A stretch of 64,000 nucleotides of DNA from Planctomycetaceae bacterium (GTDB taxonomy: Bacteria; Planctomycetota; Planctomycetia; Pirellulales; Pirellulaceae): contig JAIYDN010000095.1 in NCBI GenBank assembly GCA_027487485.1, positions 1 through 64,000 of the forward strand, read 5' to 3'. Shown here piece after piece: positions 1 to 64,000 of this stretch; positions within the stretch are counted from its first letter, which is position 1, and the number at the start of each line of letters is the position of its first letter. Under the pieces are notes generated by a model. That model was given only the letters and a program-made list of their open reading frames with translations. It did no database searches and was not told where the DNA came from. Made by a program: the position numbers and the translations under genes.

Positions 1-127
1 CCGGGACTCGTTGCCTCGTCCACTACGGAGCAGCCGGGACTCGTTGCCTCGTCCACTACGGAGCAGCCGGGACTCGTTGCCTCGTCCACTACGGAGCAGC
101 CGGGACTCGTTGCCTCGTCCACTACGG
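1..127. repeat. 33-bp tandem repeat array, about 4 copies, cut by the window edge
   Basis: Three complete copies and one nearly complete copy of a 33-bp unit beginning CCGGGACTCGTTGCCTCGTC run head to tail with no spacer. The last copy diverges after CACTACGG. The unit is a multiple of three, so an open frame with a repeating PRPLRSSRDSL peptide passes through it, but that frame continues into low-complexity repeat DNA and shows no gene-like features. The array may extend to the left of the window. I treat it as non-coding repeat DNA. Confidence 0.9.
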
Positions 128-980
128 GTGCGGACGGGCTGGCGAGACCTTCTGCGAAGCTTAGTCTACTTGCAGCAATCCGCAAACGTTAGTTACTCAG
201 TAGTGGGGGTGGAACTTTTCTCGTTCCGAAGGTTGGGATGGTTGGAAGGGCTAGAGCAGGCTGGAGGTATGAGGCTGGAGGGAAAGCAATCTGGGGGAAG
301 TGCGAAGTTGGAAGTTCGAAGTTTGAAAAATGGTTGTGTTTTTAAGTCTGACAACTGACGACTGAAGTCTGACGCCTGTGAGGAAACCGGGGCTAGCGCC
401 CAATGGCTAATGGGAGGAGCCTGGAGCTTGACCGGGGATGATGGGTCTGTGAGTCGGGTTTTGGATCGATAGTTCCATCCTCACGATGGGCTCGGACAAA
501 ATGTTATTTTGGTATTAAGTTTTTTTGAGCAGTTGGCAGCAGGGAGCCAATGTAGAACGATTGTCCTCGATTGTTTGGCCGATTTTGTTCTTCGAGGGAA
601 CAGTTGAGGACCACTGTTCTACATTGGGTAGCTCCCAGTTGTTGTTCCGCTGGCGTAAAGCCAACGGAAACCCGCTAGTGGCAGTTGCGCTACGTGTAGG
701 GACCGGCTCTGTGGCCAGATCGGCTACGGGTGGTGGCCGGGGGGAACCGGGGCGGTTGAAGTGTGAAGCTGGAAGTTCGAAGTTTGAAAACTGAAGCCTG
801 AAGTCTGGGTTGTGGTTCCGCCGGCGTGAAGCCAACGGAAGCATGCCTTGTCGCAGATGCGCTACGGGTGAGGGCCGGCTCTGTGGCCAGATCGGCTACG
901 GGGGGAGGCCGGGGGGGAAACCGGGGCTAGGGCCCTGCGGGTCATGGCGAGGCCCTGACGCCTGACGCCTGCCCCCTGAC
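128..980. repeat. Mosaic intergenic repeat island left of the first nucleotidyltransferase cassette
   Basis: No convincing gene is present. The stretch is a patchwork of short motifs that recur elsewhere in the window: GTTCCGCCGGCGTGAAGCC (also near 2010 and 3520), CGGCTCTGTGGCCAGATCGG (near 700, 875 and 3575), CGGGGCTAGGGCCCTGCGG (near 925, 2135 and 3620) and GAAGCCTGAAGTCTG-like tracts. At 548-626 lies an element with inverted ends CAATGTAGAAC...GTTCTACATTG around a TTGTCCTC/GAGGAC core. The open frames here overlap each other on both strands and consist of this repeat material. Confidence 0.75.
548..626. repeat. Inverted-end element CAATGTAGAAC...GTTCTACATTG (copy 1)
   Basis: The left arm CAATGTAGAACGATTGTCCT and the right arm around AGGACCACTGTTCTACATTG are imperfect reverse complements, so the unit can fold into a long hairpin. 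Close relatives lie at 1917-1995, 34141-34333, 34391-34585 and 37355-37548, and a half copy lies at 3175-3205. It is probably a small non-autonomous repeat. No coding capacity is evident. Confidence 0.8.
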
Positions 981-1556
981 TCAGGGGGACTGGCGGGATT
1001 CTTCTAGGACTTTTGTTAGTTGCGCTTCGACTCCTAGTGGGCGGGACCATTTTTGCATATAGGCCTCATCCAATTCGCCCTGCATAAATAGAATGTCGGT
1101 GATGTCACCGATATCTCTTGGCCGGTTTGCCAAAAGCTTCAAAAGAATCAAATCTTCGGCACTGACAAACCACATGCTCTGGCCCTCAAATTCCAAGCGA
1201 ACACGTCGTTTCATTGTCGAGAACTGAAAAGATGTCTCACTGATGAAAATATCGACATCGATCGAGTGACCGTCGGCCATGTAAGTCTTAAGCTTAATCA
1301 GCGGCATCCCACCGACTCGATCTCGCCATCCTGCAACATACTGCTCAGAAATCGTGTAATCTCGCTGCTCAACCAATGCTACGAATCGGGATAATTGCTC
1401 CTCATCAACCGTCAACTGAAAATCAACATCGTACGTCGGACGAGGAATACCGTGCACTCGAACCGCTAGGCCACCCATAACGGCATAGGTAAAGTCACCT
1501 TCTTCGCAGACTCCTACCATGTCTATCAGGACTTGCTCAACTGTTTTCTGCTTCAT
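981..1556 (-). CDS. Nucleotidyltransferase-fold protein, AbiEii/DUF6036-like, toxin candidate (cassette 1)
   Basis: Starting at the ATG at 1556 (GGAG about 9 nt upstream) the product has 191 residues. It shows the polymerase-beta-type nucleotidyltransferase pattern: GG at 28-29, a T-x-D-x-D acidic pair at D43 and D45, a third acidic site in SIDVDIF around D100/D102, and a C-terminal AEDLILLKLLANRPRD segment at 133-148 like that of AbiEii- and DUF6036-type proteins. The family includes type IV toxin-antitoxin nucleotidyltransferases. The gene overlaps the small upstream ORF by 20 nt, so the two are probably translationally coupled. A role as a toxin is inference; it could also be a domesticated enzyme. 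A longer start at 1586 would add ten residues but lacks a clear ribosome site. Confidence 0.75.
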   Translation of the reverse strand: MKQKTVEQVLIDMVGVCEEGDFTYAVMGGLAVRVHGIPRPTYDVDFQLTVDEEQLSRFVALVEQRDYTISEQYVAGWRDRVGGMPLIKLKTYMADGHSIDVDIFISETSFQFSTMKRRVRLEFEGQSMWFVSAEDLILLKLLANRPRDIGDITDILFMQGELDEAYMQKWSRPLGVEAQLTKVLEESRQSP

Positions 1557-1764
1557 TTTGCTTCTCCGCACGTACCAAGCCTGCAACCATGCGTTCGTTT
1601 CGGAACTGGTTCTCTTGTTCCAACCTCAGGAAACGACGAGACACCAACTTCGGATCGCCTTCCATCAGCGACTTCCAGGCGTTTTTGCAAAGAAATACCG
1701 TCAATTCCAAACGCTGGCTCGGGGTCATGCGACGATACTGCTCTAAGGTTTCTTTCGATAACAT
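1537..1764 (-). CDS. Small helical partner protein of cassette 1 (antitoxin candidate)
   Basis: This 75-residue protein begins at the ATG at 1764, chosen because AAGGTGA lies about 6 nt upstream. It is highly charged and predicted helical, with an MTPSQRLELTVFLCKNAWKSL segment and no named domain that I recognise. It ends inside the nucleotidyltransferase gene (20-nt overlap), the usual order for an antitoxin upstream of its toxin. The open frame extends further upstream to 1875, but that part is repeat DNA and is not believable coding sequence. The assignment as antitoxin rests only on size and position. Confidence 0.7.
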   Translation of the reverse strand: MLSKETLEQYRRMTPSQRLELTVFLCKNAWKSLMEGDPKLVSRRFLRLEQENQFRNERMVAGLVRAEKQNEAENS

Positions 1765-1916
1765 TCGACAATCACCTTTTTTTAATCGAGATCGTAATGA
1801 GCTTTCGTTGGCAATCGCTCTCGTGCCAATTGTAGCTGTTAAGTATTGATGTCGCGACCGCTCTGTAGCCTTCAATTGTTGCCGCCGCCCGGGCGAGCCG
1901 GACGGAAGGCGAAGCC

Positions 1917-1995
1917 CAATGTAGAACGATTGTCCTCAATCGTTTGGCTGTTTTTGTTCTTCGAGGGAACAGTTGAGGACAACTGTTCTACATTG
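1917..1995. repeat. Inverted-end element CAATGTAGAAC...GTTCTACATTG (copy 2)
   Basis: It has the same length and architecture as the copy at 548-626, with arms CAATGTAGAACGATTGTCCT and AGGACAACTGTTCTACATTG around a TTTTGTTCTTCGAGGG centre. Its position between the two cassettes means each cassette is bordered by members of this family. Confidence 0.8.
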
Positions 1996-2044
1996 AGTAG
2001 CTTCCAGTTGTGGTTCCGCCGGCGTAAAGCCAACGGAAACCCGC

Positions 2045-2109
2045 CTCGTACTCGAAACGCGACGGGCGAGTACAAGTACCGCTGGCGCTGAGTACGAGTA
2101 CGAGTACGA
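2045..2109. repeat. Hexamer (TACTCG/CGAGTA) palindromic element, short copy
   Basis: A CTCGTACTCG arm is followed by CGAGTACAAGTACCGCTGG and GAGTACGAGTACGAGTACGA. The CGAGTA-type hexamers are the reverse complement of the TACTCG hexamers, so the unit can fold back on itself. Fuller copies lie at 19955-20054 and 56621-56711, and a left half lies at 3224-3261. Confidence 0.75.
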
Positions 2110-2195
2110 AAAATCCATGTTTTCCCGAGGAAACCGGGGCTAGGGCCCTGCGGCTAATGGGGGGGCCTGAAAACTTACGCCTGAAGACTGAAGTG

Positions 2196-2849
2196 CTATC
2201 TTGAATCGCTTCGCATGGGGCGCTGTTCATGGTTTTGGAGTAAGTCAGCTAGTCTTGATAGAATCTCCGGCTCTTCCTTGAGATCGGCCATCGGCCTTAA
2301 CTCTTCGACAATTAAGGCTCTGTCTAATCTCGGCCCTTGTCGAATGATCACTTTCTCCACATCAATCCAATTTTGTGGACGCGAGGCAAAGGATTTGAGC
2401 ACGACAAGATCTTCCGCTGAACAAGTTCGTATTTCTCCGTGACGCGGCACTTTCCATAGACTGGATCGTTCTATGAGCCGACTTTCGTACGGCAATCCTC
2501 CAAGCGATAAATCAATTCCAATTCCTTGCGAGCTTTGAAGCAATACAATTCGATTTTGTAAGGCAAAAGACTCGGCGTTTTCAATCCTCGAGGAGTACGT
2601 CTTCAAAAGGTTCCGTACTACGTCGAGCTCTCGTCCAAATTCGACCAACAAAGTCGCATCGACATCGGTCGTTTGTCGTGGTTCCCCCCAACGTTGGTAT
2701 GCGGTACCGCCAATAACACAGAACGCAATCCCCATCTGGCGAAGCTGAATTCCCACATCTACAGCAAGCTCCAGGACATTGTTCAGACCCGCTATTCGCT
2801 CTGTACCTAGCGGACTTGTTCGAGCCTTTTTCGCCATAAAATCATCCAT
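2196..2849 (-). CDS. Nucleotidyltransferase-fold protein, toxin candidate (cassette 2)
   Basis: The 217-residue product resembles the cassette 1 enzyme in layout but is clearly divergent. It has GG at 47-48, T61-D62-V-D64 as the metal-binding acidic pair, a third acidic residue at D113 in GIDLSL, and SAEDLVVLKSFASRPQNW at 144-161, matching the AEDL-K-A-RP-D segment of cassette 1. An internal ATG at 2837 is an alternative start. The start overlaps the upstream small ORF (31-43 nt), so translational coupling is likely. The same class as cassette 1 is expected (AbiEii/DUF6036-like nucleotidyltransferase); function as a toxin is inferred. Confidence 0.75.
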   Translation of the reverse strand: MDDFMAKKARTSPLGTERIAGLNNVLELAVDVGIQLRQMGIAFCVIGGTAYQRWGEPRQTTDVDATLLVEFGRELDVVRNLLKTYSSRIENAESFALQNRIVLLQSSQGIGIDLSLGGLPYESRLIERSSLWKVPRHGEIRTCSAEDLVVLKSFASRPQNWIDVEKVIIRQGPRLDRALIVEELRPMADLKEEPEILSRLADLLQNHEQRPMRSDSR

Positions 2850-3049
2850 TTCTGGAATTCAAAAAGACCAGAACTTTCACTTAGTGGCTGTCTTTCGAAA
2901 ACCCCCAGAAGTGTCGCTTTCAAGGTGCCTTGTTCGTCGCTCATGGCACGCAATTCTTCGTTGCGGATTCGTTCAAGCTCGGGACCAGCAGAACGCCATG
3001 CGGCGATCCACTGTTTTTCTTGCTCGGTCGGATTGGAAGGGGACATCAT
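2807..3049 (-). CDS. Small helical partner protein of cassette 2 (antitoxin candidate)
   Basis: From the ATG at 3049 (the next codon, at 3046, is also ATG) the product has 81 residues, with a WRSAGPELERIRNEELR segment followed by a Trp- and Arg-rich tail. A TTG start at 3094 would lengthen it by 15 residues; neither start has a strong ribosome site. It is not obviously related in sequence to the 75-residue partner of cassette 1, although size, charge, position and overlap with the nucleotidyltransferase gene are the same. Function is unknown; an antitoxin or regulatory role is inferred from context. Confidence 0.6.
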   Translation of the reverse strand: MMSPSNPTEQEKQWIAAWRSAGPELERIRNEELRAMSDEQGTLKATLLGVFERQPLSESSGLFEFQKWMILWRKRLEQVR

Positions 3050-3094
3050 CAACGTCTTCAAGTGGCCTTGGATGGTATGAGCTAAGTCTAGCAA

Positions 3095-3715
3095 TAAGGC
3101 CTGGCGAATGATACCGAAATTGATGGGGGCGGGGGGGAAGGGGAGTTTTCAGTTGGCAGTTTGAAGCGGGGGGTCAATGTAAGACGATTGTCCTCAATCG
3201 TTTATTTCGATCTGTCGCAAATGTCGTACTCGTACTCAATGAAATAGTACTCGTACTCGAAACACAGCGTAAAACCCCTCACCCCCCGGCCCCTCTCCCC
3301 TAAAAAGGGGCGAGGGGAGCAAAGATAAAAAGAGCTATAGGGCGGTTAGCACGTCAAACCTTTTGCGAAGATTGGCACAAGGCCTAACTTCGCTTTGTAA
3401 CGATTGATGTAGCGACGCTGGCGCTCTGTAGCCTTCAGTTGTTGCCTCCGCCCGGGCGAGCCGGACGGAAGGCGAGGCGGCCTTTTTGCTTTCCCTTCGA
3501 GTAGCTTTCAGTTGTGGTTCCGCCGGCGTGAAGCCAACGGAACCCCCCTCGTCGCAGATGCGCTATGTGTGGGGGCCGGCTCTGTGGCCAGATCGGCTAC
3601 GGGTGGGGACGGGGGGAAACCGGGGCTAGGGCCCTGCGGCTCATGGGGGCGGGGGGAAACCGGGGCTAATGGGGAGCGACTGCCCACTGAAGCCTGAAGC
3701 CTGACTTTGGGTCAC
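3095..3715. repeat. Mosaic repeat island right of the second cassette
   Basis: No gene is supported. The stretch holds a half CAATGTAGAAC element at 3175-3205, a half hexamer element at 3224-3261, a GC-rich hairpin CCCCTCTCCCCT...AGGGGCGAGGGG near 3290-3320 (a similar one lies near 6265), the TTGCCTCCGCCCGGGCGAGC motif, and further copies of GTTCCGCCGGCGTGAAGCC and CGGCTCTGTGGCCAGATCGG. It ends just before the tRNA terminator. Confidence 0.7.
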
Positions 3716-3763
3716 AAAAAAACCCTGGTCTTTCAAGGGGTTACCAGGAAAAACCAGGGTTTT
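3716..3763 (-). terminator. Rho-independent terminator of tRNA-Lys
   Basis: Read on the minus strand, just past the tRNA 3' end, AAAACCCTGGT and ACCAGGGTTTT form an 11-bp perfect stem around a 23-nt loop, followed by further T residues. The position 8 nt downstream of the tRNA and the T tract make this a convincing intrinsic terminator. Confidence 0.85.
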
Positions 3764-3770
3764 GCACGTA

Positions 3771-3843
3771 TGAGAGCGGAGGGACTTGAACCCTCGACCC
3801 AAGGATTAAAAGTCCTTTGCTCTACCGACTGAGCTACGCTCTC
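3771..3843 (-). tRNA. tRNA-Lys (anticodon TTT)
   Basis: The 73-nt minus-strand sequence folds into a full cloverleaf. The acceptor stem is GAGAGCG/CGCUCUC with discriminator A, the D stem is GCUC/GAGC, the anticodon stem is AAGGA/UCCUU with loop CUUUUAA (anticodon UUU), and the T arm is GAGGG-UUCAAGU-CCCUC. The 3' CCA is not encoded. The intrinsic terminator follows directly. Confidence 0.97.
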
Positions 3844-4104
3844 GTGTCTGCTGACGCGACCTTCGCACGACAGTTGACTGTCTAGCCGAAAAGTAGCCCC
3901 ACCAATTCACAAGATCGTACCAACAGTCGCATTTTTTTGAAGGGGTTGGCGCCAACCTTTGTGAACCTGCCGCTAGATTCGCAGCCTCCAAAACGTTACA
4001 ACCAATCAAGATTCCCCCCGATTCGCCACGATCTTGTCCCACCACTCATCAATCCTTCGCCCTGCCGGTTGCGATTTGAACCGAAGGAAAGACCAGAACA
4101 AAAC

Positions 4105-6126
4105 ATGCTATTCCGAATTCTAATACTGAGCTTTTGGGTTGGCTGCCTTGGCTGGGAAACAGCTCTGGCTGGCGTGTCTGCCAGTCAATGGGTTATTGCG
4201 GTTAATGGACAGTCGGTGACTTCGAGGACGATTGCAAACCACTACTGTGCCGCTCGCGATATACCGGCCCGAAATGTCGTTGTTCTGACCGGCATTCCTG
4301 ACTCGGACAAAATCACCGTCGATCAATTTCGCGAACTGATCCTTCGTCCGCTGATTGACTCGATCGACAAGCGAGGATTGTCCAACCAAATTCAAGGAAT
4401 TGCCTACTCTGCGGATTTCCCAACGGCGATCGATATTCAGTCCGACATCGCTTCGGTCCAAAACAAGTCTCCGTATCTAACACCCGTCGGTTCCATCAAC
4501 GGTCTTACCTTTTTGTATCGCCAGGTTTTGGCCAAAGATCCGTCGTACATTGGCTTTGAAAGCAATTGGTATGCAGCTCGGCCCTGTTCGCGGCTTTTCG
4601 TTCCATTGCTTCCTGACGTGCAAGCGAAATCGCTCAAGGAGTTTCTGGACGAAGCAAAACATCGCGAAGCTGCTGGACTATTGCAAGCTGCGACTGCATC
4701 GTTGGATACCAAACTTGTTTTTCCAATGCAGTATTTGGAAGCCATGCAGTGGGTGAAGGCAAACGAGCCCGAACGAGCACTGAAAGCGCTGGAAGCCTCC
4801 ATTCGTAATGGCTGGGGTTACCGGGATTATCTTTTGAATGACCCGGCCTTTGCCTCGCTTGCCGAAGACAAAGACTTTCAAAGAATTGCCAAACGCTGTC
4901 CTGAACAAAAATTTGATTATCTTGCGTCTCGCAGTTTCGACGCTCGCACATTTTATTCTTCCAACATGCTTGGAAGCAGCAATCCGAAACTGGGCTCGGC
5001 ATACTTGCTGTCGATGACGCTTGCGGTCACTCGTGATCTTGGCATCACCAAGTCAGAAGCCATTCGTAATCTCCAAGCATCCGCCAAGGCCGATTACACG
5101 AACCCTGATGGTGATTTCATCTTTACGAAAACGTCCGATGTTCGTACCAAAACGCGGGAGCCTAGTTTTGCATTTGCCATCGAGGCGCTCAAGGCAAGGG
5201 GCAAACGTGCTAGTATTGTTGAAAATGCGATGCCACTTTCTGGCATATCTTGCGCGGGAGTCATGATGGGCGCCGCTGATTTTTCTTGGGCCAGTTCCGG
5301 CGCAACGTTGCTACCGGGATCGATTGCCGACAATCTTACTAGCTTGGGCGGTGCGATGACGACCAGCTCACAAACCAAATGCACCGAATTTTTGCGTTTT
5401 GGTGCAACAGCTTCGAGCGGGGCCGTCACCGAACCCTATTCGATTCAGAACAAGTTTCCGCACCCGATGATCCACGTTCATTACGTGGATGGCTTAACGG
5501 CAGCAGAAGCTTTTTACAGTTCGGTAACCTGTCCCTACCAGCTGCTGATCGTTGGTGATCCATTGTGCCAACCGTTTGCTGATCCCCCGCGATTTTCCCT
5601 GACGCATAAGCTCGAATCGAAAAAGCTTGCGATTGCGATTCAACTGCAAAATCAATCCTCCGATTCTGACTCGGAACCCGACGGCATTCAGTTGTATGTG
5701 GATGGAATTTTGCGAGGCCAAGCGCCATATGACCCATCGATTCAATTGAACTTAGATGGGGCCAAGCTAGGTCAGTACGAGGTGCGAGTTGCGGTCTTGA
5801 AAGGGCAACGCGTTCAGCAGACGTTCGAGCAATCTCTTTCGTTCGTCTTGGACGATCCCGAGGGACAATTGATTCGATTCAGTGGACCTGCTGCGTGGAA
5901 ACTTAGCGATGAAAAGCCACTGTCGGTGTTCATCGAAAAGCATGCCTGCGACGTCACCATTCTTCAAGGGTTGGAAACGCTGGGGACCATCAAAGCAGGG
6001 GACACAACGCTGGAGCTTTCGCCAAACCAAGTCGGATATGGGCCCGTGAAGCTAACCGCTCGCGCCCAATTGGAATCGGGAGGCATGGTCGAAAGCGAAT
6101 CGATTTCCATCCAAATCGAGCCATAA
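4105..6126 (+). CDS. Secreted TIGR03790-family protein
   Basis: The ATG at 4105 is preferred because it gives a clean signal peptide (MLFRILILSFWVGCLGW...ALAG, residues 1-23); the frame is open upstream to 3937 but that part is not signal-like. The 673-residue protein matches the planctomycete TIGR03790 family in its N-terminal part (QWVIAVNGQSVTSRTIANHYC, then NQIQGIAYSADFPTAI around residues 93-106). The family is conserved but has no assigned reaction. A short TPR-like stretch (EPERALKALEASIRNG, then LAEDKDFQRIAKR) lies near residues 215-265, and the last 150 residues look like beta-sandwich segments. It stands alone, convergent with the M56 gene. Exported location is inferred from the signal peptide. 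Confidence 0.75.
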   Translation: MLFRILILSFWVGCLGWETALAGVSASQWVIAVNGQSVTSRTIANHYCAARDIPARNVVVLTGIPDSDKITVDQFRELILRPLIDSIDKRGLSNQIQGIAYSADFPTAIDIQSDIASVQNKSPYLTPVGSINGLTFLYRQVLAKDPSYIGFESNWYAARPCSRLFVPLLPDVQAKSLKEFLDEAKHREAAGLLQAATASLDTKLVFPMQYLEAMQWVKANEPERALKALEASIRNGWGYRDYLLNDPAFASLAEDKDFQRIAKRCPEQKFDYLASRSFDARTFYSSNMLGSSNPKLGSAYLLSMTLAVTRDLGITKSEAIRNLQASAKADYTNPDGDFIFTKTSDVRTKTREPSFAFAIEALKARGKRASIVENAMPLSGISCAGVMMGAADFSWASSGATLLPGSIADNLTSLGGAMTTSSQTKCTEFLRFGATASSGAVTEPYSIQNKFPHPMIHVHYVDGLTAAEAFYSSVTCPYQLLIVGDPLCQPFADPPRFSLTHKLESKKLAIAIQLQNQSSDSDSEPDGIQLYVDGILRGQAPYDPSIQLNLDGAKLGQYEVRVAVLKGQRVQQTFEQSLSFVLDDPEGQLIRFSGPAAWKLSDEKPLSVFIEKHACDVTILQGLETLGTIKAGDTTLELSPNQVGYGPVKLTARAQLESGGMVESESISIQIEP

Positions 6127-6467
6127 CCGCATTTTCTCTTGGATCGTTTTGGCCGGCTTGATAAGCTCATCGCCACAACTAAACCGTACCAATTAGTCAC
6201 TAGGATACCATTTAACTGTATTGATTTCGTCCTAGTTGAACCGCAGAAACGGCTGCATTTTTCTCCCCCTCTCCTCTAAAAAAAGGGCGAGAGGAGCGAA
6301 AGCAAAAATGTGGGTAAAGCTGAGAGCTCACGCCCAATGCCATCTACTTTCACACGTAGGTCAGTCTCTCTGAGACTGACGCCTCGACTTTGTCGAGGAT
6401 TTTGCGAGTCTCGGAGAGACTCGCCTACGTGGTTACGCTCAACTTTTTATGGGTTGGTTACACAGGC
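6127..6467. other. Intergenic hairpin region between convergent genes
   Basis: Two palindromes fill this space: CTCCTC...GAGGAG around an A-rich loop near 6270-6297, and a long one at 6354-6431. No gene is seen. Because the flanking genes converge, the hairpins could act as transcription terminators in both directions, although neither carries a good T tract. Confidence 0.5.
6354..6431. repeat. Long palindromic repeat with ACGTAGG arms
   Basis: The outer arms ACGTAGG and CCTACGT enclose two smaller stems, CAGTCTCTCTGAGACTG and GAGTCTCGGAGAGACTC, with CCTCGACTTTGTCGAGG at the apex. The whole could form a branched hairpin. It looks like a dispersed intergenic repeat rather than a gene. Confidence 0.7.
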
Positions 6468-9296
6468 CTATTCTTTATCGATTCGATAGGCAGTGAGCAT
6501 TCGGTCATCGTGCAATCCGCTCTTCAAAACCAAGAGGGGGAAGCCATCCGATCCCTTAACCCAGGCAGCGTCATCTTTTCGGAAAACGAGTCCAGGTACG
6601 GAGGCAATTTCTTTGCCAGTGGATAAATCGAAGACCTGAACAACATCATTTTGAACAACAGCCACCCACGGTTTGGTGGGGCAGATCGACACTTCACAAG
6701 GAACATTTTTGAGCTTTGCTTCCCAGTGTATCTCCCCGTTTCGATCGAGCGAAGTCAGTGTAAAAGCACCCAAACGAGTTGCAGCTTCCACGTATACTGG
6801 AGTCGTATTACGGAAGTTTGCACGCAGATGAAAACCAACTGCAAGAATCCGGCTTTTTCCGTCTACGGGCGATTCATACGTTCGGACCTCATAAGCTTTT
6901 AAACTGGGTGCAATCGCTCGAGGATTTTGGCCGGACCGGCCCACGATCTGTAATTGATTTTCTTTTGTAATGACTACATGTTCTCCTGGATTTTCACCAT
7001 CATCCTTGAGGGAACGGATATCGGTAAATCCTTGATCCAGTAAATTGGAACGCACAACTTGCCCGGCGTTATCCGACGCGAACGAATTCGCTGAAGGTCT
7101 GGATTGAATAATCACTTCGTTTTTTGCGTCTCCTTGCACATCGGCTATCAAAACAGTTTCAAACAAACCAGTTCTCGAAGTTATTGGTTTATCATATGTC
7201 CATATAGATTCCCCTTGAGAACGGAAAAGCGATATGCGGCGAGTTTCCACTCCGAAAGAACTTCCAGCTTTAAGAACATTCTTGAAAGCAAGAATCTCGT
7301 TTGTCCCGTCCCCCTCGATATCGACACAAACTAGCTTGTTTGCATCTACGCTAAAGCTGAACCGTTGTAGATTGTTGCCGTCAATTGCGTCGAGACGTTG
7401 GTATCCAAAGCTCCAAAACCAATCTCCATTTCCATTTGCAATTCCATGCGTGTCAGTTCGACGATCCCAAACTTTCGACACACCAATGGACTTGTTCTCG
7501 ATAGGCTTCGTCAAACGAAGTGCTTGGGCGACAATGGTAAGGAAACTGCCGGCGTAGGAATGTTCTAACGACCGAAACCCTTTGGGTACTTCGCAAAGGA
7601 ATAACGAGTCATCTACTTTTGATGCGAATTGAAATTGACTCATGGCGACATGATCGCCGCGAGAATCATCGAATTCGATTTGGACAAGCTCTTCGGTTAC
7701 TTCGTCGATCCAAACGGTGTAGTTTCTTTGAAACTGCAGGATAGAAAATCCAATCGACTTCTTGCCATCGATTTCTTTCGCTTCGAACTGTTTAGTCGCC
7801 CGCGCACGTGCGTTCTTAAGATGCTCAAGATGCGACCACGTATGTTGTGATCCACCAAATGGAAATCCACGTTTGGAATACCGTTTTATGTCATGTAGGA
7901 GTGCGATACTGGCAAAACCGTTTGAGATCGATGTTATTCCAATCGGCCGGTCTTTCATCAACAGCTCCGATCGAGATCGACCATCGTCTACGACGGTTTC
8001 GCGATAGATGATAGGTGTTTTTGAGCTGTCCTGCGGGACTATTTTCCTCACGTAGGTCATAGCACGAAGACCTTGGGAAACCGCTCCTGCCTGCTCGCCT
8101 GTTGGTTCGGTCGCTTCTAGTTGGTTGATGCGAATGGCACTTGCACCTAATAGCAGCAGAAGCACAACAAGCCCGGTACAGGCGTTGAACCGGAAACGGC
8201 ATCGAGTGCGTGCGATGGAATCGGGTTCAAGCAACGCACGGATTCGACGCGACAACTGGCTCGTGCGCCCACCCATGGTTAACGCGCCAGCTGGAATAGT
8301 GCAGGATCGAGCAACCGACAGACGCATCAACAACTCGGAATACTGAATCGGCTCCGCGATGGTACGAACCGCAGATCGATCCGCGATCAGCTCTTGGCAC
8401 ACTCGCAGCTCGCGGCTAAGCATGTGAACCCCTGGTTGGTACCAATAGACGATCCGAAGTAAATTTGCCCAAGTGAAAATCCATATGTCTTTGTGCTGGA
8501 TATGCGCCCATTCATGCGCCAAGCAGGCATCCAAGTCTGCCCCCTGATGCCGTACCATTTTTGATGGAAGCAGGATTGTCGGAGCCCAATACCCGAAAGT
8601 CATCGGTGTGGTGATCGACTGCGATTCAAGAACCTTCACCCTCGATCCGCGCCCTTCCGAGATATGGCTCCAGCGTTCAATTACCTTGTCCGAAGCAGCG
8701 ATCGAGTTACGCATGATTCTTTGCAGCTGGATCCTGCCTAACAATCCAACGACCATAAACCAACCACTTCCAGCCAGTTGCAAACTTAAGATCAACGTAC
8801 AAGCCACAAGCCAGGGATGAAGGCGAGTTCCCTCGGACGCGGGCTCCAAGTCAGACTCAAGATTAGTTGGCAAATCAGACGGTGCAGTTACAGCAGTCAA
8901 TTCGATCGAATCTGAAGTAGACGCATAAGGCGATGTCGATGCTGTTTGCGATTCGGACGATAGATTGGTGGTTGTCTTACGGTTGAGAGTCGAGAACTGA
9001 AGTTTTTCCTTCGGTGCGTTGACTTGTCCGACAATGGTTGCCGGGCCCGTCACTGCTAGATCATCGTTGGAATGGGCGTTCATCCAATCGTTGAGATCGA
9101 TGCGCCAAGCGGGGATGATGGCGATCACAGACACGAAAGGCAGGGCAGTCAGCAACAAGAATGTAGCGTGAACCAACCTTGCTCTTTCCACCGTTTGGGA
9201 GATCCAACGCAATGCGATCGAGCTCAATAACAAGATGAGCAACGAAGTGACGGCGAATTGGATCCAAGACGTGACGAACCATTGATTCCATTCCAT
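6468..9296 (-). CDS. M56 (BlaR1-type) membrane metalloprotease with large C-terminal region
   Basis: The 942-residue protein has membrane segments at about 12-30, 42-63 and 162-186, an M56 zinc-protease site H261-E-x-x-H265 (HEWAH) with a probable third ligand at E302 in QELIADRSA, and a further membrane segment at 372-389. In BlaR1/MecR1 proteins this protease inactivates the partner repressor. Instead of a penicillin-binding domain, the C-terminal 550 residues contain a LolA-like stretch (about 405-575) and segments with FG-GAP/VCBS-like motifs (EGDGTNEILAF, DVQGDAKNEVIIQ), suggesting a beta-propeller outside the cytoplasm. It starts 4 bp after the BlaI-like gene, with GGAG 7 nt before the ATG. 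The signal it senses cannot be told from sequence. Confidence 0.85.
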   Translation of the reverse strand: MEWNQWFVTSWIQFAVTSLLILLLSSIALRWISQTVERARLVHATFLLLTALPFVSVIAIIPAWRIDLNDWMNAHSNDDLAVTGPATIVGQVNAPKEKLQFSTLNRKTTTNLSSESQTASTSPYASTSDSIELTAVTAPSDLPTNLESDLEPASEGTRLHPWLVACTLILSLQLAGSGWFMVVGLLGRIQLQRIMRNSIAASDKVIERWSHISEGRGSRVKVLESQSITTPMTFGYWAPTILLPSKMVRHQGADLDACLAHEWAHIQHKDIWIFTWANLLRIVYWYQPGVHMLSRELRVCQELIADRSAVRTIAEPIQYSELLMRLSVARSCTIPAGALTMGGRTSQLSRRIRALLEPDSIARTRCRFRFNACTGLVVLLLLLGASAIRINQLEATEPTGEQAGAVSQGLRAMTYVRKIVPQDSSKTPIIYRETVVDDGRSRSELLMKDRPIGITSISNGFASIALLHDIKRYSKRGFPFGGSQHTWSHLEHLKNARARATKQFEAKEIDGKKSIGFSILQFQRNYTVWIDEVTEELVQIEFDDSRGDHVAMSQFQFASKVDDSLFLCEVPKGFRSLEHSYAGSFLTIVAQALRLTKPIENKSIGVSKVWDRRTDTHGIANGNGDWFWSFGYQRLDAIDGNNLQRFSFSVDANKLVCVDIEGDGTNEILAFKNVLKAGSSFGVETRRISLFRSQGESIWTYDKPITSRTGLFETVLIADVQGDAKNEVIIQSRPSANSFASDNAGQVVRSNLLDQGFTDIRSLKDDGENPGEHVVITKENQLQIVGRSGQNPRAIAPSLKAYEVRTYESPVDGKSRILAVGFHLRANFRNTTPVYVEAATRLGAFTLTSLDRNGEIHWEAKLKNVPCEVSICPTKPWVAVVQNDVVQVFDLSTGKEIASVPGLVFRKDDAAWVKGSDGFPLLVLKSGLHDDRMLTAYRIDKE

Positions 9297-9300
9297 TTCT

Positions 9301-9675
9301 CTACTCCTTTGATTTTTTGCGACGTGCTTTTGCGATGAGTTGCTCCAACTCCCGAATCTCTTGCGGTGACAGGTTTTCTGCCTCCACCATGTTCAATACC
9401 AGTTTGTCCAATGCACCATCGAAGACGCGATGCAAAAATCGCGAACTGACTTGTTCTAAGGTGTGCGCGGCTGAGTACCAGAGAGTTCGCCCCTCGATAC
9501 GTTGATGAACAAGCTTCTTGTCGGCCATAATGCGAAGTAAGGTCTGCACAGTGGTGAAAGCGCACTGACTTTGTTGACAAAGCCTTTCGTGCACATCGCG
9601 CACCTTGCATTCCCCAAGATCCCAAAGGACCTTCAGTATGTCCAATTCCCGTTCACTCGGAGCAATCTCACCCAT
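9301..9675 (-). CDS. BlaI/MecI/CopY-family transcriptional repressor
   Basis: The 124-residue protein is a typical BlaI/MecI winged helix: PSERELDILKVLWDLGECKVRDVHERL, then the recognition-helix region FTTVQTLLRIMADKKLVHQRIEGRTLWYSA, and a helical dimerisation tail ending in KARRKKSKE. Repressors of this family bind a palindrome as dimers and are cut or inactivated by the M56 partner, which here is the next gene 4 bp downstream. A perfect palindrome lies 51 bp upstream of the start, which fits autorepression of the operon. Confidence 0.92.
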   Translation of the reverse strand: MGEIAPSERELDILKVLWDLGECKVRDVHERLCQQSQCAFTTVQTLLRIMADKKLVHQRIEGRTLWYSAAHTLEQVSSRFLHRVFDGALDKLVLNMVEAENLSPQEIRELEQLIAKARRKKSKE

Positions 9676-10064
9676 GTTGGTCCCTCATTCGCGACTTCCT
9701 CAAACAGAACTGACTTTGCAATTAAACTAAACTATTAGTTTAGTCGAGTCAAGAGGGCGTTCACTTTCTGACGCTGGTTGGGTTCGTCGATTGAAAGAGA
9801 AGCTTGTGTGGGAACTTGTTTAAATGCTCTTGGACCTAGATTCGTCACCGGTCGGCTTTTGACTTGTGTTGGCTTTGCTTCGTTCAATGATGGCTTGCGA
9901 GGATGAAATTTGTGGTTGCGAAGGGTTTCTCATCAGGAGCATTACGACTACATTAAGTGCCCCGCCAACCATCACTCTCCCACCGTTCCAACATGCCAAC
10001 CATCTTCAAACAACTCGGCTGCTTTGCTTTGTTAATGCCAACGTTGAAAGGAAAACCTATCTCC
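9676..10064. other. Divergent intergenic region
   Basis: This spacer separates the minus-strand BlaI/M56 operon from the plus-strand haem protein. The only clear feature is the operator palindrome at 9726-9744. The haem-protein frame is open back to 9957, but the signal peptide and ribosome site point to 10065, so I see no gene here. Confidence 0.6.
9726..9744. promoter_or_regulatory. Probable BlaI-type operator
   Basis: ACTAAACTATTAGTTTAGT is a perfect 9-1-9 palindrome located 51 bp upstream of the BlaI-like start codon. BlaI-family dimers bind palindromes of this size overlapping their own promoter, so this is the likely operator. The link to this repressor is inference from position and symmetry. 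It might also affect the divergent gene at 10065. Confidence 0.8.
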
Positions 10065-13000
10065 ATGCGAAACTTGATTCTTTTGTTGGTTGGACTGATT
10101 GGCTTAAGTTGCTACCCGTCGACTCTTCGAGCGGACTTGGAATGGGTTTGGGTCGGGGAGCCTTCGGCCTCGAACGAGATCGGTGTTCGTTTTGAATTTG
10201 TCGTCAACGAAGATGTAAAGAAGGCGTTTGTGTTGGCGACGGCCGACAACTATTGCGAGGTCTTTCTAAATGGAAAGAAGGTAACCGAATCCAACGATTG
10301 GGCGCAAATCGCAGCTCAAGATATCAGCTCGCAGTTACTGAAGGGTAAAAACGTATTAGCAATCCTTGCGAGAAACGAAGGTGGGCCCGCAGGCTTGATC
10401 GCTCAAGTTCACATCACCACCAAGGAGGGCAAGTTGGTAACCTTCGATTCAAACAACTCTTGGAAGGGAATCGCCAATCCAACTCCAGCTTGGCAAGCCC
10501 CTGAGTTCGATGATAAGAAGTGGGGTAATGTTTCTACACTAGGTAAGATCGGTGATGGCAATCTGCCATGGTCGGGGAGCATCTCGCCAGAGGCTTTCGA
10601 ACTTACGATTCCCAATGGTAACGGCAATGAATACATGCCTCGGGTTGCAGCGAATGCGAAAGTGCCCGCAGGCTTCAAGATCGAGAAAGTGTTTCAAGTT
10701 CCGCGATCGATGGGCTCCTGGGTTTCGCTCGCGAATGATGGACGAGGTGGATTGATCGCTTCCGACCAAGAGGGAGCGGGGTTGTTCCGCATCCAACCTG
10801 GAACCGACAATGTCCCAACGACCGTGGAGAAAATTCCTGTTGAGATCTCCAGTGCTCAAGGGCTGCTTTGGGCTTTTGACTCGTTGTATGCGGTGGTTAA
10901 CGGTGGGGCAAAACCAGGGCTGCATCGATTGCGAGATACGGATGCCGATGGCCAATTGGATCACGATGAATGGTGCATGCCGATCGATGGAGGCGGGGAA
11001 CATGGTCCTCATGCGGTGATCTTGAGTCCCGATGGTAAGTCCCTATATGTTGCATCAGGGAACCATACGAAGTTGCCTTCGCAGATCGCAGGCAGCCGAA
11101 TTCCGATGAACTGGAACGAGGATATGATTTTGCCGCGTCGTTGGGATGCGAATGGACATGCCGCTGGGATCTTGGCACCGGGCGGTTGGATCTGCAACGT
11201 TGATCCAACCGGCAAGGAATGGACGGTTCACAGCGTTGGTTATCGCAATCAATACGATATCGCCTTCAACCCGGACGGAGAATTGTTTACCTACGATTCC
11301 GATATGGAATGGGATTTCGGCTCGCCCTGGTATCGGCCAACTCGAGTTTGCCACTCAACCAGCGGCAGCGAGTTTGGCTGGCGAAGTGGAACAGGGAACT
11401 GGCCAGCCTACTTCGAAGATTCGCTGCCACCCGCGGTCGACATTGGGCCTGGTTCTCCGACCGGCACCGTGTTTGGAACCGGTGCGAAGTTTCCGGCCAA
11501 GTATCAGAAATCGCTGTTCATTCTGGATTGGACCTACAGCACCATCTATGCGATCGATCTGCAGCCAGATGGATCCAGTTACCGAGGTATCAAATCGGAT
11601 TTTGTGACCGGTTCTCCATTGCCGGTAACCGATGCCGTGGTGGGCGCCGATGGAGCTTTCTATTTCACCGCGGGCGGCCGTGGCACTCAATCTGCTCTTT
11701 ATCGCGTGAGCTATGTAGGTTCAGAACCGACCGCACCGATTTCGGGCAACGAAAAACAAGGGCAGGATCTTCGGCAGTTAAGACATCGGTTAGAAGCTTC
11801 TCATGGAGTTCCCAGTCAAGACTTAGACTTTGTTTTGAAGCATTTGTCGCACGAAGATCGTTTCATTCGTTATGCCGCTCGAGTCGCTTTAGAATCGCAA
11901 CCCGTCGAGAGTTGGCGAGATCAAGTATTGGCCTTGAAGCAACCGAAGGCAATCATCCAAGCCGCGTTCGCGTTAGCTCATCAAGGAAGTCAAAGCGATT
12001 TGCCTGCGATTTTGGATCGCTTATCAAGCTTGAAGTTGGAAAGCTTAGCGGATGCAGACAAGCTAGCATGGCTTCGATCGTTCGAAGTGGCTTTTTCGAG
12101 ACTTGGCGAGCCCGCTGAAGATACGCGCCAGAAGCTGATTCGAAACTTCGATTCGCTTTATCCGGCTGCGACTTATGAGGTCAACGCGGAACTCGTTCAG
12201 TTGTTAACTTTCCTACGTTCACCCACTGTCGTCGCCAAGACGCTTGCACTGATGGACAATCTTGGACCGGAGCCAATTCCGGACTGGGGAGATCTTGTTC
12301 GTCGAAATGCGGGGTACGGGGGCACGGTCGAAAGCATGATGGCGGACATGCCTCCTGTTCGCGCGATTCATTTTGCATTTGTTCTTCGGAATGTCAAAAC
12401 GGGCTGGACGATGGAGCAACGTCAAAAGTACTTTGAGTTTTTTCCGAAGGCGGCAAAGCATCCTGGTGGAAATAGCTTCGCGAAGTTTCTAATGCAGTTT
12501 CGCGAGGATGCGATTGCGACCTGTTCGCCTGCAGAACAAGTTGTTCTAGCGCCGATCACCAACGTTTCTTTGCTTGCTGCTCCGATTGCTTTTACGCCAG
12601 CCAAAGGTCCGGGACAGAAATGGAGTACTCAACAAGCTCTTTCGACGATGGCAGACGGATTGAAGGGACGCAACTTCGATCAAGGAAAGAACCTATTCCA
12701 CGCGACTTCTTGTGCCAAGTGCCATCGACTTGCTGGTGAAGGTGGAGCGATCGGACCGGATCTTTCGACTGCTGGAAAGAAGTTTTCGATGCAAGACATG
12801 TTGGATGCGATTGTGGAACCAAGCAAAGCGATCTCCGATCAGTACGGCTCCCAGCAGGTGCTCACCAGCGATGGCCGAGTGTTGGTCGGGCGAACGGTGG
12901 AGATTGGGAACGAGATTTATGTCTATCTTGCGGATGCAGAGCTGAAGCCCATCACGCTCAAGAAGGACGAAGTCGAAGAGATTAAGCCTTCGAAAGTTTC

Positions 13001-13106
13001 GCAGATGCCATCTGGCTTGGTCGATGTTCTGAACACAGAGGAACTGAAGGATTTGATGGCTTATCTGATGTCCAGCGGCGACAGAAACTCGCCAGTCTTT
13101 CAGTAG
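10065..13106 (+). CDS. Secreted PVC-type c-haem protein with dehydrogenase-like propeller
   Basis: The ATG at 10065 has AAAGGA about 10 nt upstream and opens a signal peptide (MRNLILLLVGLIGLSCYP). The 1013-residue product has an N-terminal beta-sandwich-like domain (about 25-190, with FLNGKKVTESNDW), a propeller resembling membrane-bound/PQQ-type sugar dehydrogenases (about 200-560), a helical HEAT-like region (about 570-850) and a C-terminal PVC-type haem domain with C883-A-K-C-H887. Such proteins are abundant in Planctomycetes and are thought to oxidise sugars or other substrates outside the cytoplasm, passing electrons through the covalent haem. The substrate is unknown. It stands alone between repeat-rich spacers. 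Confidence 0.88.
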   Translation: MRNLILLLVGLIGLSCYPSTLRADLEWVWVGEPSASNEIGVRFEFVVNEDVKKAFVLATADNYCEVFLNGKKVTESNDWAQIAAQDISSQLLKGKNVLAILARNEGGPAGLIAQVHITTKEGKLVTFDSNNSWKGIANPTPAWQAPEFDDKKWGNVSTLGKIGDGNLPWSGSISPEAFELTIPNGNGNEYMPRVAANAKVPAGFKIEKVFQVPRSMGSWVSLANDGRGGLIASDQEGAGLFRIQPGTDNVPTTVEKIPVEISSAQGLLWAFDSLYAVVNGGAKPGLHRLRDTDADGQLDHDEWCMPIDGGGEHGPHAVILSPDGKSLYVASGNHTKLPSQIAGSRIPMNWNEDMILPRRWDANGHAAGILAPGGWICNVDPTGKEWTVHSVGYRNQYDIAFNPDGELFTYDSDMEWDFGSPWYRPTRVCHSTSGSEFGWRSGTGNWPAYFEDSLPPAVDIGPGSPTGTVFGTGAKFPAKYQKSLFILDWTYSTIYAIDLQPDGSSYRGIKSDFVTGSPLPVTDAVVGADGAFYFTAGGRGTQSALYRVSYVGSEPTAPISGNEKQGQDLRQLRHRLEASHGVPSQDLDFVLKHLSHEDRFIRYAARVALESQPVESWRDQVLALKQPKAIIQAAFALAHQGSQSDLPAILDRLSSLKLESLADADKLAWLRSFEVAFSRLGEPAEDTRQKLIRNFDSLYPAATYEVNAELVQLLTFLRSPTVVAKTLALMDNLGPEPIPDWGDLVRRNAGYGGTVESMMADMPPVRAIHFAFVLRNVKTGWTMEQRQKYFEFFPKAAKHPGGNSFAKFLMQFREDAIATCSPAEQVVLAPITNVSLLAAPIAFTPAKGPGQKWSTQQALSTMADGLKGRNFDQGKNLFHATSCAKCHRLAGEGGAIGPDLSTAGKKFSMQDMLDAIVEPSKAISDQYGSQQVLTSDGRVLVGRTVEIGNEIYVYLADAELKPITLKKDEVEEIKPSKVSQMPSGLVDVLNTEELKDLMAYLMSSGDRNSPVFQ

Positions 13107-13616
13107 AGCTAAGCGACTGTTGAACCGCGGGCGCTAGCCGCGTTGGGTTGATTTGAGCCTCGGGCGCTAGTTTTGATGTTGCGCATACTTGGCTTGGCTG
13201 CGCATTTTAGGCCCCGAGGGCCGACATATCCAATGCCGGTGGCGCGAGCCACCGGTTTTCAAAACTTAACAAACAAAGGCCTGAAGGGCCGACACATTGG
13301 CGTCTGTGTCGGCCCTTCAGGCCTGCAGTAACCTTTTGGCACGTTCCGGTGGCTTACGCCACCGGCAATGGATGTGCCGGGCTTCCAGCCCTTCCAAACC
13401 TGCGCAACATCAAAAGGCGCTAGCCGCGTTGAGTTGATTTGAGCTGGAAACGTGGTCGCGGCTAGCGCCTGCGGTTCAAATAGCGCGTAATCCATGCAGC
13501 TATAAGGCAAGGGGGTACATACTTGGGATTGCACTCGAGCTGTGTTATATTTCAGTCGGAACTTGATTTTTCTCGGTTTGTCAGAACCATTTGCACCTTG
13601 ATCCGATTGCTTTACG
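13107..13616. repeat. Nested palindromic repeats upstream of the HNH-repeat gene
   Basis: Outer arms GAACCGCGGGCGCTAGCCGC (13122) and GCGGCTAGCGCCTGCGGTTC (ending 13477) are reverse complements with one mismatch. Between them sits a 245-bp element with its own inverted ends (13171-13415). The remaining 140 bp before the next gene contains no recognisable feature beyond a likely promoter region. Open frames here are repeat-derived. Confidence 0.75.
13171..13415. mobile_element. MITE-like element, GGCCTGAAGGGCC core, with TTTTGATGTTGCGCA ends
   Basis: The left end TTTTGATGTTGCGCA (13171-13185) and the right end TGCGCAACATCAAAA (13401-13415) are exact inverted repeats. The 8-bp sequence GGCGCTAG lies immediately outside both ends (13163-13170 and 13416-13423), as a target-site duplication would. 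Inside are palindromes GGCCTGAAGGGCC and GCCGGTGGCGCGAGCCACCGG-type stems. A near-identical copy in opposite orientation is at 27458-27698. There is no transposase, so a non-autonomous element is inferred. Confidence 0.7.
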
Positions 13617-15536
13617 ATGAAGAAGAAATCCAAGAAGTTAGTATCGGATCGACAGTCGATTTTGCGGGCGATTCGGCAACGGTTCGCCGATCGATTGCCA
13701 TTGAACATAACGGCCGTGAAGCGAGATGACCCGAAATTGGTTCGGCAGGTCTACGAACAGCGTCCCTATTGGGGATGGAAAGCCGCGTTAGCGGATGCTG
13801 GACTGACCTATAACAAGATCCGCATTGAAATTGAGCAGACTGTGGTATGTCAGTTGTGTGGCAAAAGACTTGCGTCACTCATTGGTCATGTGACTCAATT
13901 GCATTTGATCGATTGCCGCGAGTATTTGGACGAGTTTCCCGGGGCCGAATTGGTCAGTGAACAGTTGCGGTCCAACAGCATGGGTGTTATCAAACAACCG
14001 CACCCCGAATGGTTAAAGCATTGGGAACCAGTCTATTCTTTGGAGTATCTGCTAGACCGCCTGAAGGAATACGCAGACCTTGGTTTTTCGATCAATCATG
14101 ACAACCTGGTTGCGATCGACACTTCGCTACCAGTCACCCTGAAGAAATATTCTGGACTGACTGATTGGGATGATTGTATTCGTGCGATTGACTTGGACCC
14201 GGTCGACTATCGCGGTCTGGTCCATAGCGACGACTTCACTTTGACTCAGTTTCAAGCGTGGTTGGCAGAACGCGAACGGGCGGGTCAGTCCTGTCTGTAC
14301 CAAGACGTGGTCGCCGAGCGTGATCATTGGCAGCGCCGTCACTTGATCGCCGTTTGGGCTCTGCGGCAATACGGGAGCTGGGCTGCGGCGTTGGACCAAG
14401 CGGGTGTGGACCGAGGCTTGCCGATTTATGGTGGACGCCATAATTTCACCACGCAAGATGTTCTTGCCCGGATCAAGCAACTGCGCCGCGACGGCCTGGA
14501 TTTGGCCCGCAAATCAGTCGTGTTAATGCCTGACGGGATGGCGATCGTAACGGCAGCAGTACGAGATTTTGGGACTTGGGAAAGTGCTTTGGATGCTGCC
14601 AAGGTCCCATTGCGAGAACGCGAACGCAAGATCCAGTTTGAAACCAAGTCCGAGGTGTTGCAAGGGATTCGCGTACGGATGAAGAATGATTGGAGCTTGG
14701 CCCCGATTGAGCTTTTCTACGGATCGCGCAACGACATGACTCTGTTCAAACAGGCCTTTCAATTTTGGGACAGCTGGGGCGACGCGGTTCAAGCCGCAGG
14801 AGGAAATCGCGAGCAGCTCAAGCAAGCCGCCGATACTCCCTATAATTCGAAAGCCAAAGTTGTTGCTGAACTCAAGCGACGCGGCCGTCAAGGGAAGCTC
14901 TTGGCCGTTCGGGAATTGACCGAATCGGTGGCAGACAAGCAACTTTATGTAATGGCTTCTGGGTATTTTGGCAAATGGCAGGAAGCGGTTCGCGCGGCAG
15001 GCGAGGACCCGCGAAAATACCATCAATGGAATTTGGAATCACCGGGCAAGTACAAGAGTCCCGAACAAGTTCTGACTGCAATTCGCCAACGTCATCGAAA
15101 AAAATTGCCGTTGCACACGCGTGGACTGACCCATGGTGAACATATGGATGTCCCGTTGCTGTACACCGCCCGGAAGCTTTTCGGAAATTGGCAAACGGCT
15201 ATTGAGAATGCCAAAATCGATTACGGCAAGATTGCACGCAAGACGCAAGACTATGCTGCTATGAAAGGACGCGTTTATCGGACCTACCAATCCAAAGAAG
15301 AAGTCCAATCCGAAGTGCAACGCCGTTATTCCTCGGAACTGCCCGTGACTTATCGAGAACTCTGTCATTCTAAGGATCCTGAGATTCGCGACAACGGACT
15401 TCTGACCGCTGGCAAAAAGTTCTTTGGCGATTGGGACAAGGCCCTGCGCCATGCCGGTATTGACCCCACCGAAGTCCAAGAGCCTTGGGTGCAAGAACGG
15501 AAAGCTCGTTTACGGAAAAAAGCCAAAGCAAAGTAG
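13617..15536 (+). CDS. Eight-repeat HNH-associated (homing-endonuclease-type) array protein with Ros/MucR-like zinc finger
   Basis: This 639-residue basic protein is built from about eight copies of a 55-65-residue module ending in a consensus F-G-x-W-x-x-A-x-x-x-A-G-[ILV]-D. Modules lie at roughly 13-68, 140-198, 207-266, 277-333, 342-400, 409-468, 479-538 and 557-620. This is the pattern of the homing-endonuclease-associated repeat (HNH_repeat), normally a DNA-binding accessory of HNH nucleases. Between repeats 1 and 2 is a Ros/MucR-like C2H2 finger (C78-x2-C81...H91-x4-H96) followed by CREYLDEFPGAELVSE. I see no HNH, GIY-YIG or other nuclease motif, so it is probably a DNA-binding protein. 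It is flanked by palindromic repeats and no partner gene is obvious. No strong ribosome site precedes the ATG. Confidence 0.75.
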   Translation: MKKKSKKLVSDRQSILRAIRQRFADRLPLNITAVKRDDPKLVRQVYEQRPYWGWKAALADAGLTYNKIRIEIEQTVVCQLCGKRLASLIGHVTQLHLIDCREYLDEFPGAELVSEQLRSNSMGVIKQPHPEWLKHWEPVYSLEYLLDRLKEYADLGFSINHDNLVAIDTSLPVTLKKYSGLTDWDDCIRAIDLDPVDYRGLVHSDDFTLTQFQAWLAERERAGQSCLYQDVVAERDHWQRRHLIAVWALRQYGSWAAALDQAGVDRGLPIYGGRHNFTTQDVLARIKQLRRDGLDLARKSVVLMPDGMAIVTAAVRDFGTWESALDAAKVPLRERERKIQFETKSEVLQGIRVRMKNDWSLAPIELFYGSRNDMTLFKQAFQFWDSWGDAVQAAGGNREQLKQAADTPYNSKAKVVAELKRRGRQGKLLAVRELTESVADKQLYVMASGYFGKWQEAVRAAGEDPRKYHQWNLESPGKYKSPEQVLTAIRQRHRKKLPLHTRGLTHGEHMDVPLLYTARKLFGNWQTAIENAKIDYGKIARKTQDYAAMKGRVYRTYQSKEEVQSEVQRRYSSELPVTYRELCHSKDPEIRDNGLLTAGKKFFGDWDKALRHAGIDPTEVQEPWVQERKARLRKKAKAK

Positions 15537-15548
15537 GCCGTAAAAGGT

Positions 15549-15676
15549 GTAGGCCGTAACAAGCGCTAGCGCAGTTACGGCAGGCCCCGCTCGCATCTTA
15601 TGGCCTGATCGAACAAGTCCACCAACTCTGGCACTCCATGCCGTAACTGCGTCCAAAGCGACTTGTTACAGCCTAC
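15549..15676. repeat. Imperfect palindrome GTAGGCCGTAACAAGCG...CGACTTGTTACAGCCTAC
   Basis: The arms at 15549-15583 and 15640-15676 share GTAGGCCGTAAC/GTTACAGCCTAC and CAGTTACGGC/GCCGTAACTG blocks in inverted order. The element fills the spacer between the HNH-repeat gene and the ECF sigma gene, leaving about 115 bp for the sigma-gene promoter. It has no coding potential. Confidence 0.65.
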
Positions 15677-15791
15677 GTCAAACGAATTGCAGATTTTTGT
15701 ATTTTCTTTGAAAGGTTGTTCTGCGGTTCAGACTTAGATACCTTAGCAGCAACAAACGTGTCCTTGATTCGAGGTTTCTGGAAAAATCCTT

Positions 15792-16415
15792 ATGGCTGAA
15801 CTTCCTGATACTCGCATCAGTTTGATAGGCCGGATCCACCGCGACCCTAACGATTCCCAAGGTTGGGCTGAGCTTGTTTCCTTGTATCAAGCTCCCATTT
15901 ATAGGACCTTGCGAGGCCGTAGACTGCAACATTCCGATGCGATGGAAGTCACCCAGCAAGTTCTTGTCGCGCTGGTTCGGTATCTGCCTCAGTTTGAAAA
16001 TGATGGCAAGCCGGCATCGTTCCGAAGATGGCTGAACCGCATCATCTCCAATTTATGCTGGAAAGCCTGGATGACGCGTCAGAATCCAGTGGGCAGTGCC
16101 CGTAGCATGGCAGCATCCGAGGAACATGGCTTCGACGATGTTGCAGATCGACAGCAGCAAGAAGAGCTACGGCACGATCTGGAAATCCAACATTATCGCC
16201 ATTGCTTTCGTATGGCCGCAGACCAAGTGCGACCATTGTTTACCACGATCACATGGCAAGCATTCTGGATGACCAGTGTCGAAGGAGTGCCAGCAAGCGA
16301 AGTCGCTAACAGGTTAGGACTGTCCCCAGGTGCCGTTTATATCGCTCGATCGCGTGTGATTGCACGCCTTCGAGCGCACGTCGAGCAAATGGAAGCCAAG
16401 GAAGACCTGGAATGA
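15792..16415 (+). CDS. ECF-type RNA polymerase sigma factor
   Basis: The 207-residue protein has a sigma-70 region 2 (WAELVSLYQAPIYRTLRGRRLQHSDAMEVTQQVLVALVRYLPQF, about 25-70, followed by FRRWLNRIISNLCWKAW) and a region 4 helix-turn-helix at the C-terminus (VEGVPASEVANRLGLSPGAVYIARSRVIARL, about 164-195). It directs polymerase to alternative promoters. Its stop overlaps the start of the kinase gene in an ATGA, so the two are translationally coupled, and the kinase product carries an anti-sigma-like zinc motif. Planctomycete ECF groups linked to Ser/Thr kinases are known; which genes this one controls is not visible. Confidence 0.93.
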   Translation: MAELPDTRISLIGRIHRDPNDSQGWAELVSLYQAPIYRTLRGRRLQHSDAMEVTQQVLVALVRYLPQFENDGKPASFRRWLNRIISNLCWKAWMTRQNPVGSARSMAASEEHGFDDVADRQQQEELRHDLEIQHYRHCFRMAADQVRPLFTTITWQAFWMTSVEGVPASEVANRLGLSPGAVYIARSRVIARLRAHVEQMEAKEDLE

Positions 16416-18001
16416 ATAAAAACGAATCATGCCTGCCAGACGATCTTCAAGCTTGGCTTTTGAATACCGATTGCGAATCCGATGGGGATCGATGGTCGAA
16501 GCATCTTGAACAGTGTACGCGTTGCCGGTCGAGAATTCAGGAGCAGACGCCATCGCTCGCGTGGTCCAATATCTTGACGGAAGATGCATGGGATCATGAA
16601 CTATCGAGCTCGACCGATGCTGCGAAGCCGCCATCTCCCATCAAGGTGTTGGATCATGCATCCCTTGAAAAGTTTGCTAAGCAAGTGATCGACAAGTCCG
16701 ACAACCCGGCCATGATGGGGCGATTGGGTGAATTCGAGATTTTGGAACCGATTGGAATGGGAGGCATGAGTCTCGTTCTGAAAGGGTACGATCACGAGCT
16801 GAATCGTTATGTGGCCATCAAAGTCCTTTCACCTCATTTGGCCATGGTGGGTGTGGCCCGTCAACGTTTTGCTCGCGAGGCCCAAGCGGCCGCTTCGATT
16901 GTAGATCCCTATGTGGTCCCAATCCATTCCGTAGCAGCGGACCACGACCCACCTTACTTGGTCATGACGTATGTTCCGGGCCAGACGTTGCAAGCGACTA
17001 TCGATGCTGAAGGGGCCTTGGATGTCGTGGCAGCGGTTCGGATTGCCTATCAAGTTGCAATGGGGCTTGCTGCAGCTCATGCGCAAGGTTTGGTGCATCG
17101 CGACATCAAGCCCAGCAATATTCTGCTCGAGAGAAATGTGCAGAAGGCATTTATTGCCGACTTCGGGCTGGCTCGAGCGGCTGACGATGCGAGCTTGACG
17201 CGAAGTGGATTCCTGGCTGGAACGCCCGATTTTATGTCCCCCGAACAAGCTCGAGGTGAAGCCATAGACGCTCGATCGGATCTGTTTAGTTTAGGAAGTG
17301 TGCTGTACACGATGCTCACAGGGCATCCCCCCTTTCGCGCAGCTTCGCCGATGGCCGTCCTGAATCGTATATCCCAGGATAAGCCACGCCCTATTTTGAC
17401 TTGTAACCCCCAGGTTCCCTTTTGGTTATCAAGTTTTGTGGATCGTCTATTGAGCAAGCATCCATCGGACCGTCATGCATCGGCGGTGCAGACTGCAGAA
17501 CTTTTGGAAGGGGCGCTTCGGCATCTACAGGATCCCGTGGGTTGCCCGTTGCCCGCGATGTTGGTCAGCCCCAATCCGACTTTACAACTGCGTAGGAAAC
17601 GACTCTTCGCCATTTCTTGCGTGCTGATGGGCGCACTTGCGGGTTGCTTGGGTCTTGCGTATTGGCGTCCTTTTTCGCCGTTCACCCAGCCACCGATGGC
17701 GGTCAATCCAACCGCCGAAAACGCCAAAGCAGATCCCACCGAGGGGCCAGGTACGAATGCGAACCCGTTCGGATCGACCGAGTCCGACCGGGATTGGATT
17801 CAGGCGGTGGGCGAGATTGAACGCGATATGGAACGGTGGGAAGGAGAGCTGCGAAACCAGCTTTCGAGGCCCGAAACGGGGCCGTTGCCTGAAGTCGATG
17901 AAGGCTCACAGGAATCATTTAGCCGCAAGCTCATGGAAGGTTTTCGAGTGTACGAACAGCAATTAGATCAATGGCTTCAAGAATTAAGGACTGAGGGGTA
18001 A
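16412..18001 (+). CDS. Membrane Ser/Thr protein kinase with N-terminal zinc anti-sigma-like motif
   Basis: The 529-residue protein begins with an H31-x3-C35-x2-C38 motif typical of zinc-binding anti-sigma factors. A complete Hanks-type kinase follows: glycine loop IGMGGMS at 114-120, K137 in VAIKV, catalytic HRDIKPSN at 229-236 with D231, DFG at 250-252, and GTPDFMSPEQ in the activation segment. One membrane helix lies at about 395-415, with an acidic tail of about 110 residues outside. It overlaps the ECF gene by 4 nt. The likely role is to hold the sigma factor and release or modify it on an extracytoplasmic signal (inference). Confidence 0.92.
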   Translation: MNKNESCLPDDLQAWLLNTDCESDGDRWSKHLEQCTRCRSRIQEQTPSLAWSNILTEDAWDHELSSSTDAAKPPSPIKVLDHASLEKFAKQVIDKSDNPAMMGRLGEFEILEPIGMGGMSLVLKGYDHELNRYVAIKVLSPHLAMVGVARQRFAREAQAAASIVDPYVVPIHSVAADHDPPYLVMTYVPGQTLQATIDAEGALDVVAAVRIAYQVAMGLAAAHAQGLVHRDIKPSNILLERNVQKAFIADFGLARAADDASLTRSGFLAGTPDFMSPEQARGEAIDARSDLFSLGSVLYTMLTGHPPFRAASPMAVLNRISQDKPRPILTCNPQVPFWLSSFVDRLLSKHPSDRHASAVQTAELLEGALRHLQDPVGCPLPAMLVSPNPTLQLRRKRLFAISCVLMGALAGCLGLAYWRPFSPFTQPPMAVNPTAENAKADPTEGPGTNANPFGSTESDRDWIQAVGEIERDMERWEGELRNQLSRPETGPLPEVDEGSQESFSRKLMEGFRVYEQQLDQWLQELRTEG

Positions 18002-18003
18002 TC

Positions 18004-19878
18004 ATGAAACGCATGTCACTTGTCGTAGGTCTGGTGCTGGCAAACCTTGTAGCACAAGGTCCGGTTTTCGGGCAGGGAGGCTCCGGTGGGCTTGCTGGTG
18101 GTCTTGGTGCCCCTGCTGGACTTGGTGCCCCTGCTGGACTTGGTATGCCGGGTGGCCTCGGTGGCGGTCTTGGTGGCGGTCCTGCTACTGCTGGCGGTGG
18201 TGGCCCTTTGAACAGCAACGGTTGGGCGATCAATAATGCAGAAGCCGTTAGCGAGCGATTCCTAAAACTTTCTTCCAGGTTCAACCATAACGGAGTGGAA
18301 CTGCAGAGTAAGAATGGAACTGGTTTTGTGATTGCAACTCCGCGAGGACAAAGAATTCTGGTTCTGCCCACAAGCTTGACGCAGCCTATTGAGATTTCGC
18401 AAGGGGCGGAAGAAGGGGGCGGGGCCAAGTTAACGGTTGATTGCAGCATGCTCTTGGTTGGGCAAAGTCGGCCTCAATCGCAAACGGACGTTTTTAGTTT
18501 AGACTTGAACTACGCCGATACCTTTTCGAATCAGAATGAACCGCCTGATTTGCGTTCGGTAGCTGAAGACCGCATTTATCAGGCTTTGAGTGAACAATTG
18601 GTGGTGTTGTTCGATCAACAGCCACTGAGCAGTGCAATAAAGTACTTTAGCGAACGATATAACATTCCAATCTTGCTCGATGCGAAAACTCTTAAAACCG
18701 AGGGGATTTCGTCAGACGAGCCAATCACGCTGGAGCTTCCCAAGGTATCTTTGCGATCCGTTTTAAACATCATGCTAGACCCACTGGGATTGACTTATGT
18801 CGTTCGCAATGAGGTCATGATGATCACCACCAAAGCAGCGGCTGCCGGAATGGGAAGCGAAACCGCAAGCGACAAGACAGCAAGTAATCAAGGAGTCTTA
18901 CAGTTCTATTTTTATCCATCGGGCGGTGAGATGGGCGGAGGTATGGGCATGGGGAGCGCCGGCTTGGGCATGGGGAGCAGCGGTGGCATGATGGGTGGCC
19001 CGGGTATTGGTGGCATGGGTGGAATGGGTAGTGGTGGCCCAGGTAGGATGGGCCAAGGTGGTATGGGCCCAGGTGGTGCGGGCTTGTCCATCCTTCGTTC
19101 CAACCTGCGACGTTACAGCACTCTTCAAGAGGTACTAAGCAACCAAACTAACGCCAGGTCATCGGAACAAAAGTTTGGCGACCATGCTGCGATTGCGGGC
19201 CCGCTTGCGACTCAGGTTAGTGACCAGCTTGGCGTTTCCTTTCTGTGCATTCCGGGCGATTTTCCAGCGTTTGCCATTCCCGCAAACGTAGCAGCTAGTT
19301 CGCAAAAATGGATCGAGGTGGAGGGCCAGTGGGTGGAATATCAGGAAGGGGGAGAACTGAATCCGTCGGTCTTAGATGGATCGCCGGTTGTGAACGAGAA
19401 TGGTGAGGCAATTGCTGTGTTGATTGGCAAGAAGTTGGTTTACTTTCCAGAACTGTTTGATGCCTTTGTAAAGATTGACACGAAAGCCTTAGGCTATTGG
19501 GGTGACGAGCCCATCAAGAAAGAAGAATCGATGCAGGAAGACTTGGGGGCCGAATCGAGATCCACGTCGGAACTACCACAACTGATCTCCGCATCGATCC
19601 AAGCCCAATTGGATTCGGCGGCCAAGCTTCAAGGGTCGCAAAAGACCAAGGCCATGATATCGATACGAAAGCAGCTAGAAAGCCAAATCTATGAAAGAAA
19701 ACTGAAGGCCCTCACCAAGATGGATGCACTTCGAGAAAAACTGAGTGAGCTTGAGCAACTGACCAAGGACATGACCAGAAAGGACACTGTCCAGGCGAAC
19801 AAACTGTTGCCCGAATCATTTGCATTACCATTGATACCATCGGACGACGAACTGGATCAGAACGACCCATTCAAGTAA
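18004..19878 (+). CDS. Secreted Gly-rich protein with STN (secretin/TonB N-terminal) domain
   Basis: The 624-residue product starts 2 bp after the kinase stop, with GAGGGG as ribosome site inside the kinase 3' end. It has a signal peptide (to about residue 24), a Gly/Ala/Leu-rich stretch at 25-68 with repeated GAPAGL units, and an STN-like domain at about 196-278 (VVLFDQQPLSSAIKYFSER...SLRSVLNIMLDPLGLTYVVR) like those at the N-termini of secretins and TonB receptors. A Gly/Met-rich stretch follows at 307-361, then a C-terminal part with a charged coiled-coil-like region (about 520-600). No secretin pore domain is seen. It is probably the exported sensor or structural component of this sigma/kinase operon (inference). 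Confidence 0.75.
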   Translation: MKRMSLVVGLVLANLVAQGPVFGQGGSGGLAGGLGAPAGLGAPAGLGMPGGLGGGLGGGPATAGGGGPLNSNGWAINNAEAVSERFLKLSSRFNHNGVELQSKNGTGFVIATPRGQRILVLPTSLTQPIEISQGAEEGGGAKLTVDCSMLLVGQSRPQSQTDVFSLDLNYADTFSNQNEPPDLRSVAEDRIYQALSEQLVVLFDQQPLSSAIKYFSERYNIPILLDAKTLKTEGISSDEPITLELPKVSLRSVLNIMLDPLGLTYVVRNEVMMITTKAAAAGMGSETASDKTASNQGVLQFYFYPSGGEMGGGMGMGSAGLGMGSSGGMMGGPGIGGMGGMGSGGPGRMGQGGMGPGGAGLSILRSNLRRYSTLQEVLSNQTNARSSEQKFGDHAAIAGPLATQVSDQLGVSFLCIPGDFPAFAIPANVAASSQKWIEVEGQWVEYQEGGELNPSVLDGSPVVNENGEAIAVLIGKKLVYFPELFDAFVKIDTKALGYWGDEPIKKEESMQEDLGAESRSTSELPQLISASIQAQLDSAAKLQGSQKTKAMISIRKQLESQIYERKLKALTKMDALREKLSELEQLTKDMTRKDTVQANKLLPESFALPLIPSDDELDQNDPFK

Positions 19879-20155
19879 CTCACAAAGCTCAAGTTGCCCA
19901 CAAGCGCAAGTTGCCCACAAGCGCAAGTTTGATGTTGCGCAATTTGGCTTTCCATCGTACTCGTACTCAATGAAATGGTACTCGTACTCGTACTCGAAAT
20001 GCATTGATCGACTACGAGTACCGCTGGTGCTGAGTACGAGTACGAGTACGAGTAAGAAAAACCGCGTTTGTTGCGGCGGCGTGTATTGGAACTTCGAATT
20101 GCGCAACATCAAAAAGCGCAAGCGATGGGTGGCCGCCTCCTGATGGCCGCCCGTG
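19879..20155. repeat. Repeat-filled spacer between convergent genes
   Basis: It starts with two copies of AAGTTGCCCACAAGCGC (about 19891-19925), followed by a MITE-like element (19928-20113) with the hexamer core, and ends 33 bp before the tyrS stop codon. There is no gene. The strong hairpin potential may also stop transcription from both sides. Confidence 0.7.
19928..20113. mobile_element. MITE-like element, hexamer core, with TTTGATGTTGCGCAATT ends
   Basis: The left end TTTGATGTTGCGCAATT (19928-19944) and right end AATTGCGCAACATCAAA (20097-20113) are exact 17-bp inverted repeats, and AAGCGCAAG flanks both (19919-19927 and 20114-20122) like a 9-bp target duplication. The core (19955-20054) consists of TACTCG hexamers on the left and CGAGTA hexamers on the right, giving a large fold-back. 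The ends match the GGCCTGAAGGGCC-core elements at 13171 and 27458, including a subterminal TTGGCTT. The left flank motif is locally repeated, so the duplication is not certain. Confidence 0.7.
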
Positions 20156-21424
20156 CTACTCGAAACGCAGAAGTGCGTACTTCTTTTTTCCACGACGCAG
20201 AACGATCAGGCTTTCGCTAGCCAGGTCGGATTCGGCCAGCATCTTGTCGGTGCCTTCGATCTTGCGATTGTTGACGTACACCGACCCTTCTTCGATCGCT
20301 CGTCGGGCATCGCTCTTGCTGGTTGCAAGTGAGACGACGCAAAGGGCTTCCACCAAAGGGAGCCCCTCGACCATCCTGGCACGAGCGACGCTGCTGCTTG
20401 GCACATCGGCGAAAATGGAGTTGAGTTCCTTGTCGCTCAACGAATCGATTTCCGTTCCAAAAAAGATCTTGGTCGCCTGGACTGCGGATTGAAGGCCCGC
20501 GTCCCCGTGCACCAGTTTGGTGAGTGATTCGGCCAAGCAACGTTGGGCTGCACTCGGGCTGGTGGCCATGTTCGCTTCGATGGCATCATACTGAGCCTTA
20601 TCGACTTCGGAAAGAAACCGAAGCGTCATGAGAACATCGGCATCCGCAACGTTCACAAAGTACTGGTAGAATTCGTAGGGGCTGGTCTTTTCGGGCGACA
20701 ACCAAACGGCACCTTTTTCAGTCTTGCCCATTTTGCGACCATCGGAAGTGGTCAACAGGGGGCAGGTCATTCCGTAAAGTTGTTGGCTTAGCATACGTCG
20801 GCCAAGGTCGATGCCCGCGGTGATATTGCCCCATTGGTCGCTGCCACCGATTTGAATCTTGCAGTTCTGGTGCTGCGCTAAGTACACAAAGTCGTATGCT
20901 TGAAGCAGCATGTAACTGAATTCCGTGAAGCTCAGTCCGCTGTCTTGACGTTCAAGGCGACTCTTGACCGAGTCCTTGCTGAGCATCACATTCACCGGGA
21001 AATTCTTACCGATGTCGCGAAGGAAATCCAAGAACGAGAACGAGTGCATCCAGTCGTAGTTGTTGACCAACACGGCTGCATTGGGGCCATCGAAGTCCAG
21101 GAAGTTTCGCATCTGCAATTCGATGCCAGCTATATTCCGTTCAAGAGCTTCTTTGGTTTGCAGGACACGTTCGTCGCTCTTTCCGCTGGGGTCCCCGACC
21201 ATTCCTGTAGCACCACCCACCAGAGCGACCGGCGTATGCCCGGCTTGTTGGAATCGACGAAGCATCATCAACGGCAGCAACGATCCGACGTGCAGCGAAT
21301 CGGATGTCGGATCGAAGCCTGCGTAAACAGCGGTTGGCTTCCCTAATTCACGTCGACACGATTCGAGATCGGTGCATTGATGGATGAGACCACGCCATTG
21401 AAGTTCTTCAAGAATGTTGAGCAT
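20156..21424 (-). CDS. tyrS: Tyrosyl-tRNA synthetase
   Basis: The 422-residue enzyme charges tRNA-Tyr. It has the class I signature HVGS at 45-48 (HIGH-type), the tyrosine pocket AGFDPTSDSLHVG, QIGGSDQWGNI in the middle, and KMGKT (KMSKS-type) after SDGR near residue 232. The C-terminal S4-like RNA-binding domain (SDARRAIEEGSVYVNNRKI...LIVLRRGKKKYALLRF) is intact. Length is usual for bacterial TyrS. It is the last gene of a minus-strand operon, 39 bp after ispD. Confidence 0.97.
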   Translation of the reverse strand: MLNILEELQWRGLIHQCTDLESCRRELGKPTAVYAGFDPTSDSLHVGSLLPLMMLRRFQQAGHTPVALVGGATGMVGDPSGKSDERVLQTKEALERNIAGIELQMRNFLDFDGPNAAVLVNNYDWMHSFSFLDFLRDIGKNFPVNVMLSKDSVKSRLERQDSGLSFTEFSYMLLQAYDFVYLAQHQNCKIQIGGSDQWGNITAGIDLGRRMLSQQLYGMTCPLLTTSDGRKMGKTEKGAVWLSPEKTSPYEFYQYFVNVADADVLMTLRFLSEVDKAQYDAIEANMATSPSAAQRCLAESLTKLVHGDAGLQSAVQATKIFFGTEIDSLSDKELNSIFADVPSSSVARARMVEGLPLVEALCVVSLATSKSDARRAIEEGSVYVNNRKIEGTDKMLAESDLASESLIVLRRGKKKYALLRFE

Positions 21425-21463
21425 TGCAGAGATTGATCTTGGGATCGAGCCAAAAAAGGGAGC

Positions 21464-22171
21464 TTAGAAGAAGGGATTGTCGCGGGAGCGTTGTGGAACC
21501 TTGAGGAATGCTTCCGCGATCCGAAGATCGTCCTTGGTGGTGATCTTGATGTTGGTTTCGGGACCTTCCACGCATGTCACCGGTGTACCACTTTGTTCTA
21601 CAACCTGAGCGTCGTCGGTGGGAAAGCCTTGCAGTTTTGCGTACGCTGATTTCAGGACATTCGCCGCAAAAATCTGAGGGGTCTGCGCTTGCCAAAGATT
21701 ATCACGAGCGACTGTTTCCACGATCGTGTCTTGTTTGCTGCATCGCTTCACGGTAGCCCGAATGGGTGAGGCTAAGATCGCGGCGCCCGTTCGCTCCGCA
21801 ACCGCGATCACCGCATCAAACGCTTGCTTGGTCAAGCAAGGTCGAGCTGCATCGTGGACAGCGATCAGTTTCATGTTGGGACGGACCTTTTCCAAGGCGT
21901 TCCGAATGGATAGATATCTTTCTTCGCCCCCTAAAACAACTTCCACGCCGAACATGGATAGGTTCCCGGCGAATTTCTCTTGAACCATTTCGCGGTCTTC
22001 GGGCGAGATGGTCATGATAATTTGCCCCACCCGAGGATGTTCGGAAAAGAGCTGGGCGCTGTGCTGCCATACCGGCTTTCCCGAGGCAAGCGTGTACACT
22101 TTCTTGACGTAGGGGTCGCGGAACCGGGAGCTTTTTCCGGCGGCGGCCAAAAGGATCGCGATATCTTTCAT
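21464..22171 (-). CDS. ispD: 2-C-methyl-D-erythritol 4-phosphate cytidylyltransferase
   Basis: The 235-residue protein carries the N-terminal nucleotide loop LLAAAGKSSRF (7-17, an AAA-G-S-R pattern with K27/K28-type lysines in VKKVYTLASGKPV), VHDAARPCL in the middle and TDDAQVVEQSG/NIKITTKDDL near the C-terminus, all diagnostic of IspD. It makes CDP-methylerythritol in the non-mevalonate isoprenoid pathway in the cytoplasm. Its start overlaps the stop of the ABC ATPase gene by 4 nt, indicating coupled translation. Confidence 0.95.
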   Translation of the reverse strand: MKDIAILLAAAGKSSRFRDPYVKKVYTLASGKPVWQHSAQLFSEHPRVGQIIMTISPEDREMVQEKFAGNLSMFGVEVVLGGEERYLSIRNALEKVRPNMKLIAVHDAARPCLTKQAFDAVIAVAERTGAAILASPIRATVKRCSKQDTIVETVARDNLWQAQTPQIFAANVLKSAYAKLQGFPTDDAQVVEQSGTPVTCVEGPETNIKITTKDDLRIAEAFLKVPQRSRDNPFF

Positions 22172-22914
22172 ACCATCTCTTGCGATTGCTTGATTGCCAA
22201 CGCGGCTTCGTCATGATCGAGCGTATCCGCAATGATCTTTCCATCGCGTAAAACGATATTGCGTTTAGCATTTCTTGCAACCGCTAAATCGTGTGTGACC
22301 AGAATGACGGTCAGACGACGTTGCTCATTAAGCTTTCGAAACAATTCGATCACCTCGCGACTGGTGCGTGAGTCCAAGTTTCCAGTCGGCTCATCCCCCA
22401 TCAAAATGGAAGGTTCCGTCGCCAACGCTCTTGCGATGGCGACTCGCTGTTGTTGTCCGCCAGACAATTGACCTGGATGGTGCTGCATTCGATCGCCTAA
22501 CCCGACCATTGCCAACAGTTCTTTGGCGCGATCATGGCGTTGTCGAGCGGTTAGGCCTGCACCGTAAAGCAGCGGCAGTTCGACATTTTCCAAAGCGGAG
22601 GTTCGGGCCAAGAGATTGAAGTTTTGGAATACGAATCCGATGTGCGCATTGCGAATTCGAGCACGCTCATCGCGAGTCATGCAAACCACTTCTTCGCCGC
22701 TGAGCATGTACGATCCGCTGGTTGGACGATCGAGACAACCAAGAGTGTTCATCAAGGTGGATTTGCCCGAGCCACTTGGCCCGATCAAGGCGGAGTATTC
22801 CCCTTTGTCCATGCTCAAGTTGATGCCATCGAGCGCTCGGACCTCCACCTCTTCCAGCTTATAAATCTTGGAAACGTTTTTGATTTGGATCAATGGGGAA
22901 CTACTGGAAGTCAT
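22168..22914 (-). CDS. ABC transporter ATP-binding protein, LolD/MacB-type
   Basis: From the ATG at 22914 the product has 248 residues; the frame is open to 22977 but that part overlaps the P-II gene and is not conserved-looking. It has Walker A GPSGSGKST (45-53), the Q-loop region GFVFQNFNLLARTSALENVELP, signature LSGGQQQR, Walker B ILMGDEPTGNLD and an H-loop VTHD. The NLL...ENVELPLLY pattern places it in the MacB/LolD/FtsE group. No permease gene adjoins it: the neighbours are P-II (13 bp upstream) and ispD (4-nt overlap). Its membrane partner must be encoded elsewhere. Confidence 0.9.
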   Translation of the reverse strand: MTSSSSPLIQIKNVSKIYKLEEVEVRALDGINLSMDKGEYSALIGPSGSGKSTLMNTLGCLDRPTSGSYMLSGEEVVCMTRDERARIRNAHIGFVFQNFNLLARTSALENVELPLLYGAGLTARQRHDRAKELLAMVGLGDRMQHHPGQLSGGQQQRVAIARALATEPSILMGDEPTGNLDSRTSREVIELFRKLNEQRRLTVILVTHDLAVARNAKRNIVLRDGKIIADTLDHDEAALAIKQSQEMV

Positions 22915-22927
22915 GGACAATAGAAGC

Positions 22928-23275
22928 CTAGATGGCTTCTGGCCCCCGTTCGCCGGTTCGAATTCGGATGCAATCATCCATGGGGAGAATGAAGATCTTG
23001 CCGTCTCCGATCTGTCCTTTTTCGCCCGTCTTAGCGCCCTTCAGGATGGCGTCGATGGTTGGCTGTACGAATTCGTCGTTGACTGCAATCTGCAACTGAA
23101 CTTTCCGCAAAAGGTTTACAGAGACGTCTTGGCCTCGGAAAGCGGTCTTTTGGCCTTTTTGCCGGCCAAACCCTAAGCAGTCGAGAACGGTCAAGCGAAA
23201 GACCTCGACTTCCGTCAGGGCCTCTTTCACTTGCTCAAGCCGGCTTGGTTGTACGATCGCAATGATCAACTTCAC
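22928..23275 (-). CDS. P-II family signalling protein with altered T-loop
   Basis: I use the GTG at 23275, with AAGGA 6 nt upstream, giving 115 residues starting MKLIIAIVQPSRL like GlnB; a TTG at 23299 is less likely. The P-II fold is clear: GFGRQKGQ at 35-42 and IGDGKIFILP...IRIRTGERG at the C-terminus, the ATP/2-oxoglutarate-binding segments. Two deviations are seen. The uridylylation tyrosine Y51 is replaced by V51 (RGQDVSVNLL), and Y46 is F46. About three extra residues sit in KTGEKGQIGDG. P-II proteins usually report nitrogen and energy state to amtB, glnA or GlnD targets, none of which is nearby. It heads the ABC ATPase-ispD-tyrS operon. Confidence 0.88.
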   Translation of the reverse strand: MKLIIAIVQPSRLEQVKEALTEVEVFRLTVLDCLGFGRQKGQKTAFRGQDVSVNLLRKVQLQIAVNDEFVQPTIDAILKGAKTGEKGQIGDGKIFILPMDDCIRIRTGERGPEAI

Positions 23276-23513
23276 GTTGGTTCCTTCATGGTCGGGCAAA
23301 CTTTACAGAGCAGAATCATCGCTCCTGAAAAGCATCATGATTGTCATCCGAAACCGAATCAGCTTCAAGCCACATTCGAGACGCAAGTCAGAATCTTGCA
23401 GAAAGTTCAGTCGAAGCTTTGGACGATGGCTGAAGAGCGGGACCGTCGAGCTCCGCAAAATCCCTAGGATTCTGCATGGAGCGTCCAGAGTGAACCCTTG
23501 TTATCACGCAGGT

Positions 23514-25118
23514 TTAACGCAATACAGTCACTTTGTCTTTGACCGGCACTAGGCAAAGTTTGCGAACCATTTCGAGAACTCGACGAGCGGTTTCTTCGTT
23601 TTCAGTTGTACCGCGAACTTCCAATGTCCCATCGTCTTGCTTCAGCAGCTTCAGGTTCGACCTTGGAAAAGCTTGCGCCAGTGCTTGCTTGACTTCTTTC
23701 AAGTCGCCCGAATTGGCATTTGGAGTCTGCCATGGTTGGGACACATTGACCCGGAGCACTTGAGGAGCGTCCTTGAGCTCGGTTGTCCAAACCTGGATCA
23801 GCGAAGATCCTTGCTTGCTTCCGACGATGGAAATCGTGCGTTCTGTATGAAGAACGCGACACACATCTTCATTTTCCACAGCGACAGCGCGAACGTTCCC
23901 GGGTATCTCCAATGCAGTTGCGGACTGGCTTTCCATTTCTATCGTCGCAACGGGTGAGGCCTTGGACCATCGCGAATCGTAGTTTACGCTAGGCTTCGCA
24001 GCCGATTTCTGGTCGTTCACGCCCGAGCTACTATTCGTCGATTCCGCGTTTTCCATATCGGTTGGCGGCGCGGCCAATGAGACCATGGGAAGAGGCTGGC
24101 CAACCACACTGGATGCTGGCGTGGATAGATTTGATTTTTTGGGCGTCGAAACAACGAGCTCTACTGGGGATAGAGCAATGCTGTCTTGCTCTCCCGCCGT
24201 TGTGCCATTCTCGTCAGTCGCCGATTCATCGATCAATGGGGCATCCATGTCGGGTGCCGAAGCCAAGGTTACGGCTTCCGAGACCTGGAACCGTTGCGGC
24301 TTGACTAGTTCTGGATTCCGTGGACGCGGAACCGGCAAAGCGAGGACTGGCGAAGCGGGAGCGGCAGGCGATATGGTTTGCAATTCAACTAATCCACTGT
24401 CACCCAGTTTCATGCGAACGGTTTCCGGTTGCGAGTCACCCTTCGAAGCAACCTTTGGAGGTTCCACGAGTGAAGCTGGCTTTAACTGGGGAGCATTTGG
24501 TGTCGAAGTCGAGTGTGCCTTCGTTGTCAGATCTTGCGGCTGCACCGGAGTCATGTGGATATTCACAAAAGCACCGTCGGGTAGTTTTTGAGAATTCGAT
24601 GGGCCTTGCGTTGCGTTTTCAGTGGGCATGTCTTTCTTGTCGCTGGCAAGTCGAACTGTTACTTTGCCAGGAGCCGCTTTCGAAACCGTTTCTGGCATTC
24701 TTGGCGGCGGAGCCAGTAATTCCAGGTTGCGTTGCGGTGTCGCTGCTGATGCTGTTCCCATTGGCGTTGGCAATGGCGATGCAGGCGGAAGCGAAATCGG
24801 GTTGCTCGGCAGAGATGGAGCTGGTAACGCTAATGTGTTTGGCAATGCAGCAGAGCTTGGCAATGTAGTCGTGCTCGGTGGCAGGCTAAGCTCGATCTTC
24901 TTTTCTTGCTTATCCCCAGCTGGATTCAGAAGTCGAATTCCGACAGCTCGGACTGCTGGAACTTTGCTTAGCTCCTCGACAACGTCTTGTTTCCCATCGC
25001 TGGCAAACAACGCGACAGCACTATAGCCAGCAAATGCAGCCGCACCAATTGCGATCAAGATGACTCGCCGTTTGGCTCGACGTTGGACCGCGGAAATTCG
25101 ATTGCTTCGTGTTTTCAT
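23514..25118 (-). CDS. Membrane-anchored protein with pilus-assembly-N (CpaC-type) and BON-like domains
   Basis: The 534-residue protein has a basic N-terminus and one membrane segment (VILIAIGAAAFAGYSAVALFA, about 19-40). A long Pro/Ser/Thr-rich, low-complexity linker (about 60-380) follows. A domain resembling the pilus-assembly/secretin N-terminal domain of CpaC lies at about 390-455 (ALEIPGNVRAVAVENEDVCRVLHTERTISIVGSKQGSSLIQVWT), and the last 65 residues (DLKEVKQALAQAFPRSNLKLL...VRGTTENEETARRVLEMV) look like a BON or secretin-N0 module. No secretin pore domain is present. It is probably a periplasmic structural or envelope-binding protein; exact role unknown. Confidence 0.65.
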   Translation of the reverse strand: MKTRSNRISAVQRRAKRRVILIAIGAAAFAGYSAVALFASDGKQDVVEELSKVPAVRAVGIRLLNPAGDKQEKKIELSLPPSTTTLPSSAALPNTLALPAPSLPSNPISLPPASPLPTPMGTASAATPQRNLELLAPPPRMPETVSKAAPGKVTVRLASDKKDMPTENATQGPSNSQKLPDGAFVNIHMTPVQPQDLTTKAHSTSTPNAPQLKPASLVEPPKVASKGDSQPETVRMKLGDSGLVELQTISPAAPASPVLALPVPRPRNPELVKPQRFQVSEAVTLASAPDMDAPLIDESATDENGTTAGEQDSIALSPVELVVSTPKKSNLSTPASSVVGQPLPMVSLAAPPTDMENAESTNSSSGVNDQKSAAKPSVNYDSRWSKASPVATIEMESQSATALEIPGNVRAVAVENEDVCRVLHTERTISIVGSKQGSSLIQVWTTELKDAPQVLRVNVSQPWQTPNANSGDLKEVKQALAQAFPRSNLKLLKQDDGTLEVRGTTENEETARRVLEMVRKLCLVPVKDKVTVLR

Positions 25119-25398
25119 CGTTCATTGCCCCCTCTTTGACTCGGTGATTCGAGACAACTTCGCCGTCGCATAAACCACACACACGTCTTCTATCGGAATT
25201 CCACCTTTGCCGAGTTGAGGGAATCTAACGGTTGTATCAATCCTATGCACTAAGCGTACTTTTCGTGGGATCGAATCATGATTGCTGATTCTACGATTGC
25301 TTTCTAAACAGCTGCTACAATACAGAGGAGTTGGCCTTTGGCGAACCGATCTCGACCTTTCCTTTCCATTCCCAACCTTTTCCAGGCAGAATTTTAAA
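25119..25398. other. Divergent intergenic region, nothing specific seen
   Basis: This 280-bp spacer lies between two divergently transcribed genes and must contain both promoters. I see no strong hairpin, no dispersed repeat and no plausible small gene. The frame open from 25282 belongs to the downstream gene but precedes its signal peptide. Confidence 0.4.
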
Positions 25399-27324
25399 AT
25401 GGCCCTTTTGTTTAAGCAGTACCGAGCGGTTCTGAAAACCGTCGTATGGACTTTTTTGGTCGGCTGCACCGTTCCCGTTAGGGCCGAAAGCCCGTTAAAC
25501 CAACTGACTCGGTCAGAAACACTCGCGGGATGGAAGTTATTGTTCGATGGAACTTCGACCAACGGCTGGCGAAATTACCAGAAGAAGAGTCTTTCCGATG
25601 GCTGGCAGATTGTCGATGGAGCTTTAGTTCGCTCTGGGAAGGGCGCGGGCGATATCGTCTCGGACGCAAAATATAAGTACTTCGAATTATCGATCGAGTA
25701 CCAGATTTCGAAGGCTGGCAACAGCGGATTCATGTTCCATGTTACGGAAGACAATCCTGCCCCTTGGCAAAGTGGTCCTGAGATCCAGATTCAAGACAAT
25801 GTTGATGGGCATGATCCGCAAAAATCAGGCTGGCTGTACCAATTAGCCAAGCCTTATCCCATGGCATGGGCTGGTGAGACGCAAACGCCCGATGCAACGC
25901 GACCGGCTGGCCAATGGAATCAATTGTTTGTTCGAATCGCACCGAATCAATGCGAAGTAGCCATGAATGGGGTCGTGTACTACCAATTCAAACTTGGGGA
26001 TGGCAAATGGAATGAACAAGTTTCGAAAAGTAAGTTTGCTAAGTTTGCCGGTTTTGGAAAAGCCGGGCTCGGGCATCTGTGCTTGCAAGACCATGGGGAC
26101 GAAGTCAAATTTCGGAACATCAAGATTCGTGAGCTTGCAGAGGATGGTTCCGCCGTTCAGCCCATTGACGGCAAGCTGAACCTGAGTCCGGTCTTAGCCT
26201 TTCCTAAGCTGGAATGGGATGGATGGCAACCTGTGGACGAGGACGGAAATCCAAATACACCGCGGCGAATTCTAGAGCTAACACATGCACCTAGCCAACC
26301 GAACCTTTTGTATGCCATGGATCAAAGCGGGGTAATCTATTCCTTGGAGAATCGATCGGATGTCACGCAATCGAAGCTATTCCTTGACATTCAGGCCAAG
26401 GTGAATCGATGGAACGAAGGAATGGCGGCCAATGAGCAGGGCCTTCTAGGCTTGGCGTTCCATCCAGATTATTCAACAAACGGACAGTTCTTCGTTTGCT
26501 ATACCAAAAAAGAGAACAACCATTCCATCGTGGCTCGTTATGAACGATCCAAGAAGGATTCCAGTGTCGCTGACATTGCGTCCGAACAGATCATCATGGA
26601 TATCGAACAGCCATATACCAATCATAATGGTGGTTGCATCGAATTCGGAAAAGATGGATACCTTTACATCAGTTTGGGAGACGGAGGAGGTAGAAACGAC
26701 CCAAAGAACTCGGGGCAAGATCGGTCCGATTTGCTCGGGTCTATCCTGCGTATTGATGTCAATAAAGCCTCGGATGGACTCCAGTATTCCATCCCTGCCG
26801 ATAACCCGTTTGTGGGCCAACCTGGAGTTCGCCCGGAAATTTATGCGTACGGGTTAAGAAACCCTTGGAGAATTGCGTTTGATTCCAAGTCGGGGCGTTT
26901 GTGGTGCGCGGACGTTGGGCAAGATCTGTGGGAAGAGATCAACATCATCTCTAAGGGCGGAAACTATGGTTGGAGCATCCGCGAGGGAAGCTATTCGTTC
27001 GGAAATCGAGCTCGCTTGGATGGTGTTTCGGATCCCATTGAGCCGGTATGGGCATACGACCACAGTGCGGGCAAGTCGATCACTGGGGGCCGGGTCGTTA
27101 ACTCGAACCGAGTACCAGCATTGAATGGAAAGTATTTGTATGCAGATTACGTCAGCGGAAGCATCTGGGCGTTAAGTTACGATCCAGCGACCAATTCGGC
27201 ATCCCGAATTGAACAAGTCGTCGAAAAAGGGATACCCGTTATGGCCTTCGGCGAAGATTCCAACGGCGATGTTTATTACATGATCGATTCTGCCAAGGGG
27301 CAGTGCATCTACAAGTTCGAATAA
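25399..27324 (+). CDS. Secreted DUF1080 - glucose/sorbosone dehydrogenase-like fusion protein
   Basis: The ATG at 25399 opens a signal peptide ending near ESPL (residues 1-29). Two domains follow in the 641-residue product. The first is DUF1080 at about 40-230 (GWKLLFDGTSTNGWRNY, SGFMFHVTEDN, GPEIQIQDN, WNQLFVRIAPNQCEVAMNGV), a concanavalin-like fold now called 3-keto-disaccharide hydrolase. The second is a soluble PQQ-type sugar dehydrogenase propeller at about 255-640 (EQGLLGLAFHPDYSTNGQFFVCYT, NHNGGCIEFGKDGYLYISLGDGGGRNDPKN, YAYGLRNPWRIAFD). The fusion suggests oxidation and cleavage of the same sugar substrate (inference). The upstream open frame to 25282 is not signal-like. Confidence 0.88.
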   Translation: MALLFKQYRAVLKTVVWTFLVGCTVPVRAESPLNQLTRSETLAGWKLLFDGTSTNGWRNYQKKSLSDGWQIVDGALVRSGKGAGDIVSDAKYKYFELSIEYQISKAGNSGFMFHVTEDNPAPWQSGPEIQIQDNVDGHDPQKSGWLYQLAKPYPMAWAGETQTPDATRPAGQWNQLFVRIAPNQCEVAMNGVVYYQFKLGDGKWNEQVSKSKFAKFAGFGKAGLGHLCLQDHGDEVKFRNIKIRELAEDGSAVQPIDGKLNLSPVLAFPKLEWDGWQPVDEDGNPNTPRRILELTHAPSQPNLLYAMDQSGVIYSLENRSDVTQSKLFLDIQAKVNRWNEGMAANEQGLLGLAFHPDYSTNGQFFVCYTKKENNHSIVARYERSKKDSSVADIASEQIIMDIEQPYTNHNGGCIEFGKDGYLYISLGDGGGRNDPKNSGQDRSDLLGSILRIDVNKASDGLQYSIPADNPFVGQPGVRPEIYAYGLRNPWRIAFDSKSGRLWCADVGQDLWEEINIISKGGNYGWSIREGSYSFGNRARLDGVSDPIEPVWAYDHSAGKSITGGRVVNSNRVPALNGKYLYADYVSGSIWALSYDPATNSASRIEQVVEKGIPVMAFGEDSNGDVYYMIDSAKGQCIYKFE

Positions 27325-27457
27325 AAAGATGGTACTCAGCACAGACGCAAAAGTTCATTGGGGTGATTGGCAGTTAGCCTTTTGCATTAGTGAGCCGCGG
27401 GCGCTAGCCGCGTTGAGTTCAATGGAGTTGGTAAAGTGGTCTCGGCTAGCGTCTGCG

Positions 27458-27698
27458 GATGTTGCGCAGGTTTGGAAGGGCTGGAAGCCCGGCACATTCA
27501 TTGCCGGTGGCGTAAGCCACCGGAACGTGCCAAGAAGTTATTTCAGGCCTGAAGGGCCGTCACAGACGCCAGTGTGTCGGCCCTTCAGGCCTTTGTTGGT
27601 TAAGATTTGTGAACCGGTGGCTCGCGCCACCGGCATTGGATGTGTCGGCCCTCCGGGCCTAGAATGCGCAGCCAAGCCAAACATGCGCAACATCAAAA
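27458..27698. mobile_element. MITE-like element, GGCCTGAAGGGCC core, inverted copy
   Basis: It begins GATGTTGCGCAGG and ends ATGCGCAACATCAAAA, and along its length it is the reverse complement of the element at 13171-13415, with scattered differences. The left end lacks the TTTT present elsewhere, so it is slightly truncated, and I cannot define a clean target duplication. Internal stems include AGGCCTGAAGGGCC/GGCCCTTCAGGCCT and GCCGGTGGC/GCCACCGG. Confidence 0.7.
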
Positions 27699-27732
27699 CT
27701 AGCGGCTGCGTTTTGAATAGGACGAATTTAAT

Positions 27733-27802
27733 GAGCCGCGGGCGCTAGCCGCGTTGAGATTTATTGAGCTGGAAGCTTGGTCGCGGCTTGCGCCTGCAGC
27801 TC
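27733..27802. repeat. GCTAGC palindrome, also found at 27392 and 56776
   Basis: The arms GAGCCGCGGGCGCTAGCCGC and CGCGGCTTGCGCCTGCAGCTC are inverted repeats around about 28 bp. The same plan (GAGCC-x-GCGCTAGCCG ... CGGCTAGCG-x-GGCTC) is present at 27392-27458 and 56776-56835, and around the element at 13122-13477. It would form a stable hairpin in RNA. The function is unknown. Confidence 0.7.
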
Positions 27803-27840
27803 AACCAAGTCGAAGGTGAAACGGGAAAGGAAAAGCGGTT

Positions 27841-29169
27841 TTGGAAACCATATTTCAGAAAGCGGCCATTGCGAGCGGCTTGATCGAAGCGCCTCAGTGG
27901 GATTATTGCCAACGGCTACTGCGGTTTCGCTGCGCATCGGAAGAACAACCTGTTTCACTGGAGCGGCAGGACGAGCTGCTGCGTAGCATTCTTATTGAAC
28001 AAGGGGCAATCACCGGTTACCAAGCAGCTCAGCTCAAAGAAGGGCAGCACAAATTTAAGCTAGGTCCTTATGTCATCACCGACTTTATTGCACAAGGGGG
28101 GATGGGGCAGGTCTTCAAAGCAGTCCACCATGTGATGGGACGCGAATGCGCCGTTAAGGTAGTGCCTGCTCGCAAAGCAACTCCGGATGCAGTCGCTGGT
28201 TTTCATCGCGAGATTCGACTACTCGCAAAATTGGATTGCACATACCTTGTCCGAGCCTACGACGCTGGACAAGATGGGGTCGTTCATTATTTGGTTACTG
28301 AATATGTACCAGGCATGGACCTGAGGCGACTGATTAAAGCGCAGGGCCCACTACCGCAAGAACAGGCGGCTAGAATCATTATGCAAGCGGCCCTGGGGCT
28401 GGATTACGCTCATGGTCAGGGAATCGTGCATAGGGATGTGAAGCCAGGCAACATTCTTGTAACCCCGGAAGGCATCGCCAAAGTTTCGGACGTCGGGTTG
28501 GCTGGATTTACGGCGAACTTGATGGACGATCCTCGGGCTGGCAAAATAGTTGGCACCGCTGACTATTTGTCCCCCGAACAGATTCGAACGCCTCTTGAAG
28601 TGGGCCCGGTCAGCGATGTCTATTCGCTCGGCTGTACGCTGTATTACGCCATTTGCGGAAAAGTGCCCTTTCCAGGTGGTGATACAGCACAAAAAGTGAG
28701 AATGCACTTGGAGGAAACTCCGTTTCACCCTCGTCGATTTGCACCCAATGTCTCCGAAGAGTTCGTTGAGATCATTGCAGAGATGATGGACAAGAATCCC
28801 AACAACCGAACACAATCGTGCGCCGACGTTGCTGCAAGGCTGGAACCGTGGGCGATGCAGTCCGCCGATTTGCCACAGCCACGAATGTCGCGAGGTCCAT
28901 GGTCTGCGCCGCCGTTGCCGCAGTTGGATACAGAGTCGGCCGCGACCAAAGAAGATGCCCTTCAAGAAACCTCGATCAATTCGATCGATTCCAATCAGGC
29001 GGCGGCACTTCTGCCTGAGAACCTTTCGTCGGTCGCTCAGACGATTCCTGATACAGTTGTAAAATCGGGTAGTTCTGCCGGCATGGTAATCGCCTTGACG
29101 ATTGCGATCCTGCTTCCGCCAGCGTTGTTGATCGGCGCGATTGTTGGATACTTGATCGCTTTGAAGTAA
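27841..29169 (+). CDS. Membrane-anchored Ser/Thr protein kinase
   Basis: The TTG at 27841 is chosen because AAAGGAAAAG lies about 8 nt upstream and no ATG is available before the kinase domain; the product then has 442 residues. After an N-terminal helical region (1-75) the kinase domain runs from about 77 to 335: glycine loop AQGGMGQVF (84-92), K106 in CAVKV, HRDVKPGN at 197-204 with D199, and GTADYLSPEQ. The DFG motif reads D217-V-G. A C-terminal membrane helix (MVIALTIAILLPPALLIGAIVGYLIAL) ends the protein, so there is essentially no extracytoplasmic domain. Targets are unknown. A palindromic repeat sits just upstream. Confidence 0.88.
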   Translation: METIFQKAAIASGLIEAPQWDYCQRLLRFRCASEEQPVSLERQDELLRSILIEQGAITGYQAAQLKEGQHKFKLGPYVITDFIAQGGMGQVFKAVHHVMGRECAVKVVPARKATPDAVAGFHREIRLLAKLDCTYLVRAYDAGQDGVVHYLVTEYVPGMDLRRLIKAQGPLPQEQAARIIMQAALGLDYAHGQGIVHRDVKPGNILVTPEGIAKVSDVGLAGFTANLMDDPRAGKIVGTADYLSPEQIRTPLEVGPVSDVYSLGCTLYYAICGKVPFPGGDTAQKVRMHLEETPFHPRRFAPNVSEEFVEIIAEMMDKNPNNRTQSCADVAARLEPWAMQSADLPQPRMSRGPWSAPPLPQLDTESAATKEDALQETSINSIDSNQAAALLPENLSSVAQTIPDTVVKSGSSAGMVIALTIAILLPPALLIGAIVGYLIALK

Positions 29170-29170
29170 C

Positions 29171-29203
29171 CCCTTGAGCTTGCACTGGTCGCAAGCCCGA
29201 GGG
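29171..29203. terminator. Possible bidirectional terminator hairpin
   Basis: CCCTTGAGCTTGC and GCAAGCCCGAGGG form a 13-bp stem with one mismatch around a 7-nt loop, 2 bp after the kinase stop and 17 bp before the stop of the convergent gene. A T-rich stretch (TTGCTTTTCTTTG) follows on the plus strand after a short gap. Confidence 0.5.
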
Positions 29204-29220
29204 ATGGTTGCTTTTCTTTG

Positions 29221-30198
29221 CTATTTCTTGCTGGCAAGCCGAGCGGATTTCGCGACGTAAAACTTCGGGTCGTCGATGATCCAGTCGGTGGTCCAATCGC
29301 GTCCGTTGTCGCCATTGACCACATTGTAAAAGAACGATCGCACTTCTTCGCAGCGGTAGCCGTAGGGCATGGCGGTTGCGATATAGTCATCGCGAGTTAG
29401 TTCTTCCACACCTGGTTTCGCGAAGTAATGCGTTAGTCCATCCGGCGTAAAGGAAAGGCCGAGAGTCCACCAGCCTGTTTCCTTGATTTCTGGCCCCATA
29501 AAATCACCGCCATTACGATCCGATCGAACTCGGAAGTGTGCATAGGGGACCACTCGGCCGTTTTCCTTGCGGGTCGCCCGAAGAATAAACAGCCCCGGCC
29601 AGTAGATTTCATCTTTTTCTTCTTTGGAAGAGAAGAGGAACTTGGTTTTGGTTTCTTGGATCGTGGTTTCAACGGCTGCTCGGAAGGCAAAGTGCGGGCC
29701 ATTTCGATTTTCCCATTTTTCCATGGGGGGCAAGAAGACACGCGTGGTCATACTCGGTGATTGATCGACGCGAATAGTACCGCCGACGCGATATTGCACG
29801 TTGCAAATGAAGTCATCTTGATGCATTTTGAAGCTAGGGGACTTTGGGATCCCGGTTTGCAAGGATTTCAGCAACAGCGATCCTTCGCTTCCTTCGATTC
29901 CGCCGGGCGGGGTTGGGACACGACGCACAATATCTGGGTGGCCGCGTTTGGCCCCCTCGTACCATCGCCCATTATTAGATTTACCCATGGGAAGGCGTTG
30001 ATTCTTGTCGATGTCCTCCGAACTCTTTGGATTATTCGGAATAAACTCCCAAGCATCATCCTCAAAGTCGTCACCGACTTGGGATAACTGAACTCCTGTT
30101 CCAGGAACGACGATTTCGGAAGCGTATTGTCCGTGGCAAACAGTTGCAAAACAACCGATTCCAAGACCAATCGACAGAGCCCCAGCAAGAAACTTCAT
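29221..30198 (-). CDS. Secreted protein of unknown function
   Basis: I do not recognise this 325-residue protein. It has a signal peptide (MKFLAGALSIGLGIGCFATVCHG, residues 1-23) and an acidic stretch (VGDDFEDDAWEF). The C-terminal two thirds are rich in aromatic residues and alternating polar/hydrophobic segments (TTRVFLPPMEKWENRNGPHFAFRAAVET, YWPGLFILRATRKENGR, GWWTLGLSFTPDGLTHYFAKPG, WTTDWIIDDPKFYVA), which suggests a beta-sandwich of lectin or concanavalin type. It has an internal PPGG and no catalytic motif that I can name. It is divergent from the YbhN-like gene and convergent with the kinase. Export to the envelope is inferred from the signal peptide. Confidence 0.7.
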   Translation of the reverse strand: MKFLAGALSIGLGIGCFATVCHGQYASEIVVPGTGVQLSQVGDDFEDDAWEFIPNNPKSSEDIDKNQRLPMGKSNNGRWYEGAKRGHPDIVRRVPTPPGGIEGSEGSLLLKSLQTGIPKSPSFKMHQDDFICNVQYRVGGTIRVDQSPSMTTRVFLPPMEKWENRNGPHFAFRAAVETTIQETKTKFLFSSKEEKDEIYWPGLFILRATRKENGRVVPYAHFRVRSDRNGGDFMGPEIKETGWWTLGLSFTPDGLTHYFAKPGVEELTRDDYIATAMPYGYRCEEVRSFFYNVVNGDNGRDWTTDWIIDDPKFYVAKSARLASKK

Positions 30199-30423
30199 GG
30201 TTTATATCCCCAGCAGATTCGATGAGTGAATCGCAAATAGCGACGTCACAACCGTATCGGCAGGAAAAAACCATACAACCGTGCTTTTCCCATACAGCTA
30301 CCAAAGTGCACCCAATTTGCGTAGCTTAACTTTCCAGGTTCCCTATAATCTGTTTACTTTGGATGTCCCTTAAGTTGGCTTGTCACTCATTTTCAGTCCA
30401 AGCAAGCTGCTTCGAAAACACTT

Positions 30424-31494
30424 TTGCAGGTTGATTACTTGAACAAGAACCCTTCGAATCACCTCCCCGATTCGGGCAAGTCGCATGAGCCTCCCGTCGT
30501 GGATCACTCTGGAACGGTACCTCAATCCCGAGCCATTGGACGACTGGGTGAGTCCGCGAAAATCACGGCCATTATTGCGATTATGTGCGTGGCGTTTTGG
30601 TTCGTGAAGTACAAGCTGGACAAAGCGGAGATCACATGGGAGAAGGTTCAGGAGGGTATCTCCATGGTCCCGTACTGGCAAATTGCATTGGCTTTTGCCC
30701 TAACCACGCTGAATTATTTTATTCTGTCTGGATATGACTGGATTGCGGTGAAGCATTTAAAGAAGGAGCTTCCTTTTTCCAAAGTCATGACAGGAGCCAT
30801 TGTTGGCTATTCGTACGGAAATGTTCTAGGCTGGCTTTTGGGCGGGAACGCGGTTCGCTATCGACTGTATTCCAGTTGGGGATTTTCGTTCTTGGAGATC
30901 GTGGCCTTTGTTTCGATTCTTGCCACGACTTTTTGGCTGGGTTTGTTTTTGTTAGCGGGCGTGGCGTTTGTTGCTCTGCCGATTCGACTGCCCGATGAAG
31001 TTCGCGAGAAACTGCTTCTGGATCATCATGTTTGGGGCTTCCTGTTTCTTGCTTGCATCGCTTTGTATTTGTCGGCCTGCTCGATCTTTCGCAAGCCAAT
31101 TCGGTTTCGTGATTTTGAAGTGACTCTTCCTCCGTTTCGCCTTTCGGCCATGCAATTGATTGTTTCCGCTGGCGATTTTTTGTTGGCATCCCTTGTGCTT
31201 TTTTGGTTGTTGCCCAGAAGCGCGTCAGCCGAGATCAACTTCTCCACAGTTCTAATCGCCTATTTGACTGGCCAAATTATCACGGTGTTGACTCACGTGC
31301 CGGGCGGGTTTGGCGTCTTGGAAGGAGTCATGGTTTCGTTCTTCCCAGAGGAATCACTGGGTGCGGTCTTGGCTGCGGTCGTTTTGTTCCGAATCATCTA
31401 CTATTTTTTGCCCTTCATTCCTGCAACTATGCTCTTGTTGTACAACGAGTACCGCGCCCGGAAACGTCCTCAAGAGATGATCCAACGCTCATGA
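30424..31494 (+). CDS. YbhN/MprF-type integral membrane protein (UPF0104-like)
   Basis: The 356-residue protein has a cytoplasmic N-terminus of about 40 residues and about eight membrane segments. It carries the family's diagnostic stretches: GYSYGNVLGWLLGGNAVRYRLYSSWGFS (about 120-147) and LTHVPGGFGVLEGVMVSFF (about 289-307), as in the flippase half of MprF and in YbhN. Family members move or make modified membrane lipids. The start is uncertain: TTG at 30424 or TTG at 30439 (AGG about 10 nt upstream). It ends in an ATGA overlap with the EpmB gene, so the two are coupled. Confidence 0.82.
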   Translation: MQVDYLNKNPSNHLPDSGKSHEPPVVDHSGTVPQSRAIGRLGESAKITAIIAIMCVAFWFVKYKLDKAEITWEKVQEGISMVPYWQIALAFALTTLNYFILSGYDWIAVKHLKKELPFSKVMTGAIVGYSYGNVLGWLLGGNAVRYRLYSSWGFSFLEIVAFVSILATTFWLGLFLLAGVAFVALPIRLPDEVREKLLLDHHVWGFLFLACIALYLSACSIFRKPIRFRDFEVTLPPFRLSAMQLIVSAGDFLLASLVLFWLLPRSASAEINFSTVLIAYLTGQIITVLTHVPGGFGVLEGVMVSFFPEESLGAVLAAVVLFRIIYYFLPFIPATMLLLYNEYRARKRPQEMIQRS

Positions 31495-32552
31495 CGGAAG
31501 TACCGACCGAGAGCGACATTGCGTCAGAGGCAGCGATCACCACGGAAACGAGCACATGGAAAAATTCCATGAAACTTGCGATTCGTGATTCGAAGACTCT
31601 GATGGACGCGCTTGGTTTGGCCCCGGAGCAGATGGCCGCGAATGGATTAGCCGAACAGCAGTTTCCGGTATTTGTGCCTCTTGAGTTTTTGAGTCGGATG
31701 CGTCAAAAGGATCCGACGGACCCGCTGTTGCTTCAGGTTCTTGCGCAAGACACAGAAATGGACATCGCCCAGTCCTATCATCAAGATCCGGTTGGGGACA
31801 GTTTGGTGGAAGTGGCGCCCGGTCTGCTTCATAAGTACCGTGGACGAGTGTTGATGATTGTATCCGGAGCGTGCGCGGTTCATTGTCGCTATTGCTTTCG
31901 AAGGCATTATCCCTACAACACAGCCCCCAAGCGATTTGAAGATTGGTTACCTTCACTGGACTACATTCGGAACGACTCGACCATTCACGAAGTCATCCTT
32001 TCCGGAGGAGATCCCCTGACGGTTACCGACGATCGACTGGCGGAACTGGTGGAGCATCTCGATGCGATACCTCATCTTGCCAGGCTGAGAATACACACGC
32101 GATTGCCGGTGGTGATACCACAACGCGTCGATGATGCGTTATGCCGCTGGCTGTCCGCAACCCGATTGTCGAAATGGGTCGTGCTTCACATCAATCATGC
32201 CAATGAAATCGATGGGGGCGTAGTGGATGCGATTCGGCGATTGCAATCCTGCGGTGCGATCGTGCTCAACCAAGCGGTTTTATTGCGAGATATCAACGAC
32301 TCGGTAAAGGCACTTTCAGAGCTTTGTGAAAGATTGGTGAACCTAGGCGTGTTGCCCTATTACCTTCATCAATTGGACCGAGTTGCGGGGGCTCAGCATT
32401 TTGAAGTGGATGAATCGCAAGGATTGCATTTGGTGTCGGAACTGGCTAAGAGGCTTCCTGGTTTTGCGGTTCCAAAGTATGTTGTCGAAATCTCGGGTGA
32501 AGCAAGCAAGTCCCCGATTTTGCCCGAGCATCGTTTAGCGTTCCTGGAATAA
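31491..32552 (+). CDS. epmB: EF-P beta-lysylation protein, lysine 2,3-aminomutase-type radical SAM enzyme
   Basis: Starting at the ATG at 31491 (overlapping the previous stop) the product has 353 residues; the longer frame reaching back to 31203 lies in another frame of the membrane-protein gene. It has the radical-SAM cluster C128-x3-C132-x2-C135 (CAVHCRYCFRRHYPY), ILSGGDPL, and a C-terminal PKYVVEISGEASKS segment expected to hold the PLP lysine. EpmB converts lysine to beta-lysine for elongation factor P. Neither efp nor epmA is in the window. The shorter length and motifs fit EpmB better than fermentative KamA. It lies 11 bp upstream of gatB. Confidence 0.88.
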   Translation: MTEVPTESDIASEAAITTETSTWKNSMKLAIRDSKTLMDALGLAPEQMAANGLAEQQFPVFVPLEFLSRMRQKDPTDPLLLQVLAQDTEMDIAQSYHQDPVGDSLVEVAPGLLHKYRGRVLMIVSGACAVHCRYCFRRHYPYNTAPKRFEDWLPSLDYIRNDSTIHEVILSGGDPLTVTDDRLAELVEHLDAIPHLARLRIHTRLPVVIPQRVDDALCRWLSATRLSKWVVLHINHANEIDGGVVDAIRRLQSCGAIVLNQAVLLRDINDSVKALSELCERLVNLGVLPYYLHQLDRVAGAQHFEVDESQGLHLVSELAKRLPGFAVPKYVVEISGEASKSPILPEHRLAFLE

Positions 32553-32563
32553 TCCAAGCCAAC

Positions 32564-34054
32564 ATGATCAAAAGACCTTATCGCATCGTTATCGGGTTGG
32601 AAGTTCACGTCCAATTGAAAACGAATACCAAGCTTTTTTGCCGCTGCAGCACTCAGTTTGGTTCGCCTCCCAACACGCAAGTTTGCCCTGTTTGTTTAGG
32701 GCTTCCTGGGGCGCTTCCGGTTCTCAACAAAAAGGCCATTGATTTGGCCGTCCGGGCTGGGATTGCGCTGGGGTGTGACATCGCCCAGTTTACAAAATGG
32801 GATCGCAAGAATTATTTCTATCCTGATCTCCCGAAAGGATATCAGACCAGTCAATTCGATCTTCCGATTTGCAACCGTGGAGGCTTGGAGATCGATTCGG
32901 TAGACGAAGCAACCGGACACCACGTTAAGAAACGGATCGCTTTGGTTCGAGCTCATTTGGAAGAAGATGCTGGCAAGAGCATGCATGATGAGGCTCAAGG
33001 AAAGTCAGATACTCGAATCGATTTAAACCGAGCCGGCACACCTTTACTTGAGATCGTTTCGGAGCCAGTGATCTCCAGCGCCGAAGAAGCCAAGAATTAC
33101 TTGACGGAGATGCGGTTGCTGATGATGTTTTTGGGCATCACGGACGGGAACATGCAGGAAGGTTCCTTACGCGCCGACGCAAACGTCAATCTTCATTTAG
33201 ATCGCGATGGCGAAACGGTCGCAACACCGATCGTCGAAATCAAGAACTTGAATAGCTTCCGAGCAGTCGAACGAGCGATCCATTACGAAGTGGACCGCCA
33301 ATACGAGGTCTTTGCGGAAACGGGACTTACTATCGGCCAGTCCCCCAAAACCACTCGGGGGTGGAATGACGTGACGGGGGAAACGGAGCTGCAGCGGGAG
33401 AAAGAGGGTTCCGCCGATTATCGTTATTTTCCGTGCCCCGATTTGGTACCGGTTATTCTTTCGCCCGACGATATTCAGCAAGCCAGACTTCTGGCCGCGA
33501 AGACTCCGAATTCCGTCCGATCTCATTTGATCGGGACATTGGAATTGAAGCCGAACGAGGCGGAGATCTTGGTCCAGCAAGGTCGCGAAGCGATCGAGTA
33601 CTTGGAAGCCATGATTTCGCTTGGGGTGACTGCCAAGCGAGCCACATCATGGATGCTTCAGGATGTGTTTCGATACCTGAACGAAAATCGTTGTACGGTT
33701 GAATCGTATCCAGTGCCTGCTGCTCAGCTGGCCAAGCTTCTGATCGCCATCGAAGGCGGAAGCATCGATACTTCACGGGGCAAAGAAGCACTCCTAAAAA
33801 TGGTAGATCAGCCTGGTTTGACCGCAGAAAAAGCGATCGAATCGTTGGGCATTGTTCAAGTGGATTCGGGCGAAATTGAGTTGTTGTGCAAGCAATTACT
33901 GGACGAGAATCCCGATGTCATTGAAAAGGTCCGAGCGGGTAACGAGAAGGCATTAGCGGCGTTGGTGGGTCCAGCAAAGAAAAAGAACAAGAACATCGAC
34001 CCGAGAAAATTGCAAGAAATTTGCAAACGCATGATTGAAACCAATGCGGTCTAG
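32564..34054 (+). CDS. gatB: Aspartyl/glutamyl-tRNA amidotransferase subunit B
   Basis: The 496-residue protein is a full-length GatB: N-terminal EVHVQLKTNTKLFCRC (zinc-site cysteines, with CPVCLGLPG after it), KNYFYPDLPKGYQ, EDAGKSMHD, DLNRAGTPLLEIVSEP, and a helical GatB/Yqey tail ending KKKNKNIDPRKLQEICKRMI. With GatA and GatC it amidates mischarged Glu-tRNA-Gln or Asp-tRNA-Asn. The other subunits are not in the window. It lies 11 bp after epmB and may share its transcript. Confidence 0.97.
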   Translation: MIKRPYRIVIGLEVHVQLKTNTKLFCRCSTQFGSPPNTQVCPVCLGLPGALPVLNKKAIDLAVRAGIALGCDIAQFTKWDRKNYFYPDLPKGYQTSQFDLPICNRGGLEIDSVDEATGHHVKKRIALVRAHLEEDAGKSMHDEAQGKSDTRIDLNRAGTPLLEIVSEPVISSAEEAKNYLTEMRLLMMFLGITDGNMQEGSLRADANVNLHLDRDGETVATPIVEIKNLNSFRAVERAIHYEVDRQYEVFAETGLTIGQSPKTTRGWNDVTGETELQREKEGSADYRYFPCPDLVPVILSPDDIQQARLLAAKTPNSVRSHLIGTLELKPNEAEILVQQGREAIEYLEAMISLGVTAKRATSWMLQDVFRYLNENRCTVESYPVPAAQLAKLLIAIEGGSIDTSRGKEALLKMVDQPGLTAEKAIESLGIVQVDSGEIELLCKQLLDENPDVIEKVRAGNEKALAALVGPAKKKNKNIDPRKLQEICKRMIETNAV

Positions 34055-34875
34055 GGGGGAGAGCGAAACTGGGCCTCGTGCCCAAGTTTCGCTTGCGCCA
34101 TATCGGTAGCCGATCTGGCCACAGATCGGGGTTTCAAAAACAATGTAGAACAGTTGTCCTCAACTGTTCAAGAAGCTCGCAACAACTCCCCAACATCAAT
34201 CACGCTTGCGGGCAGTTTACGCCAGCGTGGAAATCGTGAAACCGGAATCAAGTAAATTGCATTCTAGAGTTTCCAGGCCAAGCCGGAGATGGTTTGGCGG
34301 TCCTAAACAGTTGCGGAAAACTGTTCTACACTGACGCTTCGCTTGCGCCATATCGGTAGCCGATCTGGCCACAGATCGGGGCTTCAAAAACAATGTAGAA
34401 CAGTTGTCCTCAACTGTTCAAGAAGCTCGCAACAACTCCCCAACATCAATCACGCTCGCGGGCAGTTTACGCCAGCGTCGAAATCTTGAATAACCCGGGA
34501 CAAGCAAATTGCATTCGAGCGTTGCCTGGCCAAGCCGGAGATGGTTTGGCGGTCCTAAACAGTTGAGGACAACTGTTCTACATTGGCGCTTCGCAATAGG
34601 TTTGGCGTGCCAGAAACGCCTAATGCGGCTCTCGTCCCCCTCGATGGCTTGCGAACGGTGTTTGGTTCCCCGCTGATCGAAGCGAAGCTTCACAGACGGC
34701 AGCCCCGTGGTTTTTGGACAGCGTTCCAGAACATGCACTCAACGGAGCGGACAGGTTTTGATCTAGCCACAAACTGAAAAATCGAGAGAATTTCCTACTA
34801 TTCTTCGTCTGCCCGAGTTCTCTTTCGCGAGAGTTGGGCGTTATGGTTCCTCTCGTTGTGTTCGTCGGGTTAATA
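34055..34875. repeat. 820-bp non-coding spacer with a 250-bp tandem duplication
   Basis: Copies of a 250-bp unit lie head to tail at 34089-34338 and 34339-34588, with only scattered differences. Each contains a CAATGTAGAAC...-ended element (34141-34333 and 34391-34585) and the CCGATCTGGCCACAGATCGG palindrome. A more diverged copy sits at 37321-37548. The remaining 34589-34875 contains GCTTCGCAATAGGTTTGG (also near 59684) and the ndk promoter region. Short open frames here are not supported. Confidence 0.8.
34089..34588. repeat. Tandem direct duplication, 2 x 250 bp
   Basis: Both units begin TCGCTTGCGCCATATCGG and run through CAATGTAGAACAGTTGTCCT, CTCCCCAACATCAATCACGC and AAGCCGGAGATGGTTTGGCG to an AACAGTTG...CTGTTCTAC arm. 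The few substitutions between the copies suggest a recent duplication. Confidence 0.85.
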
Positions 34876-35337
34876 ATGCAAAAGTCTTTGGTACTCTTGA
34901 AGCCAGATTGCGTCGAGCGACGCTTGGTTGGTGAAATTATTGGAAGATTCGAGCGAAAGGGCTTGAACATTATCGCCATGAAAATGGTTCGTGTTACTCC
35001 TGAGCTTTCCAAGCAGCATTATGCTGAGCACGTCAGCAAGCCATTTTATCCAAATCTTGAAGAGTTCATCACATCGTCGCCGATTGTTGCGATGGTGATC
35101 GAAGGGTTGGACGTGGTGCGTGTGATCCGCGAAATGCTCGGGGCCACAAATGGTCTGAAAGCCGCTCCTGGAACGATTCGCGGAGATTTCTCCAGCTCCA
35201 GGCAAATGAATTTGGTTCATGCGTCGGACAGTGAAGAGTCGGCAGCTCGAGAAGTCAGTCTGTACTTCCAAGCAAGCGAACTGTGCGAATACACACCAAC
35301 TCTAGTTGGCAGTTTCCGTGCGGGTGATGAGTCTTAG
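34876..35337 (+). CDS. ndk: Nucleoside diphosphate kinase
   Basis: The ATG at 34876 gives the expected MQKSLVLLKPDCVERRLVGEI start and a 153-residue protein. The P-site motif reads NLVHASDS with phospho-accepting H115 (the family usually has N-x-[IV]-H-G-S-D), after the conserved TIRGDF. It transfers the gamma phosphate of ATP onto nucleoside diphosphates. The frame is open to 34834 but that extension is not conserved. No strong ribosome site is visible. Confidence 0.95.
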   Translation: MQKSLVLLKPDCVERRLVGEIIGRFERKGLNIIAMKMVRVTPELSKQHYAEHVSKPFYPNLEEFITSSPIVAMVIEGLDVVRVIREMLGATNGLKAAPGTIRGDFSSSRQMNLVHASDSEESAAREVSLYFQASELCEYTPTLVGSFRAGDES

Positions 35338-35448
35338 TCCACGAATACTTGTTGATTGACATATCGTTTCGGCGATCGTTCTGTTTTTGATCCCGCGTTG
35401 CAATGAAATCTTTGCAACGCAATACACTTAACCACTGAATTCAGTCCA

Positions 35449-37278
35449 ATGCGTCGCAACGATATTCGTAACATTGTCATCATCGCTCACGTTGACCACG
35501 GCAAGACCACCATGGTGGATTGCTTGTTGAAGCAAAGCGGTCAATACCGCGATTCTCAATTGCAAGGAGAGCGGATTCTTGACAGCAATGATTTGGAACG
35601 CGAGCGAGGGATTACGATCCTTTCGAAGAACATTGCGATTGAATACAAAGGGGTGAAGATCAATCTGATTGATACCCCTGGTCACGCGGACTTCGGTGGC
35701 GAAGTGGAGCGAGTTGTGCGGATGGCCGACGGCGCTCTTGTTTTGATGGATGCGTCCGAGGGGCCGATGCCTCAAACTCGATTTGTGCTTTCGAAGGCAC
35801 TCGAGGTAGGTGTCAAGCCAATTATCGTGATCAACAAAATCGACCGTCCGGATGCACGTTGCAACGAGGTCATCGAAGAAGCTTTGATGCTGTTGGTAGA
35901 CTTGGGCGGCGAGCATTACATGGATCACTTCGATGTGATTTTTGCATCAGGCCGAGCTGGATATGCAACTCTGGATTGGAAAACGCCCGGAGATTCCATG
36001 GTTCCTTTGTTGGACATGATGCTAGAAAAGATTCCAGGTCCTGAAGTCGAGCCCGATGCTCCGTTGCAAATGTTGGTAACCAATTTGGATTGGTCCGACT
36101 ATGTGGGTCGAATTGCGATCGGTCGAATCCAATGCGGAACGATCAAGAAATCGCAAACGGTCGATCTGGCAAAAGACGAGGGAAAAGTGGTCCCGGCCAC
36201 GGTTGCAAGTGTTCAGGTGTTCGATAAGCTCGGTCGTGTAGATACGGATACCGCTAGTGCTGGTGACATCGTAGCCGTTGTTGGTCTTGAAAACATTGAA
36301 ATTGGCGACACGATTTGCAATCGAGGGGAGCTCAACGCTTTGCCTCGTTTGACGGTCGATGAACCAACGTTGGAGATGATCTTCAGCATCAACACATCGC
36401 CTCTTGCTGGTCGCGACGGAAAGTATGTGACAACGCGTCAGTTGAAGACTCGTTTGGAGAAAGAGCTTGAGCGGAATGTGGCGTTGCGAGTTCGGCCGGT
36501 GGAGGGTAGCGAAGCTTTCGCCGTCCGCGGTCGAGGAGTTTTGCACCTTTCGATTTTGATCGAAACCATGCGGCGTGAAGGCTACGAAATGAGCATCAGC
36601 AAGCCTCGTGTTGTTTTGAAGCAAATCGATGGTCAACTGCAAGAGCCCTACGAAGTGCTCAATGTGGAAGTCCCAACGGAGAAGATGGGGCCTGTCATGG
36701 AAATGGTTGGCAATCGTCGTGGATTGTTAGAAGAGATGACTCCGCGAGGCGAGTACACGTTGCTTCGCTTTTCCATTCCAGCTCGGGGCTTGATCGGTTT
36801 GCGAACCAAGATGCTTAATGCTACTCAAGGTACTGCAATCATCCACCATCGCTACTTTGGATATAAGCCGATGGAAGCCGACCTGCCACGTCGAGCCAAC
36901 GGAGTGTTGATTTCCATGGTTCCTGGTAGAGCGATTCCTTACACGTTGTTTGCTTTGCAAGACCGGGCCGAGTTGTTCGTTTCGCCGGGGGACGATGTTT
37001 ACGAAGGAATGATTGTGGGAGAGAACGCCCGCGACAATGACTTGGTAGTGAACCCAACGAAGGAAAAGAAGCTTACGAACGTTCGAGCGGCCGGCAGCGA
37101 CGAGAACGTGATTCTCAAGCCACCGAGACAATTGTTCTTGGAAGCTGCGTTGGAATACATCGAAGACGATGAATTGGTAGAAGTGACTCCAAACATCATT
37201 CGAATCCGCAAGGTCTTTCTGCGAGAGAACGAACGCAAGCGTCAAACGAAGTCGCCGGGCGAACTTGCACTCGGCTAG
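35449..37278 (+). CDS. typA: Translational GTPase TypA/BipA
   Basis: The 609-residue protein has all G motifs: AHVDHGKTT (G1, 13-21), RERGITI (G2), DTPGHADFGGEVERV (G3), NKIDRPDAR (G4) and the SGRAGYA region (G5). The EF-G-like domains III and V and the TypA-specific C-terminus (LIGLRTKMLNATQGTAIIHH, then NVRAAGSDENVILKPPR) follow. It binds ribosomes and supports assembly and growth at low temperature or stress. Length matches the family. It lies 111 bp after ndk, with its own promoter likely in between. Confidence 0.97.
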   Translation: MRRNDIRNIVIIAHVDHGKTTMVDCLLKQSGQYRDSQLQGERILDSNDLERERGITILSKNIAIEYKGVKINLIDTPGHADFGGEVERVVRMADGALVLMDASEGPMPQTRFVLSKALEVGVKPIIVINKIDRPDARCNEVIEEALMLLVDLGGEHYMDHFDVIFASGRAGYATLDWKTPGDSMVPLLDMMLEKIPGPEVEPDAPLQMLVTNLDWSDYVGRIAIGRIQCGTIKKSQTVDLAKDEGKVVPATVASVQVFDKLGRVDTDTASAGDIVAVVGLENIEIGDTICNRGELNALPRLTVDEPTLEMIFSINTSPLAGRDGKYVTTRQLKTRLEKELERNVALRVRPVEGSEAFAVRGRGVLHLSILIETMRREGYEMSISKPRVVLKQIDGQLQEPYEVLNVEVPTEKMGPVMEMVGNRRGLLEEMTPRGEYTLLRFSIPARGLIGLRTKMLNATQGTAIIHHRYFGYKPMEADLPRRANGVLISMVPGRAIPYTLFALQDRAELFVSPGDDVYEGMIVGENARDNDLVVNPTKEKKLTNVRAAGSDENVILKPPRQLFLEAALEYIEDDELVEVTPNIIRIRKVFLRENERKRQTKSPGELALG

Positions 37279-37651
37279 AGCGCAAAGGCCTCTCATTGCA
37301 ATTTGACGGAGACTCGACTTCGTCTTGTGCGTAGCGGATCTGGTGTTGCAAAACCAATGTAGAACAGTTGTCCTCAACTGTTCTTGAATCTTGCAACAAC
37401 TCCCCAACATCAATCACGCTCGCAGGCACCTTGCGCAAGTGTCGAAATCTTTGATAACAGTGGGAAGGCAAATTGCATTCTATCGTCTCCTGGCTTGCCA
37501 AAGTTGGTTTGGCGGTCCCAAGCAGTTGAGGACAACTGCTCGACAGTGTTTCGAATCCGCGTTCAAACTGACTGGCGGTACACGAGATTTCGGCAAGCGA
37601 GTACAATAGCGGAAGCCATCCCCGCCTAAAAAACTCTTCGAGACCCTCACG
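37279..37651. repeat. Spacer with third, diverged copy of the 250-bp repeat
   Basis: From about 37321 the sequence follows the 34.1-34.6 kb repeat unit: GCGGATCTGGTGTTGCAAAA, CAATGTAGAACAGTTGTCCT (37355), CTCCCCAACATCAATCACGC, GGTTTGGCGGTCCCAAGCAG, and an imperfect right arm ending 37548. The last 100 bp are the promoter region of the next gene. No gene is seen. Confidence 0.75.
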
Positions 37652-40600
37652 ATGCCATTCCCTCCTTTGCTCCGCCACTTCGTTTTTTGCCTTGGTCTGG
37701 TGCTTCCGCAAGACGGCCTAACGTTCTCGGATGAGTCCAAGTCGACAACCGTGTATCAGCTCGACTCTTTTTCAAGCAAGACAATTTCAACCGAATATTA
37801 CTCGGAGGGGGCAGGTTCGGGAGACATCGATCGAGATGGTCATCACGATTTTGTTTACGGCCCCCATTGGTACGCTGGTCCAACTTTCGAACAAAAATTC
37901 AACATCTATCCTGCCGTACCTCAAAATCGAGAAGGATACGCAGACCATTTTTTTGCTTGGGCGTACGATTTTGACAACGATGGCTGGAAAGATGTTTTAA
38001 CCGTCGGCTTCCCTGGTACTCCAGCCTATGTTTATCAAAACCCCGGCAAACCAAGAGAAAGCGATGCTTGGCCCAAGAAGCAAGTCTTTGATTGGGTCTC
38101 CAACGAGTCGCCTCAATGGTTGCAGTTGGTTGGCGATGATCGGCCAGAATTGGTTCTGACTCGAGATGGCTTTTTCGGTTACGCAGAAGTCAACTGGGAC
38201 AGCCCCTTTGAGCCCTGGAAGTTTGTTGCTGTTTCGGCTCAACTTGCCGACAAACGATTCGGACATGGGTTGGGTGTGGGCGACATCAATAGCGACGGTC
38301 GCCTGGATATCATTCATGCAAATGGTTGGTTGGAGCAGCCCGCCAAATTGTCTGCAAGCAAGCCCTGGATCGCTCATTCTGTCCCCTTTACCAACGCCTA
38401 CGGCGGGGCTGAGATGTTTGCCTATGACGTAGATGCAGATGGCGATAGTGATGTCATCACTAGCCTTGCGGCTCACGATTTCGGTTTAGCTTGGTTTGAG
38501 CAGATAAAAGAAGAGGGAGAATCACGATTTGTTCGCCATGATATCATGGGCTCGAAGCCAGCGAATAATCCGTACGGCGTGGTCTTTAGCGAACTGCATT
38601 CTGTTCAGCTCGAAGATATCGACGGTGATGGACTCAAAGACATTGTTACTGGCAAAACCTTCTATTCCCATCACAAAGGGAGCCCCATGTGGGACGCTGG
38701 GGCTGTTGTTTATTGGTTCCGATTAGTAAGGAGTGAGGCTGGAATTGATTGGGTGCCGCATCCGATTGCAGCCAACTGCGGAATAGGCCGACAGATTGGA
38801 TTAGCCGATCTCAATCAAGACGGTTTGACCGATATTATCGCCGGTGGCATGAAGGGGGCAAATGTTTTGTTTCATGAACGTCGACCGTGTAGCCAACAGG
38901 AATGGCTGGCCGCACAACCGGTGAAACGTGAGCCCGACGCGGAAACGTCGACCAACTCTCTGGTCTTCGAAGGAGAGGGGCTTCGGGTCGTGCGTGTTTC
39001 TGAGGGAACGGCAGCCGAGCAAAACATGAGTGGGTTTGCCGCGGACCGATGGAGTGATGATTCCCAGCTTTGGTGGACGGGCGGCAAAGTCGGCTCGCAA
39101 TTGGATCTTGAATTCAATGTGAAAGAAGCAGGAACTTATGAGATCTTGATTGCGCTGACCAAGGCCATTGACTACGGAATGGTACAGCTGTCCGTCGATG
39201 ACGCGAAGCTTGGCAACCCTATCGATTTGTTCAATGAGCCATCGGTTATCTCAACAGGCATGCTGAAGATGGGTTCGCACCCGTTTTCCACTGGCAACCA
39301 TACTCTATCGATTCAGTTGACAGGCAAGAATCCGAAAGCGGCTCCCGGTTTCATGGTAGGCATCGACGTGCTTCGCCTGGGTTTACCAGCGGGCATTCTT
39401 CCGAAGACGAAAGATGGCCAAACGCTCAATATGAACTTCGAGAAAGGCTCACTCGAGGATTGGACCGCAACTGGACAAGCCTTTCAGCAGCAACCTGTAG
39501 AAGGTGATTCCGTGGCTTTGCGTCGGGGGGACATGGCAAGCCAGCACGAAGGCAAGTATTGGGTTGGTAGCTATGAAAAGCTAGGTGACGAAGTTCAAGG
39601 CACACTCACTTCAAAACCTTTCGTAATCGATAAACCCTTTGCATCGTTTTTGGTTGGCGGTGGGGGCAATAGCAATGAAGTCCGCGTTGAGTTGGTGGAA
39701 GCGGCTTCGAACAAAGTGATTCACCGATCAACAGGGCGAGTTACGGAGAATATGCGATTGGTGGTCGTAGATCTTGCTTCGGTTCAAGGCAAAGAATGTT
39801 TCGTGAAGCTTGTGGACGAGGCGTCCGGGGGCTGGGGGCACCTTAACTTTGATGCGTTCTTGCTGCATGATGTTGCTCCAGCGGCAGCTTCCTTATCGGA
39901 AACTCCTTTGGTGGTCGATGAGTATCCGTTCGAGGGGTTAACCGCAGAAGAAGCGGCCAAAGCCATGGTTGTGCCGGAAGGTTTTCGTGTTATTGCTAGT
40001 GCGGCAGAGCCTGATGTGTTGCAGCCAATCGCAATGGCATTGGACGACCGCGGTAGAGTATGGGTTGCGGAGGCTTATGAGTATCCGCGACGTGCTGCTG
40101 AAGGTACAGGGCGCGATCGTATTCTTATCTTCGAAGATTCTGACCTGGATGGCACGCTCGACAAACGCAAGGTGTTCGCGGAAGGATTGAATCTTATAAG
40201 TGGGTTGGAAGTAGGATTTGGTGGAGCTTGGGTAGGGGCAGCGCCGTACCTGATGTTCATTCCAGATCGGAACGGGGACGATCAAGCAGATGGTAAGCCG
40301 GAGATTCTATTGGATGGATGGGGGCTGCAAGACACTCATGAAACATTGAATGCGTTCATTTGGGGGCCTGATGGTTGGCTTTATGGTTGCCACGGCGTCT
40401 TCACTCATTCGAACGTGGGGAAGCCTGGTGCACCGGACAAAGATCGCAAGCCGATCAACGCTGGAGTGTGGCGTTATCATCCCACCCGGCATGTATTCGA
40501 GGTGTTTGCGCACGGGACCAGCAATCCATGGGGTGTCGATTTTAACGATCAAGGGCAAGCTTTTATCACAGCTTGCGTGATACCTCACCTGTACCACATC

Positions 40601-43357
40601 ATCGACGGTGGACGTTACGAACGCCAGGCAGGAAACCACTTCAACCCCTTCACCTACGATGATATCAAGACCATTGCAGAGCATCGGCATTATGTGGGAG
40701 CCAATCCGCATGCGGGGAACGGGAAATCTGATTCTGCTGGTGGCGGTCATGCTCACGCAGGTGCGATGATCTATCTTGGCGACACTTGGCCGCAATCGTA
40801 TCGCAATCAATTGTTCATGAACAACATTCATGGTCAGCGACTGAATGTCGATGTCTTGAAGGCGAAGAATTCTGGTTACACCGGTAGCTATTCTCCCGAT
40901 TTTCTACTGACCGGAGACAAGGCTTCGCAGATTCTGAATTTGCGATACGGCCCGGATGGACAAGCCTGGATGATCGATTGGTACGACATGCAAGCTTGTC
41001 ACTTGACCGATCCTGGCAAGCACGATCGCAGCAATGGTCGCATCTACAAAATCGTCTACGGCAACAACAAGCCAGAGTCGGTAGATCTTACAAAAGCTTC
41101 GGATGTCGAACTTGCTAACAAAATGTCGCACCGAAACGACTGGTTCGTGAGACACAGCCGCCGGCTTTTGCAAGAACGGGCTGCCGTACGCAAGATCGAT
41201 GGCAAGGCTATCGATGTTTTGAAGTCCTTCTTAAAGGTTCCCAATGAAGAAACGACACGATTGAGAGCCGCTTGGGCGCTGTCCTGTACGAATGAGCTAG
41301 ACGAAGCCACGCTGGAAATCCTTGTGAAGGACCCAAGCGAATATGTCCGAGCGTGGTCGATCCAGCTTGGGTTCCAAAGTAAAACACGGCCGGCTTGCGT
41401 CCAGGCCAAGCGATTGGCAGAGCTTGCAAAGTCAGACAAGTCGCCCGTTGTGCGTTTGTATCTTGCATCTGCTGCTCAGCGTCTTCCATTGGAAGAACGA
41501 TGGGACTTGGTAGAAGCACTTGCTGCTCATGGGGAAGACACTGCCGACCATAACTTGCCATTGATGATTTGGTATGCTGCAGAACCTTTGGCGGAACTCG
41601 ATTCGAAGCGCGCGATGGCGTTGGTGCTTAACGCCTCGGAAACCATGCCTTTGCTTCGCGGGTATATGCTGAAGCGTATTGGCTCGGCACCGGGAGATCA
41701 GGCGGTTGAATCACTGACGATTGGGCTGGGGCTTGCCAAATCCGAAGCGGAGCAAATCGCGTTTTTGGACGCAATACGTTCCAGCTTGAAAGGGAAACGA
41801 CAAGCATCGCCACCGAAGCCGTGGCTTGACGTTTACCCAAAGCTACAAAAATCATCGCAGTCTGTGGCTCAACAAGCGGATGCTTTAGGCGTGACGTTTG
41901 GTAACCAAGAGGCTTTCCGACGTGTGCGGGATCTTTTGCAGTCGAAACAGCAAAGTGTCGAAAGCCGTAAAGTCGCTTTAAGCTCCTTGATCGGAGCGAA
42001 AGACCCGATGTTGCCCGAGGTGCTGTTCAGCTTGCTCCATGACAATGATCTTCGTACGGCTGCGCTTGCAGGATTAGCGCAATACGCTTCGGCAGACACC
42101 CCCAAGAAGGTGTTAGAAGTGTATGCAACTTTGTCTGCTAGCGACAAGCGAATTGCACTCGACACTCTGGCCTCGCGAAAAGAGTATGCGTTGGCCATGT
42201 TAAAAGCGGTGGAAAGCAAAGCTGTTTTGGCCACCGATCTAAGTGCCGATCTGGTCCGCCAAATGGGCAATCTGAAGGCCCCGGAAATCAATTCCTTGTT
42301 GCAAAAGACTTGGGGAACGGTAAGTGAAACAACCGCGGACAAAGCCAAAATGATCGAGGATTACAAGGCGCTGATTTTGGATAAAAAAGGACCAAAGCCA
42401 GATGTCTCGCTCGGTCGAGCCGTCTTCTCGAAGACTTGCCAACAGTGTCACATTTTGTTCGACGCTGGTGGCCGAATTGGTCCTGAATTGACGGGTTCGA
42501 ATCGAAGCAACCTGGACTATTTATTGAGCAATATCATTGATCCGAGTGCCGTTATGGCCAAAGAGTATCAGCCTACGCTGGTGCAAACCGAAGGGCGACT
42601 GGTCTCTGGATTGCTCAAGGAAGAGAACGCTGACTCGATCACGATCCAAACCACCAACGGACTGGAGACGATCCCCTTAAGCGAGATCGAAGATCGTAAA
42701 TTGAGTGAGAAGTCCATGATGCCGGAAGACCAGTTGCGACCGTTTTCAGCTCATGAGATCCGTTCCTTAGTTGCTTACTTGGGGGCCGATCGCCAGTATC
42801 CAATCTTGGCAACTGCCGACAACGTATCTGATTTTTATAACGGCAAAGACCTGTCACAATGGTCCGGTGATGCGGAACTTTGGACGGTTCAAGCAGGTGA
42901 AATCGTCGGAAAGTCGGAAGGACTTGACCACAATGCGTTCCTAGTTAGCAATTTTGCCGTGCAAGATTTTCAGCTATCGCTGGATGTTTTGTTGGTTGGA
43001 AACGAGGGCAACAGCGGCATTCAGTTCCGAAGCCAAAAGACCAAGGAAGGCGTTATGGGTTACCAAGCCGACGTAGGGCCTGGTTGGTGGGGTAAGCTAT
43101 ACGAGGAAGAAGGGCGTGGTTTGCTGTGGGACAAGTCCTCGGAACAGCTGGTGAAGGCGGGCGAGTGGAATCGCTATGAAATCCGAGCCGTTGGTTCGAA
43201 GATTCTGACTTCGATTAACGGCCAGCCTTGTGTAGAACTGGACGACCCCAAGGGGGCCAAACGAGGGATCATCGCACTCCAATTGCATTCTGGAGGTGCA
43301 ACCGAAGTTCGGTTCCGAAATGTGATGCTAACGGTTTTGCCTGAACCACAAAAGTAG
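37652..43357 (+). CDS. Giant secreted PVC-type c-haem mosaic protein with C-terminal DUF1080
   Basis: This 1901-residue protein has a signal peptide (MPFPPLLRHFVFCLGLVLP) and at least six regions. An FG-GAP/VCBS-like propeller lies at about 30-430 (GSGDIDRDGHHDFVYGP, GVGDINSDGRLDIIHANG, QLEDIDGDGLKDIVTGK, GLADLNQDGLTDIIAGG). Two beta-sandwich, carbohydrate-binding-like modules follow (about 440-585 and 595-745). A dehydrogenase-like propeller of the PVC type spans about 770-1160, a HEAT-like helical region about 1165-1560, a haem domain carries C1596-Q-Q-C-H1600, and a DUF1080 domain (about 1725-1899; FYNGKDLSQWSG, SGIQFRSQKT) ends the protein. Binding, oxidation and 3-keto-sugar cleavage could thus be combined in one exported protein (inference). 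Confidence 0.88.
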   Translation: MPFPPLLRHFVFCLGLVLPQDGLTFSDESKSTTVYQLDSFSSKTISTEYYSEGAGSGDIDRDGHHDFVYGPHWYAGPTFEQKFNIYPAVPQNREGYADHFFAWAYDFDNDGWKDVLTVGFPGTPAYVYQNPGKPRESDAWPKKQVFDWVSNESPQWLQLVGDDRPELVLTRDGFFGYAEVNWDSPFEPWKFVAVSAQLADKRFGHGLGVGDINSDGRLDIIHANGWLEQPAKLSASKPWIAHSVPFTNAYGGAEMFAYDVDADGDSDVITSLAAHDFGLAWFEQIKEEGESRFVRHDIMGSKPANNPYGVVFSELHSVQLEDIDGDGLKDIVTGKTFYSHHKGSPMWDAGAVVYWFRLVRSEAGIDWVPHPIAANCGIGRQIGLADLNQDGLTDIIAGGMKGANVLFHERRPCSQQEWLAAQPVKREPDAETSTNSLVFEGEGLRVVRVSEGTAAEQNMSGFAADRWSDDSQLWWTGGKVGSQLDLEFNVKEAGTYEILIALTKAIDYGMVQLSVDDAKLGNPIDLFNEPSVISTGMLKMGSHPFSTGNHTLSIQLTGKNPKAAPGFMVGIDVLRLGLPAGILPKTKDGQTLNMNFEKGSLEDWTATGQAFQQQPVEGDSVALRRGDMASQHEGKYWVGSYEKLGDEVQGTLTSKPFVIDKPFASFLVGGGGNSNEVRVELVEAASNKVIHRSTGRVTENMRLVVVDLASVQGKECFVKLVDEASGGWGHLNFDAFLLHDVAPAAASLSETPLVVDEYPFEGLTAEEAAKAMVVPEGFRVIASAAEPDVLQPIAMALDDRGRVWVAEAYEYPRRAAEGTGRDRILIFEDSDLDGTLDKRKVFAEGLNLISGLEVGFGGAWVGAAPYLMFIPDRNGDDQADGKPEILLDGWGLQDTHETLNAFIWGPDGWLYGCHGVFTHSNVGKPGAPDKDRKPINAGVWRYHPTRHVFEVFAHGTSNPWGVDFNDQGQAFITACVIPHLYHIIDGGRYERQAGNHFNPFTYDDIKTIAEHRHYVGANPHAGNGKSDSAGGGHAHAGAMIYLGDTWPQSYRNQLFMNNIHGQRLNVDVLKAKNSGYTGSYSPDFLLTGDKASQILNLRYGPDGQAWMIDWYDMQACHLTDPGKHDRSNGRIYKIVYGNNKPESVDLTKASDVELANKMSHRNDWFVRHSRRLLQERAAVRKIDGKAIDVLKSFLKVPNEETTRLRAAWALSCTNELDEATLEILVKDPSEYVRAWSIQLGFQSKTRPACVQAKRLAELAKSDKSPVVRLYLASAAQRLPLEERWDLVEALAAHGEDTADHNLPLMIWYAAEPLAELDSKRAMALVLNASETMPLLRGYMLKRIGSAPGDQAVESLTIGLGLAKSEAEQIAFLDAIRSSLKGKRQASPPKPWLDVYPKLQKSSQSVAQQADALGVTFGNQEAFRRVRDLLQSKQQSVESRKVALSSLIGAKDPMLPEVLFSLLHDNDLRTAALAGLAQYASADTPKKVLEVYATLSASDKRIALDTLASRKEYALAMLKAVESKAVLATDLSADLVRQMGNLKAPEINSLLQKTWGTVSETTADKAKMIEDYKALILDKKGPKPDVSLGRAVFSKTCQQCHILFDAGGRIGPELTGSNRSNLDYLLSNIIDPSAVMAKEYQPTLVQTEGRLVSGLLKEENADSITIQTTNGLETIPLSEIEDRKLSEKSMMPEDQLRPFSAHEIRSLVAYLGADRQYPILATADNVSDFYNGKDLSQWSGDAELWTVQAGEIVGKSEGLDHNAFLVSNFAVQDFQLSLDVLLVGNEGNSGIQFRSQKTKEGVMGYQADVGPGWWGKLYEEEGRGLLWDKSSEQLVKAGEWNRYEIRAVGSKILTSINGQPCVELDDPKGAKRGIIALQLHSGGATEVRFRNVMLTVLPEPQK

Positions 43358-43460
43358 TACCGTAGAAGGATAGCAAGAAGGGGTGTTTGGCCTTACAAGT
43401 CAGCCTCTTGGACCGCACAATAAGCATGTCCTGTCCATCACAACACGCGATCTATCCATT

Positions 43461-44303
43461 ATGAGCCATACCCACAGTTCCGCCGCAGCCATTCCCGAAC
43501 CATCCCTTGTCCCGATCCAGGGGCTTCATTGTGGACATTACTTCTATCGCTGGAAGCGAGACGTTTTGGCAAGCATGGGACATGATTTTGTGCACAATGC
43601 GAAGGCGGATTTTCTTGCAGCCATCAGTCCGAATGCCTCGGACCGAACGGAGCGAATTCAATCCTTCATCATCAGCGGGCACAAAGCCGATTTTGCGACC
43701 ATCATGATGGATTTGAATCCGCTGAAAGTGGATCGCATTCACCAACGGATGATGGGCAGCAAGTTGGGAGCGGCGATTGAGCCTGTGTATTCCTTTGTTT
43801 CGATGTCGGAGATCAGCGAGTATTTACCGAACAAAGAACAGTACGCGGCCAAACTGATTCGGACGGGGGAAGACCCGACATCGGCGACCTTTCAGGCCAA
43901 AGTTGCTTCTTACGAAAAGCGACTCCCTTCGATGTTTGCTCAGCGGATCGCTCCGGAATTCCCAAACTGGCCAGCAATGTGCTTTTACCCAATGAATAAG
44001 GCACGAAATGTAGGAGCAAACTGGTTCTTGCAGCCATTTTCGGCGAGAACCGAGATGATGGCAGAGCACGCTCAAAGCGGTATGGCGTTTGCCGGCCGAG
44101 TGACTCAATTGGTAACTGCATCGGTTGGGTTAGACGACTGGGAATGGGGAGTGACCCTGTGGGCCAAAAATCCTCAATATCTCAAGGAGATCGTTTACAC
44201 GATGCGGTACGATTCGGCGAGCGCACGCTTCGGGCAGTTTGGCTCGTTTTACACTGGGTATTTGGCTTCAGGTGCAGACATCCTTGAGCATTGCGTCGTT
44301 TAG
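43461..44303 (+). CDS. hemQ: Hydrogen peroxide-dependent haem synthase (coproheme decarboxylase)
   Basis: The ATG at 43461 gives 280 residues; a GTG at 43383 is open but less likely. The protein belongs to the chlorite dismutase family: GHYFYRWKRDVLAS near the N-terminus, AMCFYPMNKARNVGANWF (YPM-K-R motif), then MMAEHAQSGMAFAGRVTQLVTASVGLDDWEWGVTLWAKNP, where the His of AEHAQSG is the expected proximal haem ligand. HemQ turns coproheme into haem b in the coproporphyrin-dependent route. HemB of the same pathway is about 6 kb downstream. Monofunctional chlorite dismutase is less likely. Confidence 0.9.
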   Translation: MSHTHSSAAAIPEPSLVPIQGLHCGHYFYRWKRDVLASMGHDFVHNAKADFLAAISPNASDRTERIQSFIISGHKADFATIMMDLNPLKVDRIHQRMMGSKLGAAIEPVYSFVSMSEISEYLPNKEQYAAKLIRTGEDPTSATFQAKVASYEKRLPSMFAQRIAPEFPNWPAMCFYPMNKARNVGANWFLQPFSARTEMMAEHAQSGMAFAGRVTQLVTASVGLDDWEWGVTLWAKNPQYLKEIVYTMRYDSASARFGQFGSFYTGYLASGADILEHCVV

Positions 44304-44471
44304 TCGAGCGACATAAGCTTTGATTCTATGAATGGCGACTGTTCCATCTGGCAGGTCGCGTTAGAATTTCGTTTGTAAACGGCAGCTCTTCCGCTCGCCA
44401 ACTCGATTCCATGACACTCGGCAGCCAGCGTGGCTTGGCTGCGCGATCCTCGCAATGAAAGTTATCGCCCA

Positions 44472-46373
44472 ATGAATGAGGAAACAATTCAGCGGATTCA
44501 TGCAACCTACGGGATTGAGAACTGGTCAGCTGGCTACTTTGATGTGAATCATCAGGGAAACGTGATTGCGCGTCCGTCTGCAAATGATCCTCGGTTTGTG
44601 GATTTGAAGCACCTGGTGGACCACCTGGTTCGGGACAAAAAAGTCCAATTGCCTGTCATCCTAAGATTTCCACAGATCCTTACGAACCAACTGCGAATTT
44701 TGACGGGGGCGTACAGCGATGCGATCCAGCAGTTTGACTACAAGGGAAAGCACTACCCAGTCTTCCCCATGAAGGTCAACCCGCGACGCGAGGTTGTGGA
44801 AGAGTTTCTTAAAGAAAGCGATCGATGCCGCGTCGGCTTGGAATGCGGATCGAAAGCTGAACTTTATGCGGCCGTTGCTCAGGATCAAACACCTGACTCA
44901 CTATTGATATGCAACGGCTTCAAGGATGAAGCCTTTTGTCGACTCGCATCGCTAGCAGTTCAAGCTGGAAAACGCGTGGTCGTAGTGGTTGAGAAGCTGA
45001 ACGAACTGAAGATGCTGCTTCGAGTAGCTTCGGACGTGGGTGTCTGCCCCTTCATCGGTCTACGTGCCAAGTTATACACGCGAGGCTCTGGAAAATGGGC
45101 GAGCTCAGGTGGTGATTCGGCGAAGTTCGGACTGACAACCTCGGAAATCATCCAGTGCGTTCGTCTGTTGCGCGAACATAAAATGGAAGAGAAGTTAAAG
45201 CTGCTGCACTTTCATATCGGATCACAGATCACCGATATCAAACGTGTGAAAAACGCCATGAAAGAAGCTGCCCGAGTCTACTCGAAAATCCATCAGTTGG
45301 GTTTACCAGTCGATTTTCTGGACATTGGGGGCGGACTGGGAGTTGATTACGACGGGTCGAAGACGCGATTTGAATCGTCGATGAACTACACGGTTCAAGA
45401 GTTTGCGAATGATGTGGTGTACACAGTCCAAACGGTATGCGATGAGGAAAATGTTCCGCATCCGAACTTGGTTACGGAAAGCGGTCGAATGATGACCGCC
45501 TACCACACCGTTCTTGTTGTTTCCATTCGGGAAGAAATTGAAACCTTTGCCGACGATCAGCCTGTCGTGGAAATCGACGCGGACGATCCGCAAGTTATCA
45601 CGGAGTTAAAAGGGCTGTGCGATGACATCAATGGAAAGAACTATTTCGAATACTACCATGATGCCGTTGAGCTCAAAGACGAACTACACACCCAGTTCAA
45701 TCTTGGATTAATCTCCTTGGAAGATCGTGCGAAGGGAGAAGTGCTTTACTGGGAAGTATGCGCTTTGGCATTGAAGGAGTCCGAATTGTCACGGACCCCC
45801 AACGAAGAATTCGAAGACGTGAAGCGGGTTTTAGCGGCCAAGTATCTTTGTAACTTTTCGCTGTTCCGTTCCGCGCCTGACTCTTGGGCCATTGGCCAAT
45901 TGTTCCCCATTGTTCCACTCCATCGCCTTCAAGAGTCCAAAGTGGATTTCGCCACCTTGGTCGACGTGACTTGCGATTCCGACGGGAAGATCGATAAGTT
46001 TGTCGATCTGAAAGACGTCAAAGAAACGCTCGAACTGCCCGAGTGGAAAGAGAACGAAGAATACTATATCGGCTTGTTCTTGGTGGGTGCTTACCAAGAG
46101 GTGATGGGGTCCTTCCACAACTTGTTTGGCCTACCGAATGAAGCTCAAATTTTCATGGAATCGGATGGGCAGTTTCACGTCTCCAAATTAGTCCAGGGGA
46201 GCCGCATCCATAACATGGTTGCGTTCGCCAGATACGAGACGACTCAGTTGCAGTCTGCATTTGCGAAACGCATTCAACATTTAGTCGCTGCAGGTACCTG
46301 TTCGGAAGCTAAAGCAAAAGATCTCACCGACCAATACAACGCTGCAGCCCAGTGGACTACCTACTTGGAATAG
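44472..46373 (+). CDS. speA: Biosynthetic arginine decarboxylase
   Basis: From the ATG at 44472 the product has 633 residues, the usual SpeA length. The PLP lysine is K101 in VFPMKVNPR; downstream are GLECGSKAEL, ICNGFKD, LLHFHIGSQI, the glycine-rich DIGGGLGVDYDG and TESGRMMTAYH, and the C-terminus holds a helical SpeA insertion. It converts arginine to agmatine for polyamine synthesis. Speaking for this start, MNEETIQRIHATYGIENWSAGYF aligns with known SpeA N-termini. No agmatinase gene is adjacent. Confidence 0.95.
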   Translation: MNEETIQRIHATYGIENWSAGYFDVNHQGNVIARPSANDPRFVDLKHLVDHLVRDKKVQLPVILRFPQILTNQLRILTGAYSDAIQQFDYKGKHYPVFPMKVNPRREVVEEFLKESDRCRVGLECGSKAELYAAVAQDQTPDSLLICNGFKDEAFCRLASLAVQAGKRVVVVVEKLNELKMLLRVASDVGVCPFIGLRAKLYTRGSGKWASSGGDSAKFGLTTSEIIQCVRLLREHKMEEKLKLLHFHIGSQITDIKRVKNAMKEAARVYSKIHQLGLPVDFLDIGGGLGVDYDGSKTRFESSMNYTVQEFANDVVYTVQTVCDEENVPHPNLVTESGRMMTAYHTVLVVSIREEIETFADDQPVVEIDADDPQVITELKGLCDDINGKNYFEYYHDAVELKDELHTQFNLGLISLEDRAKGEVLYWEVCALALKESELSRTPNEEFEDVKRVLAAKYLCNFSLFRSAPDSWAIGQLFPIVPLHRLQESKVDFATLVDVTCDSDGKIDKFVDLKDVKETLELPEWKENEEYYIGLFLVGAYQEVMGSFHNLFGLPNEAQIFMESDGQFHVSKLVQGSRIHNMVAFARYETTQLQSAFAKRIQHLVAAGTCSEAKAKDLTDQYNAAAQWTTYLE

Positions 46374-46550
46374 CGAGAAACACTTCACATTCTTTCCTGT
46401 TTTTAACGCACCGTTCCTAAGCCGTCTTATTCCTTAGGATTGCTACAAGTTGCCTCTTTGGATTCTTTTTCCGATGCGATGCTAATTCTTGCCGATGACC
46501 ATACCGGTCGTAGTTGAAACCAGCAAAAACATCTCGAAGATTGAATAATC

Positions 46551-47720
46551 ATGTTTTCACTTAAAAAGCGATACGTGGTTGTTATTGGGATCTTAGGTGG
46601 CTTGGGAATCGCTAACCAAGATTTTCTGAAGACGTCGTGGGTGCGACTGCAAGGCATGATGGCTCATGCATCTCAAGCGATGCCATCGAATCGTGATTTG
46701 CAACAACCATTTTTGGCTGAAGGATCAGCTACGGACAGCTATCGATCGCATCCACCCCAGGCCAACCTGTATCATCCGGATAGCCGCTCTTCGGCCAACA
46801 CATCTTTCGGCGCAGGATCTACTTTTCAATTGCCTTCCACATCGGGGACGACCAAGTTCAGTTCCGCGTCCGAGGTCAGTTCCACGAGAATGGTGTCGGC
46901 AACGAATCGCAACGAAGCTTCCCGTGCGCCCGCGGACCTATTGAAGATTCGAATAGCTACCTTCAACTTGAATGCGTTCGGAGAATCGAAGCTACAAAAG
47001 TCGGCCGTAGTGGAATCGATAGCCATGTTGATTCGCAAGTTTGATGTTGTTGCCCTTCAGCACATTCAATCCAGGCAGCTGAACATCCTTCCCGAGTTCA
47101 TCGACAAGGTAAACATCTCGGATCGCAGGTATGAATATTGCATAGGCCCTCGCGTTGGCCCCGAGGGGAATCAACAGCAATTTGCATTCATCTTTGATTC
47201 CGATCGAATTGAGACGGATCGGCAGATGCTTTACACCGTCGAAGATCCTCAGCAGATGCTGACGTTTGAACCTTTGGTAGGTTGGTTCCGGGCGAAGACG
47301 GTTCGTGCCAGTGAAGCGTTTACCTTTTCGTTGGTGAACATTCGCATCGATCCATTGAATGAAGCAAGGGAACGCCAGGCTCTGCCCGATCTTTTGAGAA
47401 GTGTGCGGCAGGACGGACGGCTCGAAGACGATATCATTTTAGCTGGCGACTTCGGGTGTTCTGAAAAAGAGCTTGGCGCATTGCGGGGATCGGGAGTGGT
47501 GTTTGCGTTAGAAGGCACCCCCACCACGGTAACTGGCGAAGCAATGCTGGACAATATCATCGTTCCGGCAAGAGCGACCGATGAGTTTACAGGCCGAGTT
47601 GGGGTGGTCGACTTCTTGAGGCAAAACAATTTGTCCATCGATCAAGCATTCCAAATAAGCACGCATATGCCAGTTTGGGCAGAGTTTACAGCCACGGAGG
47701 GTGGTCTGTCGGTGGAGTAG
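46551..47720 (+). CDS. Endonuclease/exonuclease/phosphatase-fold protein, catalytic residues largely missing
   Basis: The 389-residue protein has an N-terminal membrane anchor or signal segment (VVVIGILGGLGIA, 9-21), a Ser/Thr-rich linker to about 125, and a DNase I-like fold from about 132 (IRIATFNLNAFGESK) to 380. At the expected active-site positions I see substitutions: the QE motif reads Q170-H171, the catalytic His region reads NIRID with R265, GDxN is G299-D300-F-G302, and SDH is S370-T371-H372. N139/N141 and D334-N335 remain. An active phosphodiesterase is therefore doubtful; a binding or scaffold role is more likely. It stands alone between speA and the MFS gene. Confidence 0.72.
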   Translation: MFSLKKRYVVVIGILGGLGIANQDFLKTSWVRLQGMMAHASQAMPSNRDLQQPFLAEGSATDSYRSHPPQANLYHPDSRSSANTSFGAGSTFQLPSTSGTTKFSSASEVSSTRMVSATNRNEASRAPADLLKIRIATFNLNAFGESKLQKSAVVESIAMLIRKFDVVALQHIQSRQLNILPEFIDKVNISDRRYEYCIGPRVGPEGNQQQFAFIFDSDRIETDRQMLYTVEDPQQMLTFEPLVGWFRAKTVRASEAFTFSLVNIRIDPLNEARERQALPDLLRSVRQDGRLEDDIILAGDFGCSEKELGALRGSGVVFALEGTPTTVTGEAMLDNIIVPARATDEFTGRVGVVDFLRQNNLSIDQAFQISTHMPVWAEFTATEGGLSVE

Positions 47721-47831
47721 TGAGTTGCTGGACGATATTCTTGGGGCGGGGCAGTTGGTAGCACACAAGATAGCATCGGCTTATTATAATCATGCCCCCA
47801 ACACACTTCCTACTTCCCAAAGGGTCTTCTT

Positions 47832-49196
47832 GTGTCCGAACCAACGAACAGTGGCAAATGGTGGAGAGATCTGACTCCCTACCATTGGTTTGTATTCTCC
47901 ATGGCTTCGTTGGCATGGCTATTTGATTGCCTGGACCAACAAATCTTTATCTTGGTCCGAAAAGAGGCACTGCGTTTTCTTTTGCCTCCTTCAATGGACG
48001 GGTCGGAAGTACAGGCCTACTCCGGGTATGCAACCAGTATCTTTATGATCGGTTGGGCGACGGGAGGGATGATTTTCGGATCGGTTGGAGACAGATTTGG
48101 CAGGGCAAAAACACTCACTTTGACGGTGCTCCTTTATTCGTTTTGCACCGGATTGTCCGCTTTTTCGGTGGGCTGGATCGACTTTGCTGTTTATCGATTT
48201 CTGACGGGACTTGGGGTGGGTGGAGTTTTCGGGTTGGCGGTGACTTTGGTTGCAGATACGTTGCCACCTAGGTCTCGAACTGGAGCGCTTGGAATGTTGC
48301 AGGCGTTATCCGCGGTTGGCAATATTGGTGCCGGTTTGGCGTATCTCTTTGTTACGAAGGTCGTCAAGCTGGAGCCATCGCTCAGCTGGAAAGTGATGTT
48401 TCTTTTGGGAGCATTGCCGGCCTTTCTGTGTGTTTTTCTTCAAATGAAAATGAAAGAGCCAGAGGCTTGGGTGAAGGCGCGTGCCGAAGGGAAGTTGACG
48501 GGAGTCAAGTTTGGGTCTTACGGTGAGCTCTTTGGAACCCCAGTTCTTCGGTACAACGCCATTATGGGGATGTTACTGTGCGTCGCCGGAATCATTGGGA
48601 TCTGGGGGATTGGTTTCTTTTCACCGGATTTGGTTCGCGACGTCATCACGTTGAATCTCAAGAACGAAGGGATTCCTCAAGATCAGATCGCCGAGCAAGC
48701 CAACATGCTGGTTTCGTTCAATAACATTATCCAGAATTTAGGAGCGTTTGTTGGCATGATGGGGTTCACCGCCCTAACACAAGTGATCGGTCGGAAGAAA
48801 GCATTCATGATCGCGTTCGTTGCGGCTCTGGTAGCAACCAACGCCTATTTCCAGATTTTTAACGGCGTCCGACATCTTTGGCTAAGCGGACTGATGGGCT
48901 GTTTTCAGATGGCATTATTCGCTGGCTTCGCGATCTACTTGCCTGAATTGTTTCCGCTGCGTTTGCGAAGCACCGGTACAAGCTTTTGTTACAACGTTGG
49001 TCGTTACTTTGCGGCTGCTGGTCCTATCACCTTGGGATTGTTGCAGCTTCAGATGGCGACCAAATTCAAGGATATGCCGGAACAAAAGATCGATGCGTTT
49101 CGTGATGCCTGTAGCTACATGAGCGTCGTGTTTGTCATGGGTTTGATTGTGGTTTTCTTCCTTCCCGAAACGAAAGACAAACCCCTTCCGGAATAG
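47832..49196 (+). CDS. MFS transporter
   Basis: The GTG at 47832 has AAAGGG 9 nt upstream and gives 454 residues with about twelve membrane segments. The loop 2-3 motif A is present as GSVGDRFGRAKTLT (about 75-88), and its echo DTLPPRSRTGALG follows helix 4. A DCLDQQIFILVRKEAL segment follows the first helix. It looks like a sugar/organic acid-type member of the major facilitator superfamily; the substrate cannot be assigned. The next gene starts 22 bp after its stop. Confidence 0.88.
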   Translation: MSEPTNSGKWWRDLTPYHWFVFSMASLAWLFDCLDQQIFILVRKEALRFLLPPSMDGSEVQAYSGYATSIFMIGWATGGMIFGSVGDRFGRAKTLTLTVLLYSFCTGLSAFSVGWIDFAVYRFLTGLGVGGVFGLAVTLVADTLPPRSRTGALGMLQALSAVGNIGAGLAYLFVTKVVKLEPSLSWKVMFLLGALPAFLCVFLQMKMKEPEAWVKARAEGKLTGVKFGSYGELFGTPVLRYNAIMGMLLCVAGIIGIWGIGFFSPDLVRDVITLNLKNEGIPQDQIAEQANMLVSFNNIIQNLGAFVGMMGFTALTQVIGRKKAFMIAFVAALVATNAYFQIFNGVRHLWLSGLMGCFQMALFAGFAIYLPELFPLRLRSTGTSFCYNVGRYFAAAGPITLGLLQLQMATKFKDMPEQKIDAFRDACSYMSVVFVMGLIVVFFLPETKDKPLPE

Positions 49197-49218
49197 CCGT
49201 GGGTTTTCAAAGTGCGTT

Positions 49219-49764
49219 ATGGAAACTCGATTTCGTCCAGATCTGATCGCATCGGATTGCTTTGTTGCTTCGAACGCAACATTGCGAGGCGATGTGCAAC
49301 TGGGAAGCAAGTCTTGTGTTTTGTTCGGTGCGGTGATCCGAGGCGATTCAGCCCCAGTTCGGATTGGGTCGCATAGCAACATCCAAGACTTATGCTGTTT
49401 GCATGGCGATCCTGGTTTCCCTTGTCACGTTGGCGATCGAGTCACTGTCGGCCATGGTGCGATCGTTCACGGGGCAACGGTCGAGAACGATTGTCTGATT
49501 GGCATCAAAGCAGTTATCTTAAACGGGGCTGTCATAGGCTCGGGGTCGATCGTCGCAGCGTGTGCTTTGGTGCCGGAGGGAAAGATCATTCCTCCCAATT
49601 CCTTGGTGATGGGCGTGCCTTGCAAAGTGGTGCGGCAAGTTACCGCCGAGGATGCTCTACTGATTTCTCATGGTTCCGAGCACTACGTTGAGATGGCTCA
49701 GCGGTATCTGCAAACGGAACCTGGCACTTTGAAACCTGGCACTACGGAAATTGCCGGACAGTAA
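49219..49764 (+). CDS. Gamma-class carbonic anhydrase-like hexapeptide protein
   Basis: The ATG at 49219 gives a 181-residue protein; the open frame before it overlaps the MFS gene. It consists of left-handed beta-helix hexapeptide turns (residues 14-140). The metal site of gamma carbonic anhydrases is present as H62 (CCLHGD), H79 and H84 (VGHGAIVH), with R41-D43 (IRGD) and Q56-D57 before it. It therefore probably binds zinc or iron; whether it hydrates CO2 is not certain, since many family members (YrdA, CaiE-like) have other roles. It lies 22 bp after the MFS gene, possibly in one transcript. Confidence 0.85.
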   Translation: METRFRPDLIASDCFVASNATLRGDVQLGSKSCVLFGAVIRGDSAPVRIGSHSNIQDLCCLHGDPGFPCHVGDRVTVGHGAIVHGATVENDCLIGIKAVILNGAVIGSGSIVAACALVPEGKIIPPNSLVMGVPCKVVRQVTAEDALLISHGSEHYVEMAQRYLQTEPGTLKPGTTEIAGQ

Positions 49765-49804
49765 CGCCGGATGATAACGCCAAGTAATAACACAGTTTGG
49801 TTTT

Positions 49805-50314
49805 CTAAAAAGCTTCGTGATGAAACGGTCGTCGGTGTTCGATGGAGTTAGCGGTCTCTGGAAGGATTGGCGCCCATGCTGCGGCGACCAATCTTCTTTC
49901 GAGCGACTCGTGTTCCATGATGGCTTCGTAGAGCCGCTTCATTTGACGAAACATTTCATGAGTTTCGCTGCATAGCTTACCGCAATACTCCAGTTCATCG
50001 AGTTGTTCACTGAGCGCGGTGCACTGGAGCATCAGACTAAAGTGTTGTCCGATCGCTTTGGTGACATTTTTGTCTTGGACATCGCCGGGGCCAACGACAT
50101 ACCCAAAGGTTTCTTCCAGGCGAAACTGGCAAGACATTTGTTCGCGAAGCCTGTGCAGCAATGGGCCTGCGTTCTGCTCAATCCATTCGGCGGAGAATGG
50201 TTCTTGAGCGTAGGAACCAAGCAAGGCCACGTCTTCCCACAGGGCAACGTTGCAGTCCTTGAGTTCGTTCAAGAAAGCGTGATTGATGACGCGTGTGATT
50301 TGATCTGAAGCCAT
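49805..50314 (-). CDS. Hemerythrin-like protein
   Basis: The ATG at 50314 (GGGGGT 8 nt upstream) gives 169 residues; TTG or ATG starts further up to 50377 are less likely. The protein is all-helical, with possible metal-ligand His/Glu spaced as in hemerythrin-like bundles (LEETFGYV, IGQHFSLMLQCTALSEQL, KLYEAIMEHESLERRL, matching the E/H-x3-E/H pattern in consecutive helices). It could carry a di-iron centre for oxygen or stress sensing. The pattern is loose, so this is a tentative call. It is encoded just downstream of hemB, 112 bp away and on the same strand. Confidence 0.55.
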   Translation of the reverse strand: MASDQITRVINHAFLNELKDCNVALWEDVALLGSYAQEPFSAEWIEQNAGPLLHRLREQMSCQFRLEETFGYVVGPGDVQDKNVTKAIGQHFSLMLQCTALSEQLDELEYCGKLCSETHEMFRQMKRLYEAIMEHESLERRLVAAAWAPILPETANSIEHRRPFHHEAF

Positions 50315-50426
50315 TCCTTTACCCCCAGTAGCAATTTTTGTTTCCGAACCAGGCATTTTCTTTCTGATGGGCAGCATTTGTCAGGGTAGCGATCTTCAGA
50401 TCGGCATGCAACTATTTTGTCATTTT

Positions 50427-51455
50427 TTAAGATGCTCTGTCGCTTGAAGGGCGAAGAAATTCTGCCGCTTGTAGGGCGAAGTAGGTCAAGATGCAGGAAG
50501 CGCCGGCGCGTCGAAACGACATCAGGCTTTCCAGGATGCACGCACGTTCGTTGATGGCACCCTTCTCACTCGCGAACTTGAGCATCGCATATTCGCCTGA
50601 AACCGGGTAGGCATCAACGGGGACTTGAAAGGTGTCGTGGATGCGACGAATGATGTCCAAGTAAGGCATACCAGGCTTGACCATCACGATATCTGCACCT
50701 TCTTGAATATCCAGGGCGACTTCGCGCATGGCTTCGTCGCTGTTGGCTGGGTTCATTTGGTAGGTCTTTTTGTCCCCCCCCTTGAGGGAGCTGGCTGAGC
50801 CGACTGCGTCTCGAAAGGGGCCGTAAAATGCCGAAGCGTATTTGGCAGAGTAAGACATAATACTTACGTCGCTGAACCCAGCTTGATCAAGCGATTTTCG
50901 AATCGCGCCCACGCGTCCGTCCATCATGTCCGATGGGGCAATGATGGTCGCTCCCGCTTCGGCTTGCACCACGGCTTGCTTGCACAGAACCTCGACCGTC
51001 GCATCGTTGACTATATAGTTGTCGACCAAGAGACCATCGTGTCCATGCGAGGTGTAAGGGTCGAGTGCCACATCGCACACGATTCCAATCGACTCCCCTA
51101 ATTCGGCGGCAATGCTTCGTGTAGCACTGCACATTAGATTATTAGGGTCCAGAGCATGCTCCCCGTCGTTGGATTTTTTGAGTGCGGGGGTTACTGGAAA
51201 AAGTGCGATGGCGGAAATGCCTAGGGAGGCGGCTTGGGCTGCCGCTTGAGTCGCCAGATCGATACTGAGTCGTTCAACACCGGGCATGCTGGAGATAGGT
51301 TCGCGTCGATTCGTCCCTTCGATTACAAAAATTGGCCAAATGAGGTTTTGGGCGGAAAGATGCGTCTCTTGCAGCATTTCCCTTACCCAAGGCCAACGCC
51401 GGTTGCGACGCATGCGGGTTTGCGGGAAAGATGGAGATTGAAAGTGATCAGGCAT
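50427..51455 (-). CDS. hemB: Delta-aminolevulinic acid dehydratase (porphobilinogen synthase)
   Basis: The 342-residue enzyme joins two 5-aminolevulinate molecules into porphobilinogen. Recognisable parts are the N-terminal RMRRNRRWPWVREM, ALFPVTPALK, VCDVALDPYTSHGHDGL (metal-site region, in which cysteines are partly replaced, so a non-zinc-type site is possible), APSDMMDGRVGAIR, the Schiff-base lysines in SYSAKYASAFYGPFRDA and MVKPGMPYLD. Length is normal. It stands with the hemerythrin-like gene on the minus strand. Confidence 0.96.
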   Translation of the reverse strand: MPDHFQSPSFPQTRMRRNRRWPWVREMLQETHLSAQNLIWPIFVIEGTNRREPISSMPGVERLSIDLATQAAAQAASLGISAIALFPVTPALKKSNDGEHALDPNNLMCSATRSIAAELGESIGIVCDVALDPYTSHGHDGLLVDNYIVNDATVEVLCKQAVVQAEAGATIIAPSDMMDGRVGAIRKSLDQAGFSDVSIMSYSAKYASAFYGPFRDAVGSASSLKGGDKKTYQMNPANSDEAMREVALDIQEGADIVMVKPGMPYLDIIRRIHDTFQVPVDAYPVSGEYAMLKFASEKGAINERACILESLMSFRRAGASCILTYFALQAAEFLRPSSDRAS

Positions 51456-51548
51456 CGGAAATCACTGGTAGATAAAGAGGGCGAATCCAGATAAACTTTA
51501 AGGAATGCAAGTCTATCCTACCCACCTCTCCTGAAGAAAGTCCTTTCT

Positions 51549-52268
51549 ATGTCCAGAGTGTACCGAAATTCAGCTATTCGATCCGTTCTTGTCGGTTGCA
51601 TTGCCTCATCCGGGCTTTTCTTGCAAGCGCAAGCTCAAGACGACAAGGGCCCAGCTGTACGGAATCAGAACGCATCTGCCCCGGCTGTTCCGTCTGGCGA
51701 GGGGTGGACCAAGCTGTTCGATGGCAAAACACTGGCCGGATGGAAGCAAAAAAATGGGTGGGCAACGTATCGGATCGACGGCGATGCGATTGTTGGGGTC
51801 ACGTCCAAAGACAGCCCCAATTCGTTCCTTTGCACGGTGAAGGATTATTCCGATTTCGAACTGAAGTTTGAAGTGAATGTTGCCAACGAACTGAATTCGG
51901 GCGTACAGATTCGATCGAAGAGCATTCCAGAAAAGGATGGCGGCCGAGTTCATGGGCCTCAAGTGGAGATCGAAGCCAGCCCAGGTGAATCGGGATACGT
52001 GTACGGTGAAGCGACAGGTCGCAATTGGATCTCGCCGACTCAGCCCCCTCACGAAGCTCTGAAGAACGGTCAGTGGAATCAATACCACATCCGTGCCGTG
52101 GGAACTCGAATTCAAACTTGGATCAACGGCAAGCTGATCGAAGACATGACCGATCCACAGTCGCACTTGTCTGGTTTTATCGGCTTGCAGGTGCATGGTA
52201 TCCCATCGGATCAAGGACCATTCCAAGTCAAGTGGCGAAACATTGAGATCCGAGAAGTGAAAAAATAG
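51549..52268 (+). CDS. Secreted DUF1080 (3-keto-disaccharide hydrolase-type) protein
   Basis: The 239-residue protein has a signal peptide (MSRVYRNSAIRSVLVGCIASSGLFLQAQAQ) and a single DUF1080 domain at about 52-237: EGWTKLFDGKTLAGWKQ, NELNSGVQIRSKS, GPQVEIEASPGESGYVYGEATGRNWI, NQYHIRAVGTRIQTWINGKLIEDM. Proteins with this fold have been shown to cleave 3-keto-glucosides, and planctomycetes carry many. The next gene, 59 bp downstream, encodes a di-haem lipoprotein, so the two may work together in extracytoplasmic sugar oxidation (inference). Confidence 0.9.
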   Translation: MSRVYRNSAIRSVLVGCIASSGLFLQAQAQDDKGPAVRNQNASAPAVPSGEGWTKLFDGKTLAGWKQKNGWATYRIDGDAIVGVTSKDSPNSFLCTVKDYSDFELKFEVNVANELNSGVQIRSKSIPEKDGGRVHGPQVEIEASPGESGYVYGEATGRNWISPTQPPHEALKNGQWNQYHIRAVGTRIQTWINGKLIEDMTDPQSHLSGFIGLQVHGIPSDQGPFQVKWRNIEIREVKK

Positions 52269-52327
52269 TCTGCGTGTGGACACGCAGCGACGAAGTTGAC
52301 TCAGTACCCGTATTGATTTTGAGATTC

Positions 52328-53644
52328 ATGAAGACCTCCTTGTTTAAGTCCTCCGTTTCGGCATGCGGAATTCTTTTGGCGATATTGGCTTGCTCGGGAT
52401 GCAAGCCAGAGAATGGACCGCCGGTTTTGCATGAGCCAAACTATCTCTACACGCATGCGATCGGGACGGCCGAGGATACTGATCTCGAGAAACCTCTTGC
52501 CGACACTCAGGATTTGTTGGTCGAGTGGTTTGGTACTTTGGACGAACCCACGCTTCCACCGTTGTTGCAAGAAGAAGATTACAAAGATCTTCTATCATTG
52601 GACTTGCTCAAGAAAGCGGCTGGACCAGCGGTCGCAACCGTTGAGCCTGGCGAAACAGGCCTTTATCGCCAGCTTTGTTCTTCTTGCCATGGTGACACCG
52701 GGCAGGGACGAGGCCCGGTTGCTGCTTCTCAGAATCCGTACCCTCGTGAATTTCGCCATGGTGTGTTCAAGTACAAGAGCACACCACGTCGGTACAAGCC
52801 GTTGAAAGAGGATATCGCAAAGTCGCTCCGTCGGGGGCTTGCGGGAAGCCAGATGCCGCTGTTCGACAAATTGCCAGACGACAAGATCAACGCATTAGTC
52901 GACTACGTCATCTTCCTTTCGATCCGTGGTGAGTTCGAGCGCAAGTTGATTTACAACGCCGCCTATGAATTGGATCTTGAGAAAGATCGGGTTTATTCCG
53001 CGTCCTTGAAGATGATGCCAGACGAAACATCGAAGAAGACATTGGCATCCCAAGTCGATTCCGCAACGGAAATTTTGACAGAGATCGCTGACCTTTGGGT
53101 GGAAACACCTGATAGCCTCGAAGAATTTGACTTGCCGGATTTCCCGGTGTTTGGTTCCGAGACCGATGAGAACCGCGCTCAGCTAACGGCTTCGATTGAA
53201 AAGGGAAAGGCGTTGTTTGCGAGCGAAATATCCGCCTGTTCGAAATGCCATGGCGCAAATGCGATGGGCGAGGGAACTCAGCAACCCGACTATGACGACT
53301 GGACCAAAGACTGGACTACCAAAATTGGAATCAACCCAACGAATGTCGAAGAATTGATGCCGTTCATGGCCCGCGGTGGTATGAAGCCGCAAGCATTAAA
53401 GCCACGGAACATTGTGGAAGGGAAATTGCGCGGTGGGCGAGAGCCGATGGAGATCTATCGACGAATTCGCTACGGAATTGTTGGCTCCCCGATGCCAGCC
53501 GCCTCCGTCGTCAGTTCGCCTGATCAAACCGGTCTCCAAGAAGAGGACGTTTGGCATTTGGTTAATTACGTGCTCTCGATCGCCCAACCCGCGGAAGCAG
53601 CGCAACCAGCGAGCGAACCAAAGCAGGCCTCGCCTGGCGACTAA
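52328..53644 (+). CDS. Di-haem cytochrome c lipoprotein
   Basis: The ATG at 52328 opens a lipoprotein-type signal (LLAILACSGCK, lipid-accepting Cys at about 22 or 25) in a 438-residue protein. Two covalent haem sites are present: C117-S-S-C-H121 and C304-S-K-C-H308, the latter followed by GANAMGEGTQQPDYDDWTKDW; each sits in a small cytochrome c fold with a plausible Met ligand (SQMPLFD, SPMPAAS). An electron-transfer role at the membrane surface is expected. It may serve the DUF1080 protein encoded just before it. The frame open from 52274 lacks a signal. Confidence 0.88.
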   Translation: MKTSLFKSSVSACGILLAILACSGCKPENGPPVLHEPNYLYTHAIGTAEDTDLEKPLADTQDLLVEWFGTLDEPTLPPLLQEEDYKDLLSLDLLKKAAGPAVATVEPGETGLYRQLCSSCHGDTGQGRGPVAASQNPYPREFRHGVFKYKSTPRRYKPLKEDIAKSLRRGLAGSQMPLFDKLPDDKINALVDYVIFLSIRGEFERKLIYNAAYELDLEKDRVYSASLKMMPDETSKKTLASQVDSATEILTEIADLWVETPDSLEEFDLPDFPVFGSETDENRAQLTASIEKGKALFASEISACSKCHGANAMGEGTQQPDYDDWTKDWTTKIGINPTNVEELMPFMARGGMKPQALKPRNIVEGKLRGGREPMEIYRRIRYGIVGSPMPAASVVSSPDQTGLQEEDVWHLVNYVLSIAQPAEAAQPASEPKQASPGD

Positions 53645-53762
53645 GTCATGAAAGTAGGGGCAAATAACTAAGGTTTGAAGTAAGCCCTGACGCATCGATC
53701 CAAGTCGAAATACAATAAAAGTTCGACTAGCGACTTCCATCTCACCCACGATTCTGCACCGA

Positions 53763-55667
53763 ATGACTTCCCTACCTGATCCTGCGTTCAAGCATTCGTC
53801 CGTTGCCAGGCCGGTTTCCGGCACGAACGTCCCGGCATTTTGTTTCGAAACCATCCATGAACTTTCTCACTATGCGGCACACTTGGTCGCAGGACTTGTT
53901 CGTGAACGTGCTGCTCTTGGCCAAAAAACGGTGGTCGGTTTGCCCGCCGGTTCGACCCCGTTGACGACATTTCGCGAACTGATTCGACTCCATCGAGAAG
54001 AAGGGTTGGATTTGTCGAGTGTGGTTTTGTTCGCACTCGATGAATATTACGGGCTGCCAGCCAACAGCCCTCAATCGCATCGCGATTGGTTGCAGACTCA
54101 GTTGATGGCTCATGTGAATATTCCCGCGGACCAAGTCTTCTTTCTCGATGGCCAATTGCACGCAAGCGATGTTGAATTGCATTGCAGGCGTTACGACGAA
54201 GCCATTCAGCATGCCGGCGGATTGGATTTGGTGATCCTGGGCATTGGGATGAATGGGCACATTGGTTTCAACGAGCCTTTTTCAGTGCGACGAAGCCGAA
54301 CAAGATTGTGCACCTTGGATCCGATTACACGTCGAGGAGTCGCGAGTGATTTCTTTGGCGAGGAAAACGTTCCTACTCAAGCGTTGACCGTTGGAATGGG
54401 TGGGATTCTTTCCGCCAGACGAATTTTGCTGCTGGCCATCGGGGAACACAAAGCCAACATTGTGGTAGAGACGCTGGAAAAGCCGGTAAACGACCGTGTT
54501 CCAGCTTCGTACTTGCAAGAGCATGGCGATGTTCGAGTGTTGTTGGACGCTCCCGCTTCGTCGCTTCTTAAAGGTGCTTCCACGCCGTGGCTTCTTGGAA
54601 ATGTCGTCTGGAGCGACGATCTTATTAAGCGTGCAACGCTTTGGTTATGCAAGCAGACCGGAAAGGCGCTGCTGAAGCTGGATTCGGACGATTTCCGTGC
54701 TCATGATTTGCATCAATTGCTTCGGCATCATGGTCCTGCCGAGATTATTGCCCAGCGTGTTTTCCGATGGATGCTCGACACGATCGATTACCATCCAGCG
54801 GGCCAACAACCTAAAAAGACTCTTTGCTTCAGTCCGCATCCTGACGATGACGTGATCAGCATGGGGGGCACTCTGATCCGTTTGATCGAAGACAAGCATG
54901 AGGTTCACATCGCTTACATGACCAGCGGCAACATTGCAGTCTTCGATCACGATGCGCGCCGAGTGGCAGAACTAGTCGCTGACTACAACCAAATGTTCGG
55001 AATCGACCAAGCTCAGTCTGGCGCGCTGGCAGAACAGGTTCGGACTGCTATCCACGAAAAGAAACCTGGTCAGCCGGATTCTGATTCCATTTTGCAAATC
55101 AAGGGGCTCATTCGAAGAAGCGAGGCAAGAGCAGCCGCAATTGCGATTGGATGTCACGATTCGAATCTGCACTTCTTGGATTTGCCGTTCTATCGCACGG
55201 GTACCATTGCGAAAAAACCGGTTGGCCCCGAAGACATCGAGATCATTGAACGGCTGCTTCAAACGCTGAAGCCAGATCAGATTTATGTTGCGGGCGATTT
55301 GGCAGATCCCCATGGAACTCACCGCGTGTGTGCCGAAGCGATCTTTGCTGCCTTGATACGAATGCGAGAGCGAAACGAACCTATTCCAGATGTTTTGCTA
55401 TACCGTGGCGCTTGGCAGGAATACCCGCTGCATGAGATTGAGATTGCGGTACCGTTGAGCCCCGGCGATTTGGCTTTAAAGCGTCAATCGATATTTATGC
55501 ATGAAAGCCAAAAGGACAAAGCGCTCTTTCCTGGAAGTGACCCGCGTGAGTTTTGGCAACGCGCCGAGGATCGAAATCGGGGAACGGCCGATTCGTATAA
55601 CAAGATTGGGCTTCCCGAATTCTTTGCGTTGGAGGCGTTTGCACGTTGGAAAGGCAATCCGATCTAG
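53763..55667 (+). CDS. nagB: NagB - PIG-L fusion: glucosamine-6-phosphate deaminase with LmbE-like deacetylase
   Basis: The 634-residue protein has two domains. Residues 1-270 are NagB-like: VVGLPAGSTPLTTFREL, LFALDEYYGL with D93, and GIGMNGHIGFNEP (162-172) with the catalytic His. Residues 350-634 are a PIG-L/LmbE deacetylase: zinc motif SPHPDDD (357-363) with catalytic Asp and DPHGTHR near residue 521. The fusion could deacetylate N-acetylglucosamine derivatives and deaminate the product, in catabolism or cell-wall recycling (inference). NagB-PIG-L fusions are known in Bacteroidetes and Planctomycetes. The CDS starts 13 codons before the conserved FCFET segment, with an unremarkable ribosome site. 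Confidence 0.9.
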   Translation: MTSLPDPAFKHSSVARPVSGTNVPAFCFETIHELSHYAAHLVAGLVRERAALGQKTVVGLPAGSTPLTTFRELIRLHREEGLDLSSVVLFALDEYYGLPANSPQSHRDWLQTQLMAHVNIPADQVFFLDGQLHASDVELHCRRYDEAIQHAGGLDLVILGIGMNGHIGFNEPFSVRRSRTRLCTLDPITRRGVASDFFGEENVPTQALTVGMGGILSARRILLLAIGEHKANIVVETLEKPVNDRVPASYLQEHGDVRVLLDAPASSLLKGASTPWLLGNVVWSDDLIKRATLWLCKQTGKALLKLDSDDFRAHDLHQLLRHHGPAEIIAQRVFRWMLDTIDYHPAGQQPKKTLCFSPHPDDDVISMGGTLIRLIEDKHEVHIAYMTSGNIAVFDHDARRVAELVADYNQMFGIDQAQSGALAEQVRTAIHEKKPGQPDSDSILQIKGLIRRSEARAAAIAIGCHDSNLHFLDLPFYRTGTIAKKPVGPEDIEIIERLLQTLKPDQIYVAGDLADPHGTHRVCAEAIFAALIRMRERNEPIPDVLLYRGAWQEYPLHEIEIAVPLSPGDLALKRQSIFMHESQKDKALFPGSDPREFWQRAEDRNRGTADSYNKIGLPEFFALEAFARWKGNPI

Positions 55668-55738
55668 GCGAAGGATCGCATGGTTGCGATCATGGTTGGT
55701 GAATTCGATTCATATAGCAGGAGATGTTAAGGACGATC

Positions 55739-56566
55739 ATGAAAGTAGACGAAATCCCCAATCCATCCGCAGCTCAGCTAGCGGATTTATCGCGACAAAT
55801 CGGTTTTGTGCCGTCGGTAGTTGCCGATCCCAAAGTTCTCTCGACAGACCAAATTCGAAAGTACAACGAAGAAGGCTATTTGATGCCTTTTCAAGGCTTG
55901 GACCGCGATGAGTCCAGAGAATTGCGAGCCTTCTTTGATGGTGTATTGGCCGCCTTTATCGAACTCGGACGGACCAGCTATTCGATCAATACGGCGCATT
56001 TGCGGTTTGCTCGTATCTACGAACTGGTGCAACATCCCAAATTGGTTTCGGTGGTTGCGGACTTGCTTGGCCCCAATGTAGTTTGCTGGGGCTCGCATTT
56101 CTTTTGCAAAATGCCACGCGATGGAAAACGAGTGCCATGGCATCAGGACAGTACTTATTGGCCGCTGAGCCCAACCAAGACAGTTACCGTTTGGTTGGCC
56201 ATCGACGATGCGGACCCTGAAAATGCGAATATGAAATTCATTCCCAAGTCGCATTTGCATGGCTTGATCGACTATGACCTGACGAACGATGTCGACACGG
56301 TTCTCGATCTTGCCGTGAAGAACCCGACGTCCTATGGCGAGGGAGAGGTGGATGTCACGCTTTCTGCGGGGCAGTTTTCGGTGCATTCGGATCTACTGCT
56401 TCATGGTTCCGAAGCGAACCTATCCGATCGTCGGCGCTGCGGGCTAACCATTCGGTATGCGGCATCGGACGTGACGACTTGGTACGATTGGCACAAAAAG
56501 GGTGTCGTCGTTCGAGGTGAAAATGTCAGTGGGGCGTGGGCTAACCCACCGTGTCCTGACCACTGA
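55739..56566 (+). CDS. Phytanoyl-CoA dioxygenase (PhyH) family protein
   Basis: The ATG at 55739 (AAGGA 7 nt upstream) is preferred over the ATG at 55724, whose GGAG is only 2 nt away. The 275-residue protein has the Fe(II)/2-oxoglutarate dioxygenase facial triad: H135-x-D137 in WHQDSTYW and H222 in LLHGSEANLSDRRR, where the following Arg binds 2-oxoglutarate. The family hydroxylates a wide range of small molecules, so the substrate is open. It lies 71 bp after the NagB fusion gene, in the same direction. Confidence 0.88.
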   Translation: MKVDEIPNPSAAQLADLSRQIGFVPSVVADPKVLSTDQIRKYNEEGYLMPFQGLDRDESRELRAFFDGVLAAFIELGRTSYSINTAHLRFARIYELVQHPKLVSVVADLLGPNVVCWGSHFFCKMPRDGKRVPWHQDSTYWPLSPTKTVTVWLAIDDADPENANMKFIPKSHLHGLIDYDLTNDVDTVLDLAVKNPTSYGEGEVDVTLSAGQFSVHSDLLLHGSEANLSDRRRCGLTIRYAASDVTTWYDWHKKGVVVRGENVSGAWANPPCPDH

Positions 56567-56620
56567 GCCCGCGGCCCCAGTGGGTAACGGCGTTTAAACC
56601 TTGCGCAGCTTGGCTTTCCA

Positions 56621-56711
56621 TCGTACTCGTACTCAATGAAATGGTACTCGTACTCGAATCACGGTGGTCGAGTACGAGTACCGCTGGTGCTGAGTACGAG
56701 TACGAGTACGA
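56621..56711. repeat. Hexamer TACTCG/CGAGTA element
   Basis: Nearly the same as the core at 19955-20054: TCGTACTCGTACTCAATGAA, then GGTACTCGTACTCG, then CGAGTACGAGTACCGCTGG and GAGTACGAGTACGAGTACGA. A right-hand TTGCGCAACATC end is not found here, so this copy is broken. Confidence 0.8.
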
Positions 56712-56775
56712 AAAGCACGGTTCCTTATGAGGGATCATTGGAGCTAGATGCCTTGTGAGCGCGCCGGACAAAAGT

Positions 56776-56835
56776 GAGCCTGAGGCGCTAGCCGAGTTCG
56801 TTCGTATTGCAACAATCGGCTAGCGTCTCAGGCTC
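56776..56835. repeat. GCTAGC hairpin
   Basis: The arms GAGCCTGAGGCGCTAGCCGA and TCGGCTAGCGTCTCAGGCTC pair over 20 positions with one mismatch around a loop of about 20 nt. It is a sequence variant of the GAGCCGCGGGCGCTAGCC hairpins at 27392 and 27733. Confidence 0.8.
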
Positions 56836-57175
56836 AAAGAAACGAAAACGACTTTTGTCGGGCGCTTCCTTGTGCAGTTGGTGCCAGGCACCTGCCTTGG
56901 GCAAAAGCGTCGAACAAGATGACGATCCCGCTCATCATCGCCGATGATCTTTTGGGCGAGAATCCCTGATGGGGAGTATGACGCAATGCCGCTCGCTCTG
57001 TAGAATATGCATTCGAAGATTTAGCGTGAGTCTTGAGCGTCGTCTCTCATAAAATTGAGATTTCGAGTGGACTTGCCGTCGACGAAATCCTCTCGCAGTT
57101 GCATGTTCCCGCGGCGTTCTTGGGATGAGATGACTTGTCGACTTCAATCAATTTAGTCTATCCGGGGAGTTAACA

Positions 57176-59560
57176 ATGCGGCTAGTTTATTTGCGTGTTG
57201 TGGCTTGTGCATATGCGGCGCTTGCCATGGGGGCGGTGTTTAGCCCACTGTCATACGGTCAATCGCCGGCGGGCAACGTCAAAGCTCTGGACCGCAGCGT
57301 GCTGCCGATTCACGAGCCTGATCGTCCGTTTTATAAGGAACTCGACGCGAGGACTGCAAAGCCGCCAGCGAGGTGGGATGTAAAGGCTCCTGAGGGGGCA
57401 CCGAACGTTGTGGTTGTATTGATTGACGATATCGGTTTCGGCCACTCGAGCGCTTTCGGTGGTCCGTGCGTTATGCCGACCTTGGAACGGCTCGCCAACA
57501 ATGGGCTCAAGTACAACCGCTTTCATACCACAGCACTCTGCAGTCCAACGCGAACGGCGTTGTTGACTGGGTACAATCACCATAGCAATAATGCCGGAGC
57601 GATTATGGAGGTGGCGACTGCATATCCTGGAAATACGGGTATTCGTCCACAAAGCATTACGCCCATGGCGGAGGTGCTGCGCATGAACGGATACTCAACC
57701 TCTGCGTGGGGCAAGTACCACGAAACACCACCTTGGGAAGTGAGTGTGAGCGGTCCGTTTGACCGCTGGCCAACCAGGTCGGGTTTTGATGAGTTTTACG
57801 GCTTCATCGGCGGTGAGACCAATCAGTGGGATCCGATGATTGTTCATGGCACAACCCCGATGCGCAAGCCCGAGGGTGAAGAGGACTATCACTTTACGAC
57901 CGACATGACGGAACAGGCCATCTCGTGGATGCGATCGCAGCAATCGTTGACTCCTGAGAAGCCGTTTTTCATGTACTTTGCAACGGGTGGCACACATGCC
58001 CCACACCATGCGCCAAAAGAATGGATCGACAAGTACCAAGGCAAGTTCGATATGGGCTGGGACAAGCTGCGTGAACAGACGCTTGCCCGACAGATTGAAC
58101 TAGGGGTGGTTCCCAAGGGGACCAAGTTGGCTCCCAAACCGGAAGCGATCAAGGATTGGGATAAGTTGAGTGCGGACGAGAAGCGGCTTTTCACTCGCCA
58201 GATGGAGGTCTTCGCTGGATTCGCCTCGCATACCGACCACGAAGTAGGGCGATTGGTGCAGAGCATCGAAAACATCGGCGAACTCGATAACACGCTGATC
58301 ATCTATGTGGTCGGTGACAACGGTGCGAGCGCAGAAGGTGGCATGTTGGGTATGTTCAACGAAGGGACTTATTTCAACGGAGTCGCAGAGACGACCGAGT
58401 TCATGCTCGGTAAGATCGATCAATGGGGCGGCCCCGAATGCTTTAACCACTTTGCTGCCGGTTGGGCTGTCGCTGGAAACACTCCGTTTACTTGGACCAA
58501 GCAAGTTGCCAGCAACTTTGGTGGGACCAGAAATGGTGTGGTTTATCACTGGCCAGCAGGGATTAAGTCCAAGGGGCAGGTTCGTGATCAATTCCATCAC
58601 GTGGTCGATTTGGCGCCGACCGTTTTTGAAGCGGCAAAGATCCCGGCTCCTAAGGAAGTGAATGGCGTCAAGCAACTACCGATCGAAGGAGTCAGCATGG
58701 CTTACAGCTTCGATGCACCCAAGGCGGAAGATCGTCGTAAAACCCAGTACTTCGAAATAGCGGGTAACCGTGCTGTGTACCATGACGGTTGGTTCGCCGG
58801 TACGATTCACAAGGCACCGTGGGAAGCCCAGCCCCGCCATTCTTTGCTCGACGATGCTTGGGAGTTATATCACGTCGATAATGATTTTAGCATGAGCAAG
58901 AATCTGGCCGCTGAAAACCCGGGCAAGCTTAAGGAACTGCAGGCATTGTTCACCAAGGAAGCTATTGATCACCATGTCTTGCCGATCGACGACCGAACCA
59001 TCGAACGATTTGATCCGAAGGTCGCCGGACGCCCCGATTTGATGGATGGACGGAAGAAACTAACCGTTTACCCCGGAATGGTTTTTCTGGCTGAGAATGC
59101 ATTTATCAACGTGAAGAACTCTTCGGTAAACATGGTCGCCGATGTGGAGGTTAAAGGAGAGAAGAACCATGGTGTGCTCGTAGCGCAAGGCGGTCGCTTT
59201 GGCGGATGGGCCTTCTGGGTGGATCATGGCCGGCCGATGTACTCCTACAACTTCCTAGGCTTGGAAGTCTTCCAGGTTGCTGGTAGTCAAGCGATGTCCG
59301 ACGGCAAACACACCCTCAAAATGGCCTTTGATTACGATGCGAATCAGGGGCGAGGTGCAGGCGGAATCGCCACGCTTTTCATCGATGGCAAGAAAGTAGG
59401 CGAGGGGAAAATTGGCAAGACGCACGCCAATGTTTTTTCGCTCGACGACACGGCGGATACCGGTGTCGATACGGGAACCCCTGTGGATGAAGCCTACGGT
59501 GAGGGACGCAAGAACGCATTCTCCGGCCAGCTCAGTCAGGTGAGCATCGAATTGAAGTAA
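57176..59560 (+). CDS. Secreted arylsulfatase (AtsA-like, type I formylglycine sulfatase)
   Basis: The ATG has GGGGAG 7 nt upstream. The 794-residue protein has a signal peptide (cleavage near residue 29), metal-binding D84-D85 in VVLIDDIGFG, and the sulfatase signature C122-S-P-T-R126 whose Cys becomes formylglycine (C-x-[PA]-[ST]-R type), followed by TALLTGYNHH. Downstream are GKYHETPPWE, HAPHHAPKEWIDKY, GDNGASAEGG and a C-terminal beta-domain (about 645-794). Length and order resemble mycobacterial and pseudomonad AtsA. It removes sulfate from an exported substrate, probably a marine-type or host polysaccharide. The formylglycine-generating enzyme is not in the window. Confidence 0.93.
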   Translation: MRLVYLRVVACAYAALAMGAVFSPLSYGQSPAGNVKALDRSVLPIHEPDRPFYKELDARTAKPPARWDVKAPEGAPNVVVVLIDDIGFGHSSAFGGPCVMPTLERLANNGLKYNRFHTTALCSPTRTALLTGYNHHSNNAGAIMEVATAYPGNTGIRPQSITPMAEVLRMNGYSTSAWGKYHETPPWEVSVSGPFDRWPTRSGFDEFYGFIGGETNQWDPMIVHGTTPMRKPEGEEDYHFTTDMTEQAISWMRSQQSLTPEKPFFMYFATGGTHAPHHAPKEWIDKYQGKFDMGWDKLREQTLARQIELGVVPKGTKLAPKPEAIKDWDKLSADEKRLFTRQMEVFAGFASHTDHEVGRLVQSIENIGELDNTLIIYVVGDNGASAEGGMLGMFNEGTYFNGVAETTEFMLGKIDQWGGPECFNHFAAGWAVAGNTPFTWTKQVASNFGGTRNGVVYHWPAGIKSKGQVRDQFHHVVDLAPTVFEAAKIPAPKEVNGVKQLPIEGVSMAYSFDAPKAEDRRKTQYFEIAGNRAVYHDGWFAGTIHKAPWEAQPRHSLLDDAWELYHVDNDFSMSKNLAAENPGKLKELQALFTKEAIDHHVLPIDDRTIERFDPKVAGRPDLMDGRKKLTVYPGMVFLAENAFINVKNSSVNMVADVEVKGEKNHGVLVAQGGRFGGWAFWVDHGRPMYSYNFLGLEVFQVAGSQAMSDGKHTLKMAFDYDANQGRGAGGIATLFIDGKKVGEGKIGKTHANVFSLDDTADTGVDTGTPVDEAYGEGRKNAFSGQLSQVSIELK

Positions 59561-59806
59561 GGCAGCTCTCAGGTGCTGTCTGGCGCACCAAACCTGTTGC
59601 GACGTGTCGGGACGAGCCCGACCGTCGCGGGAGCGTGCGTGCGGAGCCCGCTTGAGCAACGCGAAGCTCTGCCTCGTGCCTAAGCTTCGCAATAGGTTTG
59701 GTGTTCTACCCTAGTTTGCATTAAACGAGCCTGCGGCTCTGCGGACAACCGGGGCTGGCGCCCAACCGGCTAGGTGGTCGGGCTGTTACAGATGCTGGTG
59801 GCTTAT
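59561..59806. repeat. Spacer between convergent genes with inverted repeat
   Basis: CACCAAACCTGTTGCG (59586-59602) and CGCAATAGGTTTGGTG (59686-59703) are imperfect inverted repeats about 85 bp apart; the right arm is the motif seen at 34589. CCGGGGCTGGCGCCC follows. No gene is seen. Confidence 0.6.
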
Positions 59807-61597
59807 CTACTCACGTCGCAAGCTAAACGCGGTGTAGTGCAGTCCGTCTTCTTCTTCGGTAACGAACGCACCTGACGGAGCCAAGTACTTCGCGATGACT
59901 TCGAACGGTGGAAGTTCTTTGCTTTTTAAGGCCGCCACAAGCGACGAAAAGAATGGATTGTTGGTTGCCATCTGTTCAAGGCGATTGACGTTCTCAGGAT
60001 CGTTGGCAAGGTCGTAGAACAATCGAAGCGATTCTTCGGGGCGTTGATAGAAGATAATCGACGTCTCTTTGTCCTTGATCTGAGATTTAATGCGATCTTG
60101 AACCAGCTTAAATTCGATCGAATCGCTCAGCAGATCATCGCCACTGGAGTCCGTGCTGATGGCTTGTTCGATCGATTGCAACGAGTCACTAAACATCAGC
60201 ACGTTTCCAACCATGCCGAAGGTTGGCTGAGGTGCCCGAACTGTGTTATTGTTATTCGCAAATTCAAGCCAGTAAATCGTCGAATCCCCGATGAGCTTGG
60301 AAGTCCATCGTGCGTCTCCCGTTTTGGCTTTTTCGAAAAACTTGGGTAAAACATCTGTCTTCATACGTTGTGCGTCAACGATGTGGATTCCGAACAAATT
60401 GCTTTGGCTGTTGATTCGCTTGGGGGGCAGGATCAATTGAACTAGGGACACGCGACCTTCCAGTTGTTCAAAGACATCCTTTCGCAAGTCAACGCCCAGC
60501 TGCTTGCTGCCATTGGCGACTACGTTGTTCTCGAAGAAGTTTTCACCGCCAAAGGTGTCAGCGATTTCAGCGATAGCCTTGATCGTCTTCGCGAAATCCC
60601 AGTTCATGGTTCCGTAGCTTACGACTTGGTCGTTTACCCATGTTTCCGGTTCGGTAGGACCGCTCTTGGGTCGTACAGCACGCAAGACCCCTTTGCGGTT
60701 TGTGTCTAGCAACAAGTGGGCATGAATAATCGAATCAAAATCGTTGGGAGCCATGATCGCGCTTCCGCCAATCCCTTTGATCCCTTCGATACCGAGCGAC
60801 TTGAGCGTTCCAAGAACGAACAAGGTGCTGGCGTTTTGTTTTGCGCTTTCGCGATAGAGAGCGATCGGGTTCACATAGAATGAAACCTGAGGTCTTTCGC
60901 CGGCGGTTCCGACACATCGGCTTAAGATCGAGGTGAATTCGCGGTTGTCCGACAATGGTTTGTGATCGATCCCGCTCCCTTGCCATATTTGTGCCAGCGA
61001 TTCAGCTTGATCGGGAGAGGATGCAAAGACAAGCACTCCGGAATCGACGAAGTAACCAAACGCTGCACGTGTCCCGCCACTGAACATGGTGACCGTTATC
61101 TTTCCGATTTCCTTGGTCTTTTTCTCTGCACCTTGAGACTGCAGTCTTTCTTCCAGGCGTCCAACCATGATCTCCAAAGCAGGAAGCTCGTCGCCGGCTT
61201 CAATGAGTCCGCAGAAAACGGGCTCTTTCTTGGTTGGGACCAAAGCGATGGCCAACTCGCCGTTCGGGATCGAGAGCAATTCGTCAAGGTTGACCCCAAC
61301 CACGTTTTGCATACCCTGGACCAGTTGGCTGAAGGTCGAATAGAACGTACCGATCATCGGTTTCAGTTGCGGATCTTCTCCCAGTCGTCCCATGCTGGTT
61401 TGGGAAAGCTTGTCTTTGAGATCCCGCGTATCGTCAACTCGGACGTACAGTAACGTTTTCTCTGGGAACAGGCGTGGTGCCGATGGCCGTTGTCCAAAGG
61501 CCAAGGCCGGCAACCAGCAGGTAAAGGTGGTGCCCAAGGCAAAAAACGCAAGGCCCTTTAGCATCCGGGAGGTTGGGAGAAGACTTGAACTTTTCAT
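59807..61597 (-). CDS. Secreted DUF3352-like protein
   Basis: The 596-residue protein has a signal peptide (MLKGLAFFALGTTFTCWLPALAFG, start possibly at the second ATG, residue 12) and the features of a planctomycete DUF3352-like family: PEKTLLYVRVDDTRDLKDKL, then LSIPNGELAIALVPTKKEP, alternating short strands and helices, and repeated FGYFVDSGVLVFASSPDQAESL/GNVLMFSDSLQSIEQAI blocks. Function is not known. Location outside the cytoplasm is inferred. It is convergent with the sulfatase and lies about 120 bp from the dGTPase gene on the same strand. Confidence 0.7.
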   Translation of the reverse strand: MKSSSLLPTSRMLKGLAFFALGTTFTCWLPALAFGQRPSAPRLFPEKTLLYVRVDDTRDLKDKLSQTSMGRLGEDPQLKPMIGTFYSTFSQLVQGMQNVVGVNLDELLSIPNGELAIALVPTKKEPVFCGLIEAGDELPALEIMVGRLEERLQSQGAEKKTKEIGKITVTMFSGGTRAAFGYFVDSGVLVFASSPDQAESLAQIWQGSGIDHKPLSDNREFTSILSRCVGTAGERPQVSFYVNPIALYRESAKQNASTLFVLGTLKSLGIEGIKGIGGSAIMAPNDFDSIIHAHLLLDTNRKGVLRAVRPKSGPTEPETWVNDQVVSYGTMNWDFAKTIKAIAEIADTFGGENFFENNVVANGSKQLGVDLRKDVFEQLEGRVSLVQLILPPKRINSQSNLFGIHIVDAQRMKTDVLPKFFEKAKTGDARWTSKLIGDSTIYWLEFANNNNTVRAPQPTFGMVGNVLMFSDSLQSIEQAISTDSSGDDLLSDSIEFKLVQDRIKSQIKDKETSIIFYQRPEESLRLFYDLANDPENVNRLEQMATNNPFFSSLVAALKSKELPPFEVIAKYLAPSGAFVTEEEDGLHYTAFSLRRE

Positions 61598-61719
61598 AAT
61601 GATGGGTTTCGTGGGACGGAATTGATGGAGTGCTTAGGATTCGTTGAAAGAGGTGCTGTTAAAAGCTAGGCATTGGGCATTCGTTTTTCGGTGTGCGATC
61701 TTGGAACTTTGGATGATGT

Positions 61720-62883
61720 CTAGCTCCAGTCTTGGGCAGATTCTCTGCCGAGTTCGACCATGGCAACGTATTGTTCATCGCAAAATCGATCGGTCATGCC
61801 AGCCAAATAAATGGCGACGGTATGTTCGATACCGGATTCGTTCACCATGCGTTTGAATCGCTCGGGTAGGCGTTGCGGGTAGGCTTTCAAAAGTCGAAAA
61901 AGTTGGTTCAGCCGAGTTGCAGCGCGCGATCGAACTTCGATCAGACGCGGGTGGCGATAAACCTGCTCAAACAAGAAGGCTTCCAATTCGCGTTTGTCGG
62001 ATTCCAGTTCAGGTGACATTTGCAATTGGATGCCGACATCTTGAACGGACTTGCTGTCCAGCTCCGTTGCGTCGGCCAATTGCAACATTGCGTGCTGGAT
62101 AAAATCACCCATCTGCAGGTCGATCAAGGAATGCACCAAGATTTGTCGCCTATGAGCCGTGTTCCCCTGATCCATAGAAGTGAATCTCATGACTCGTTGG
62201 ACCAACCCCAGTCCTTGGAGTTGATTCCAATGGAGCAGGCCAAGCTTCAGGGCGTCGTCCAAATCGTGAGCATCGTAGGCGATGCTATCGCAGGCGTCGA
62301 CAACTTGGATTTCCAACATAGGAACTGTTCCACTGTTTTTGTCAGATCGAAATTGTTGACCTTCAAGCACTTCGTGAGTTAGGTTCAGGCCGGGGTACGA
62401 TGTGTGTCGCTGTTCAATTCGGTTGACCAGTTCCAGTGCAAAAGCATTATGAGAGAATCCACCGTGATCTTTCACGCAAGCATCCAGAACATCTTCACCG
62501 CAATGCCCAAAGGGCGGATGGCCAATATCGTGGAGCAGCGCCATTGCCTCGATGAGATCTTCGTTGAGTCGCAAAGTGCGGCCGACAGTGCGAGCCAGCG
62601 ACGCTACTTCGTTGGTGTGAGTTAAACGCGTTCGGTGATAATCGCCCATGTCCCCGGTAAAGACTTGCATCTTTCCGCTCAGGCGCCGAAAAGCAGCGCT
62701 GTGCAAGACACGATCGCGATCCCGCTGAAATGGTCCCCGGTAGGGATGGGATTCTTCTTGGACCGCTCGGCCTTCGGAGTGAATCGAGAACATCGCATAG
62801 GGGGCAAGCAGCAATCGTTCACGAGCTTGCCAGGATAAGGAAGGCTCGATGCAGCGCGTTAGCGGGTACGTTGGCAGTGTCAT
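61720..62883 (-). CDS. dgt: Deoxyguanosinetriphosphate triphosphohydrolase-like protein (HD domain)
   Basis: The 387-residue protein has the dGTPase layout: DRDRVLHSAAFRRLSGKMQVF at 55-75, H89 in RTRLTHTNEVA, the HD pair H118-D119 in LLHDIGHPPFGHCGE, and a later GGFSHNAFALELVNRIE block, with a D-type metal ligand in DSIAYDAHDLDDA. It hydrolyses dNTPs to nucleosides and triphosphate. The subgroup resembles short Dgt proteins rather than E. coli Dgt. No clear ribosome site is visible. Confidence 0.9.
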   Translation of the reverse strand: MTLPTYPLTRCIEPSLSWQARERLLLAPYAMFSIHSEGRAVQEESHPYRGPFQRDRDRVLHSAAFRRLSGKMQVFTGDMGDYHRTRLTHTNEVASLARTVGRTLRLNEDLIEAMALLHDIGHPPFGHCGEDVLDACVKDHGGFSHNAFALELVNRIEQRHTSYPGLNLTHEVLEGQQFRSDKNSGTVPMLEIQVVDACDSIAYDAHDLDDALKLGLLHWNQLQGLGLVQRVMRFTSMDQGNTAHRRQILVHSLIDLQMGDFIQHAMLQLADATELDSKSVQDVGIQLQMSPELESDKRELEAFLFEQVYRHPRLIEVRSRAATRLNQLFRLLKAYPQRLPERFKRMVNESGIEHTVAIYLAGMTDRFCDEQYVAMVELGRESAQDWS

Positions 62884-63122
62884 AGGCGGAACTTAAAAAA
62901 TATATTTGAGCGGCAACTCCTTTTGCAGCTTCAGTTTAACGTCAACAGACCCAACATTTCGAGGTCAGTCTGTAAGTTTTCATCAAATCCAGCCTTGGAA
63001 TTGTCATTTTTGAGCGGTGTAGGCACCACATGCAATGGCGGCTAGACTTGCATCTATCAGTCGCGAATCGAGGTTTTGGTGCGGTTCGTGAGTCATTTCG
63101 CAGTGGAAGAAACGAGGTCATT

Positions 63123-64000
63123 GTGTCAGAAAAGGAAGAATTGCAAGAATCGGCTTTGGATCGTCAGCCGGCGCTGCTTCGGGATCGTTCCTTTTGGGGG
63201 ATCGCGTTGACTCAGTTTTTGGGTGCGTTTAACGACAATGTCTTCAAGCAAATTGTGCTGCTGCTTGCGTTGCCAGTGGCAGCCAACGCGATGGTTGCGG
63301 ATGGGGAGGCAGCGATCAATGCGATGCAGGCGAACGATGACATGCAAGGGTGGGCGACATTTGTTTTCTCCATTCCTTTTGTGGTCTTCAGTGGCTTCGC
63401 TGGATACCTTTCCGATCGTTACAGCAAAACGCCTATCATTATTTACGCCAAAGTGGCCGAGATCGTAGTCATGGTTCTCGGGCTGGTCGCATTCTTGTAC
63501 TACGGTTCCTTGGGGATGTGGGGAACGTGGACCGTCTTGTTTTTGATGGCAACCCAAAGCGCTTTCTTTGGGCCAGGAAAGTATGGGGTCTTGCCCGAAC
63601 TGTTTCGCCCGGCCGACCTTCCGAAGGCGAATGGTCTGATTCTGATGTCTACTTTCTTGGCAATTATCTTCGGGGTAACGTTTGCCGGAAAGCTCATGAC
63701 GTGGCTTGTGGGCGAGGATATGTCGAACACGGACCGGCTTTGGATTGGATCCATGATCTGTATCGTGATCGCCATTTTAGGCACGTTGTCCTCGCTTATG
63801 ATTCGTCTGACTGCACCAGCTCAGCCAAATGCGACATTGACCGCAGATGCGTTCGGTTTGAACAAAGACATCATCCAATTGCTTCGCACGGATAAGCCAC
63901 TTCTTTCGGCCTTGTTGGTGTCGTGCGTTTTCTGGATGGTGGCATCAATCGCCATGCCTGCCGTGAACCAAGCAGGACGTAACATGTTGCAATTGAGCAT
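63123..64000 (+). CDS. MFS lysophospholipid transporter-like protein, 3' end beyond the window
   Basis: The GTG at 63123 has GAGG about 6 nt upstream and the frame is open to the window end, giving at least 292 residues with no stop. The N-terminal RDRSFWGIALTQFLGAFNDNVFKQIVLLL segment is typical of LplT and of the transporter half of Aas-like lysophospholipid transporter/acyltransferase proteins. Motif-A-like GYLSDRYSKTPII and FFGPGKYGVLPELF are also present, with about eight membrane helices visible. Whether an acyltransferase domain follows cannot be seen. The upstream gene is the divergent dgt. Confidence 0.85.
   Translation, partial: MSEKEELQESALDRQPALLRDRSFWGIALTQFLGAFNDNVFKQIVLLLALPVAANAMVADGEAAINAMQANDDMQGWATFVFSIPFVVFSGFAGYLSDRYSKTPIIIYAKVAEIVVMVLGLVAFLYYGSLGMWGTWTVLFLMATQSAFFGPGKYGVLPELFRPADLPKANGLILMSTFLAIIFGVTFAGKLMTWLVGEDMSNTDRLWIGSMICIVIAILGTLSSLMIRLTAPAQPNATLTADAFGLNKDIIQLLRTDKPLLSALLVSCVFWMVASIAMPAVNQAGRNMLQLS

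Follow-up and report, generated by a model that had tools for sequence, protein, structure and literature searches.

The window, by which we mean the whole stretch of 64,000 nucleotides that was analysed, carries on its + strand, at 13617-15536, an open reading frame for a protein of 639 residues in which eight helical repeats are combined with one zinc finger of the Ros type. All eight repeats lie in tandem within this single frame: repeat 1 at residues 10-67 (13644-13817), repeat 2, which is degenerate, at 139-197 (14031-14207), repeat 3 at 207-268 (14235-14420), repeat 4 at 276-334 (14442-14618), repeat 5 at 343-400 (14643-14816), repeat 6 at 410-467 (14844-15017), repeat 7 at 480-538 (15054-15230) and repeat 8 at 558-619 (15288-15473), the starts being approximate. 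They end in a pattern of the type F-G-x-W-x-x-A, with variants in repeats 1, 2 and 5. The finger follows repeat 1, at residues about 75-122 (13839-13982), and the pI of the whole protein is 9.5. A sequence-only reading of this DNA had described the protein as eight HNH-associated repeats and one Ros-like finger with no nuclease, and the profile search that it proposed bears this out: the protein matches the Pfam family HNH_repeat (PF18780) at E 1.2e-15, scoring 58 bits where the cut-off is 26, and searches of Pfam, NCBIfam and PHROGs with E up to 1 list no family of nucleases for the chain (a range in which the HMMER filters discard most matches above E 0.1). Nothing in these listings thus marks it as a homing or HNH endonuclease, and none of the anti-phage defence families of PADLOC-DB matches it at E up to 0.001. 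The repeat family is known, and the architecture seen here, eight HNH_repeats and a Ros-type finger, represents a new form of it.

The repeats can be recovered from outside the family. An HMM built from 149 repeats, whose source proteins do not belong to the eight-repeat family, finds seven of the eight (repeat 1 with 42.3 bits, repeat 3 with 15.6, repeat 4 with 38.1, repeat 5 with 18.8, repeat 6 with 41.3, repeat 7 with 46.9 and repeat 8 with 39.4) and has no match in 1000 shuffled versions of the protein, in a test that is not wholly independent because its 149 repeats were picked with the HMM of the eight-repeat family. The one that escapes is the degenerate repeat 2; its helix order in the AlphaFold2 model is that of the other repeats, and it is the weakest (E 8.3e-4) of the eight detected by a repeat profile of 98 rows, repeats of orthologues among them. 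When this profile was searched against the 7.49-Mb genome of the window, it placed all eight repeats in the frame 13617-15536 and revealed no further convincing HNH_repeat protein, the sole other match being marginal (E 0.0099). That marginal match, G000:C58:22685-22744, lies in the same genome inside an open frame of 11,402 residues.

The four finger ligands, C78, C81, H91 and H96, are invariant in all nine rows of the alignment. A search with the Ros/MucR model, also proposed from the sequence alone, gave a divided answer: ROS_MUCR (PF05443) does not appear among the matches of the window protein, listed up to E 1, and it reaches 29.4 bits in the G184 orthologue, above the cut-off of 25.4, and 16.6-24.5 bits in the five other orthologues scanned, so that one of six passes. 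The family profile nevertheless matches the solved structure of Ros (PDB 2jsp) at E 1.5e-4, and residues 70-121 of our model superpose on it with Z 4.8 and an rmsd of 2.9 over 52 aligned residues. By its ligands and by its fold, this is therefore a finger of the Ros/MucR C2H2 type; it shares the ligand pattern and the structure of the Ros/MucR regulators, and differs from them in that it makes up a small part of a 639-residue repeat protein and falls below the Pfam model. Ros itself is described as binding an A/T-rich site (PMC9779718).

Palindromic repeats do exist on both sides of the gene, as had been noticed, but they do not belong to it. The upstream one is a composite at 13110-13480, with at least 48 matches in the genome (a count over both strands that includes the composite itself, with 40 scored out of 150 candidates), of which at least 10 distinct places cover 217 or more of the 371 bases. 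The downstream one, of about 128 bp at 15549-15676, has at least 45 matches (its own copy counted; 40 of 66 candidates scored), at least 27 of them spanning 120 or more bases. Both are dispersed repeats lying outside the gene, which rules them out as targets of the protein or as gene boundaries. Moreover, the downstream repeat was found in only one of 20 other genomes tested, that of the close relative G002, and is absent from the other 19, nine of which carry the gene, so that it is not a conserved target. The large composite occurs twice in the window, the second copy (27400-27804) being inverted. A match to the Rfam family Acido-Lenti-1 in the intergenic stretch 13346-13392 (29.9 bits) was rejected, since it lies under the gathering score of 37.

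Immediately before the gene, a stretch of 127 nt on the + strand (13490-13616) is conserved at 90.6% with G002 and includes a sigma-70-like site at 13523-13551; three promoter-like sites were found in 13400-15800 against 1.4 expected. Short-word blastn detected no upstream motif common to the orthologues beyond close pairs, and there is consequently nothing to suggest a common autoregulatory site. A 9-mer at 13546-13554 equals half of the published ros-box and overlaps the promoter-like -10; it occurs once in the 64 kb where 0.20 is expected, 19 of 100 shuffles have at least one, and, having been noticed post hoc, it may be due to chance. Downstream of the gene lies a kinase-like gene (16412-17998) that is matched by many PADLOC models of the PD-T4-6 kinase (best E 2.3e-84), probably because these models describe a general Ser/Thr kinase.

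Among 241 genomes of the family, 13 match the protein at E <= 1e-15; two of these, G034 and G035, were dropped as carrying finger-less arrays, which leaves 11 genomes with the gene, that of the window included. Eight of these copies are full length, two are cut by contig ends (G022 and G139) and one is degraded (G140). The seven full-length orthologues are 45-92% identical to the window protein and keep its layout, and each of the eight full-length copies has the finger together with eight repeats, as counted by an HMM of the family itself. Compared with the G002 orthologue, at 92% identity, dN is 0.046 and dS 0.54, a ratio of 0.086 by the NG86 method and 0.123 by YN00. On the strength of these ratios, the gene is real and, as far as sequence comparison can tell, it is under purifying selection averaged over the chain.

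A survey of the neighbours of the homologues, again one of the checks proposed at the outset, found that the orthologues stand alone, mostly at unrelated loci, with no operon partner. Neighbour genes are common to close pairs alone (window/G002, G022/G024 and G169/G171), and the sole other cross-match among the orthologue loci concerns a kinase-like ORF, at 30-37%. The distribution of identities is also unusual. The window protein is 77% identical to that of G139, which belongs to another genus, and 50% identical to that of G024, from its own genus (residues 329-638 aligned), whereas tyrosyl-tRNA synthetase (TyrRS) shows the reverse, with 58% for G139 and 72% for G024. The tree of the repeat protein (ten rows, two of them partial, with a tested group that was named after the identities had been seen) rejects the genus of the window as one clade with a p-AU of 2e-54; the TyrRS tree unites this genus (98/97) and disfavours a grouping of the window and G002 with G139/G140 (p-AU 0.015). 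Since the repeat-protein tree conflicts with the genus and the TyrRS tree agrees with it, lateral transfer is the simplest explanation, and the gene has apparently moved between genera; ancient duplicates followed by many losses are a possible alternative. No empty insertion site was found, either around TyrRS in nine relatives, where TyrRS (in some also IspD) was recognised and the window genes beyond TyrRS had no homologue, or in the genus of G169, where the third genome, without the gene, also lacks the neighbour gene.

More distant proteins with a finger and an array are present in other families of the order and of the phylum. The module made of repeat 1, the finger, an 'HWEP' motif and repeat 2 is kept in G282 and G446, where a finger-less array ORF adjoins; G584 likewise retains this module, and in G604 (four copies), G773 and G663 the finger is followed by arrays. 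By HMM, these relatives have 3 to 9 repeats, the longest being cut by the end of its locus, and ROS_MUCR is found at E <= 0.01 in five of the seven scanned, one of them over the cut-off, the exceptions being L072 (G584) and L080 (G604). With the module as a query, six of 392 genomes of the phylum match at E <= 1e-8, G000 included, and in one of them, G742, no finger was seen in the best frame. At L065:8058-9973, in another family of the order, a finger-type and a finger-less array are encoded by adjacent, overlapping ORFs, as if the single chain of the window had been split or fused.

The same bacteria also contain finger-less arrays, and these keep different company, lying beside a serine recombinase (PF00239, PF07508) and two ParB/RepB-like genes. 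At least one gene of this cassette was found at 15 of 16 finger-less loci with longer flanks, and all three at 12 of them (the 16 are a subset of the hits, several of them come from one genome, and one supplied the query proteins); the sole exception is a contig of 3.2 kb. By contrast, no cassette gene was found at any of 20 finger-type loci, seven of which are only about 3.4-3.6 kb long and three of which are truncated or degraded orthologues, nor did recombinase or ParB genes of the cassette appear anywhere in the 64-kb window by tblastn at E 1e-8. The window gene is thus not a member of a recombinase-ParB-ParB-HNH_repeat cassette. The cassettes of Planctomycetota resemble it in having nuclease-free arrays in the same phylum and family, and differ in that their arrays are finger-less and lie within a cassette, whereas the window gene stands alone. 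The cassette recurs in Pirellula-type and other planctomycetes (L033:5025-8284, L034, L026, L031, L068, L069, L070 and others), in the order serine recombinase, two ParB/RepB-like genes, then at least one HNH_repeat array of varying length; that of L034 adjoins ORFs that, by eye, resemble phage tail genes.

The name of the HNH_repeat family rests only on its association with homing endonucleases, and the sequence-only reading had supposed that such repeats usually accompany a nuclease. For planctomycetes this expectation finds no support: none of the 57 planctomycete repeat proteins scanned has a nuclease family. The searches yielded 68 repeat proteins, seven of which were set aside as short or cut; among the 61 scanned, 60 have PF18780, 10 have ROS_MUCR and two have an HNH family, in a sample that is not neutral because it was drawn by likeness to the window's repeats. 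The two HNH carriers, L091 and L093, are both haloarchaeal plasmid proteins, HNH_2 lying just under the cut-off in L091. Such PF18780 proteins, including the haloarchaeal ones with a C-terminal HNH, belong to the same repeat family and have tandem arrays; the window protein differs from them by having no listed nuclease family, by the Ros-type finger after repeat 1 and by its planctomycete origin. Among the 40 plasmid records listed, eight are annotated 'HNH endonuclease' under the match and nearly all others 'hypothetical protein'. HNH_repeat arrays thus occur in planctomycetes, on haloarchaeal and Bacillus plasmids and in a few phages: four phage records match the Bacillus array query, none matches the window protein, and four queries yielded no confirmed locus in viral contigs. 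A survey with single PF18780 repeats matched six of 149 genomes, which is an undercount, since at its threshold there was no match even in the window's own genome with its eight repeats.

These associations raise the question of whether the array is the targeting arm of a selfish element, once or still guiding a nuclease or a recombinase in trans, and persisting or spreading alone. The signs of horizontal movement in the two trees speak for this hypothesis, as do the HNH domains fused to such arrays in haloarchaeal plasmid proteins, the 'HNH endonuclease' annotations on plasmids and the finger-less arrays in recombinase cassettes of the same bacterial family. We nevertheless think it unlikely, because the cassette genes keep to the finger-less loci and are seen at none of the 20 finger-type ones examined, because the genome of the window has no second convincing HNH_repeat protein, and because the chain is on average under purifying selection.

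We rather favour the view that the protein is a DNA binder in its own right, and here the strongest clue comes from Bacillus plasmids, which carry arrays of closely similar HNH_repeats (L092:4902-7517, L135:2902-5859 and L138:1501-5185). A protein of 872 residues consists of 15 closely similar repeats whose scaffold is invariant at many positions. Variability is greatest at four positions which, in the numbering from the conserved F, are -7, -13, -6 and -3; when mapped on the model of the window's repeat 7, -7, -6 and -3 fall in helix 3 and -13 at the start of helix 2. Mean entropy is 1.64 bits at positions -14 to -1 against 0.66 elsewhere (permutation p 0.00025, for a region that was chosen after the profile had been seen), on a sample of 21 non-redundant repeats from 33 distinct and 50 in total on three plasmids, and the chance of all four top positions falling inside -14 to -1 is 0.006. 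Repeats with a common first half but differing helix-3 segments exist, and two sister arrays, of 872 and 986 residues, are identical at 854 of 872 aligned residues except for one insertion of 114 residues, that is, two repeat lengths. Judged from sequence, such a pattern would be expected of a modular reader.

The family of the window shows related features. Diversity between its repeats is very high at the four positions that vary in Bacillus, and over 43 positions mapped by hand, with six orthologues, position diversity in Bacillus is correlated with the diversity among the repeats of the window family (Spearman 0.46, p 0.0018); a weaker correlation (rho 0.32, p 0.034) links it to the amount by which conservation among orthologues exceeds identity between repeats. 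At exposed positions, conservation among orthologues is higher in helix 3 than in helix 1 (0.52 against 0.36, p 0.022; 5 and 10 positions in six orthologues, with exposure classed by composition). When the helices are taken whole, six of the eight repeats conserve helix 3 better than helix 1, with margins of 0.08 to 0.39; in repeat 8 the two helices are level, and in repeat 2 helix 1 is the more conserved. It follows that most units retain a helix 3 of their own, unlike those of their neighbours. Shared ancestry alone accounts for part of this conservation, so it is the contrast between helices that is informative, to a modest degree. The K/R content of helix 3 is not high, at 0.14 against 0.27 for helix 1, which counts against the DNA-binding interpretation given below.

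This contrast also bears on the hypothesis that the protein structures the nucleoid in the manner of MucR or H-NS, binding many AT-rich places with low specificity, the repeats only adding affinity. Its finger is of the Ros/MucR type, and Ros/MucR proteins have been classed as H-NS-like; but a helix 3 more conserved than helix 1 in most repeats would be needless for binding of low specificity, and a gene with so patchy a distribution, 11 of 241 genomes of the family, does not encode a core nucleoid protein. This hypothesis seems to us more improbable than that of a selfish element.

Some idea of the fold is given by repeat 7 modelled singly with AlphaFold2 (69 residues, 98-row alignment), for which pLDDT is 87.3 and pTM 0.73. 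Its helices span 9-21, 28-32, 39-49, 52-58 and 63-67, that is, four helices and a short fifth. The layout may be read as resembling a helix-turn-helix, a reading of the layout only, since solved structures gave no match: the single-repeat model had none among PDB and viral structures at E <= 0.001, the best Foldseek E in the PDB being 2.4 and the best viral row an uncharacterised phage protein of 136 residues (E 0.64, probability 0.97, TM-score 0.66). The fold relatives of the single repeat returned by VIA, at up to Z 3.1, were set aside as too weak to use; they include one TetR-family protein (Z 2.4) and one small viral protein (Z 2.0). Prediction of the whole chain, proposed in the sequence-only reading and run on the chain alone, was useful for the finger, which matches 2jsp, but for little else: pTM is 0.37, so that the model does not give the arrangement of the units, and apart from the finger the structure search of the full-length model returned only noise. 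That the array has RNA or proteins as its partners and leaves DNA binding to the finger, as the weak resemblance between single repeats and helical-repeat chains, PPR10 among them (Z 2.5), might suggest, is in our opinion the least probable alternative, since such Z values are at noise level for helical models and relatives fuse these repeats to HNH domains and Ros-type fingers, both of which are linked to DNA.

Our own interpretation, which we hold to be probable without being confident of it, is that the window protein is a stand-alone, sequence-specific DNA binder, most likely a regulator or a chromosome-structuring factor, in which one helical unit would correspond to one DNA segment. Putative DNA binding is favoured by the Ros-type finger with its conserved ligands, by the basic pI and by the variability of helices 2 and 3 in Bacillus; from these we infer DNA as the ligand, a helix 3 turned towards the bases, units in register along the site and a regulatory role. 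The protein would then bind a single site, long and asymmetric, on which all eight units of four helices would each touch a short segment of their own through helix 3, assisted by a helix-2 residue; the finger, lying between units 1 and 2, would provide an extra contact or an anchor.

The idea that successive repeats read DNA in a modular way had been raised from the window alone, and it has now gained indirect backing, so that the interpretation given in that first reading is supported in part: sequence evidence from the relatives, namely the helix-2/3 variability in Bacillus and the 114-residue insertion, points towards putative base reading. One observation on the family of the window counts against it, since a repeat number fixed at eight in every full-length copy is unlike a fast-evolving, code-like array. 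TALE repeats, with which comparison is inevitable, are of 33-35 residues, have a variable position of two residues and read one base per repeat. The Bacillus relatives are like TALEs and TALE-like proteins (BurrH and its relatives) in their constant scaffold, their few hypervariable positions and the gain or loss of whole repeats, a likeness in the way of working only. The HNH_repeat core is not TALE-like in itself, having about 57-60 residues, four helices and several variable positions, and the window orthologues, for their part, keep eight diverged repeats.

One may go further and suppose that HNH_repeat arrays are natural modular DNA readers distinct from TALEs and from eukaryotic zinc-finger arrays, whose four-helix units of about 57-60 residues would each read a short stretch of DNA through the hypervariable positions -13, -7, -6 and -3 and would be retargeted by gain, loss and recombination of units, the window protein being a member maintained for long, anchored by its Ros finger and with a target fixed at eight units. 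We offer this wider proposal tentatively, and are ourselves inclined to doubt it. A TALE-inspired screen of 2017 covered only repeats of 30-43 residues (PMC5472282), and its main text mentions neither HNH nor Bacillus. One published table of modelled repeat families does give HNH_repeat a row (PMC8078820); we found no other naming of HNH_repeat or PF18780 in the open-licence literature, and nothing there on planctomycetes together with MucR and zinc finger, or with ParB and serine recombinase.

If such arrays do read DNA unit by unit, they would constitute a further natural modular DNA-binding scaffold, and planctomycetes would gain a laterally moving regulator with a mappable target. The two Bacillus alleles are a natural experiment in this respect, since they differ by a block of two repeat lengths. 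In one plasmid the array is divided between two ORFs, and the best seven of the plasmid records listed have 10-14 match places each.
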